Below are positions 1 to 35,365 of a stretch of DNA of 35,365 nucleotides, in pieces (within the stretch, counting starts at the first letter, position 1; every line of letters begins with the position of its first letter). Made by a program: the position numbers and the translations under genes. This DNA comes from Fibrobacter sp. (lineage in GTDB: Bacteria > Fibrobacterota > Fibrobacteria > Fibrobacterales > Fibrobacteraceae), in contig JAAYJH010000032.1 in the NCBI GenBank assembly GCA_012523035.1, positions 1 through 35,365 on the forward strand. The letters run 5' to 3'. The notes under the pieces were generated by a model. It was not told the DNA's origin and made no database searches. It saw only the letters and a program-made list of their open reading frames with translations.

Positions 1-78
1 AAACATAAGGAAATTTAATAATCGCCAAAAATTCTTTAAATGATGAAACTTCGATTTTTCATTCAATTTCATAAGAGG

Positions 79-142
79 AAAATGGCGTTTGCTAATCGTA
101 CTCGTATTTTAACCTCAAAAGCATAAAATGGCGTTTGTTAAT
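79..142. repeat. Pair of 18-bp direct repeats upstream of uppP
   Basis: The sequence AAAATGGCGTTTGCTAAT at 79-96 recurs at 125-142 with one change (GTTAAT for GCTAAT), a 46-bp period. The pair lies 78-141 bases before the uppP start. Two near-identical same-direction sites in an otherwise A/T-only spacer could be regulator-binding sites or a small duplication. No protein that binds them can be named from the sequence. Confidence 0.6.
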
Positions 143-219
143 TAAATTAAAAAAAAGAAAAAAACTAAATCCATAAAATAAGCCTCATTGTTTGAATTAA
201 AAATTACTATCTTGAACTT

Positions 220-1029
220 ATGTTTAGTTCTATTATTTTAGGTTTATTGCAAGGGCTTGCCGAATTTTTACCGATTTCTAGCTCTGGTCACTTGGTTATC
301 GGTAAGGCAATTTTTGGCATGAGTGAAGTCGGGATGTTTTTTGATCTCATGCTCCATGTTGGAACCTTAGCCTCCATTTTTGTTGTTTTTAGAAAAAAAC
401 TATGGAAAATCATAGTAGGCTTGATTCAAAAAGACCTAGAGCAGTGGAAATATATTTTTTATGTCTTTATAGCCTCTATCCCCACCGCTATGATTGGACT
501 AGGCTTCAAAGACGCTTTAGAAGCACTATTTATAAACCCCAAAGCGGTTTCAGCGGCACTGCTTTTCACGGGAGTCCTCTTATTTTTAACTCGTTATGCC
601 AAAGAATCCTCCCATCAAGATTTAGCTTCAATGAACTGGTGGAAGGCCATCCTCACTGGAGTAGTGCAAGGGATTGCCTGTATTCCTGGGATTAGCCGTA
701 GCGGCTCTACAATTAGTAGTATGTTGTTTTTAAAAGTAGATCGAAAATTTGCTGGTGAATTTTCATTTTTAATGAGCATACCCGCTGTAGGGGGCGCTGC
801 TCTTTTGGATTTCATCCAGTGGTTTCAATGCCAAGGAGCAAAAGCCAGTTTAGATGCTTGTCAGAATATGGATTCCTTTTCTGTTGCTCTATTAGCAGGG
901 ATGTTTGTGGCTTTTATCAGTGGCTTGTTTGCCCTTCGTTGGCTCATTTCCTTTGTTCAAAAAGGCAAATTTTATCACTTTTCATGGTATTTATGGATTA
1001 TTGGACTCTTAGGTCTTTTTCTGTTTTAA
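220..1029 (+). CDS. uppP: Undecaprenyl-diphosphatase (UppP/BacA family)
   Basis: An integral inner-membrane enzyme that removes a phosphate from undecaprenyl diphosphate to regenerate the C55 lipid carrier for peptidoglycan and other envelope polymers; overexpression in this family gives bacitracin resistance. The two family motifs are present: the Glu-rich motif QGLAEFLPISSSGHL at about residues 10-24, and PGISRSGST at about 157-165, which contains the catalytic Ser/Arg loop. The rest is strongly hydrophobic, with about seven or eight membrane helices, and 269 residues is normal for the family. There is no Shine-Dalgarno sequence before the ATG. The stop codon shares the palindrome TTAA (1026-1029) with the stop of the convergent reductase gene, so no terminator separates the two. 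Confidence 0.95.
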   Translation: MFSSIILGLLQGLAEFLPISSSGHLVIGKAIFGMSEVGMFFDLMLHVGTLASIFVVFRKKLWKIIVGLIQKDLEQWKYIFYVFIASIPTAMIGLGFKDALEALFINPKAVSAALLFTGVLLFLTRYAKESSHQDLASMNWWKAILTGVVQGIACIPGISRSGSTISSMLFLKVDRKFAGEFSFLMSIPAVGGAALLDFIQWFQCQGAKASLDACQNMDSFSVALLAGMFVAFISGLFALRWLISFVQKGKFYHFSWYLWIIGLLGLFLF

Positions 1030-2036
1030 CTAAAAAGCTCGCCTTTCACTAAGTACAAGTGGATAGCATTGATGCGTTCCCACGAGCTTCTATCTACTGT
1101 TTTATGCCAATAATAACTCGAAGGAAACAAGGAATCTAAATAAGGCCAGGGCCTTATAAAATTTGGTGGCAAAAGGGCATTGAGCTTGTCGCAATTGATG
1201 CCTAAGTTTCCAACTCTAGGGGGTAAAGCTCCCCCTTCTAAACGAATACAACCAATCAATAAATCTGGTTCATAGCAGCCCAAAGCATTGATAATTTGCC
1301 CTACCTGATACAAAGACACCAAGCGAGGCCCACCACAATGGTATATCCCAGGCGGAAAAGGGTGTGTTAAAATATACTCCACCACTTTGCACAAATCATC
1401 GCCATAAATGGGGTTTCGATATTCATCGGTAAATAATGTCGCAGGCCTTCGAGGTTTGAATCGGTAAGAAATCCAATCGATAGCCCCTGCTTCACCTCCT
1501 GGTGCATAGTCCATGGGTAAAGGGACTCGAAGCAATACCGAATCAGGCACTATGTCCATTATAGCTTCTTCGGCCATAGACTGGTGTTTGCCATAATTAT
1601 GTATAGGGTCTTTTGGATCAGTTTCTACATAATTACCTTCACCAGAAAAACCACTAAAAACCATATCAGTAGAAATGCGAATCAAAGTACTCTTGTATTT
1701 TTTAGCTAATCGAGCCGTCGTCACCCCTTGAGTGTAATTCAACAATTTTGACAAAGCGGGGTCACATTCACAAGCTTTTAAAGCACAGTTTCCACTGGCA
1801 TCTATAAGGGTTCCGAAACGAAATTTCTCGAAAACAACTTCAAAAGCCTCACTTTCTTCAGCATCAATAGCAAAAACAGTATCTCCAGAAACACAAGGAT
1901 TTCGCTTGGGTCGAACCCCATAAACCTCTCCTGGGTACAAATTTTGGAAATATCTAAACAAAGCATAGCCAGGGACACCAGCAAGTCCTGTGACTAAAAT
2001 TGGCAAACGAATACTCAGCTCTGTTTCAATTGCCAT
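1026..2036 (-). CDS. RmlD-like NAD(P)-dependent sugar reductase, atypical active site
   Basis: A 336-residue protein of the extended short-chain dehydrogenase superfamily, closest in layout to RmlD (dTDP-4-dehydrorhamnose reductase) and the MAT2B-like proteins. The nucleotide-binding motif VTGLAGVPG is at about 15-23 and the RmlD-like STDMVFSG stretch at 122-129. The catalytic YxxxK motif reads YGKHQ (148-152), so the usual lysine is glutamine. The tyrosine and STD remain, so the fold is secure but RmlD activity is doubtful. It may be a binding or regulatory protein or act on another substrate. It is the last gene of a minus-strand operon, overlapping the NUDIX gene by 22 nt. No rmlA, rmlB or rmlC lies nearby, which also argues against a dedicated rhamnose operon. 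Confidence 0.75.
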   Translation of the reverse strand: MAIETELSIRLPILVTGLAGVPGYALFRYFQNLYPGEVYGVRPKRNPCVSGDTVFAIDAEESEAFEVVFEKFRFGTLIDASGNCALKACECDPALSKLLNYTQGVTTARLAKKYKSTLIRISTDMVFSGFSGEGNYVETDPKDPIHNYGKHQSMAEEAIMDIVPDSVLLRVPLPMDYAPGGEAGAIDWISYRFKPRRPATLFTDEYRNPIYGDDLCKVVEYILTHPFPPGIYHCGGPRLVSLYQVGQIINALGCYEPDLLIGCIRLEGGALPPRVGNLGINCDKLNALLPPNFIRPWPYLDSLFPSSYYWHKTVDRSSWERINAIHLYLVKGELFS

Positions 2037-2551
2037 AAATAAAAACCTGCAATTTGGTGAGGATGAACAAAAATCCCCTCCTTTATTTTTTCTAATAAAA
2101 CTTCTGTCTCTATCAAAACAGTCTCTATATTTTCACTATCATCGAAACGAGTCTCTTGAAACTTTTCCACCCCTTCTGCGTAAACCACAAAAAAACGCCC
2201 CCGATGCCTATCTGGATTCATAGGCAACTCACCAATTAAAGTCCAATTACCTTTAGCATAAGCACATTCTTCTTGAAGTTCTCTTTTTGCAGCATCTATA
2301 GGAGTTTCGCCAGAGTCTATGATCCCAGCAGGAAATTCTAAACTAGTTTTTTGAGTTCCATGTCGGTATTGAGAGGCTAAAACCCACTTTCCTTGAAAAT
2401 TTTTAGCTAAAATCAAGACCCAATCTGGTTGCCAAAGAGTATAGAAATCAGAAATGACTTTGCAATTGGGAAGCTGACAAACTTCTTTATCCACTCGAAG
2501 CCATTTAGAGTCTAAAATATTTTTCTTGGATAGAATTTTCCAATTTTTCAT
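2015..2551 (-). CDS. NUDIX hydrolase, ADP-ribose pyrophosphatase-like
   Basis: A 178-residue cytosolic hydrolase of nucleoside diphosphates linked to another moiety. The Nudix box spans residues 76-98: G76, E82 and the metal-binding REL-Q-EE cluster at 90-95 are present, but the glycine near the end of the signature is alanine (A97). The preceding EFPAG and the overall layout resemble ADP-ribose or nucleotide-sugar pyrophosphatases. The substrate cannot be fixed from sequence. It starts only 4 nt after the lipoprotein gene and overlaps the RmlD-like gene, so all three are probably cotranscribed. The reductase partner suggests, but does not show, a nucleotide-sugar substrate. Confidence 0.88.
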   Translation of the reverse strand: MKNWKILSKKNILDSKWLRVDKEVCQLPNCKVISDFYTLWQPDWVLILAKNFQGKWVLASQYRHGTQKTSLEFPAGIIDSGETPIDAAKRELQEECAYAKGNWTLIGELPMNPDRHRGRFFVVYAEGVEKFQETRFDDSENIETVLIETEVLLEKIKEGIFVHPHQIAGFYLWQLKQS

Positions 2552-2555
2552 AAAA

Positions 2556-3287
2556 CTAAATAGAAGGCACAGGGTTTAACAAAGTTTCATTAATATCTCT
2601 AAAATCATATCTAAATTCTTTTTCTAAAAGATAAAGGGCTAGTGTAGTATTACTCCAATTTTTCTTAACACCAATAGTCTCTAAACCTTTTGTAATCAGA
2701 GGCAGTGAGTTTTTAATATCCATACGCCAGCTAATATCATCCCAAGTAAATAAAATCACAGGTACTTTTGGACTTTTTGCAAGCCCTAGGCTTCCCCTAT
2801 CATTTTTGACTTCAAATGGACCCAAAGGTAAAGATATTACCATTTCAAAAAAACCTTTTTTTAATAGAATGAGTTCTAGCATTCTATGTTGATCTGTACT
2901 AAACAAATGCTCTCTCAAATACAAACGAAACGCAAGGATGGCCAACAATTCATTAAAAGGACGCTGTTCAAGCTCTATATCTGTTTCTGTCAAAGCCGCA
3001 TATTCAAGATCTTCTAGCCAAAACTTGGACTCTTCTGTTATATATGGCAACAAGGAATCTGCTTCTAAGTTCTTTTGAATCACTACAAGCATTTCATCAA
3101 AAGTTTTTTTTAGTAAGGCTTGTTTTTCTACTTGCAATGATTGGTAAGTGTTATGTGATTCCACTGGAACTGGCGGTGATTTGGTGCAAGAAACAAAAGA
3201 AACAGTCATAATAAAGGCAAAAGCAAGTGAACATAAAAAAGAAAGTTTTTGAATCAGAAAAATAAATTTTATATTGTTTCTATGCAT
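2556..3287 (-). CDS. Predicted lipoprotein, function unknown
   Basis: A 243-residue protein with a basic N-terminus (HRNNIK), a hydrophobic core and a lipobox-like FVSC with the cysteine at about residue 34. This predicts export and lipid anchoring. The mature part is rich in Glu and Leu, predicted helical, and ends with a short Asn/Pro tail; I recognise no domain. It is the first gene of a minus-strand operon with the NUDIX and RmlD-like genes. The start is inferred from the complete signal peptide. Its ATG is half of the palindrome ATGCAT (3282-3287), whose other half is a possible start of the divergent release-factor-like gene. There is no clear Shine-Dalgarno sequence. Confidence 0.7.
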   Translation of the reverse strand: MHRNNIKFIFLIQKLSFLCSLAFAFIMTVSFVSCTKSPPVPVESHNTYQSLQVEKQALLKKTFDEMLVVIQKNLEADSLLPYITEESKFWLEDLEYAALTETDIELEQRPFNELLAILAFRLYLREHLFSTDQHRMLELILLKKGFFEMVISLPLGPFEVKNDRGSLGLAKSPKVPVILFTWDDISWRMDIKNSLPLITKGLETIGVKKNWSNTTLALYLLEKEFRYDFRDINETLLNPVPSI

Positions 3288-3764
3288 CGAGATACCTATT
3301 TACAAATGCCTTTAAATGAATTACTAAAAGCCTGCTCCATTAAGGGCTTTAGAAGTGGTGGGCCCGGTGGACAGCACCGCAACAAAACAAATACTGGAGT
3401 CTCTCTAAAATTAGTTAAATTTGGAATAGAAATCAAATCCAGTGAAAGCAGAAGTGTAACAGAAAACAAAACTCGAGCTTTGCATCGAATGCAAATAGCC
3501 CTTGCCACTGAAATCCGTGAAAACCCACTCCCTCCAGAAAAACTAAAATTTCCTGGAAGTCAAGGCCGCATCCATCCTTCAAACTCTCTATTTCCTCTTT
3601 TTGTGGCTCAAGTACTAGACATTATATCTTCTCATCGTGGTGACATTAAAAGTGCGGCAACTGCTTTCAAACTTTCGCCTAGTGCCCTCCAACGCATTTT
3701 AAGACAAAATAAAAAGGTATTTGAAAAGTTCCAAGAACTTCGAAAAAAAAACAAAAGTATCTGA
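3282..3764 (+). CDS. Release-factor-like protein with GGQ domain and C-terminal helix-turn-helix-like tail
   Basis: A class-I release-factor catalytic domain without the codon-recognition domains. It has RSGGPGGQHRNK with GGQ at residues 29-31, followed by the TNTGVSLKL strand typical of peptidyl-tRNA hydrolysis domains. It therefore probably hydrolyses peptidyl-tRNA on ribosomes. The GGQHRNK form and the C-terminal segment (about 110-160, DIKSAATAFKLSPSALQRIL, which looks like a helix-turn-helix) match the stand-alone RF-like family known from Planctomycetes and Verrucomicrobia better than ArfB/YaeJ, whose tail is plain basic residues. Start choice is uncertain. ATG 3282 overlaps the divergent lipoprotein start. 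ATG 3306 leaves 14 residues before the RSGG motif. A TTG at 3249 is unlikely. None has a Shine-Dalgarno sequence. Confidence 0.82.
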   Translation: MHRDTYLQMPLNELLKACSIKGFRSGGPGGQHRNKTNTGVSLKLVKFGIEIKSSESRSVTENKTRALHRMQIALATEIRENPLPPEKLKFPGSQGRIHPSNSLFPLFVAQVLDIISSHRGDIKSAATAFKLSPSALQRILRQNKKVFEKFQELRKKNKSI

Positions 3765-3929
3765 ATAAAACTGGTTTGAATGCTTAAATCTCCAAAATTT
3801 GTCCGCTAAGGACTGGACATTCTTCTAATTATCCTATCCATTATAGAAAACACCAAATCATAAAATGTTAAGAAATGTAAAAAAAAACAAAACATGTTTA
3901 TTTTTAGAGCGATACTTCGTTTATATGGG

Positions 3930-3944
3930 TGTCCTTAAAGGACA
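3930..3944. promoter_or_regulatory. Palindrome TGTCCTTAAAGGACA upstream of the LTD lipoprotein
   Basis: This is a perfect 7-bp inverted repeat around one central base, ending 24 nt before the start codon at 3969. That position suits an operator or a 5'-leader hairpin. A related stretch lies at 3801-3823, where GTCC-GCTAA-GGAC is followed by TGGACATTC and echoes AGGACATTTTC of the main site. No regulator can be named. Confidence 0.4.
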
Positions 3945-3968
3945 TTTTCATTTTGCACGGAGGATCCA

Positions 3969-5186
3969 ATGAAAAAACCACTTTTAAATTATTCATATAT
4001 TTTTATCCTTATCCAAACACTTAGTTTTTTATTTTTATTCCCCTTGACTTCTTGTAGCGACCCTAAAGTCACCAATACACCCAAAGAACAGCAAGCACAC
4101 AGTACAGTTTATTTAAGTGCTAAAACATTGAAACACACCCATTTAGACAGCTTGGTTATTTTGGCCGTAGGTAGCGATTCTATTAAGCGAGTTTTATATG
4201 ATTTTGAAAGCCCTCTTAAGCTCGAACTTTTTCCTAATTCTATTTGGCATTTTTATGCCGCTCTATATTCAAATGGAGGAGTTTTAGTGCAAAAGGGAGA
4301 AGTTGAAATGGAATTGACCGCCAACGAAGAGGTGTTCATAGAAATTCCACTCCGAGCTCTTGTTGGTTTTGCTTATATAGAGATACCCCTCGGTTTTGAC
4401 AATTTAATGGATATTCAAAAAGGTTCTTTAAATCTAAGCAATAAAAACTTCAATCAAAGCTTTAATTTAGAAAAAAACAATGAGATAGCTTATTTTTTAA
4501 GCACGCCGCTCCATTTAAACACATCTTATTTTGCTAAACTTGAACTTCGAGATCAAAATGGAGACACCATATTTGTTTTTCAAGATTCTATCGAAATAAA
4601 TGATGAAAACCCTCTTTTTAATTGGAATCTTTTTTCTTTAAGGAGTTCTGTGGAGCTTAGCGTGCTGCCTATAGAAATTCTACCCCAAAAATATTACGCA
4701 AACTTTCCTCTTTCTAAAAAAAGAACTCCCAAAAAAGGAGACATTATATTTACAGAAATTTATTTAAACACCTCAAATCCTGCAGAATTTTTTGAGATTT
4801 TTAACGGGAGTTTAGATAGCCTTATTTTAGATAGTTGTAAAATCACTGGAGTGGGTTCTCCAGCTGCAGGTGTCGTGTTTCCAGAAAACTCTTTGCTCAT
4901 GCCTAGCTCATTTTTAAGCATTGGTGGTGTGGATGTGAGTGATGTGAATATGCCTGTAGAAGAGTTTAACCTCACAAACACTAAAAGGCTCCTTTCTTTA
5001 TCTTGTCAAGGGACTTTAATAGACACAGTGTTTTACAACTCTACAAATACCGTAGAAGAAGGCCAAGTCTATATAGAAGCTGGAAAAAGTGTTCAACTTC
5101 CACTGACAAACTGGGCAGACAGAGCAGATCCATCTAAATGGTGCTTAGAAAAACCCAGCATAAACAAAGATGCTTTATGCGAATAA
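3969..5186 (+). CDS. Predicted lipoprotein with C-terminal lamin-tail-like domain
   Basis: A 405-residue surface or periplasmic lipoprotein. It has a signal peptide with basic start, hydrophobic core and lipobox LTSC (Cys at about residue 29). The middle part is beta-rich with no recognised family. Residues about 258-395 resemble a lamin tail domain (LTD), an immunoglobulin-like fold in many secreted FCB-group proteins: KGDIIFTEI is at the start, then EFFEIFNGS (compare the usual EfIELYN). The end, with WADRADPSKWCLEKPSIN, resembles the usual final LTD strand. The role is probably adhesion or attachment on the cell surface, but this is inference. A good Shine-Dalgarno (GGAGG, 3960-3964) fixes the start. 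The 3' end overlaps convergent hppA by 12 nt. Confidence 0.7.
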   Translation: MKKPLLNYSYIFILIQTLSFLFLFPLTSCSDPKVTNTPKEQQAHSTVYLSAKTLKHTHLDSLVILAVGSDSIKRVLYDFESPLKLELFPNSIWHFYAALYSNGGVLVQKGEVEMELTANEEVFIEIPLRALVGFAYIEIPLGFDNLMDIQKGSLNLSNKNFNQSFNLEKNNEIAYFLSTPLHLNTSYFAKLELRDQNGDTIFVFQDSIEINDENPLFNWNLFSLRSSVELSVLPIEILPQKYYANFPLSKKRTPKKGDIIFTEIYLNTSNPAEFFEIFNGSLDSLILDSCKITGVGSPAAGVVFPENSLLMPSSFLSIGGVDVSDVNMPVEEFNLTNTKRLLSLSCQGTLIDTVFYNSTNTVEEGQVYIEAGKSVQLPLTNWADRADPSKWCLEKPSINKDALCE

Positions 5187-7559
5187 AAAGCCTCCATATT
5201 TAACCACTACCCCTGCAAACACTACGCTGACCATCGCCATTAATTTGATTAGAATGTTTAACGATGGTCCAGCTGTATCTTTGAAAGGGTCTCCTACAGT
5301 ATCACCAACCACTCCAGCCTTATGAGCTTCTGACCCTTTACCACCTAAATTGCCTTTTTCAATGAATTTTTTGGCATTGTCCCATGCTCCACCAGCATTG
5401 TTTAACATGCTTGCCAAAGAAAAACCTGCGGCTAGAGTTCCAGCAAGGAGTCCTAAAACGCCTGCAATACCCATAAATAGTCCAATCACTAATGGAACAA
5501 TCACCGCTAAAAGAGAAGGTAAAATCATTTCTTTTTGAGCACCACGAGTCGAAATCAAAACACACCGAGCATAATCTGGCTTGGCAGTTCCCTCCACGAT
5601 TCCTGGAATTTCTCTAAATTGACGACGCACTTCTTCGACCATAGCTGCTGCTACACGCCCCACCGCTTTAATAGTCAAAGCACTGAACAAAAAGACCATC
5701 ATGGCTCCCAAAAACAAACCGCCCAACAACATCGGATTCATCAGCGTGAGATCATAGGTGTACATAAAATCTGCAATTTGAGCCTTTGATAAAACTAGAG
5801 CCACTAACTCACCTGTTTCATTGATAGCACGCGTCCCTTCGTCAATCAAACGAACACCGGGCAATCCTTGGATAGCAACTTCTAAATTGGCACTATTGTT
5901 TACAAATAGAACCTTACCTACTTGAAAAGCACCGCCAGCATCTTGAGCCAAATGACCCAACCACAGCTTCACTTCTTCAATATAAGAAGCCAAAAGAGCC
6001 ATAGCAGTTAAAGCTGCAGAAGCTATAGCAAAACCTTTTCCTGTTGCTGCTGTGGTGTTTCCTAGCATATCTAATTCATCGGTCCTTTGGCGAACTTCTT
6101 CTCCTAAGCCAGCCATTTCTGCGTTGCCTCCTGCATTATCAGCTATAGGACCAAAAGCATCGGTGGCTAAAGTAATACCCAAAGTCGATAACATCCCGAC
6201 AGCAGCAAAACCAACCCCATATAAACCCATAGACATGTTTTGAAAACCACCTGCAAAACCATAAGCACATAAAATTCCAATCACAATGGTCACCACAGGA
6301 AAGGCTGTCGAAAACATCCCTACAGAAATTCCATCAATGATAGTAGTTGCCGGCCCCAATTGAGTCTGAGAGGCTATCCCTTGAGTCGGTTTATATGCAT
6401 CAGATGTATAATATTCGGTAAATTGGCCAATTAACACACCTGCGATCAAGCCTGATAGCACAGAAGCAAAAATCCCGAGAGACAAAAACCCTGCAAAAAC
6501 TAAAATCAAAAGGGCTATTAAAATTAAAATAGAAGACCCCAAAGTACCCGTCAATAAAGAGTGTAAAAGTTGTTTCATTTTAGCATCTTCTTTGGTTTGA
6601 ACCATAAAAACACCCAAAATCGACAGTATAATTCCAATAGCTGCAACAATCATAGGAGCAAGCACAAATTTAGGGTCCAAACTAGGCAAAACTGCACCCA
6701 AAGCCGCTGTGGCCAGTATAGAACCGCAGTAAGATTCATAAAGATCGGCCCCCATTCCCGCAACATCACCCACATTATCTCCCACATTATCTGCAATAGT
6801 CGCCGGATTTCTAGGATCATCTTCTGGAATACCTGCTTCAATTTTACCAACCAAATCCGCTCCAACATCAGCAGCTTTAGTGTATATTCCACCGCCTACG
6901 CGAGCAAATAAAGCTTGTAATGAAGCCCCCATTCCAAAAGTGAGCATGGTAGTCGTAATTTCAACTCGTTTAGCGTGTGCCCATGCAGGATTTTCAATAA
7001 AAGACTTCGACCACTCAGAAGTACTTACTGAAATTTTTTGAGCTAAATCTAACCCAAAACCAAAAATGTTCGAATCATAAATCCAGTTTAATAAAAAAAA
7101 CCAGGCCGAAATATCTAATAAGCCAAAGCCCACCACCACCAGACCCATGACAGCACCCGCTCTAAATGCAGTGACTAAACCTTGATTTAAACTCACTCTT
7201 GCACCATTCGCGGTACGGGCACTAGCAAAAGTTGCCGTTTTCATCCCCAAAAAGCCACAAAGTCCCGAAAACAACCCCCCAGTTAAAAATGCAACGGGTA
7301 CAAAAACATTTTGAATCCCCATCAATGCAAGCACGACAAACACAAAAAACAATACTATGAAAACCAAAGAAACCGTTTTATATTGTTGTGACAAATATGC
7401 AAAAGAACCTTCTCTAATATATTCGGCTATTTCTTTCATTCGAGGAGTTCCTTCCTCTTTTTTCATCATATCCTTAAAAAAATAAAGAGCCATGAATAAG
7501 GCGAAAACTGAAGCGATTGGCACTAAATACCAATAATATGGAATAGAAAAAGAAGACAT
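5175..7559 (-). CDS. hppA: Membrane-bound ion-pumping pyrophosphatase, long form
   Basis: This enzyme couples PPi hydrolysis to H+ or Na+ export across the inner membrane. The PPi-binding motifs are intact: DVGADLVGK at about 231-239, DNVGDNVGD at 257-265 and, near the C-terminus, VVGDTVGDPFKDTAGPS. GNTTAATGKG (500-509) has alanine where K+-independent enzymes carry lysine, so this belongs to the K+-dependent class. The pumped ion cannot be read reliably. At 794 residues it is longer than the usual 670-730. Much of the excess is an acidic, non-membrane loop at about 526-607, between the GNTTAATGKG helix and the NPMLLGG helix. The start at 7559 is chosen because AGAGG precedes it; the upstream ATG at 7592 has no ribosome site. 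A GATTTTAAAATC palindrome lies upstream at 7601-7612. Confidence 0.95.
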   Translation of the reverse strand: MSSFSIPYYWYLVPIASVFALFMALYFFKDMMKKEEGTPRMKEIAEYIREGSFAYLSQQYKTVSLVFIVLFFVFVVLALMGIQNVFVPVAFLTGGLFSGLCGFLGMKTATFASARTANGARVSLNQGLVTAFRAGAVMGLVVVGFGLLDISAWFFLLNWIYDSNIFGFGLDLAQKISVSTSEWSKSFIENPAWAHAKRVEITTTMLTFGMGASLQALFARVGGGIYTKAADVGADLVGKIEAGIPEDDPRNPATIADNVGDNVGDVAGMGADLYESYCGSILATAALGAVLPSLDPKFVLAPMIVAAIGIILSILGVFMVQTKEDAKMKQLLHSLLTGTLGSSILILIALLILVFAGFLSLGIFASVLSGLIAGVLIGQFTEYYTSDAYKPTQGIASQTQLGPATTIIDGISVGMFSTAFPVVTIVIGILCAYGFAGGFQNMSMGLYGVGFAAVGMLSTLGITLATDAFGPIADNAGGNAEMAGLGEEVRQRTDELDMLGNTTAATGKGFAIASAALTAMALLASYIEEVKLWLGHLAQDAGGAFQVGKVLFVNNSANLEVAIQGLPGVRLIDEGTRAINETGELVALVLSKAQIADFMYTYDLTLMNPMLLGGLFLGAMMVFLFSALTIKAVGRVAAAMVEEVRRQFREIPGIVEGTAKPDYARCVLISTRGAQKEMILPSLLAVIVPLVIGLFMGIAGVLGLLAGTLAAGFSLASMLNNAGGAWDNAKKFIEKGNLGGKGSEAHKAGVVGDTVGDPFKDTAGPSLNILIKLMAMVSVVFAGVVVKYGGFLFA

Positions 7560-7799
7560 TGACGCACCTCTTAAAAATGCACTCACTGCCATAGTGCTAT
7601 GATTTTAAAATCCTATGGATAGATAAAACTCAAATAAAACACAGATAAATCAAAACATTCTACTACTGAAGCACTTTTTTAAGCTATGAACCATATTTTA
7701 TTAGAGGTTTATTCAAGCAGCTGTTTTTTAAACTAGTATAAAAGCTAAAACAAGGTTAGTAAATTCAAGTAAATTTTTATTTAACTTTAAAATGAAGTT

Positions 7800-8582
7800 T
7801 TATTTTTTTATTTTCATTATTTTTCTAAGATTAAGCGGTAAAACTTTTCGGTGCCAATCCATCCACTCTTCATAAAAGATGTATTTTTTTTCTAGACGCT
7901 TAAAATCTCTGCCATGGACTACACGACGACCATTCACTATTTTTGGTGGAATTTTGATATGCAAACACTCATGATATACGACCCCTGCTATGGCATAAAA
8001 AGGACAATTTTTTGTGTCATACCCTTTACTAATACTAATTAAATGAAATGGTTTTTCAGATAAGGGGTCTTTTCGAATGGAATGGAAACTTTGTCCTCCG
8101 ATTCTATTGCTCCAAGTGATTTTACATTGCAATTCAGAATTAAAATAAGTTTCATTCACTGCAGCCAAAACTTCTTCTAAATCATAATGCTCGCCTTTAG
8201 GTTGAATAGGAAGGTGCCTGGTTTTTGATGTTAAACACTTATTTCCTTGATCTATCAAAATTTGATTGACTAAAGTCCAAAAACGATCTAATATTTCTTT
8301 TATTTTCTCTTTATTTTGTTTTGTTTTTCTTTTTTGAATTAACAAAGCCCACTCGGCTGCCAGCTCTCGAGCTGGCATAAAAGCCTCTTCTTTCATATAA
8401 AGTGGGAGTGCAAGCTCTGGTTTTCCAAAAATACCTTTATAGTTGCATCTAATGCTTTTTTTTAATCTAGGGTGGTATCGAAATGCCACTAAAGTGTCCA
8501 TAGAAAAGTCAGGTGAAATGGAGCGTTTTTTTTTACTTTTCTTAAATGAAAATAAATCGATTTGATATTCAAGGAAGCCCAT
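7800..8582 (-). CDS. SprT-like zinc metallopeptidase domain protein
   Basis: A 260-residue cytosolic protein whose C-terminal half fits the bacterial SprT-like/DUF45-related pattern. ITWSNRIGGQSFHSIR is followed by a short strand region, then the zinc motif YHECLH (HExxH), and GRRVVHGRDFKRLEKKY supplies a likely third histidine ligand. The family is predicted to be proteolytic; eukaryotic SPRTN degrades DNA-protein crosslinks, but the bacterial role is mostly untested. The N-terminal 100 residues are basic and unrecognised. It overlaps the upstream YkgJ-like gene by 14 nt, so the pair is likely cotranscribed and translationally coupled. Confidence 0.78.
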   Translation of the reverse strand: MGFLEYQIDLFSFKKSKKKRSISPDFSMDTLVAFRYHPRLKKSIRCNYKGIFGKPELALPLYMKEEAFMPARELAAEWALLIQKRKTKQNKEKIKEILDRFWTLVNQILIDQGNKCLTSKTRHLPIQPKGEHYDLEEVLAAVNETYFNSELQCKITWSNRIGGQSFHSIRKDPLSEKPFHLISISKGYDTKNCPFYAIAGVVYHECLHIKIPPKIVNGRRVVHGRDFKRLEKKYIFYEEWMDWHRKVLPLNLRKIMKIKK

Positions 8583-9336
8583 AGAACAAAGCCCCTTCTA
8601 ATGCGTTCACTTGCAAAATCCCTTCAAAAAAACTTTCTGAAAACCCAAGAGATTCATAATGTTTGGATATCAATTCTATAGACTCTTCTATATGATCAGG
8701 AAGATAAATAATAAAACTACGATTTAAAGTCGTTTGTAAAAACTCTGAAACACAGTACTTTGATTCCGTTTCGCTAAAATACATTCGACAAGAAACAGGC
8801 CTTTCTTTATAAAAAGAACAGCTTTCTTCTTCACTCAAAAAAGGACAAACTTGTTTGGCAGCAAAAAAAGAATGCAAAGTCACCTCTTCGAGCTCTTCTA
8901 AACTTTCGGAGTTTTTTAGCTCTGTATTTCTTAATAAAAAGTGATATTTTTCTACTCTAGCAAAACATTTTTGTATGAAATTCAATAATAATTCGGTGTT
9001 TCGAATAGTGTTATAAAAGTAAAGAAGCTCGAAGGGAGCAATAGACATTGGATAATGACGGCAGCAGTTACCACAGTGTGAAGTGCACTTTATTTTATTT
9101 TCATGCTGCTTCAATGCAGACTCCACATACAAATTAAAAGCCTTGTGATATTCTTCACAAAACAAAAATATCGATTTCAAATCTTTTCTTAAATTATCAA
9201 TGGTAAAAGCCTGCTTTCTTCGACTTTCTTGAGCTATTTTATCTAAACGATTCAGTTCATTAGATAAAACAGAGGCCATACGATGTTCTGCATGCTTCAT
9301 TTTTTTACTTGAAAAATACTTTTGAGCTATATTCAC
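8569..9336 (-). CDS. YkgJ-family cysteine-cluster protein (putative metal-binding)
   Basis: A 255-residue cytosolic protein with the YkgJ-type (zinc- or iron-chelating) cysteine arrangement: CTSHCGNCCRH at about 84-94, then CPFLSEEESCSFYKERPVSCRMY at about 164-186. The CGxCC core, the CPFL-x-C pair and the RPxxCR motif are the diagnostic elements. The biochemical role of the family is not settled. The predicted start is GTG at 9336, with ATG at 9300 as an alternative; neither has a Shine-Dalgarno sequence. It is the first gene of a two-gene unit with the SprT-like peptidase. Confidence 0.82.
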   Translation of the reverse strand: MNIAQKYFSSKKMKHAEHRMASVLSNELNRLDKIAQESRRKQAFTIDNLRKDLKSIFLFCEEYHKAFNLYVESALKQHENKIKCTSHCGNCCRHYPMSIAPFELLYFYNTIRNTELLLNFIQKCFARVEKYHFLLRNTELKNSESLEELEEVTLHSFFAAKQVCPFLSEEESCSFYKERPVSCRMYFSETESKYCVSEFLQTTLNRSFIIYLPDHIEESIELISKHYESLGFSESFFEGILQVNALEGALFYGLP

Positions 9337-9472
9337 AAGAAAAATATAGTATAAAACACCATTTTTCTAAAGAAAAACTAATACTTGAAAAAAAAAGTAT
9401 AAAGACTTGTAAATAAATTATATTATTTAAACAGTGTTTAGAGTCTTTATTTCTTTATCATGAGGTTTAACT

Positions 9473-10495
9473 ATGAATCTAAGCTTAAAAACACACCTTT
9501 CTTTTTGGATTTTCACTATTTTAGCTACTATAGTGCTACTGTTTTCAGCTTGTAATTTATTTAACCCTTTAGGAAATAGAAACCCAGATAACTCCAACAC
9601 CGAAGAACTTCTAATAGAAGGTGTGTATTACTTTCAAAATAAAAATTATTCTAAAGCACAAAAAACATTTAATCGTGTTATCTACTTAGATTCCACCAAC
9701 TCAGAGGCTTGGTTAGGACTTGCTAAAAGTACATTTTACTCTTACGATTTAAATCCATTTGAACTCGCTTCTGTATTTTTACATTTTGAAAGTGAAAAAC
9801 CCAATATGTTTATGAGTGATTCATTAAGCCTAAAATATAAAGAAGGAGTGGATGAAACTTTTTTAATTGTTGCAGAATTAATCCGTAGAGACACCCTCTC
9901 CACGCTTTACAAAAAGTACCTCGAGCATATCAGCAAAAAAGCCCCTTTAGACCTCTCGCTAGAAAAATTTGAAAAAGAAAATAAAAAAAACCTCGACAAA
10001 TTTCCTTTATCCGATCAAAAAATAACATTTCAAAATCTGTCTCTAGGCTTCGGAGTTCTGGCTACAGCAAAAACACTCCTTCATTTAAAAACCAATGCTA
10101 TCGATAAATACTCGAAGTTATTTACAAACCCCGAAACCAATGAATTTGATTTTGACCTAGACCGAATTTACAATTCTTTTCAGGATGATCCTTCAAGCTT
10201 AGACTCTTTAACAGAAGTATTAATTGAAATCGCAGATGATGTAGAAACCCTAAATAATGATGTATTGCCACTTATTTTAGAGTGGGGAGTCCTTGAAAAC
10301 ATTAATAGTCAAGATGAATTATTAAATTTTCAAGATCAGAAAGACACCGAAAAAATGATTCAAGAAATTAGCGACAATTTAGATGAGTTTAAGAATTACC
10401 TTTTGACTTATCAAAATAAAAATGACACAGATGAGGATAGCTCTAAAACTATTTTTGAATCTATACTTCATGAATTTGAAGGAGGAGAACAATGA
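9473..10495 (+). CDS. TPR-containing lipoprotein
   Basis: A 340-residue exported lipoprotein with lipobox FSAC (Cys at about residue 27). Residues about 44-82 form at least one tetratricopeptide-like unit (EGVYYFQNKNYSKAQKTFNR, then NSEAWLGLAKSTF). The remainder is acidic and helical, with a very acidic C-terminal third. TPR lipoproteins usually act as periplasmic scaffolds in outer-membrane assembly or secretion, but no specific partner can be claimed. Its stop overlaps the next start by 4 nt (ATGA), so it is translationally coupled to the beta-barrel gene, which suggests the two products work together. A GAGG ribosome site precedes the ATG. Confidence 0.75.
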   Translation: MNLSLKTHLSFWIFTILATIVLLFSACNLFNPLGNRNPDNSNTEELLIEGVYYFQNKNYSKAQKTFNRVIYLDSTNSEAWLGLAKSTFYSYDLNPFELASVFLHFESEKPNMFMSDSLSLKYKEGVDETFLIVAELIRRDTLSTLYKKYLEHISKKAPLDLSLEKFEKENKKNLDKFPLSDQKITFQNLSLGFGVLATAKTLLHLKTNAIDKYSKLFTNPETNEFDFDLDRIYNSFQDDPSSLDSLTEVLIEIADDVETLNNDVLPLILEWGVLENINSQDELLNFQDQKDTEKMIQEISDNLDEFKNYLLTYQNKNDTDEDSSKTIFESILHEFEGGEQ

Positions 10496-11745
10496 AATCT
10501 TCTACAAAGCTTTTCATCTTTATTAGTCTTTTGTCAGTCAGTCTCTGGGCCGCAAGGGGTCCAGCACACAAATCATTAAGAGCATATTCTATGGGTAATG
10601 CCCATGTTGCAGTGGTAGATGACAAAGAGGCAATTTATTATAACTATGCAGGATTGTCTCAAATCAATCGACTTGGCAACTTTAGTTTTAGACCTCAACA
10701 AGGCTATTACCCTCGTCAGTATTTTAATGCACGCGTCAATATTGGTGGAGCAGGGCCTTTTATGGCTTTAATGGACTCCTATAAAACCATAAATGACATT
10801 CAAAATCTTTATAACCAGGCGAGCAGAGATGCTAAAAAAAGTGGAATTTCAACTTACGATGCTTTGATTGATTCTTTGGCTAAACACCCTGAACACACAA
10901 AAACCCTAAACGCTTACGACCAAGTTTTACTCAATCTCATTGCCAAATTCGATGCCGAACTCGCATTTCGAAATTTTGGAGGGGCTATATGGGTCGATGC
11001 AAACCTTGCACCCTATATAGATACTGGTCTCCTTATGCCTTATTTAGGAATCGACACTCTTTATGTAGATGCTGTGGCTCAAGCAGGGGTGGCTTATGCT
11101 TTTACGGATCAATTCTCATTAGGTCTTGGTCTTAAAATACTCAAAAGACAGTCTGTGTCTGTTTTTAAACTAGATGCTTTCAATTATTCTGCAATAGAAG
11201 ACACCTTAAATCTTCGATACAAAGATGCTAAAAAAGATATTTTTAATTTTTCTACTTTTAGCCTTGGAACCGACATAGGTGCCTTGTTTCAAATCACTAG
11301 AGAAACGAGAATTGGGGCTTCCATTAGAGACATTTTTTTTAAATCCATAAACGGTGAATCCATCGCTCCTAATTTGACTTTAGGTGTCAATTATAGCCCT
11401 CGATTGTTTAACAAAAACACCTCTTTTGCTCGTAAAGTAAATCTAGCGATGGACTTTGAAGATGCTTTGAATAACGAAAGAAACTATAAGTTTTTTAACC
11501 ACTTGAATTTTGGAGGAGAAATCGAACAAACTTTGCTAGGATGGCTTGGAGTGAACAATGAGATTAGGGCTCTAAAAGGCAGGTTTGCAGCGGGCTTCAA
11601 AGGTGGGTATCCAACGGCTGGATTGGGGTTAGAACTGCTTCGAATATTAGAAGTTGAGGTGGCTACTTGGGCCGAAGAAAGAGGCTATTATTTGGGACAA
11701 CTCCCTAATCGTTTTTATATGGGACAAGTTCGGATCGGATTTTAA
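10492..11745 (+). CDS. Outer-membrane beta-barrel protein, OmpP1/FadL/PorV-like
   Basis: A 417-residue protein with a cleavable signal peptide (cleavage probable after about residue 20, near SLWAA). The mature N-terminus has the superfamily signature: SLRAYSMGNAHVAVVDDKEAIYYNYAGLS matches the usual gMGgAfvAlaDDa-AlyyNPAGL pattern. The rest alternates like a transmembrane beta-barrel and ends in phenylalanine (YMGQVRIGF), the expected signal for the BAM complex. It could be a transport channel or a PorV-type secretion-shuttle protein; no other type IX secretion gene is in view. A strong Shine-Dalgarno (GGAGGAG) lies inside the upstream TPR lipoprotein gene. Confidence 0.8.
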   Translation: MKSSTKLFIFISLLSVSLWAARGPAHKSLRAYSMGNAHVAVVDDKEAIYYNYAGLSQINRLGNFSFRPQQGYYPRQYFNARVNIGGAGPFMALMDSYKTINDIQNLYNQASRDAKKSGISTYDALIDSLAKHPEHTKTLNAYDQVLLNLIAKFDAELAFRNFGGAIWVDANLAPYIDTGLLMPYLGIDTLYVDAVAQAGVAYAFTDQFSLGLGLKILKRQSVSVFKLDAFNYSAIEDTLNLRYKDAKKDIFNFSTFSLGTDIGALFQITRETRIGASIRDIFFKSINGESIAPNLTLGVNYSPRLFNKNTSFARKVNLAMDFEDALNNERNYKFFNHLNFGGEIEQTLLGWLGVNNEIRALKGRFAAGFKGGYPTAGLGLELLRILEVEVATWAEERGYYLGQLPNRFYMGQVRIGF

Positions 11746-11746
11746 C

Positions 11747-11777
11747 TTGCCATTTCACAAAATATAGTGTATATTTG
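11747..11777 (+). promoter_or_regulatory. Bacteroidota-type promoter of ruvAB
   Basis: TTG at 11747-11749, exactly 20 bases, then TATATTTG at 11770-11777. This matches the Bacteroidota consensus TTTG-N19-21-TAnnTTTG. It overlaps the stop region of the barrel gene and lies 30 nt before the ruvA start, so ruvAB can be transcribed independently of the upstream pair. Confidence 0.65.
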
Positions 11778-11807
11778 AGCAGTAACAGAGAGAAGAAGGT
11801 ATGCTCT

Positions 11808-12392
11808 ATGATCGAAGAAATTCAAGGTGTTTTAAGTCAAAAACAGGCCACCTTTGTCATTATAAACTGTAATGGTATAGGTTATGGAATACAAGTTTCT
11901 GCACGGACCAGTGAAGTGCTTCCTGATCTTGGTACAGAATTAAAATTACTCACAAAACTCGTGGTTCGTGAAGATTCTATGACTCTTTATGGTTTTATGG
12001 ATGCTATAGAGAAAGAATTATTTTTAAATTTAATTGAAGTGAGCGGGATAGGCCCCAAAACAGCTCAACGCATTTTAAGTGGCGTGTCTCCAAATGATTT
12101 TTTAAGCTATATCGCACTAGAAGATAAAAATTCCTTGAATAAAATAAAAGGAATTGGTAAAAAAACAGCCGAATTACTTTTAATCAACTTAAAAGATAAA
12201 GCCCTAAAACTAGCCTCTATCAATGAAGAAAACTCCATAGTTTCTACAGTCGCAGAAGAAGCAATTGCGGCACTAAACGCTCTAGGTGTCAAAGGGCATT
12301 CTGCTCAAAAAGCTGTTGAAAAAGCTATCAAAGCATTGCCCAAAGACTCCAGCATCTCTCAAATCATCACCGAATCTTTAAAACACACTTAA
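11808..12392 (+). CDS. ruvA: Holliday junction branch migration protein RuvA
   Basis: RuvA binds four-way DNA junctions as a tetramer and recruits the RuvB motor for branch migration in recombinational repair. The 194-residue product has the N-terminal OB-fold (MIEEIQGV... GYGIQVS), the tandem helix-hairpin-helix region (VSGIGPKTAQRILSG at about 75-89 and IKGIGKKTAELLL) and the C-terminal three-helix domain that contacts RuvB (AIAALNALGV). The start at 11808 is chosen because RuvA proteins begin M-I-x-x-I-x-G and AAGG lies 8 nt upstream. It is followed after 3 nt by ruvB. Confidence 0.96.
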   Translation: MIEEIQGVLSQKQATFVIINCNGIGYGIQVSARTSEVLPDLGTELKLLTKLVVREDSMTLYGFMDAIEKELFLNLIEVSGIGPKTAQRILSGVSPNDFLSYIALEDKNSLNKIKGIGKKTAELLLINLKDKALKLASINEENSIVSTVAEEAIAALNALGVKGHSAQKAVEKAIKALPKDSSISQIITESLKHT

Positions 12393-12395
12393 ATT

Positions 12396-13436
12396 ATGGC
12401 AGAACGGTTTATTTCACCTCAACAAAACTCCTCAGAAGATCTAGAACAAGATCAAAATCTTCGCCCCTCTTCTTTAAGTGACTTTACCGGTCAATCCATA
12501 TTAAAAGAAAGTTTAAGTATTGCTATCGAAGCTGCATTGCACAGAAAAGATGCTCTTGATCATTGTCTTTTTGCTGGTCCACCTGGACTTGGTAAAACTA
12601 CCCTTGCAAATATTATAGCCAAAGAAATGGGAGTGCAAGTGCATATCACAAGCGGTCCAGTCCTCGAAAGGGCTAGTGACTTGGCGGGTTTGCTCACCAA
12701 ACTTCAAGACAATGATGTGCTTTTTATTGATGAAATCCATAGGCTCAATAGAGTCATCGAAGAATACCTCTACCCTGCTATGGAAGACTTTAGACTCGAT
12801 ATTATGCTAGACACAGGCCCCGCTGCTAGAACGGTGAATCTACCTTTAAAAAAATTCACTCTAGTTGGTGCAACGACTCGAAGTGGACTATTGACTGGTC
12901 CTCTACGAGATCGATTTGGTTTACAGTATCGTCTGGAACTCTATACAGACACTGAAATCCAAAGCATTTTAGCTCGTAGTGCACAAATCCTCAATATTCC
13001 TATTGAAAAAGATGCCACTCAAATGCTCAGTTCTCGTTGTAGAAACACCCCTCGCATAGCCAATCGTGTTTTAAGGAGATGTCGAGATGTTGCACAGGTT
13101 CGAGGTGATGGGATTATCACCAAAACAATTGCAGAAAAAACCTTGGAGATGCTTGGAATCGATGCAGATGGATTAGACAGTATGGACCGTAAAATTTTAA
13201 CGACGGTGATTCAAAAATTTAACGGTGGCCCTGTGGGCTTAGGGACTATTGGTGCAGCTCTTGGAGAAGAACCGAACACACTTGAAGAGGTCTATGAGCC
13301 TTATCTGATTCAAAAAGGTTATTTAGCTAGAACACCACGAGGTCGTGTGGCTACACTAAACGCTTATCAAAAGCTCGAGATAGTAGCCCCAAAAACTATA
13401 AATGAAAACTCTCAAGCCGAATTGCCATTAGTATAA
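12396..13436 (+). CDS. ruvB: Holliday junction DNA helicase RuvB
   Basis: An AAA+ ATPase that drives branch migration with RuvA. The 346-residue product shows Walker A GPPGLGKT (about 61-68), Walker B LFIDEIHR (about 109-116), sensor 1 GATTRSG, arginine finger region GPLRDRFG and sensor 2 TPRIANR. The C-terminal winged helix carries [16 protein letters not shown] and YLARTPRGR. Length and motifs are fully typical. Translation is coupled to ruvA. No ruvC is present here. Confidence 0.97.
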
Positions 13437-13467
13437 ATAGAGTTTTAATAAACTTTCATGTGGAGCT

Positions 13468-13508
13468 AAATTATAAAAAGAACGAGCTTACAAGCTTTTA
13501 TAGTTTTT
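13468..13508 (+). terminator. Possible AT-rich terminator after ruvB
   Basis: The arms 13468-13480 (AAATTATAAAAAG) and 13495-13506 (CTTTTATAGTTT) pair with one wobble and one bulge and run into a short T tract. The stem is almost all A-T, so it is weak. It lies about 30 bases after the ruvB stop. Confidence 0.35.
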
Positions 13509-13978
13509 GAAATCCAATAGCAAGGCACTATTTTTATTGCAAAATTAAAGTGTAAATGCATTTTTTTTGTAACTTAAATAAATAACCTGGCTTCAAGTTT
13601 TGAAGTTTTCTTGAACCAATATTTCATCTTTTCTTAATTTCTATGTACTTTTTTTATGAACAACTCGTAAATCCTCTGCGTTTATTAAATATTATCTACT
13701 AAAACCATAAGGTTTCAATTCGATAGTACATTTTTTCTTCTATTTAGATAAAGGAATAAACTATAAACTTTGAATTTTATTTTTAGACTGGATTCTTTGT
13801 GGTCCACTACCATAGTTTCTTTAGTACAAAACCCATCATCGAAATTAAATTTCAATAAAATAACATCACTTCAAAAACTTTAGCACATTTTAAGAAATTC
13901 AATATATTGCATTTCGATGGACTTTGTTGTTTTTTTAATTGTATGAGTTGAACTCAAACTTTTATCTGTTTATAAAAA

Positions 13979-14002
13979 CCAGGCGTTTCTGAGACTTCAC
14001 CA
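13979..14002 (+). repeat. Dispersed 24-bp repeat, copy A
   Basis: CCAGGCGTTTCTGAGACTTC followed by ACCA. Copy B at 25201-25224 matches at 22 of 24 positions, and copy C on the minus strand at 33497-33520 at 20 of 24. All three lie between genes. This copy sits 15 nt beyond the stop of the convergent DUF2894-like gene. Confidence 0.7.
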
Positions 14003-14017
14003 AAATAAAGAAGCTGT

Positions 14018-14659
14018 TCATTTTACTTTTAGTCGTTCCACATATTTAAATAAGTTGTGGTAAACTTCTAAAAAATCTTCTATCCAGATAGGATCCCTTT
14101 CACCAATGAGTGCAAATGTGTTTTCAAGAGTGTGTTGTGTGTTATAAAGTCCAATGTTTTGGTTTTGTTTTTTTTCACTTTTAGCGGGGTTGAAACTAAA
14201 TTTTCGAGCACGATAAGAGCGTTTTAACCTTGAGATTAGACTTAAACGAAGGGACAGGAGTTCTTCTCGGGCTTGCAGAAACTTAGATTCTGACAAGTAT
14301 CCTTCTACTTTTTCAATCCTAGAGAGCAAAACTTTTCGTTCAGGAGCAGGGATCAGGGTCTTTTTTGATTCTAAAGTATGTTTTAACTCTACAATTAACT
14401 TTTCTAAATAGGATTCAGTCCAAAAATTTATTTTTGGGTTTAGTAAGGTCTTTTTTTGGGAGCGATGGTCTTCATTTTTAAGAAACCACTTGTCCAAATT
14501 TGTTTTTAAAGTTTTAGCTTCAGAAACTCGCTCTATGGCTATAAAATCACGCATTCTTTGTAATAAAAAGTCTGCATAACTAAGCTTCCAATGCGGGATT
14601 CGATTGGATTTTCGAAGCCTATTTAATCTTTTTTGTGTTTCTAATAACTCATGCTTCAA
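14018..14659 (-). CDS. DUF2894-like protein, last gene of a MotA/MotB-type motor operon
   Basis: A 213-residue, very basic, helical cytosolic protein with no signal peptide or membrane segment. Its last 45 residues (GLYNTQHTLENTFALIG, then IWIEDFLEVYHNLFKYVE) resemble the C-terminal block of DUF2894 proteins (pattern GPLNS-LV-R-L--M-ELSP-YL--F--HV--L-WLE). That match is from memory of the family and should be tested by profile search. The N-terminal part is a likely coiled coil. The gene starts inside the end of the OmpA-domain gene (4-nt ATGA overlap), so synthesis is coupled. The molecular function is unknown; its place with a channel pair suggests an adaptor or regulator on the cytoplasmic side. 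Confidence 0.6.
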   Translation of the reverse strand: MKHELLETQKRLNRLRKSNRIPHWKLSYADFLLQRMRDFIAIERVSEAKTLKTNLDKWFLKNEDHRSQKKTLLNPKINFWTESYLEKLIVELKHTLESKKTLIPAPERKVLLSRIEKVEGYLSESKFLQAREELLSLRLSLISRLKRSYRARKFSFNPAKSEKKQNQNIGLYNTQHTLENTFALIGERDPIWIEDFLEVYHNLFKYVERLKVK

Positions 14660-15294
14660 GGCTTAAACTCCGATTTTTTCATGGGAGTCACTCCTATTTC
14701 AACTCGTCGATTCAAACGGCGATTTTCTTCACTGGTGTTAGGGTATTTAGGGTGAAACTCACCAAAACCCGCAGCAAAAAGCTTTTCTGGAGGAAATCCT
14801 TGCAAAATCAGAGTTTTTACCACATTCACCGCTCGTTCTGCAGACAAATTCCAATTGGTGTAAAGCTTTGATTTTATAGGGGTGTCGTCTGTGAAACCAG
14901 AAACCATAATCACATCTCCAGTGTCTAAGATATCTAATAATCCCTTTCCTATAGCCTCAATCACTCGAATCCCTTCTGGAGTAAGAGTAGCACCATTTAC
15001 AGGAAACAGTAAAGAAGCTTGGATTTGAATATTGCCGTTTTCTAGTGCAATGAGTCCTTTTTCAATGGTGCTTTTTAAGCTTGTCGAAAGCAAAGCATTC
15101 CTTTCAGAGGCAATTTTTCGCATTTCTTCTTGACAACTCAACACCTCTTCTTCTGTGCGTGTTAAATCCTCGACTTTTTGATCTTTTAAAGTCGCCATAG
15201 CCACAAAGGCTAAAATAAACAAAGACAACAAACCAATGGTTAAATCTGTAAATACAAACCAAGAGGCATTTTCTTCACTTTTGCTTTTACGCAT
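14656..15294 (-). CDS. MotB/ZorB-like OmpA-domain stator protein
   Basis: A 212-residue inner-membrane protein: short basic N-terminus, one membrane helix (about 12-30), a short helical linker and an OmpA-type peptidoglycan-binding domain (about 85-205). The helix begins SWFVFTDLTIGLLSLF, placing D17 where MotB and ZorB have the ion-carrying aspartate. The OmpA domain shows SGFTDDTPIKSK, NWNLSAERA, GFGE and NRRVEIGV, the usual peptidoglycan-contact pattern. With the MotA/TolQ-like partner encoded just upstream (1-nt overlap) it should form a 5:2-type ion-driven motor anchored to the cell wall. ExbD and TolR lack this OmpA domain, so a TonB/Tol role is unlikely. No flagellar gene is near. Confidence 0.85.
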   Translation of the reverse strand: MRKSKSEENASWFVFTDLTIGLLSLFILAFVAMATLKDQKVEDLTRTEEEVLSCQEEMRKIASERNALLSTSLKSTIEKGLIALENGNIQIQASLLFPVNGATLTPEGIRVIEAIGKGLLDILDTGDVIMVSGFTDDTPIKSKLYTNWNLSAERAVNVVKTLILQGFPPEKLFAAGFGEFHPKYPNTSEENRRLNRRVEIGVTPMKKSEFKP

Positions 15295-16916
15295 TAAAGC
15301 TCCGGTTTAGTGGTAGGTGAAACAGAAGCTCGTTGTGCATACTCTAAAACTTCTAATAAAATTTCTTGCGTTTTGACGGCGTTTTCTAAAAGCACTTCAC
15401 TCGCTCTTTCATGAAATGCCTGCAAAGAAGATTGCAATTGCTCTACAAAATTAAACTCTCCCTCGCGTTCTTTAGTATTGCCAGACAACTTATCTATCAC
15501 TAATTCAAAACCTTCTCTTAATGCTTCAATACTTGCAGAAAGTTCAGATTGATTCACTCGCATCATGGTCGCTGTCTCGGTCAAAGCGTTGGTCAGCACA
15601 GCTGCAGATTCTAGTTCTTTGCTGGTTTTAGCATCGACATCTACAATTAATTTGCTTTGTACTTCCATTAATTTTATAGACGATTCACTCATCTGCGTAA
15701 AGCTAGATTGAGTAGAGTCTTGAAGACTAGAAAGTAAAGCTTCCGATTTTTCGAAGAACTGACTCAAAGAATTTTGAAGTTCATTTCCTAAAGCTGAAAA
15801 TGTTTGTTGAGTGTCTGTGGTTAAACCGCTAAAAGCTGTGTTTATTGTTTCTGATAAAGACTCAAAATCCTGCTTTAAATTTTGTGACAAATTCGCCCAT
15901 TCAGTTTCTATGCTTTTTGCAAATAGAGTGCTTTCTTTTTGTGTTTCATCTACAATTTGTTTTGAAACTTGATGCATTAGAGCTAAACTTTCATTTTGTT
16001 TTTCTTGAGATTTTGATAAAGATTGAGAAAATTGATCTGCTAAATTTTGAATGGAGTTTTGAAGAGTTTCACTAGCAAAAGCTTCTGATGAAGACCAGTT
16101 TTTTTGAGAGGTTTTCAGAAAGTCCTCGAGTAAAACCCTTTGGTGCAAACTTGCATTTTTTAGCTCCTCCAAAGAATCTGTTTGCAAGCTTACAAAAGCT
16201 TCTGTCATCGTCTTTAAGTTACTTTTTTGAATTTCTTCAAACAATGATGTCAAAGAGTCAGCACTTGAATCTTTTGGAGTGTAAAATGGAATCAAATCCA
16301 CCAATGTGAAGCGATCTAACTTAGCTGCAAATCGTTCACTAGTTTTATCTGCTAATGCATGGGAAGCATTGAGTATTAATGCGGCAAAAAGTCCTGCTAA
16401 ACTAGTCCCAAAAATACCCTTCATATTAGAAAATATAGATTGAATGGAGGCAAAAGTATTTTGAGTGCTACTATTGTCCACAGCCAAACCAGCTGTTGAA
16501 ACCGCCAACATCAATCCAAAAAAAGTGCCCAATAAACCAAGCATCACCACCACTCCACCCATGCTTCGTCCTGGATGAATATCAGTTTTTGCATCTAAAA
16601 CTTCTGTAATCCACTGAGAAGAAAAAGAAATTTTTTTAGAGGATAACTCCTTTACGGTAGATATGCGTTCGGCAACCAGCTCCCCCTCTATCGAAGGAGA
16701 ATCAAAATTTTTAGAATATTTTTTTAACAAGTCTGTCTCTATTTCAATCTTTTGAATTAACTTGAAATCGGACCATTGTGAAAATAGAAATATCAAAATA
16801 ATTGCCGCAATAATGATAGAACCAAACAGAGGGGCTCCAAAGTAGAATGCACTTGCCAAAAGAGCTAGCAGGCCAAAAATAGTCAAGACTAAAATAAGTT
16901 TAGAAGAATATTTCAT
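15294..16916 (-). CDS. MotA/TolQ/ExbB-type channel protein with long coiled-coil tail (DUF802-like, ZorA-like)
   Basis: A 540-residue inner-membrane protein. Two N-terminal helices (about 6-26 and 30-46) are followed by a cytosolic stretch, then helix 3 (GGVVVMLGLLGTFFGLMLAV, 120-139) and helix 4 (GIFGTSLAGLFAALIL, 167-182). The LGLLGTFFG and GTSLAG motifs are those of MotA/TolQ/ExbB channels, with T131 and T171/S172 at the ion path. Residues about 205-540 are a long Ser/Gln/Glu-rich helical tail with heptad character, ending ERASEVLLENAVKTQEIL. From memory this arrangement and the tail end closely resemble proteobacterial DUF802 proteins; ZorA of the Zorya defence system also carries a long tail. 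It probably forms the pentameric ring around the OmpA-domain stator. What the tail contacts is unknown. Confidence 0.82.
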   Translation of the reverse strand: MKYSSKLILVLTIFGLLALLASAFYFGAPLFGSIIIAAIILIFLFSQWSDFKLIQKIEIETDLLKKYSKNFDSPSIEGELVAERISTVKELSSKKISFSSQWITEVLDAKTDIHPGRSMGGVVVMLGLLGTFFGLMLAVSTAGLAVDNSSTQNTFASIQSIFSNMKGIFGTSLAGLFAALILNASHALADKTSERFAAKLDRFTLVDLIPFYTPKDSSADSLTSLFEEIQKSNLKTMTEAFVSLQTDSLEELKNASLHQRVLLEDFLKTSQKNWSSSEAFASETLQNSIQNLADQFSQSLSKSQEKQNESLALMHQVSKQIVDETQKESTLFAKSIETEWANLSQNLKQDFESLSETINTAFSGLTTDTQQTFSALGNELQNSLSQFFEKSEALLSSLQDSTQSSFTQMSESSIKLMEVQSKLIVDVDAKTSKELESAAVLTNALTETATMMRVNQSELSASIEALREGFELVIDKLSGNTKEREGEFNFVEQLQSSLQAFHERASEVLLENAVKTQEILLEVLEYAQRASVSPTTKPEL

Positions 16917-16921
16917 TCGTT

Positions 16922-17836
16922 TTACCTAAAATCGTGGTTAAAAAAAGAATTTGCTCCAAATAAATCTAACTGTCCACGAGAAAAACCTCGCAAATACAAA
17001 GCCCATTTATCTTGGTACCATCGAGCCACTAAGAGACTGAGTCCCATAGCATAATCACAAAAATCATCGGTGTATGCTAAAAAAGGAGTCTCGTAAGCAC
17101 CATGCACATCCCAAGACTTGCCAACATATCGTGCACAACTTAAAGAAGAAGAAAAACTCCTATCTTTTGCTCTAGATTTAAAAGCAGAAGAAAATCGTTT
17201 ATAAGCTATTTCTGCCAAAGAACTTCTTAAAGTACCCAGTAAAACCGTTTCTTGCTCTCTCAAAGAAGCTTCTAAACAAGGCAATAACTTAGAAATTGGG
17301 TCCAAAGCTGCTTCTTTGTACCATATAGCACTCACTCTTTCTTGTAAATAAGATAAACGAGCCGTCATCATCACTAAAATCTTTTCTGCGTCTCCAACCA
17401 TCAAGTGTATTGTAGAAAAATACAAATTTTTAACATTGGAATTTGCTGTTTTTAATGAAAAAACCCACCCACTCTCTTCTTTGACTATCCAATTGCCTTG
17501 GACTAATTGTCGATGAATTTCTTCTAATGAAAATCGTTGTGCCCACTTGGAGCGAAACTCTTCAAACCTTTCTGTAAATTCTTCAATCAAAAGAGGAAAT
17601 TCAGTTTCCCAAAGTTTCCAAGCAGAGTTACTATAAGAAACCACCTCTGCCCCTACCATCGAGGAACTCGGATCCCTATCACTCGCCTCTAAATGCTCAA
17701 ACAACGCAATAGACCAAGCAGGACTCATATTTTGAGACAAATTCCCTACCACCGACGAACGATTAGGTCGTGAACTAAAACGGGCAATACTAGCACCTGT
17801 CATTTTTCGAATGGCTCTACGAAAGGAATTATCCAT
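16922..17836 (-). CDS. DUF3348-like protein, first gene of the motor operon
   Basis: A 304-residue cytosolic protein without signal or membrane segments. The segment at about 155-215 (LSYLQERVSAIW, ALDPISKLLPCLEASL, REQETVLLGTL) resembles DUF3348, whose core reads roughly LRxxVR...LAxLDAxxEqaL-xREqxLLaxVP-LL--RFexLR. This match is from memory and moderately confident. The C-terminal 60 residues contain an aromatic run (WYQDKWALYLRGFSRGQLDLFG). It is 5 nt upstream of the channel gene and leads the operon. Upstream is only a partial promoter match (TATATTTA ending 4 nt before the ATG), so the start or promoter remains uncertain. Function unknown. Confidence 0.6.
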   Translation of the reverse strand: MDNSFRRAIRKMTGASIARFSSRPNRSSVVGNLSQNMSPAWSIALFEHLEASDRDPSSSMVGAEVVSYSNSAWKLWETEFPLLIEEFTERFEEFRSKWAQRFSLEEIHRQLVQGNWIVKEESGWVFSLKTANSNVKNLYFSTIHLMVGDAEKILVMMTARLSYLQERVSAIWYKEAALDPISKLLPCLEASLREQETVLLGTLRSSLAEIAYKRFSSAFKSRAKDRSFSSSLSCARYVGKSWDVHGAYETPFLAYTDDFCDYAMGLSLLVARWYQDKWALYLRGFSRGQLDLFGANSFFNHDFR

Positions 17837-17984
17837 TCTATAAATATACCAATTCTAAAAAAAATTAAAACTCCTTTTATCAATATCTATTCGTATTTTT
17901 AAAATCTCCTGAACTTGAATGAATCTAAAAAAAAAACACTTCTTTATAATGCATATGAAAATCCTCTAAAAACACAAACTCTAT

Positions 17985-18048
17985 GGGGCTTTAAAAACGA
18001 TATCAAAACATCTAAATATAAATCGATTTTTATGGAGCATTGAGCCCC
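17985..18048. other. Nested inverted repeat between the motor operon and the next lipoprotein gene
   Basis: GGGGCT (17985-17990) pairs with AGCCCC (18043-18048). Inside, TAAAAACGAT (17992-18001) pairs with ATCGATTTTTA (18022-18032) with one bulge. On the minus strand it follows the stop at 18054 by a few bases, so it could be a 3'-end hairpin for the lipoprotein mRNA. There is no clean T tract directly after it. The rest of 17837-18053 is A/T-rich with nothing recognisable. Confidence 0.35.
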
Positions 18049-18053
18049 CAATT

Positions 18054-18869
18054 TTACAGTGCTTTTAGTTTCATCTTTTGTATAATATGGGTTTTTAAAG
18101 GATTTTGAAGCCCCTTCTCTTGTGACTCACCAAAAAAGGAGTTCATCTGAAGCTCTGCTTCTTCTATGATCCCTTCATTCACATTAAAAAGCAGCGTGCC
18201 AGTCCCTACACTAAAGTCACTCCATTTATTCGTATTTTTAAGATGGACTAGCTCTTTTTTATATTTTATATTCATACGAATTTTAGCAAATAAAACACCC
18301 TTCCTTTTGAATGAATCCTCTAAATGATAATTTTTATATACAGTGCTTTGCATATGATTTTCGTCGATAACAGCTTGCTGATTTTCCCAAGAGTCTCCCA
18401 CTTCCATTTTTTCTTTTAAAAATGTAGGGTAAATGTTAAAAAACATTTTAGAAACTTTTATTTTGTGAAAGGAATATGGAATTTCATCGCTTTCTGTAAC
18501 AGCATCTCCATGCAAAGCGTTTTTTTGTAGTGTAAGGTAAAAATTGAGTAAGCTAGCTTTTTGTTCATTATTGGTGACTTCTTCTGTTTTTTGTTTTAAA
18601 GTAGAATCTGCAAGGTCCACATTCATTAAAAAATGTGCAGACTCATCATCGTTTAAATGAACCAAAAGTGGATTTAAAATAAAGTGAGTGTTCAAGCCCT
18701 GGTGTTTCATAGAATCCATAAAAAGAGTGTCATCCAGCATCACCTCTAAACTCGTCTCTAAAGAAAAACTTTGATTTGCAAAATTATTTGCATTATAAAC
18801 TAAAGGAAGGGACTGATTTTTACAAGCAAACACAAGAAAAAAAGAAAATAACAAAATCAAACGATCCAT
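18054..18869 (-). CDS. Predicted lipoprotein, DUF6263-like
   Basis: A 271-residue lipoprotein: short signal peptide and lipobox VFAC with Cys at residue 16. The mature part is beta-strand-rich, with a central FLKEKMEVGDSWEN motif and a late GTGTLLFNVNEGIIEEAEL motif. This layout (P-x-V-GDSW followed by a G-G-x-x-F-D-x-x-x-G-x-I pattern) resembles DUF6263 lipoproteins of Bacteroidota, whose function is unknown. I hold that match only tentatively. No neighbour gives a clear role; tadA lies 45 nt upstream on the same strand. Confidence 0.68.
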   Translation of the reverse strand: MDRLILLFSFFLVFACKNQSLPLVYNANNFANQSFSLETSLEVMLDDTLFMDSMKHQGLNTHFILNPLLVHLNDDESAHFLMNVDLADSTLKQKTEEVTNNEQKASLLNFYLTLQKNALHGDAVTESDEIPYSFHKIKVSKMFFNIYPTFLKEKMEVGDSWENQQAVIDENHMQSTVYKNYHLEDSFKRKGVLFAKIRMNIKYKKELVHLKNTNKWSDFSVGTGTLLFNVNEGIIEEAELQMNSFFGESQEKGLQNPLKTHIIQKMKLKAL

Positions 18870-18914
18870 AAGCTAAAACTAGTTTCAAAATGCAAAAAAA
18901 CTTGTAAAATAAAA

Positions 18915-19430
18915 TTAACTGTTTTTTTCGTCTAATGAATCCTTTTTCATTCTCATCTTTTGAAAGAACAAGCGAATGAGCCCTAAGCACTCATCGGCAA
19001 GCACACCAGATTCAACGATTATCTCCCTATTCAAAGCATTGTTAGAAAGTACATCTATAGTCCCTCCACAACCGCCAAAACGAGTGTCTTTAGAACCATA
19101 AACTAACCTAGAGATTCGACTATTCAATATCGCCCCTGCACACATAGGGCAAGGCTCTAAAGTCACATACATGGTACAGTCATTCAAACGCCAATTTTCT
19201 ACAGCACTAGAGGCAGAACCTATGGCTAAAATTTCAGCATGAGCCGTAGCATCTTTAAGCATTTCTATTTGATTGTAACCTTTGGCAATCACTTTAGCAT
19301 CTTTGACAATCACACAACCAATAGGCACTTCACCTGCATCAAAAGCAAGCTCTGCTTGACGCAAGGCCTGTTGCATAAAAGATGTGTCTAACAAAAGTTG
19401 TTTTTCTTCGTCACTCACTAAATTAAACAT
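18915..19430 (-). CDS. tadA: tRNA-specific adenosine deaminase TadA
   Basis: A zinc enzyme that deaminates A34 to inosine in tRNA-Arg(ACG), allowing decoding of CGN codons; essential in most bacteria. The 171-residue product carries the catalytic HAE (the zinc histidine and proton-shuttling glutamate) followed by ENWRLNDCTMYVTLEPCPMCAGAI with the PCxxC zinc cysteines, then the typical SRISRLVYGSKD segment. The family's usual first helix begins at M19 (MQQALRQAELAF), so translation may start there rather than at 19430. It begins 1 nt after the CoA-disulfide-reductase-like gene and is probably cotranscribed with it. Confidence 0.93.
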   Translation of the reverse strand: MFNLVSDEEKQLLLDTSFMQQALRQAELAFDAGEVPIGCVIVKDAKVIAKGYNQIEMLKDATAHAEILAIGSASSAVENWRLNDCTMYVTLEPCPMCAGAILNSRISRLVYGSKDTRFGGCGGTIDVLSNNALNREIIVESGVLADECLGLIRLFFQKMRMKKDSLDEKNS

Positions 19431-19431
19431 T

Positions 19432-21429
19432 TTAGCGTCTCATCATGTGGATTAAACCGCCGCCGTTCTCAACATTAGTAAAACCTTCGTTCATTAAAAT
19501 CATTTTAGCATATTCACTACGGGCTCCCGAAGCACAATAAACGATAATTTTGCGAGACTTAGAACCAAACTCTTCGAGTCTGTCTTGCAGCTCATCAAAT
19601 GGAACGCTAATAGCACCAGCAACAGCACCACGAGCAAATTCAAAAGAAGTCCGAACATCTACAATTAAAGGAGAGTCATCCTCTTGAATCTCTACTTTTT
19701 CTACCACAACAGGCTCTTCTTCTGGTTTTTGATGCACTGATTTTTTTTCAAGTTCCAAAAGGGGCATTTGAAGCTCTTTAAAGCCAACCGCCCTTTCATA
19801 ACGCACTAGAGAAGTAAAACCGCCACTCACATTGACCACATTGCATGGACAAAGGGTTTGAATTTTTCGAAGCATCCGATGCCCCACTTTTCCATCTTCA
19901 CAATAAACTAAGACAGAATTTCCTTTAGGGATCTTGGTCATTTCTACTTCTAAAAGCTCAGGAGGCAAATAAATCGCTCCTTGTACATGAGACTTTTCAT
20001 AAGCAAATGGGTCTCTGACATCTAAAATCAAGGGTTTTTCTTGAGCCACCCATTGGTCTAAATCTTCAGCAACTAGAGTAGGGGCATAATCTGTCTTTTG
20101 ATTTTCGGCACTAAAAGCAGCCATATTCACAGCATCGTTAGCAGTCCCGAGTGGTGGAGAATATGCAAAGTCCACATTCGCCAGATCATGGATAGTCATT
20201 TTACCATAAACAGCGGTAGCAATCACATCTAAACGACGATCTGCACCGGCATAGCCAGCCGTTTGTCCACCAAGTAAAACCCCTGTATCTACATCATAAA
20301 CTAAGCGTACTGTCACTGGTTCTGAACCTGGGTAATACGAAGTATGGTGTTCTTTATGAACTGTAACAGCATTTGCATGGATACCTGCAGCTCGAGCCGC
20401 CTTTAAAGAAAGCCCGGTAATCCCTACCACCGCTTCAAAAACTCGAACAATACTGGTCCCCAAAGAGCCTTTATATTCATGCTTTACACCCAACACATTA
20501 TCTGCGGCAATACGCCCTTGTTTATTGGCGGGGCCTGCCAAAGGGATTCTCACTTTTGCTCCATGCACACGGTGTTCAATTTCGGCCATGTCACCCGCAG
20601 CAAAAATAAAAGGGTCACTAGTCCTTAGCTCTTCATTGACTAGAAGCCCTCCAGAGGCCCCTATTTCTAAGCCAGCTTCAATAGCCAAGTCAAGAGTTGG
20701 TTTTACTCCTATAGAAAGAAGCACCATATCGGAATCCAAACTAGAATCATCCTCTAAAAACACTTTTTTCTCTGAAATTCTAGTCAGCCCCACATTTTTT
20801 CTTAAATGGACCCCATAAGATAAAAGTTCCGATTCCACAAAACCAGCAAATTCAGCGTCCATCACATTCATCACATGGGGCATTTTTTCAATTAAATTCA
20901 CCTCTAGCCCTCGTTTCACAAGGGCCTCTACCATCTCTAGACCAATAAATCCACCACCCACCACAGTCACTCTTTTTGGCTTTTTCTCTTTAATAAAGGC
21001 ATCAATAGCGTCCATATTCGCCAAAGTCCAAAGTGTAAAAACATGTGGCAAATCAGCACCTTCCATAGAAGGTTTTAAGGGCAATCCACCCTGAGCCAAA
21101 ATAAGTTTGGTATATTCAAAAACAAGTTTTTCTCCTGTTTTAGTATTTTCGGCAAAGACTTTTTTCTTTTCTCTATCCACTTTTATGGCTTTTGTATTTG
21201 TAAAAACATCCACCTGGTATTGATCATTAAAGCTAGTTGGACTCTGTAAAATCAAAGACGCCCTACTTTTTATATCACCACCGATAAAGTACGGAAGCCC
21301 ACAATTTGCAAAAGAAATATCTGGACCAGCTTCTAAAATTGTAATTTGAACATCACCCGAAATTCGACGAAGTTTGGCAGCAGCCGTCGCACCTGCAGCA
21401 ACACCACCGATAATAAGAACATTTTCCAT
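19432..21429 (-). CDS. CoA-disulfide reductase-like flavoprotein with two C-terminal rhodanese domains
   Basis: A 665-residue FAD/NAD(P)H pyridine nucleotide-disulfide oxidoreductase. The FAD motif IIGGVAAGATAAAKLRR is at the N-terminus, the active-site FANCGLPYFIGG has C43 at the CoADR position, and a second nucleotide-binding motif VVGGGFIGLEMVEAL lies near 160. The dimerisation domain is followed by two rhodanese domains with intact loop cysteines (YCEDGKVGH, C510; YCASGARSE, C632). Known CoADR-RHD proteins have one such domain and about 550 residues. The likely job is NAD(P)H-dependent reduction of CoA persulfide, polysulfide or CoA disulfide, with the rhodaneses passing sulfane sulfur. 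The start at 21429 is chosen because the FAD motif should begin at the N-terminus; the in-frame extension to 21534 is not coding-like. Confidence 0.88.
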   Translation of the reverse strand: MENVLIIGGVAAGATAAAKLRRISGDVQITILEAGPDISFANCGLPYFIGGDIKSRASLILQSPTSFNDQYQVDVFTNTKAIKVDREKKKVFAENTKTGEKLVFEYTKLILAQGGLPLKPSMEGADLPHVFTLWTLANMDAIDAFIKEKKPKRVTVVGGGFIGLEMVEALVKRGLEVNLIEKMPHVMNVMDAEFAGFVESELLSYGVHLRKNVGLTRISEKKVFLEDDSSLDSDMVLLSIGVKPTLDLAIEAGLEIGASGGLLVNEELRTSDPFIFAAGDMAEIEHRVHGAKVRIPLAGPANKQGRIAADNVLGVKHEYKGSLGTSIVRVFEAVVGITGLSLKAARAAGIHANAVTVHKEHHTSYYPGSEPVTVRLVYDVDTGVLLGGQTAGYAGADRRLDVIATAVYGKMTIHDLANVDFAYSPPLGTANDAVNMAAFSAENQKTDYAPTLVAEDLDQWVAQEKPLILDVRDPFAYEKSHVQGAIYLPPELLEVEMTKIPKGNSVLVYCEDGKVGHRMLRKIQTLCPCNVVNVSGGFTSLVRYERAVGFKELQMPLLELEKKSVHQKPEEEPVVVEKVEIQEDDSPLIVDVRTSFEFARGAVAGAISVPFDELQDRLEEFGSKSRKIIVYCASGARSEYAKMILMNEGFTNVENGGGLIHMMRR

Positions 21430-21541
21430 AATAAAGAGCCCTGTTTGAACAGAATTTAACACCACACTCAAAAACAACTTGTCTTTAAGATTCAATAAAA
21501 ATATATAAGTCTTAAAAAAAAACAAGTAACTCAATCACAAA

Positions 21542-21628
21542 AAATCTTTGATATATGGACAATCAGAAGCGCCTTTAGAACTTAAAAATCAACCTATTAC
21601 ACCTTATTAAGGAAAAAGTCAAAGATTT
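21542..21628 (-). terminator. Possible long-loop terminator after amgK
   Basis: AAATCTTTGA (21542-21551) and TCAAAGATTT (21619-21628) are perfect 10-bp inverted repeats 67 bases apart. A second small palindrome, CCTTATTAAGG, lies inside at 21602-21612. Read on the minus strand the outer stem ends in T6, just after the amgK stop. The long loop makes a normal intrinsic terminator doubtful; an operator or attenuator for the downstream flavoprotein gene is an alternative. Confidence 0.35.
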
Positions 21629-21669
21629 CATTAAAGAATTCCACCGATTTAAAAGCAAAAACATCGACA

Positions 21670-22704
21670 TTACAGAGTTTTACTTAGTTGTTCTTTTAAA
21701 TAGTCATGAGACTCTTTATGAATGCTAGAAAGCTCTATTTTTAAAAGTTCCAAAAGTTCTAATAATCGTTTTTCACCCACTTTAATATATGTCTCAAATT
21801 GTGTTTTCCCTTTTACATTTGTTAAAAAACAATAGGCTCCCAAAGCTTGCATCAATCTTTGTAAAGAAGCTTCTAAAAAAGACCGCCAAGACTCTTCTTT
21901 AGAAAAAGAATGACTTTCTAAGTATTCTACCACCCAATAATCAAAAAAATCTCGAATTAAAGGGATAGGAAGTGACACATAAGGGTCCCACAATAGAGAA
22001 GCTAAATCATAATACATAGAACCTCTTCTGGCACCTTGATAATCTATAAATACAATCTCAGAATTGGGTTGTATCATTATATTTTGAGATTGAAAATCTC
22101 GATGCATTAATACTTTTGGATGAGAATCCACTGAGTTTGCCACAGTAAAAAACCACTCTTGTAAAAAAGTTGGGATTTTTTGAACTCCTTTATAACGCAT
22201 CAAGTAATTTTCTATAAAATAATCACTCTCCCATTTGAGTGCATTATAGTCCATTTTTTTGGAAGCGAGTGAAGGTCTATCCAAAAAAACAGAAACAGAA
22301 GCTTCTTGCATTAAAACTAATTTTCGAATCACATCTTGATACAGAATACGCACATTTCCAGACAAGGGCTTGCTAGGCTCTGCATAGGACAATAAAGTTT
22401 TTTTACCCAAATCTTCAATCAAAACCTGAAGATTTTCTTTATCTATCGCATAAATTTTAGGAACAGGGATACTCTTCGAACGAAAAAATTTACCCAAACT
22501 AATAAAATCATCAAATTCTGAACTAGACTTTTTATTTTTTTCATTCACCTGAAGAATACAACTTTTATCATAGTCTTTGATTCGATAATACAAACGCGAA
22601 GAACCAGCTGAACCAGCAGGCTCTATAGAGGATTCTGAGGAATAAGAGTGATTGAACAAATACTCTTTTAAAGAAGAACTAATAATAGGTGTAGTATTTA
22701 ACAT
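21670..22704 (-). CDS. amgK: Aminoglycoside-phosphotransferase-fold sugar kinase, AmgK-like
   Basis: A 344-residue cytosolic kinase of the APH family. The catalytic loop is HRDFQSQNIM and the metal-binding segment FIDYQGARRGSMYYDLASLLWDPYV. This long, conserved pairing is characteristic of AmgK, which phosphorylates MurNAc and GlcNAc at the anomeric position in the MurNAc salvage pathway that bypasses de novo UDP-MurNAc synthesis. The next gene upstream on the same strand (182 nt away) is a MurU-like nucleotidyltransferase, the enzyme that follows AmgK in that pathway, which supports the call. The substrate is inferred, not shown. Confidence 0.85.
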   Translation of the reverse strand: MLNTTPIISSSLKEYLFNHSYSSESSIEPAGSAGSSRLYYRIKDYDKSCILQVNEKNKKSSSEFDDFISLGKFFRSKSIPVPKIYAIDKENLQVLIEDLGKKTLLSYAEPSKPLSGNVRILYQDVIRKLVLMQEASVSVFLDRPSLASKKMDYNALKWESDYFIENYLMRYKGVQKIPTFLQEWFFTVANSVDSHPKVLMHRDFQSQNIMIQPNSEIVFIDYQGARRGSMYYDLASLLWDPYVSLPIPLIRDFFDYWVVEYLESHSFSKEESWRSFLEASLQRLMQALGAYCFLTNVKGKTQFETYIKVGEKRLLELLELLKIELSSIHKESHDYLKEQLSKTL

Positions 22705-22886
22705 GCTAAGAATATACTTTTTAAGAAGTCAAAAAAAACTCAAAAAATCAAATAAAATGAGTTTTATGTGAAATCCAAATAGCACAGGCCAATCTAAAAT
22801 TGAAAAATAAGCCTAACACCGATAAAATCACACTTTTAAAGCTTAATTTATAAAATAATCTGCACTATCTACCAAGAGATGCTTGC

Positions 22887-23774
22887 CTAAACTTCCCAAA
22901 AGAAGTTTTCTCCTCTGATTTGATTTTCGACATATTCTCCTTCTAAAACTTGAGCTCCCTTTAATAAGACCACATTTTTTAGTTTGGCTCCTTCTGCAAT
23001 CTGAGTGTCTAGGTGTACAATACTTTGATCAAAATCATTTTCTTTTGGATATAAAGGATGTTTTTTATCTATCCAATGATTTAATTTCATTTCTTTTAAG
23101 CGTGCTAAATTAGCTTGCATAAAGCCCTTTGGAGTCCCCATGTCTATCCATATTGCATTTTTTTGTGTTTGATCCACCGCTATTTCACCGCCCTCTTGAA
23201 TGAATCGTTTCCAAAAACTCACGATGCTAAAATCTTCTTCTAAGATTTGATTTAAAACACTGTTTTTATAAAAAGCTATCCCAGAAAAAGTTAATTTTTC
23301 CATGGAAGGCTCTCCAAAAACCCCCTGAACACCCGATAATAAAGAACTTTTAACTTGTAAGGTGTTAATTTCTGGCCGATCCACCCCTAATAAAGAAATA
23401 GGAGCACTTGAGTTTTTGGCATTTCGAACAAATGAATGCATATCCATTTGATGGTAACAGTCGCTATTCATCACCAACAAATCCCCTTCGATGCCTGCCT
23501 TAAAAAGTCTATACAAAGGGCCTGCTGTCCCTAAGATTTTAGGCGTTTCTACCCAAACATTAGGAATATTCAATCGCTGTGCTTCTGCTTTTAAAAGTGA
23601 AGCCATATAAAAGGCGTTGATGTGTAAATCTTTATGGGATACACTATCTACAAATCGTAGTTGATGAGCTAGTATAGACATATCTACTACAGGAACCAAA
23701 GGTTTAGGGATCGAAAGGCTCAAGGGTCTTAGGCGAGTTCCCAAGCCACCCGCTAAAATAAGAACATGAATCAT
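22887..23774 (-). CDS. murU: MurU-like sugar-1-phosphate nucleotidyltransferase
   Basis: A 295-residue cytosolic enzyme with the nucleotidyltransferase signature LAGGLGTRLRPLSLSIPKPLVPV at 7-29, the NSDCY metal-binding aspartate at about 104-108 and IWIDMGTPKGF near 208-218, typical of NDP-sugar pyrophosphorylases. It is placed with amgK, so the probable reaction is MurNAc-1-phosphate plus UTP to UDP-MurNAc. A general mannose- or glucose-1-phosphate role cannot be excluded from motifs alone. At 295 residues it is longer than proteobacterial MurU (about 220), with a short C-terminal extension of possible left-handed-helix type (EGAKLKNVVLLKGAQV). The gene diverges from fabV. Confidence 0.82.
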   Translation of the reverse strand: MIHVLILAGGLGTRLRPLSLSIPKPLVPVVDMSILAHQLRFVDSVSHKDLHINAFYMASLLKAEAQRLNIPNVWVETPKILGTAGPLYRLFKAGIEGDLLVMNSDCYHQMDMHSFVRNAKNSSAPISLLGVDRPEINTLQVKSSLLSGVQGVFGEPSMEKLTFSGIAFYKNSVLNQILEEDFSIVSFWKRFIQEGGEIAVDQTQKNAIWIDMGTPKGFMQANLARLKEMKLNHWIDKKHPLYPKENDFDQSIVHLDTQIAEGAKLKNVVLLKGAQVLEGEYVENQIRGENFFWEV

Positions 23775-23876
23775 ATCTATAATTTACATTATTTTTTAAC
23801 AACTAGAGGCAAAGCATAAACACTATAACAACTTTGGAGTTTCCCTTTGTTTTTAGAGTGTATTTTAAATCTTTTG

Positions 23877-23907
23877 TTGATGATTTTATAAAGTCTTTAT
23901 ATTTTTG
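23877..23907 (+). promoter_or_regulatory. Bacteroidota-type promoter of fabV
   Basis: TTG at 23877-23879, 20 bases, then TATTTTTG at 23900-23907, matching TTTG-N19-21-TAnnTTTG. It lies 43 nt before the ATG at 23951 and inside the reading-frame extension that precedes it, which also argues that the extension is not translated. Confidence 0.6.
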
Positions 23908-23950
23908 TATAAAACACCACCCTTTCACTTTTCTGTTTGATGAGGATTTT

Positions 23951-25144
23951 ATGATTGTCAAGCCACTCGTTCGTAGTAATATATGTTTAAATGCCCACCC
24001 TAAAGGCTGTGCTAAAGATGTCGAAAATCAAATTGAATACATTTTACAAAAGAAAAAATCTAGGGCTTTCACAGAAAAACCAAAAACCGTAGTGATCCTT
24101 GGTGCTTCCACAGGCTATGGCCTTGCTAGCCGTATTACAGCAGCCTTTGGCTATGATGCTTTAACCATTGGAGTTTCTTTTGAAAGAGAAGGTGGTCTCA
24201 AAAAAAGTGCTTCTCCTGGTTGGTACAACAATCTTGCTTTTGATGCTTGTGCAAAAAAAATGAATTTAGAGTCTTATACCTTTAATATTGACGCATTTTC
24301 TGAAGAAGCTTGTGACACAGTGATAGAAAAATTAAAAAGCTTAAATAAAAAAGCCGATTTGGTTATTTATAGTATTGCAAGCCCTGTACGAACAGATCCC
24401 GAATCCGGTGTTTTTTACAAGTCTGTTTTAAAGCCAATCCAACAAAATTTTGAAGGGAACACCATCGATATCCTCTCTTCAAAGTTTAGTCCCGTAAAAG
24501 TAGAACCTGCTACAGAAGAAGAAATTCAAAACACTGTCAAAGTAATGGGAGGCGAAGACTGGGAACGCTGGATTCATAAAATGCAAAAGGCTTCTGTTCT
24601 TGCCCCTCAAGTCAAAACTATTGCTTATTCTTATGTGGGGCCCGAACTGTCTCATGCTATTTATAGAAATGGAACCATTGGAGAAGCCAAAAAGCATTTG
24701 GAAGCTACCGCTAAAACACTGAGTCAATATTTATCTCAAAGTGTAGGAGGTGAAGCTTTTGTTTCGATCAACAAGGGCTTGGTCACTCGTTCTAGCACAG
24801 TGATCCCTATTATGCCTTTTTACATTTCCATTTTATACAAAGTGATGAAACGAAAAAACACTCACGAAGATTGTATAGCCCAATGTGAACGATTATTTGC
24901 AGAAAGACTCTATACTGGAAATCCTATACCCGTAGATGAAAATGGACTTATCCGTATCGATGAGTTTGAAATGGACCCATCTGTTCAAGAAGAAGTGGCT
25001 CAAACGATGAAAGAAATCACCGAAGAAAATCTATATGAGCTCAGTGATTTTAAAGGCTTTTTAAAAGATTTTTATACCATTCATGGTTTTGATGTGGATG
25101 GGATTGACTATTCACAAGCCTTGGAACGCTTAGACCAAATATAA
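23951..25144 (+). CDS. fabV: Trans-2-enoyl-ACP/CoA reductase FabV
   Basis: An NADH-dependent enoyl reductase that completes each fatty-acid elongation cycle. It is an alternative to FabI and generally insensitive to triclosan. The 397-residue product has the cofactor motif VILGASTGYGLASR at 48-61, the FabV-specific IAYSYVGPEL and the catalytic Y-x8-K (Y238 to K247, in IYRNGTIGEAKKHLE). Length is typical (about 395-405). The start is set by the family N-terminus (MIVKPLVRSNIC) and by TGAGGA just upstream; the longer frame beginning at 23834 overlaps the promoter. It is transcribed alone, divergent from murU and convergent with the NamZ-like gene. Confidence 0.95.
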   Translation: MIVKPLVRSNICLNAHPKGCAKDVENQIEYILQKKKSRAFTEKPKTVVILGASTGYGLASRITAAFGYDALTIGVSFEREGGLKKSASPGWYNNLAFDACAKKMNLESYTFNIDAFSEEACDTVIEKLKSLNKKADLVIYSIASPVRTDPESGVFYKSVLKPIQQNFEGNTIDILSSKFSPVKVEPATEEEIQNTVKVMGGEDWERWIHKMQKASVLAPQVKTIAYSYVGPELSHAIYRNGTIGEAKKHLEATAKTLSQYLSQSVGGEAFVSINKGLVTRSSTVIPIMPFYISILYKVMKRKNTHEDCIAQCERLFAERLYTGNPIPVDENGLIRIDEFEMDPSVQEEVAQTMKEITEENLYELSDFKGFLKDFYTIHGFDVDGIDYSQALERLDQI

Positions 25145-25166
25145 TCTAGTCAAGTTTAGTGTTTAA

Positions 25167-25191
25167 GATGCTTTTATTATATAAAGGCATC
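25167..25191. terminator. Hairpin between convergent fabV and namZ-like genes
   Basis: GATGCTTTTAT (25167-25177) pairs with ATAAAGGCATC (25181-25191) over 11 positions with one G-T wobble and a 3-nt loop. It begins 22 nt after the fabV stop. No long T tract follows on either strand, so it may end mRNAs of both genes only weakly or protect their 3' ends. Confidence 0.45.
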
Positions 25192-25200
25192 CCTTCAAAG

Positions 25201-25224
25201 CCAGGCGCTTCTGAAACTTCACCA
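25201..25224 (+). repeat. Dispersed 24-bp repeat, copy B
   Basis: CCAGGCGCTTCTGAAACTTC followed by ACCA. It differs from copy A (13979-14002) at two positions. It lies 56 nt after the fabV stop and 6 nt from the stop of the convergent gene. Confidence 0.7.
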
Positions 25225-25230
25225 ATATTA

Positions 25231-26334
25231 TTAAATTCGTGCGTTTTCTATAAATTCTTTTCTAAAAGTGCCACTGCCAAGTAAAATGTCAATGGGTAAC
25301 TTTTCATACTCGTATTCGTAAGGAGCTTCTTTCCATTTGAATTGATCGGGATATCGATGGTAAAGGAATTTTAAAATTTCTATGGCCATATTAAAAGATT
25401 CAAAAGCGTCTCTATCAAGGACATGGATCTGGGCTCCACCACAAATTTCTCCCGCTCCTTTGTGAAAGGTGGGTTGAAAATAATTTTCTCTAAAATACAC
25501 TCCTGGAAGAGCTAGTCCATTTAAATATTGACACATTTCCTCTGCATCAATAAAAGGGGCTCCAAATATTTCAAAAGGCCTAGTGGTCCCACGCCCTTCA
25601 CTTACATTGGTGGCTTCGAATAAACACATTCCAGGATAGACTATGGCGGTGTCTAAAGTGGGCATATTCGGAGAAGGCATCACCCATGGAAGTCCAGTCT
25701 GGTCAAACCAATATTCTTTTTTATACCCTTCCATTTCTAAGATATGGAGTTCAACATTGGGAAAGCATTCTGCCCTAAACTGTCGTGCCAAGTCTGCAAT
25801 GGTTTTACCGTGACGAACCGGGATCGAATGAAGTCCAACAAAACTTTTAAAGTCTAAATCTAATACAGGACCTTCTTGCTTAGACGCTGTGATGGGGTTA
25901 GGCCTGTCTAAAACGACCACGGGAATACTTCTGGTTTCACACGCTTTCATGCATAAATATAAAGTCCATATAAAAGTATAATATCGAGCCCCAATATCTT
26001 GCAAATCTACATATAAGACCTCGACATTTGATAACATTTTGTCTGTAGGCTCTCTGTGTTCACCGTATAAACTGTAAACAGGCACTTGTAGTTTTTGGTC
26101 GATATAACCTTCCCATTCTATCATATTGTCTTGAGTATGCCCTAAAATTCCATGTTGAGGACCAAAAAGAGCCGATAGATGAAATAAAGAGTGGTTATGA
26201 CTTAAAAGAGTTTTTAAGCTGTGATTAAAAGAGGTATCCACAGAAGCAGGATGCATGACAGCTCCTAAGCGTTTTCCTCGAAGATGCTTTGGAAATTGTT
26301 CAGAAAAGTGGTTTAATGCTAGTTTTACGGTCAT
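25231..26334 (-). CDS. Exo-beta-N-acetylmuramidase NamZ-like protein (DUF1343), without signal peptide
   Basis: A 367-residue member of DUF1343, whose Bacillus subtilis member NamZ cleaves terminal MurNAc from peptidoglycan fragments. Family landmarks are present in order: FGPQHGILG (about 57-65), VPVYSLYGEHREPTDKML, LYVDLQDIGARYYTFIWTL, VVLDRPNPI, PVRHGKTIADLA, PSPNMPTLDTAIVYPG and CLFEATNVSEGRGTTRPFE. There is no signal peptide or lipobox, whereas many DUF1343 proteins are exported, so this one probably acts in the cytosol on imported muropeptides. That fits with the amgK and murU genes nearby, which would use the released MurNAc. It diverges from ssb across 51 bp. Confidence 0.85.
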   Translation of the reverse strand: MTVKLALNHFSEQFPKHLRGKRLGAVMHPASVDTSFNHSLKTLLSHNHSLFHLSALFGPQHGILGHTQDNMIEWEGYIDQKLQVPVYSLYGEHREPTDKMLSNVEVLYVDLQDIGARYYTFIWTLYLCMKACETRSIPVVVLDRPNPITASKQEGPVLDLDFKSFVGLHSIPVRHGKTIADLARQFRAECFPNVELHILEMEGYKKEYWFDQTGLPWVMPSPNMPTLDTAIVYPGMCLFEATNVSEGRGTTRPFEIFGAPFIDAEEMCQYLNGLALPGVYFRENYFQPTFHKGAGEICGGAQIHVLDRDAFESFNMAIEILKFLYHRYPDQFKWKEAPYEYEYEKLPIDILLGSGTFRKEFIENARI

Positions 26335-26385
26335 TTTTTTCTATCTTTGGGTTATAGGGTACACATAATATAGGACAATTTACTT

Positions 26386-26865
26386 ATGGCATATTTAAAT
26401 AAAGTGATGTTGATTGGAAATCTTGGTAAAGATCCCGAAATTCGTATGACAGCAACAGGTCGTAAAAAAGTTTCTTTTTCTTTGGCAACTAGCAGGCGAT
26501 ATAGAGATGCCGCTGGTGAGCAAAAAGAAATCACTGATTGGCATAATGTTGTGGGCTGGGGAAAAACTGCCGATATTTTTGAACAGCTCAATGTGAGAAA
26601 AGGCACCAGTCTATTTGTCGAAGGGACTATTTCTTATCGCAGCTGGGACGATCAAAATACCGGGCAAAAACGCTACATCACAGAAATTAATCTAGATGTT
26701 TTTCAACTGCTTTCTCCAAGGCAAGCACCTTCTGGGAATTACGGAGGAGGAGCAAATTATTCTCGACCTGCTCAGCAAGACGCATCTCACTACGATAACA
26801 CAGCTTCTGGATCTTATAATCCTCCCATGCCAGATAACGACATGGATGACGATCTTCCCTTTTAA
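26386..26865 (+). CDS. ssb: Single-stranded DNA-binding protein
   Basis: A 159-residue OB-fold protein that coats single-stranded DNA and recruits repair and replication factors. The N-terminus MAYLNKVMLIGNLGKDPEIR, the DWHNVVGWGKTADI strand and SLFVEGTISYRSW are typical. A flexible Gly/Ala/Pro/Gln linker leads to the acidic protein-interaction tip DMDDDLPF. TATCTTTG at 26342-26349 fits the -7 element of Bacteroidota promoters, but no TTG stands 19-21 bases before it, so the promoter is only tentative. The gene is 14 nt before the next and may be cotranscribed through asd. Confidence 0.96.
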   Translation: MAYLNKVMLIGNLGKDPEIRMTATGRKKVSFSLATSRRYRDAAGEQKEITDWHNVVGWGKTADIFEQLNVRKGTSLFVEGTISYRSWDDQNTGQKRYITEINLDVFQLLSPRQAPSGNYGGGANYSRPAQQDASHYDNTASGSYNPPMPDNDMDDDLPF

Positions 26866-26879
26866 GAATCTATTTGTCG

Positions 26880-27551
26880 ATGAACAGTTCTGAAATTATA
26901 TCTATTTCAATCCTTTGGTGTATTGGCTTATTAGCATTGATTCAGGCTTTAAATGCTAGAGGAGCAATCCGAGTTTCTTTAACTTGGATTATTACTGTCG
27001 CCATTGTTTTAATTGCTATAGTCATCACTTATATTCAAATTTCTAATAATGATCCACCCCTTTGGGCTAAATCCATGAGCTCCACTAGTGTTTCGACTTC
27101 TAGTGAAGCCACCTCTAAAAAAGACACTTTTAGATTGAAAGCTTATGCTTTATCTTCAAAAAAACTTTCCTCTGAGCTTGAGTCTCTCATTAAATCCATC
27201 GAAGCTTTCGATTTTAATAAAAAAACTAAAAATGAAGCAGAGAAAGAAACTTGGGAACGCCAAGCATTGAGCCTTAAATTACAAACCGAAAAACTTTTGA
27301 ATCAAGCTAGGAATCAATTTCATCCGCAATCATGCAAAGAGGCCTATAAGCTGTTATTAGAATCTTCTGAAAGTTTGCGTTTAGCAGGTTATGGAGTCCA
27401 TACTTTCTCCACTTTAGAAGATCCAATACAAAAAAAAGCAGAAGCTCAACAAATTCTCCAACAAATTAAAAACTCTAAAATAAAACTTAAAGCTTTTGAT
27501 AAAGAACATGAAAAATTAAATCAAGCCCTTATAGAAAAGGAAAGTTTATGA
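26880..27551 (+). CDS. Small membrane protein with cytosolic or periplasmic coiled coil, unknown
   Basis: A 223-residue protein with two close hydrophobic segments (about 3-20 and 29-51), a Ser/Thr-rich linker and a long charged helical region (about 75-223, rich in Lys, Glu, Leu and Gln) likely to form a coiled coil. I recognise no family. The start at 26880 (ATG) is preferred over a TTG two codons upstream. It lies between ssb and asd, overlapping asd by 4 nt (ATGA), so it is probably translated together with asd; that need not imply a shared function. Confidence 0.65.
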   Translation: MNSSEIISISILWCIGLLALIQALNARGAIRVSLTWIITVAIVLIAIVITYIQISNNDPPLWAKSMSSTSVSTSSEATSKKDTFRLKAYALSSKKLSSELESLIKSIEAFDFNKKTKNEAEKETWERQALSLKLQTEKLLNQARNQFHPQSCKEAYKLLLESSESLRLAGYGVHTFSTLEDPIQKKAEAQQILQQIKNSKIKLKAFDKEHEKLNQALIEKESL

Positions 27552-28576
27552 AAAAAAACATTGCTATCATCGGTGCTACTGGTGCGGTCGGGCAAGAGCT
27601 CCTTGCTATTTTAGAACAGCGACAGTTTCCTATACAATCTTTGAAACTTCTTGCTTCCAAAAGAAGTGCTGGCAAAGAAATTACCTTTAAAAATCAAACT
27701 ATCACCATCGAAGAGCTTAGCCACGACTCTTTTGAAGGAGTGGATATTGTTTTCTCTGCAGCTGGTGGGTCTATCAGTGCTGAATATGTGCCAAGTGCGG
27801 TGAAAGCCGGTGCTGTGGTCATAGATAACACTAGCCATTATAGAATGGATCCAAGCGTTCCATTAATAGTGCCAGAGGTGAACCCCGAGGCTGTCAAAGG
27901 TCATCAAGGGATCATTGCGAACCCCAATTGCACCACTATTATTATGTCTCTTCCTTTGTTTCCACTCGCTAAAGCTTTTGGATTAAAAAGAGCCGCAGTG
28001 TGCACATACCAAGCAGCTTCTGGTGCTGGAGTCACCGCTATGGACGAGCTTCGCGATGAAAGCATTGCCATTGCTCAAGGGAACTCTTTTGAAAGGACCG
28101 TGATCCCTCATCAATACGCCTTTAACCTATTCCCTCACAATGCTCCTTATAACGATGGCTCTGCTGATGCAGAAAAAGTCAATGCTCCCATAGGTTATTG
28201 TGAAGAGGAGTGGAAAATGGTTGCAGAGACTCGTAAAATTTTTAACGATCCAAACATAAAAATCGCCCCCACTTGCGTTAGGGTCCCTATTCTCCGAGCC
28301 CATTCCGAAGCAATTAACATGCAGTTCGATAAAAAAACTTCTATTGAAGAGATTTACAAAATTTTAGAAACTGCACCAGGGGTTCAAATTCTAGAGGAAC
28401 CTAATAACAATCGTTGGCCAATGCCTATTGATGTGAATGGCAAAGATCCAGTGTATGTCGGTAGAGTTCGAGAAGATCAATCTCAAGAAAACACTTTTGA
28501 TATATGGGTGGTAGGAGACCAAATTCGCAAAGGAGCAGCGTTAAACGCAATTCAAATTGCAGAATTATTGATTTAA
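27548..28576 (+). CDS. asd: Aspartate-semialdehyde dehydrogenase
   Basis: This enzyme reduces aspartyl phosphate to aspartate semialdehyde with NADPH, the branch point to lysine/diaminopimelate, threonine and methionine. The 342-residue product has the nucleotide motif IIGATGAVGQELL (6-18), the active-site cysteine in NPNCTT (about 126-131), the substrate-binding CTYQAASGAG and RVPILRAHSEAI, and a C-terminal WVVGDQIRKGAALNAIQIAE. AAGGA lies 7 nt before the ATG. A strong terminator follows at once. Confidence 0.96.
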   Translation: MKKNIAIIGATGAVGQELLAILEQRQFPIQSLKLLASKRSAGKEITFKNQTITIEELSHDSFEGVDIVFSAAGGSISAEYVPSAVKAGAVVIDNTSHYRMDPSVPLIVPEVNPEAVKGHQGIIANPNCTTIIMSLPLFPLAKAFGLKRAAVCTYQAASGAGVTAMDELRDESIAIAQGNSFERTVIPHQYAFNLFPHNAPYNDGSADAEKVNAPIGYCEEEWKMVAETRKIFNDPNIKIAPTCVRVPILRAHSEAINMQFDKKTSIEEIYKILETAPGVQILEEPNNNRWPMPIDVNGKDPVYVGRVREDQSQENTFDIWVVGDQIRKGAALNAIQIAELLI

Positions 28577-28580
28577 TAAT

Positions 28581-28609
28581 AAAAAAAGGAGTTTCGACTC
28601 CTTTTTTTT
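28581..28609 (+). terminator. Rho-independent terminator of the ssb-asd unit
   Basis: AGGAGT-TTCG-ACTCCT (28587-28602) forms a stem with a UUCG-type tetraloop, flanked by A7 before and T7 after the stem. It begins 4 nt after the asd stop. Confidence 0.93.
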
Positions 28610-28735
28610 ATCTTCTCTAAACGCTTTTTTAAAACTTCAATTAAATTCTCTATTAATTTTAAAGATTTTTTTTATTTGAATCTCAAAAGCATTTATTTTA
28701 TTTATATTCAACATAAAACACACTCAAAATCTCTA

Positions 28736-29956
28736 ATGAATAAAATGCCTAAACAAATCCAAAAAAAAACATTTCCTGACATCACACGGCCCCATTGGAT
28801 TGAAATAAATATAGATGCTCTAAAACACAATATAACTACAATCAGAAGCATTATCCCTTCAAATACAAAAATTTTACTTCCAGTGAAAGCCGATTCTTAT
28901 GGACATGGTTCTTTGGCTATTGCTTATGCAGCCAAAAATTTTGGTGTCGATTTTTTAGGTGTGGCTCACTTAAATGAAGGCATTCTACTCAGACAATACG
29001 GAGTCACACTCGATATTTTAATTTTAGGCCCTTCTATAGTTCAAGATTTTCCATGGATAATAGAATACGGACTCACTCCAACCATAGCAGATATCCATAC
29101 CGCCATAGCTTTGGATGAATATCTAAAAAAAACAAATAAAACTTCTAAAATTCATTTAAAAATCGACTCGGGAATGCATCGGTATGGCATAAAACATGAC
29201 GATATCCATAGTATATTAAAAGTTTTATCACTAAAAAATTTAAATGTTGAAGGAATTTTCACTCATTTTGCCACCGCAGATGAACCCAAGAATCCCAACC
29301 ATCAAAAACAAATCACACGATTTCAAAGCCTATTAAACACACTAGAATCTCTAAACAAACGGCCCCCTATTTGCCATGCAGCTAACTCAGCTAGTTTATT
29401 ACTCGAGCCTAGCACTCATTTCGATATGGTTCGACCTGGCCTTGCTTTATATGGATACAATCCCTTCGAAAACATCTCACTACCTGTTGACCTTAAGCCT
29501 TTAATGTCCATAAAATCAACCATAAGGGCCCTCCACACGGTTCAAGCTGGAGAAGGTATTTCTTATGGCCATCACTATACTGCACAAGCTCCCATGCAAA
29601 TCGCAACTATTGCTATGGGCTATGGAGATGGTTATCTAAGAGGAGAACCCAATCAAGGGCAAGTATATATTCAAGGAAAAGCTTGTCCTATTATTGGTCG
29701 TGTGTGCATGGACGCTACCATGGTAGATGTCAGTCAATTAAAAAATGTACAAATCGGAGAAAAAGTAGAAGTCATCAACGGCAGTGTGAATAAAAAAATA
29801 TCTATGGAAAATGTAGCCAAAGAACACCACACTATTCCCTACGAACTCACTTGCAGAGTGGCTCGACGACTCTATCGGCAATATATTTGGAAACAAAAAA
29901 CAATCTCTTGGGAAGAGCTCAAAGAAGAACTAGAAATTCCAAATCTCAACCACTGA
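28736..29956 (+). CDS. alr: Alanine racemase
   Basis: A PLP enzyme that interconverts L- and D-alanine for peptidoglycan. The 406-residue product has the PLP lysine in LPVKADSYGHG (about 46-56), the GMHRYG and FDMVRPGLALYGY strands, the catalytic tyrosine in GISYGHHYTA and the GRVCMDATMVDVS motif of the C-terminal beta domain. The start at 28736 or 28745 is uncertain because neither has a Shine-Dalgarno sequence; a longer TTG-initiated frame from 28676 is unlikely. TTG at 28676-28678 followed after 20 bases by TATTTATA (28699-28706) is a weak promoter candidate. The protein ends in a short acidic extension (EELKEELEIPNLNH). Confidence 0.94.
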   Translation: MNKMPKQIQKKTFPDITRPHWIEINIDALKHNITTIRSIIPSNTKILLPVKADSYGHGSLAIAYAAKNFGVDFLGVAHLNEGILLRQYGVTLDILILGPSIVQDFPWIIEYGLTPTIADIHTAIALDEYLKKTNKTSKIHLKIDSGMHRYGIKHDDIHSILKVLSLKNLNVEGIFTHFATADEPKNPNHQKQITRFQSLLNTLESLNKRPPICHAANSASLLLEPSTHFDMVRPGLALYGYNPFENISLPVDLKPLMSIKSTIRALHTVQAGEGISYGHHYTAQAPMQIATIAMGYGDGYLRGEPNQGQVYIQGKACPIIGRVCMDATMVDVSQLKNVQIGEKVEVINGSVNKKISMENVAKEHHTIPYELTCRVARRLYRQYIWKQKTISWEELKEELEIPNLNH

Positions 29957-30009
29957 TTTTATCCACTCTCTTCTTTTTATATTTTGTGCATTTCAGTCGA
30001 AGCAACTTT

Positions 30010-30161
30010 TCATTCACCCTAAAAACAAATTCCATTTGAGTTTGACCGAAAACTTTAATTGTAAATGCACCTTTTCCCTTCAAATTAATATTCATTTCAT
30101 TTGATTTGAACTAATTAAGTGAATTGCAAACACACTATCCCTCATTCACCCTAAAAACAAA
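30010..30161. repeat. Perfect 20-bp direct repeat (two copies, 132-bp period)
   Basis: TCATTCACCCTAAAAACAAA occurs identically at 30010-30029 and 30142-30161. The bases after each copy are only loosely alike, so the identity is limited to the repeat. It could be a remnant of a small mobile or recombinational element, or paired protein-binding sites. Confidence 0.75.
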
Positions 30162-30229
30162 CTTCTAATAAGTTCTACTAAAACAAGTCAAATACAAACT
30201 CTCTATTTTCTTGCTATTTAAAAACAAAA

Positions 30230-30251
30230 AAACCTGATGAAAATCAGGTTT
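30230..30251 (-). terminator. Terminator of tRNA-Pro
   Basis: AAACCTGAT (30230-30238) and ATCAGGTTT (30243-30251) form a 9-bp perfect stem with a 4-base loop. On the minus strand it is followed by T6-GTTTT, a few bases after the tRNA 3' end. Confidence 0.88.
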
Positions 30252-30254
30252 TTA

Positions 30255-30328
30255 TCGGGATAGCCAGATTCGAACTGACGACATTCTGCTCCCAAAGCAG
30301 ACGCTCTACCAGACTGAGCTACATCCCG
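30255..30328 (-). tRNA. tRNA-Pro (anticodon TGG)
   Basis: A 74-nt cloverleaf: acceptor CGGGATG pairs with TATCCCG (one G-T), discriminator A, D arm GCTC...GAGC, anticodon stem TCTGC/GCAGA with loop TTTGGGA giving anticodon TGG, and T arm GTCAG-TTCGAAT-CTGGC. CCA is not encoded, so it must be added by the CCA enzyme. It has its own promoter and terminator. Confidence 0.96.
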
Positions 30329-30337
30329 AATGAAATC

Positions 30338-30368
30338 CAAATATACTAAAGAGCCTAGTGAATTTCAA
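30338..30368 (-). promoter_or_regulatory. Bacteroidota-type promoter of tRNA-Pro
   Basis: On the minus strand, TTG (30366-30368), 20 bases, then TATATTTG (30338-30345), the same spacing and -7 octamer as the ruvA promoter. It ends 9 nt before the mature tRNA 5' end, the right place for a short leader removed by RNase P. Confidence 0.7.
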
Positions 30369-30383
30369 GAGTCTTTTTGAATT

Positions 30384-31661
30384 TTATTCTTCTAATCTTT
30401 TTAAAACAGCAGCAGCATGGTGAATAAAACCTTCACTTTCTGCAATTGAGGCTATAGACTTGGCGTGTTTTTGAATAGCCTCTTTAGAATATTCAATCAC
30501 ACTGGTCCTTTTTATAAAATCATAAACTCCAAGTGGACTAAAAAACCGTGCCGTTCCATTGGTTGGCAGCACATGATTGGGCCCCGCAAAATAATCGCCC
30601 ACTGGCTCACTTGAATAAGGCCCTATAAAAATAGCACCTGCATTAACAATTTTTTCAGAAAGAAGTGCTGCATTTTCGGTGATAATCTCTAAATGTTCTG
30701 GAGCAATATGATTGGCTATTTGCACACCATCTTCCCAATTTTTCACCAAAAGGATACGGCCATATACCTCTAATGATTTATAAAGCAAATCTTTTTTGGG
30801 AGAAGCCTCTACTTGCTCCTTCACTGCTGCAGAAATGGATTGGGCTGTGTCCAAATCATTGGTAATACAAATCGATGCTTCAAAACCAGAGCCGTGTTCT
30901 GCCTGAGAAAGTAAATCTGCAGCCACATATTCAGGATTTGCTGTTGCATCTGCCATGACCAATATCTCGGATGGCCCGGCAATCATATCGATATCTACAA
31001 CTCCAAACACTTCTTTTTTGGCTATAGTTGCAAAAACATTACCTGGACCCACAATTTTATCTACAGGAGCAACCCCCTCGGCACCATAGGCCAAAAGGGC
31101 AATAGCCTGAGCCCCACCAATATGATACACTTCTGTAATAGAAAGGCTCTTCAAAACATAAGCCAAAGCAGGATTTAACTTATCTTTAATAGGAGTCACT
31201 ACCACAATCTCTTGGACCCCTGCAATCATTGCAGGCACAGCATTCATAATCACCGTGCTTGGATAGGCTCCAGAACCACCTGGCACATAAAGCCCAACAC
31301 GATGCATAGGACGGATCCGTTGCCCCAAAACAACCCCATCAGAGGCTTCAAAACTCCACGATTTTTCTTGTTGATGCTCGTGGAAACTTTTCACATTCAA
31401 AATAGCCAAATCCAAGGCATTTTTAAGCTCGTCAGAAACCAAAGAAGCCGCTCCTTCAATTTCTTTAGCATCGACCCTTAAAGAATCAGTCTTTAAAGAA
31501 TCGAATTCCTTAGCATAATAAAGGGCTTTTTCAATACCACCATTTTGAACATCGGCAATAATTTCTTGTACTTTTTTTAAAATACCTACCGTAGGGGCTA
31601 CAGTTCTAGAACACAGTCTAGAGATCTCTGAAGAGTCTGGCTTTACTTCTACAATTTTCAT
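30384..31661 (-). CDS. hisD: Histidinol dehydrogenase
   Basis: This enzyme catalyses the last two oxidations of histidine synthesis, histidinol to histidinal to histidine, using NAD and zinc. The 425-residue product has GLYVPGGSGAYPSTVIMNAVPA (about 128-149), DMIAGPSEILV, LLSQAEHGSGFEAS, the catalytic Glu-His in IAPEHLEI, and GPNHVLPTNGTARFFSPLGVYDF. It lies 23 nt after cimA on the same strand and is probably cotranscribed. No other his genes are here. Confidence 0.96.
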   Translation of the reverse strand: MKIVEVKPDSSEISRLCSRTVAPTVGILKKVQEIIADVQNGGIEKALYYAKEFDSLKTDSLRVDAKEIEGAASLVSDELKNALDLAILNVKSFHEHQQEKSWSFEASDGVVLGQRIRPMHRVGLYVPGGSGAYPSTVIMNAVPAMIAGVQEIVVVTPIKDKLNPALAYVLKSLSITEVYHIGGAQAIALLAYGAEGVAPVDKIVGPGNVFATIAKKEVFGVVDIDMIAGPSEILVMADATANPEYVAADLLSQAEHGSGFEASICITNDLDTAQSISAAVKEQVEASPKKDLLYKSLEVYGRILLVKNWEDGVQIANHIAPEHLEIITENAALLSEKIVNAGAIFIGPYSSEPVGDYFAGPNHVLPTNGTARFFSPLGVYDFIKRTSVIEYSKEAIQKHAKSIASIAESEGFIHHAAAVLKRLEE

Positions 31662-31684
31662 ACTTCAAAAGTCCTAGCGGATCA

Positions 31685-33259
31685 TTAAGTTTTTGCTTTT
31701 TTATCTTTTAATATTTTATAACAAAGCCCATCGATCAATGCCAACCAAGAAGCCTCGATAATATTGGCACTCACACCTGCCACGCTCCACACCTCTTCAT
31801 CATCTCCAAATGTACTCCAAACACGAACAGAAGCATCGGAACCTACATTTGAACCTAAAACTCGAACCTTAAAGTCATCTAAACGAACACTCTCCAAACA
31901 AGGAAAATATGGTATCAAACTTTTACGAAGAGCTTTATCTAGAGCATTCACAGGACCATCTCCTTCGGACACTTGGTGACTGACATGCTCTTGGATTTGC
32001 AATTTCACAGTAGCCTCTGAAACGCTCACCCCTTCTGGAGATTTGTCTTCGATCACTCTATAATTTAACACTTCAAAAGGATCTTCAAAAAGCCCTAAGC
32101 TACGATAGGCCAACATCTTAAAACTGGCTTCTGCAGAATCAAAATGCCATCCAACATTTTCTCGTTCTTTAACCAAAGTCAAAAGTTTAGCAACTTGAGG
32201 GTCTTTTTTATCAATACCAGTAGAAATCTCTTTCAGTTTTTCAACCACCATAGCTCCTCCGGCCTGATCAGTAGTCACAAAGACTCGATCATTACCGACC
32301 GACAACGGATCAATGTGTTCAAAACTTCGTGCTAATTTCATCACACCATCAATATGGGCTCCACCCTTATGGGCAAAAGCAGCATCACCCACATAAGGGG
32401 CACGCACATTACTAGGCAAATTCACAATTTCATCGATACTCATGCTCATTTTGCGTAATTTAGCCACATTGGAATCGGCAAAAAAAGTATGCTTCGTTTT
32501 AAAATGCAAATTGGCAAGTATCGTCGTTAAATTAGCATTACCACATCGCTCACCGTATCCATTAAAAACGCCTTGAACCATAGTAGCACCACTTTTCACG
32601 GCATAAATAGAGTTTGCCACTCCCAGACCAGAATCATCGTGAGCATGGACTCCCAAAGGAGTATCAAACAAAGAAGCCATTTCTAAAGTAATAGCCTCCA
32701 CCTCCCACGGCATGGTCCCTCCGTTGGTATCACATAGCACCAGAAAATCAGCACCACCACGCACAGCGGCATGCAGAGTATCTGCAGCATGAGTTTTGTT
32801 CGCTTTATAACCATCAAAAAAATGCTCAGCATCGTAAAACACTTGCTCAGAATACTGTTTCAAAAACGCAACAGAAGACTCAATCATATTCAAATTTTCT
32901 TCTAAACTAGTCCGGATCACATCAGTCACATGCAAATCCCAACTTTTTCCAAAAATTGTCTTGATAGGTGCTTCACTTTTCACCAATGCCTGCAAAATCA
33001 AATCCTCTTTTGCATCACAGTTTGCTCGGCGAGTACTACCAAACGCAGCCACCTTAGAGTGTTTCAAATTCAGCTCTCTCACTTTAACAAAATACTCTTC
33101 ATCCAAAGGATTACTAGGATTTGGCCAGCCGCCCTCAATAAAATCCACTCCAAAAGAATCTAACAAACGAGTCAATTGCAATTTATCAGCCAAAGAAAGA
33201 CTGATTTTTCTATCCTGATTTCCATCACGGAGTGTAGTATCGTATAAATAAGTTTTCAT
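31685..33259 (-). CDS. cimA: (R)-citramalate synthase
   Basis: A member of the LeuA/CimA family that condenses pyruvate with acetyl-CoA to citramalate, the entry to threonine-independent isoleucine synthesis. The 524-residue length and the long N-terminal motif YDTTLRDGNQ, FIEGGWPNPSNP, and CDTNGGTMPWEV fit CimA of the second (LeuA-like, about 525-residue) type rather than 2-isopropylmalate synthase. The metal-binding HAHDDSGLGVANS and NGYGERCGNANL are intact. The C-terminal 150 residues form the LeuA-type regulatory domain, which in this family binds the feedback inhibitor isoleucine. It leads an operon with hisD. Substrate assignment rests on family architecture. Confidence 0.88.
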   Translation of the reverse strand: MKTYLYDTTLRDGNQDRKISLSLADKLQLTRLLDSFGVDFIEGGWPNPSNPLDEEYFVKVRELNLKHSKVAAFGSTRRANCDAKEDLILQALVKSEAPIKTIFGKSWDLHVTDVIRTSLEENLNMIESSVAFLKQYSEQVFYDAEHFFDGYKANKTHAADTLHAAVRGGADFLVLCDTNGGTMPWEVEAITLEMASLFDTPLGVHAHDDSGLGVANSIYAVKSGATMVQGVFNGYGERCGNANLTTILANLHFKTKHTFFADSNVAKLRKMSMSIDEIVNLPSNVRAPYVGDAAFAHKGGAHIDGVMKLARSFEHIDPLSVGNDRVFVTTDQAGGAMVVEKLKEISTGIDKKDPQVAKLLTLVKERENVGWHFDSAEASFKMLAYRSLGLFEDPFEVLNYRVIEDKSPEGVSVSEATVKLQIQEHVSHQVSEGDGPVNALDKALRKSLIPYFPCLESVRLDDFKVRVLGSNVGSDASVRVWSTFGDDEEVWSVAGVSANIIEASWLALIDGLCYKILKDKKAKT

Positions 33260-33550
33260 GCATACAATATAGAAAATTTAAAAGAAATTTAAAATCAAGC
33301 CAAAAAAAAAACAGCTTTACAAGTCCAATTCAAGTCTTCAAAAAACAATGTAAAAAAACACCTTTATTTTGAGGGCTTCACCGCCAAAAAACTTGCACCA
33401 ATCCAGCGGGTCGAGCCTTATATTCCAAGCTTTTAAAATGGAACAGAGCTTAATAAAACACTCCGACTTTAAGTTTAGCCAACAAAACATTCTCTTTATT
33501 GAAGTCTCACACACGCCTGGCTTCTTTAAACTCAATCTTCGCTGCATGAA
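33260..33550. other. 291-bp region upstream of cimA with repeat copy C
   Basis: No convincing gene. A 69-codon open frame runs on the minus strand through 33338-33547 and includes repeat copy C; it has no start context and no recognised family. The part at about 33370-33420 is richer in G+C than the surrounding spacer. This may be a decayed gene fragment, and it also holds the cimA promoter, which I cannot place. Confidence 0.45.
33497..33520 (-). repeat. Dispersed 24-bp repeat, copy C
   Basis: On the minus strand it reads CCAGGCGTGTGTGAGACTTC followed by AATA, matching copy A at 20 of 24 positions. It begins 30 nt beyond the stop (33551) of the frameshifted lipoprotein gene and is oriented with it. 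Confidence 0.6.
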
Positions 33551-33690
33551 TTACTTGGCTAAAGGTGTGTTTTTAATTAAATTTTCTGCCATTTGAACAA
33601 CATTTTCTTCCCAATTAGATGCATCCATATAAAAAGTAAAACTACTACGAACATCCACAAGCCCATAACCTAAATTAGTGCTTTTTTTCC
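33551..33690 (-). other. -1 frameshift site and out-of-frame C-terminal extension of the lipoprotein gene
   Basis: On the minus strand the frame GGA-AAA-AAA-GCA meets a stop three codons later (33670). The A7 run is at 33682-33688. A -1 slip there, or one extra A, opens a 43-codon frame that reads STNLGYGLVDVRSSFTFY and continues through an amphipathic helix to a stop at 33551-33553. The extension looks like protein, giving a 205-residue product. The run is in the A-AAA-AAA phase expected for tandem slippage. It may be programmed recoding, a recent mutation or a sequencing error. Confidence 0.7.
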
Positions 33691-34167
33691 ATCATAATAA
33701 GCATAAGATGCCTCATACCTTAAAGACTCACTACTACTCGTACTACCAGAAATTGGATCTACTGATTCTGCACGAAAACGACTAGTTCTAATAGGACTAA
33801 TGCATAAAATCAACTCCGCTTCCACTGCTTCTTTAGCTTTTGGAACCACGATATTCTTACCATTAGACAAGGTGCCTTTTTCAAGTAAAAAATCTTTTTC
33901 ACTCATCACCCGAACATTGGTCTTTACTCTGCTTAAATTGGAAAAAGCAACACTTAGTTTTCCACTAAACCAATGAGAAAAAGTTTGAATTTCATTTGGA
34001 AGATCATCCACCAAATCTTCCATATTAATCACAAAAGGCTCTGCAATTAAAATCGTTACTGTACTCGGTTTTTCAACCCAAGAAGGGTCGATCACCTGTT
34101 TAGAAGAAGCACACCCCGTAAAAAAAAGAAGGGAGAGAGCAAATAAGACAAACAAATTTTTTTTCAT
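33670..34167 (-). CDS. Predicted lipoprotein, interrupted at an A7 run
   Basis: A 165-residue in-frame product: signal peptide MKKNLFVLFALSLLFFTGC with lipobox FTGC (Cys19) and a mature alpha/beta region containing PSTVTILIAEPFVIN and AVEAELILCISPIRTSRF. I recognise no specific family. Lipoproteins of this layout in FCB bacteria often end in a beta-strand and helix after a YYD-x-x-K-K segment, which is what the out-of-frame sequence downstream supplies. The full product would be 205 residues, ending at 33551. TATATTTG lies on the minus strand at 34245-34252, a possible -7 element with a long leader, but no TTG is correctly spaced. Confidence 0.7.
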   Translation of the reverse strand: MKKNLFVLFALSLLFFTGCASSKQVIDPSWVEKPSTVTILIAEPFVINMEDLVDDLPNEIQTFSHWFSGKLSVAFSNLSRVKTNVRVMSEKDFLLEKGTLSNGKNIVVPKAKEAVEAELILCISPIRTSRFRAESVDPISGSTSSSESLRYEASYAYYDGKKALI

Positions 34168-34478
34168 TTCAAATTATCCTTAAAAATAAACAAGCCCTTC
34201 AAAAAATCATCTTGATATTTTCAAAGAACTTAGCACCTAATTATCAAATATAAACAAAAAAGAGCTTATAAAAACTATAAAAAGGATGAATAATGATCTA
34301 AAAAATTTTAAGTATTGAAACTCCATTTTTTAATAAAAAAAATAATGCCTTTGCTTATTGAATTTACAAACAGCAAGACACAGTTGACGCTTCTAACACA
34401 TGAATTTATAAAACAAAACTTGACTTTTTTTATTTAAAGAATATTTTTATAAGACTTCAACATTTTCTAGGTCAGTGA
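34168..34478. other. 311-bp divergent intergenic region between two lipoprotein genes
   Basis: This stretch is A/T-rich with no open frame. It carries the likely promoter of the plus-strand gene (34420-34449) and a possible -7 element for the minus-strand gene (34245-34252). Nothing else is recognisable. Confidence 0.55.
34420..34449 (+). promoter_or_regulatory. Probable promoter of the thioredoxin-fold lipoprotein
   Basis: TTG (34420-34422), 19 bases, then TATTTTTA (34442-34449), one base from TAnnTTTG. It ends 29 nt before the start codon, the same distance as at ruvA. Confidence 0.45.
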
Positions 34479-35069
34479 ATGCCTTCTAATTTATCTAAAT
34501 ACAAACTCCTTTTACTCTTTTTAGGTGCTAGCTTTCTTAACTCTTGTTTAATTACAGAAATAGAACCCCCTAACGACTCCAACAATGAAATACACACTAA
34601 CATTCAAATTCCGGACTCTTTAAAGGCTTTTTATAGGCATTATGAAGACTTAAATAAATATGCTTCATTCCACAGCATTTTTGATGCTCTTCCCTATAAA
34701 CACGAAGAAAAACTACTCCATTGGAAAGATTCTTTAAGTATACTTGTGTTTTTAAAAGCACCAGGCGATCCATGCCTTCAAATTCTAAAAGATCTACACT
34801 TTTTTTACAGTGAACTCAGCGAAACAGAGAAGACATTCTCCATCATCACCATGGTTTATGCCTATAGCACTTTAGAAGTTTTAGATTATTATTTAAAAGA
34901 AAGTAAAAGTGAATTCCCCGTTTTTATAGATCACGAAATGAAGTTCTCAAATTTCTTTGGGACCGGTTTTGTGCCTCTTATTGTGATTTTAGATGGTAAA
35001 GGAAATGCTTGGCGTATCGAAGGAGGCGATCGAATCCACCTCCTAAAGACTTTTTTATCTCTTTTATAA
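34479..35069 (+). CDS. Predicted lipoprotein with thioredoxin-like fold and a single active-site cysteine
   Basis: A 196-residue lipoprotein: signal peptide and lipobox LNSC (Cys at about residue 23). The mature domain follows the TlpA/redoxin plan: SILVFLKAPGDPCLQILKDL at about 86-105, where the usual WCxxC appears as PGDPC with only the second cysteine left, then SEFPVFIDHEMKFSNFFGTGFVPLIVILDGKGN with the conserved cis-proline context (FVP). Loss of the first cysteine argues against disulfide exchange by the normal mechanism; a peroxide- or ligand-binding role is possible. Only AGG at about 9 nt upstream serves as a weak ribosome site. It stands alone, divergent from the frameshifted lipoprotein gene. 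Confidence 0.72.
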   Translation: MPSNLSKYKLLLLFLGASFLNSCLITEIEPPNDSNNEIHTNIQIPDSLKAFYRHYEDLNKYASFHSIFDALPYKHEEKLLHWKDSLSILVFLKAPGDPCLQILKDLHFFYSELSETEKTFSIITMVYAYSTLEVLDYYLKESKSEFPVFIDHEMKFSNFFGTGFVPLIVILDGKGNAWRIEGGDRIHLLKTFLSLL

Positions 35070-35365
35070 ATTCACAGTTTATAATCGATAAAAACCACTA
35101 AATTCATTTTACAACAAAACTCCATTCGAAACACATTGTTCTCGTAAAATCATTGAAATTTTTAAAAAGCCTCTCACTAAACATAAGAAATATTTATTTT
35201 TGAGGCATTAAAACTCAATACAAAAGCTTTAAATTCAAAACAAGCTTATATTTTAAGAATAACGATAAGCTAAACAGTGTTTTCCAAACTCAAAAAACTA
35301 AAAAAAAACGGTGGTTTCATCTTATATTAAATTTTTTAGAATAATATGAAATAAAAGCCTTTGAG
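35070..35365. other. Terminal 296 bp, no gene seen
   Basis: This stretch is A/T-rich, with no open frame of useful length, no tRNA and no strong hairpin. It probably contains a promoter for a gene beyond the window edge. Confidence 0.5.

What the first reader, a model, noticed from the sequence alone, without database searches (positions are those of the whole stretch)
14018..17836. Four-gene ion-motor operon (DUF3348-like, DUF802/ZorA-like, OmpA/ZorB-like, DUF2894-like) of unknown function
Seen: four minus-strand genes joined by a 5-nt gap, a 1-nt overlap and a 4-nt overlap. The second encodes a four-helix MotA/TolQ/ExbB-type protein (LGLLGTFFG, GTSLAG) with a helical tail of about 330 residues. 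The third encodes a MotB-like protein with one helix, aspartate D17 in it and an OmpA peptidoglycan-binding domain. Known: long-tailed ZorA plus OmpA-type ZorB form the motor of Zorya anti-phage systems, and proteobacteria carry a cassette in the order DUF3348, DUF802, OmpA, DUF2894 whose role is not known to me. Inferred: this is the same cassette in a distant phylum, hence a widespread non-flagellar rotary motor with two dedicated partners. No ZorC/D/E-type effector, ExbD, TonB, Tol or flagellar gene is near, so it is not a standard Zorya, TonB or flagellar unit. Defence, envelope maintenance and cell-surface mechanics are all open.
Basis: partly seen in the sequence, partly recalled or inferred. 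Interest (0 to 1): 0.82.

Follow-up and report, generated by a model that had tools for sequence, protein, structure and literature searches.

The report
Zorya-III-like motor cassette, core in Fibrobacteria
This is a four-gene, peptidoglycan-anchored ion-motor cassette built like the type III Zorya anti-phage system, but it is a fixed, vertically inherited gene set in the bacterial class Fibrobacteria, and several lineages have the same cassette with no motor at all, which suggests the motor's two little-known partner proteins, not ion flow, do the essential job.

Summary
In detail: four tightly packed minus-strand genes at 14018-17836. The window's motor proteins match type III best (ZorB3 2.5e-43, ZorA3 5.8e-16) and the gene order is the same. 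The outer genes are missed by every Pfam and PADLOC model. Profile comparison ties the fourth gene's C-terminal module to DUF2894 (E 2e-4) and only weakly suggests the first gene is DUF3348. New here: (1) the cassette is a class-level core of Fibrobacteria (first gene in 51 of 52 class genomes searched, 0 of 42 in sister classes), with a gene tree that follows the species tree and no defence neighbours in the loci read; (2) families f3-f5 and a clade nested in the window's own family carry a motor-less version: first gene, a membrane-anchored protein keeping only the ZorA tail tip, and fourth gene. ZorB and the ZorA channel are absent from those genomes. I infer that the two outer proteins act at the tail tip and that the motor is a removable drive. 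A housekeeping, envelope-coupled role is favoured over phage defence, untested.

The parts
16922..17836 (-). First gene, 304 aa, DUF3348-position protein ('ZorF' in the papers' naming); soluble helical bundle
   Evidence: AlphaFold2 mean pLDDT 87, pTM 0.83, no PDB fold match at E<=0.001; no Pfam/NCBIfam/PADLOC match above chance
15294..16916 (-). Second gene, 540 aa, ZorA-type MotA/TolQ/ExbB channel protein with long cytoplasmic coiled-coil tail
   Evidence: PADLOC ZorA3 5.8e-16; the only solved-structure match that is a motor protein is ZorA 8qyh, weak, E 0.0057
16377..16556 (-). ZorA channel island, residues 121-180 (LGLLGTFFG...GTSLAG), mean identity 0.68 within the family
15597..16304 (-). 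ZorA variable coiled-coil spacer, residues about 205-440, mostly 10-18% identity within the family
15327..15578 (-). ZorA tail tip, residues 447-530 (MRVNQSELSASIEALREGF...FHERASEVLLENAVKTQEILLEVL), the only ZorA part clearly kept in motor-less relatives
14656..15294 (-). Third gene, 212 aa, ZorB-type MotB-like protein
   Evidence: PADLOC ZorB3 2.5e-43 against 6.5e-22 for the next model
15244..15246 (-). Codon of D17, the predicted ion-carrying aspartate, invariant in the aligned Fibrobacterota and Proteobacteria ZorB
14707..15009 (-). OmpA peptidoglycan-binding domain, residues 96-196, with the NW.LS..RA and NRRVEI motifs intact
14018..14659 (-). Fourth gene, 213 aa, DUF2894-position protein ('ZorG' in the papers' naming)
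   Evidence: AlphaFold2 mean pLDDT 82, pTM 0.50, helical modules
14051..14164 (-). C-terminal GxYN...D.xW module of the fourth gene, homologous to the GPLNS...SP.YL.xFL module of DUF2894
   Evidence: profile-profile E 1.9e-4, 0 of 60 column shuffles as high
18054..18869 (-). Neighbouring lipoprotein (lipobox Cys16, weak DUF6263 match); conserved next to the first gene in the window's family and in f3 genus g15; possible accessory, not in every lineage

Best explanation
This is a Zorya-III-type motor cassette that has become a vertically inherited core module of the class Fibrobacteria. Shown by sequence: an inner-membrane MotA-like protein with a long cytoplasmic tail (ZorA), a peptidoglycan-binding MotB-like partner with the ion-carrying aspartate (ZorB), and two soluble helical proteins (first and fourth genes) are encoded together; the ZorA tail has a variable spacer and a conserved tip; several lineages keep only first gene + membrane-anchored tail tip + fourth gene, with neither the ZorA channel nor ZorB found elsewhere in the genome. 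Inferred: ZorAB forms a 5:2 ion-driven rotary unit anchored to peptidoglycan; the tail holds its tip away from the membrane; the first- and fourth-gene proteins dock on the tip and perform the conserved output; ion flow turns or tensions the tail and modulates that output, but the output can also be delivered from a static membrane anchor. The job is most likely a housekeeping one that couples the envelope to a cytoplasmic process, not a dedicated phage-defence effector.
For: Type III identity of the motor: ZorB3 2.5e-43, ZorA3 5.8e-16; same gene order in Proteobacteria. Core status: first gene in 51 of 52 class genomes (the miss is 77% complete) and in 0 of 42 genomes of sister classes; first-gene tree matches the rpoB+RuvB tree on the main clades; purifying selection on all four genes. 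Motor-less form: contiguous three-gene operons in f3, f4, f5, g5, g8 with no ZorA-like channel elsewhere (best other hits about 1e-5, in short TolQ/ExbB-sized frames) and only OmpA-domain-level ZorB hits. Nested loss: g5/g8 lie inside the motor-bearing family, whose sister family also has the motor. Two conserved ZorA islands, channel and tip; tip matches the motor-less proteins at 99.7-99.8% probability. Contexts are housekeeping genes such as RuvAB, TadA, DNA polymerase III delta, ArgJ, thioredoxin.
Against: No experiment exists for any Fibrobacterota member. Proteobacterial type III can block phage in E. coli (PMC8565338), and type III Zorya is shown as a highly conserved (core or quasi-core) system in Ralstonia solanacearum (PMC13064858), so core status alone does not exclude defence. 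Docking of the two partners on the tip is inferred from co-retention, not shown; complexes could not be modelled. Whether f3, f4 and f5 lost the motor or never had it is unresolved; only the g5/g8 loss is well placed. First-gene homology to DUF3348 is only suggestive.
Confidence: 0.5

Rival explanations
1. A genuine type III Zorya defence system that is constitutive and fixed in the class: phage damage to peptidoglycan engages ZorB, ion flow drives the tail, and the two outer proteins act as sensors or effectors in place of ZorC/D/E.
For: Motor proteins match the type III models best; same gene order as a type III system that lowers phage plating in E. coli (PMC8565338); type III Zorya listed as highly conserved in R. 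solanacearum (PMC13064858); in types I and II peptidoglycan binding and ion flow are needed for defence (PMC11890865) and the corresponding ZorB motifs are conserved here.
Against: Universal, vertical, single-locus presence across a class with no mobile or defence neighbours in the loci read is unlike a typical patchy defence system; the motor is absent in many members while the rest is kept, although ion flow is essential in studied Zorya types.
Confidence: 0.3
2. An envelope energiser for uptake, adhesion or cell-surface mechanics (TonB/ExbBD- or gliding-like), for example in cellulose adhesion.
For: Fibrobacter adheres to cellulose and its envelope proteome is rich in OmpA- and MotA/TolQ/ExbB-type proteins; a lipoprotein gene is a conserved neighbour in two lineages.
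Against: Both partner proteins lack membrane helices in the genomes checked and the tail is predicted cytoplasmic; no outer-membrane or TonB-like partner in the operon; the motor-less form cannot energise anything; no listed envelope protein could be matched to the cassette.
Confidence: 0.12
3. Evolution ran the other way: the three-gene motor-less cassette is ancestral in the class and the f1+f2 ancestor acquired the channel and ZorB from a Zorya III system (compatible with either functional reading).
For: f3, f4 and f5 are all motor-less and branch outside f1+f2; f5 and f4 anchors are single helices.
Against: The same order and the homologous fourth-gene module occur with a motor in Proteobacteria; the two N-terminal helices of f3 proteins line up weakly with ZorA TM1-TM2 (score 18.0 against 10-14 for decoys), and g5/g8 is a nested loss.
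Confidence: 0.2
4. The motor-less loci are assembly artefacts or an unrelated coiled-coil operon.
For: Many of these genomes are draft assemblies (genome tables).
Against: They are contiguous, often overlapping operons in at least 12 genomes of several genera, with highly significant first gene, tip and fourth gene matches in most.
Confidence: 0.03

Closest known systems
Zorya type III (PADLOC 2021; DUF3348, ZorA3, ZorB3, DUF2894)
   Same: Gene order and strand; ZorB3-type MotB protein; ZorA with long tail; homologous C-terminal module in the fourth gene
   Different: Outer genes not recognised by the family models; first-gene homology unproven; class-wide vertical core; motor-less derivatives in relatives; no defence test
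Zorya types I and II
   Same: Long-tailed ZorA, peptidoglycan-binding ZorB, conserved D in the ZorB helix
   Different: No ZorC, ZorD or ZorE in the loci read; weaker model scores (ZorB1 6.5e-22, ZorB2 3.8e-6)
MotAB, TolQR, ExbBD stators
   Same: MotA/TolQ/ExbB channel signature and MotB-like partner
   Different: Long cytoplasmic tail with conserved tip; two dedicated soluble partners; no flagellar, Tol or TonB context

Membership tests
Zorya type III | ZorA3-type MotA/ExbB protein with long tail | tested here: met
   PADLOC ZorA3 5.8e-16 is the best model; part of the score is coiled coil, since motor-less coiled-coil proteins reach 1e-8
Zorya type III | ZorB3-type MotB/OmpA protein | tested here: met
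   ZorB3 2.5e-43 against ZorB1 6.5e-22; D17 and peptidoglycan-binding motif residues invariant
Zorya type III | DUF3348 protein | tested here: inconclusive
   No Pfam, NCBIfam or PADLOC match; HMM of the Fibrobacterota family ranks DUF3348 ORFs 1, 2, 4 and 5 of 502; profile-profile E 0.036, above all 60 shuffles but low probability
Zorya type III | DUF2894 protein | tested here: inconclusive
   Standard models do not match the window protein; one of 17 relatives reaches a PADLOC DUF2894 model at 0.019. The C-terminal module of about 41 columns is homologous: E 1.9e-4, 0/60 shuffles, reciprocal HMM ranks
Zorya type III | Gene order DUF3348, ZorA, ZorB, DUF2894 | tested here: met
Zorya type III | Protection against phage | not testable with these tools
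   Needs bench test
Anti-phage defence system (distribution) | Patchy, horizontally mobile, in defence islands | tested here: not met
   Class-wide core, gene tree follows species tree, housekeeping neighbours
Flagellar, Tol or Ton stator | Stator-type size and operon partners | tested here: not met
   Long tail, own operon; ordinary TolQ/ExbB-sized proteins are encoded elsewhere

The most novel reading that the evidence does not exclude
The conserved unit of Zorya-III-type cassettes is not the ion motor but a complex of the two outer proteins on the ZorA tail tip, which in Fibrobacteria performs a universal, non-defence cellular task; the motor is an optional drive that was lost at least once and replaced by a plain membrane anchor, so that Zorya III would be a defence use of an older housekeeping machine.
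Probability: 0.4. Interest if true: 0.8.

Novelty: new variant of a known kind. Interest (0 to 1): 0.62.

Why it matters
How Zorya ZorA tails pass motor action to their partner proteins is open, and type III is the least studied type. Natural motor-less cassettes point to the tail tip as the docking site and separate the motor from the output, which gives a direct experiment. A class-wide core Zorya-like system also suggests that some systems listed as defence by homology may do ordinary cell work.

Tried and rejected
Standard Pfam, NCBIfam and PADLOC models for the outer genes: no real match; isolated weak hits (JetB 0.001, Cas12 0.0007, JetC 0.005, each in one member) were treated as chance. 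Fold search of both outer proteins in PDB: nothing at E<=0.001. Viral contigs: no relative of the first gene. F. succinogenes envelope proteomics: FSU_0151 (23.9 kDa OmpA protein) considered as ZorB but its pI and hydropathy do not fit, so no link claimed. ZorA tip homology to the proteobacterial tip: co-linear by eye but not significant. TM1-TM2 remnant in f3 anchors: suggestive only. A survey of DUF3348 around a proteobacterial plasmid locus was not possible.

Full report
OBSERVATION. The four ORFs, their sizes and junctions are as described. The third product has an OmpA domain and one N-terminal helix with D17; the second has the MotA/TolQ/ExbB signatures and a long tail. Hydropathy finds no membrane helix in the first and fourth products of the two genomes checked. 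All four genes are under purifying selection in relatives (dN/dS 0.03-0.22 where measurable).

WHAT THE MOTOR IS. PADLOC models put the third product with ZorB3 (2.5e-43; next ZorB1 6.5e-22) and the second with ZorA3 (5.8e-16). The best ZorB relatives on annotated plasmids and chromids lie in Burkholderiales and Rhodocyclales, and the annotated ones read all carry the order DUF3348, DUF802, OmpA, DUF2894. That cassette was named Zorya type III in 2021; a Stenotrophomonas copy reduced phage plating in E. coli (PMC8565338). The 2025 structural work on Zorya covers types I and II and only mentions type III (PMC11890865). No paper found reports it in Fibrobacter. Papers call DUF3348 ZorF and DUF2894 ZorG; PADLOC-DB 2.0 labels them the other way round.

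WHAT THE OUTER GENES ARE. No library model matches the window's outer proteins, and the members of their families fare no better. A profile of the Fibrobacterota fourth gene puts DUF2894 ORFs at 7 of the top 8 places among 502 ORFs of proteobacterial loci; the reverse search puts fourth genes at the top 7 places among the Fibrobacterota ORFs. Profile-profile comparison gives E 1.9e-4 over 41 columns, the GPxN...DPxWxxDFLELY / GPLNS...SPxYLxxFL module, with no shuffle near it. For the first gene the evidence is suggestive only: DUF3348 ORFs rank 1, 2, 4 and 5 of 502, E 0.036, above 60 of 60 shuffles. Because defining models fail, I call this a Zorya-III-like cassette, not a certified member. 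AlphaFold2 gives a confident helical bundle for the first gene (pLDDT 87) and helical modules for the fourth (pLDDT 82), with no PDB match.

DISTRIBUTION. Record titles of class relatives name the phylum Fibrobacterota (contig lengths equal those of held genomes such as G043 and G039). The first gene is in 51 of 52 genomes of the class and in none of 42 genomes of other classes of the phylum. Within the window's family, full-length ZorB is in 89 of 98 genomes outside genera g5 and g8; all nine others are 88% complete or less (counted). The first-gene tree gives (f4, (f3, f5), (f2, (g5/g8, rest of f1))), as does the rpoB+RuvB tree on its main clades. Neighbours in the loci read are housekeeping genes that differ between lineages.

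THE MOTOR-LESS FORM. In f3, f4, f5 and in g5/g8 the operon has three genes: first gene, a membrane-anchored protein, fourth gene. The middle protein has one or two N-terminal helices, a coiled coil or, in g5/g8, PKIEIPKIE-type repeats, and ends in the ZorA tail tip (99.7-99.8% probability against the window family's tip). No ZorA-like channel occurs elsewhere in those genomes: the profile gives 1e-78 to 1e-94 in motor-bearing genomes and about 1e-5 or nothing in motor-less ones, the latter in 211-261-aa TolQ/ExbB-sized frames. ZorB hits there are at OmpA-domain level. g5/g8 is nested in f1, and f2, the sister of f1, has the motor, so this is a loss; for f3, f4 and f5 loss against absence is open.

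ANATOMY OF ZorA. Within f1, identity to the window is 0.68 in the channel (residues 121-180), mostly 0.10-0.18 in the spacer (211-390) and 0.57-0.61 in the tip (451-540). The part kept in motor-less relatives is the tip.

MECHANISM. Shown: co-retention of first gene, tip and fourth gene with or without a motor; conserved ion and peptidoglycan-binding residues when the motor is present. Inferred: the tip is the docking site for the two soluble proteins; the spacer sets distance; ZorAB drives or tensions the tail. Since studied Zorya types need ion flow (PMC11890865), retention without a motor argues that the conserved task here is not Zorya-style defence. Against that, type III Zorya is shown as a highly conserved system in R. 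solanacearum (PMC13064858) and type III does protect E. coli. I give the housekeeping reading 0.5 and constitutive defence 0.3.

ACCESSORY. A lipoprotein gene (window 18054-18869, lipobox Cys16) lies next to the first gene in f1 and in f3 genus g15 and is absent from other class members tested; distant homologues occur in other classes without the cassette. It may be a helper, not a defining part.

LIMITS. Complexes could not be modelled; other phyla beyond Fibrobacterota and some Proteobacteria were not surveyed; most genomes are drafts; no bench data exist for this phylum.

Noticed in passing
window 18054-18869: Lipoprotein with a weak DUF6263 match, conserved upstream of the first gene in two orders, missing from g5/g8, f2, f4, f5 and f3 genus g13.
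   Followed up: partly
L068 8519-9061, L069 7514-8020, L075 8974-9672, L076 7183-7812: In motor-less g5/g8 the ZorA coiled coil is replaced by proline-containing PKIEIPKIE-type repeats, possibly a stiff rod of another kind.
   Followed up: no
PADLOC-DB 2.0 models PDLC00652-00658: ZorF3/ZorG3 labels are swapped relative to the papers (ZorF3 = DUF2894, ZorG3 = DUF3348), which can confuse annotation.
   Followed up: no
L065, L066, L070-L072 (f3, f5): In f3 and f5 the motor-less cassette sits in a context conserved in part, including DNA polymerase III delta and ArgJ genes, with a KaiC-like ATPase and pseudouridine synthase in some.
   Followed up: partly
L061/L062 and L063/L064 (family f2): In both f2 genomes the cassette is broken by contig ends inside the ZorA tail or first gene, perhaps because of repeats in the tail; it was read as two halves.
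   Followed up: no
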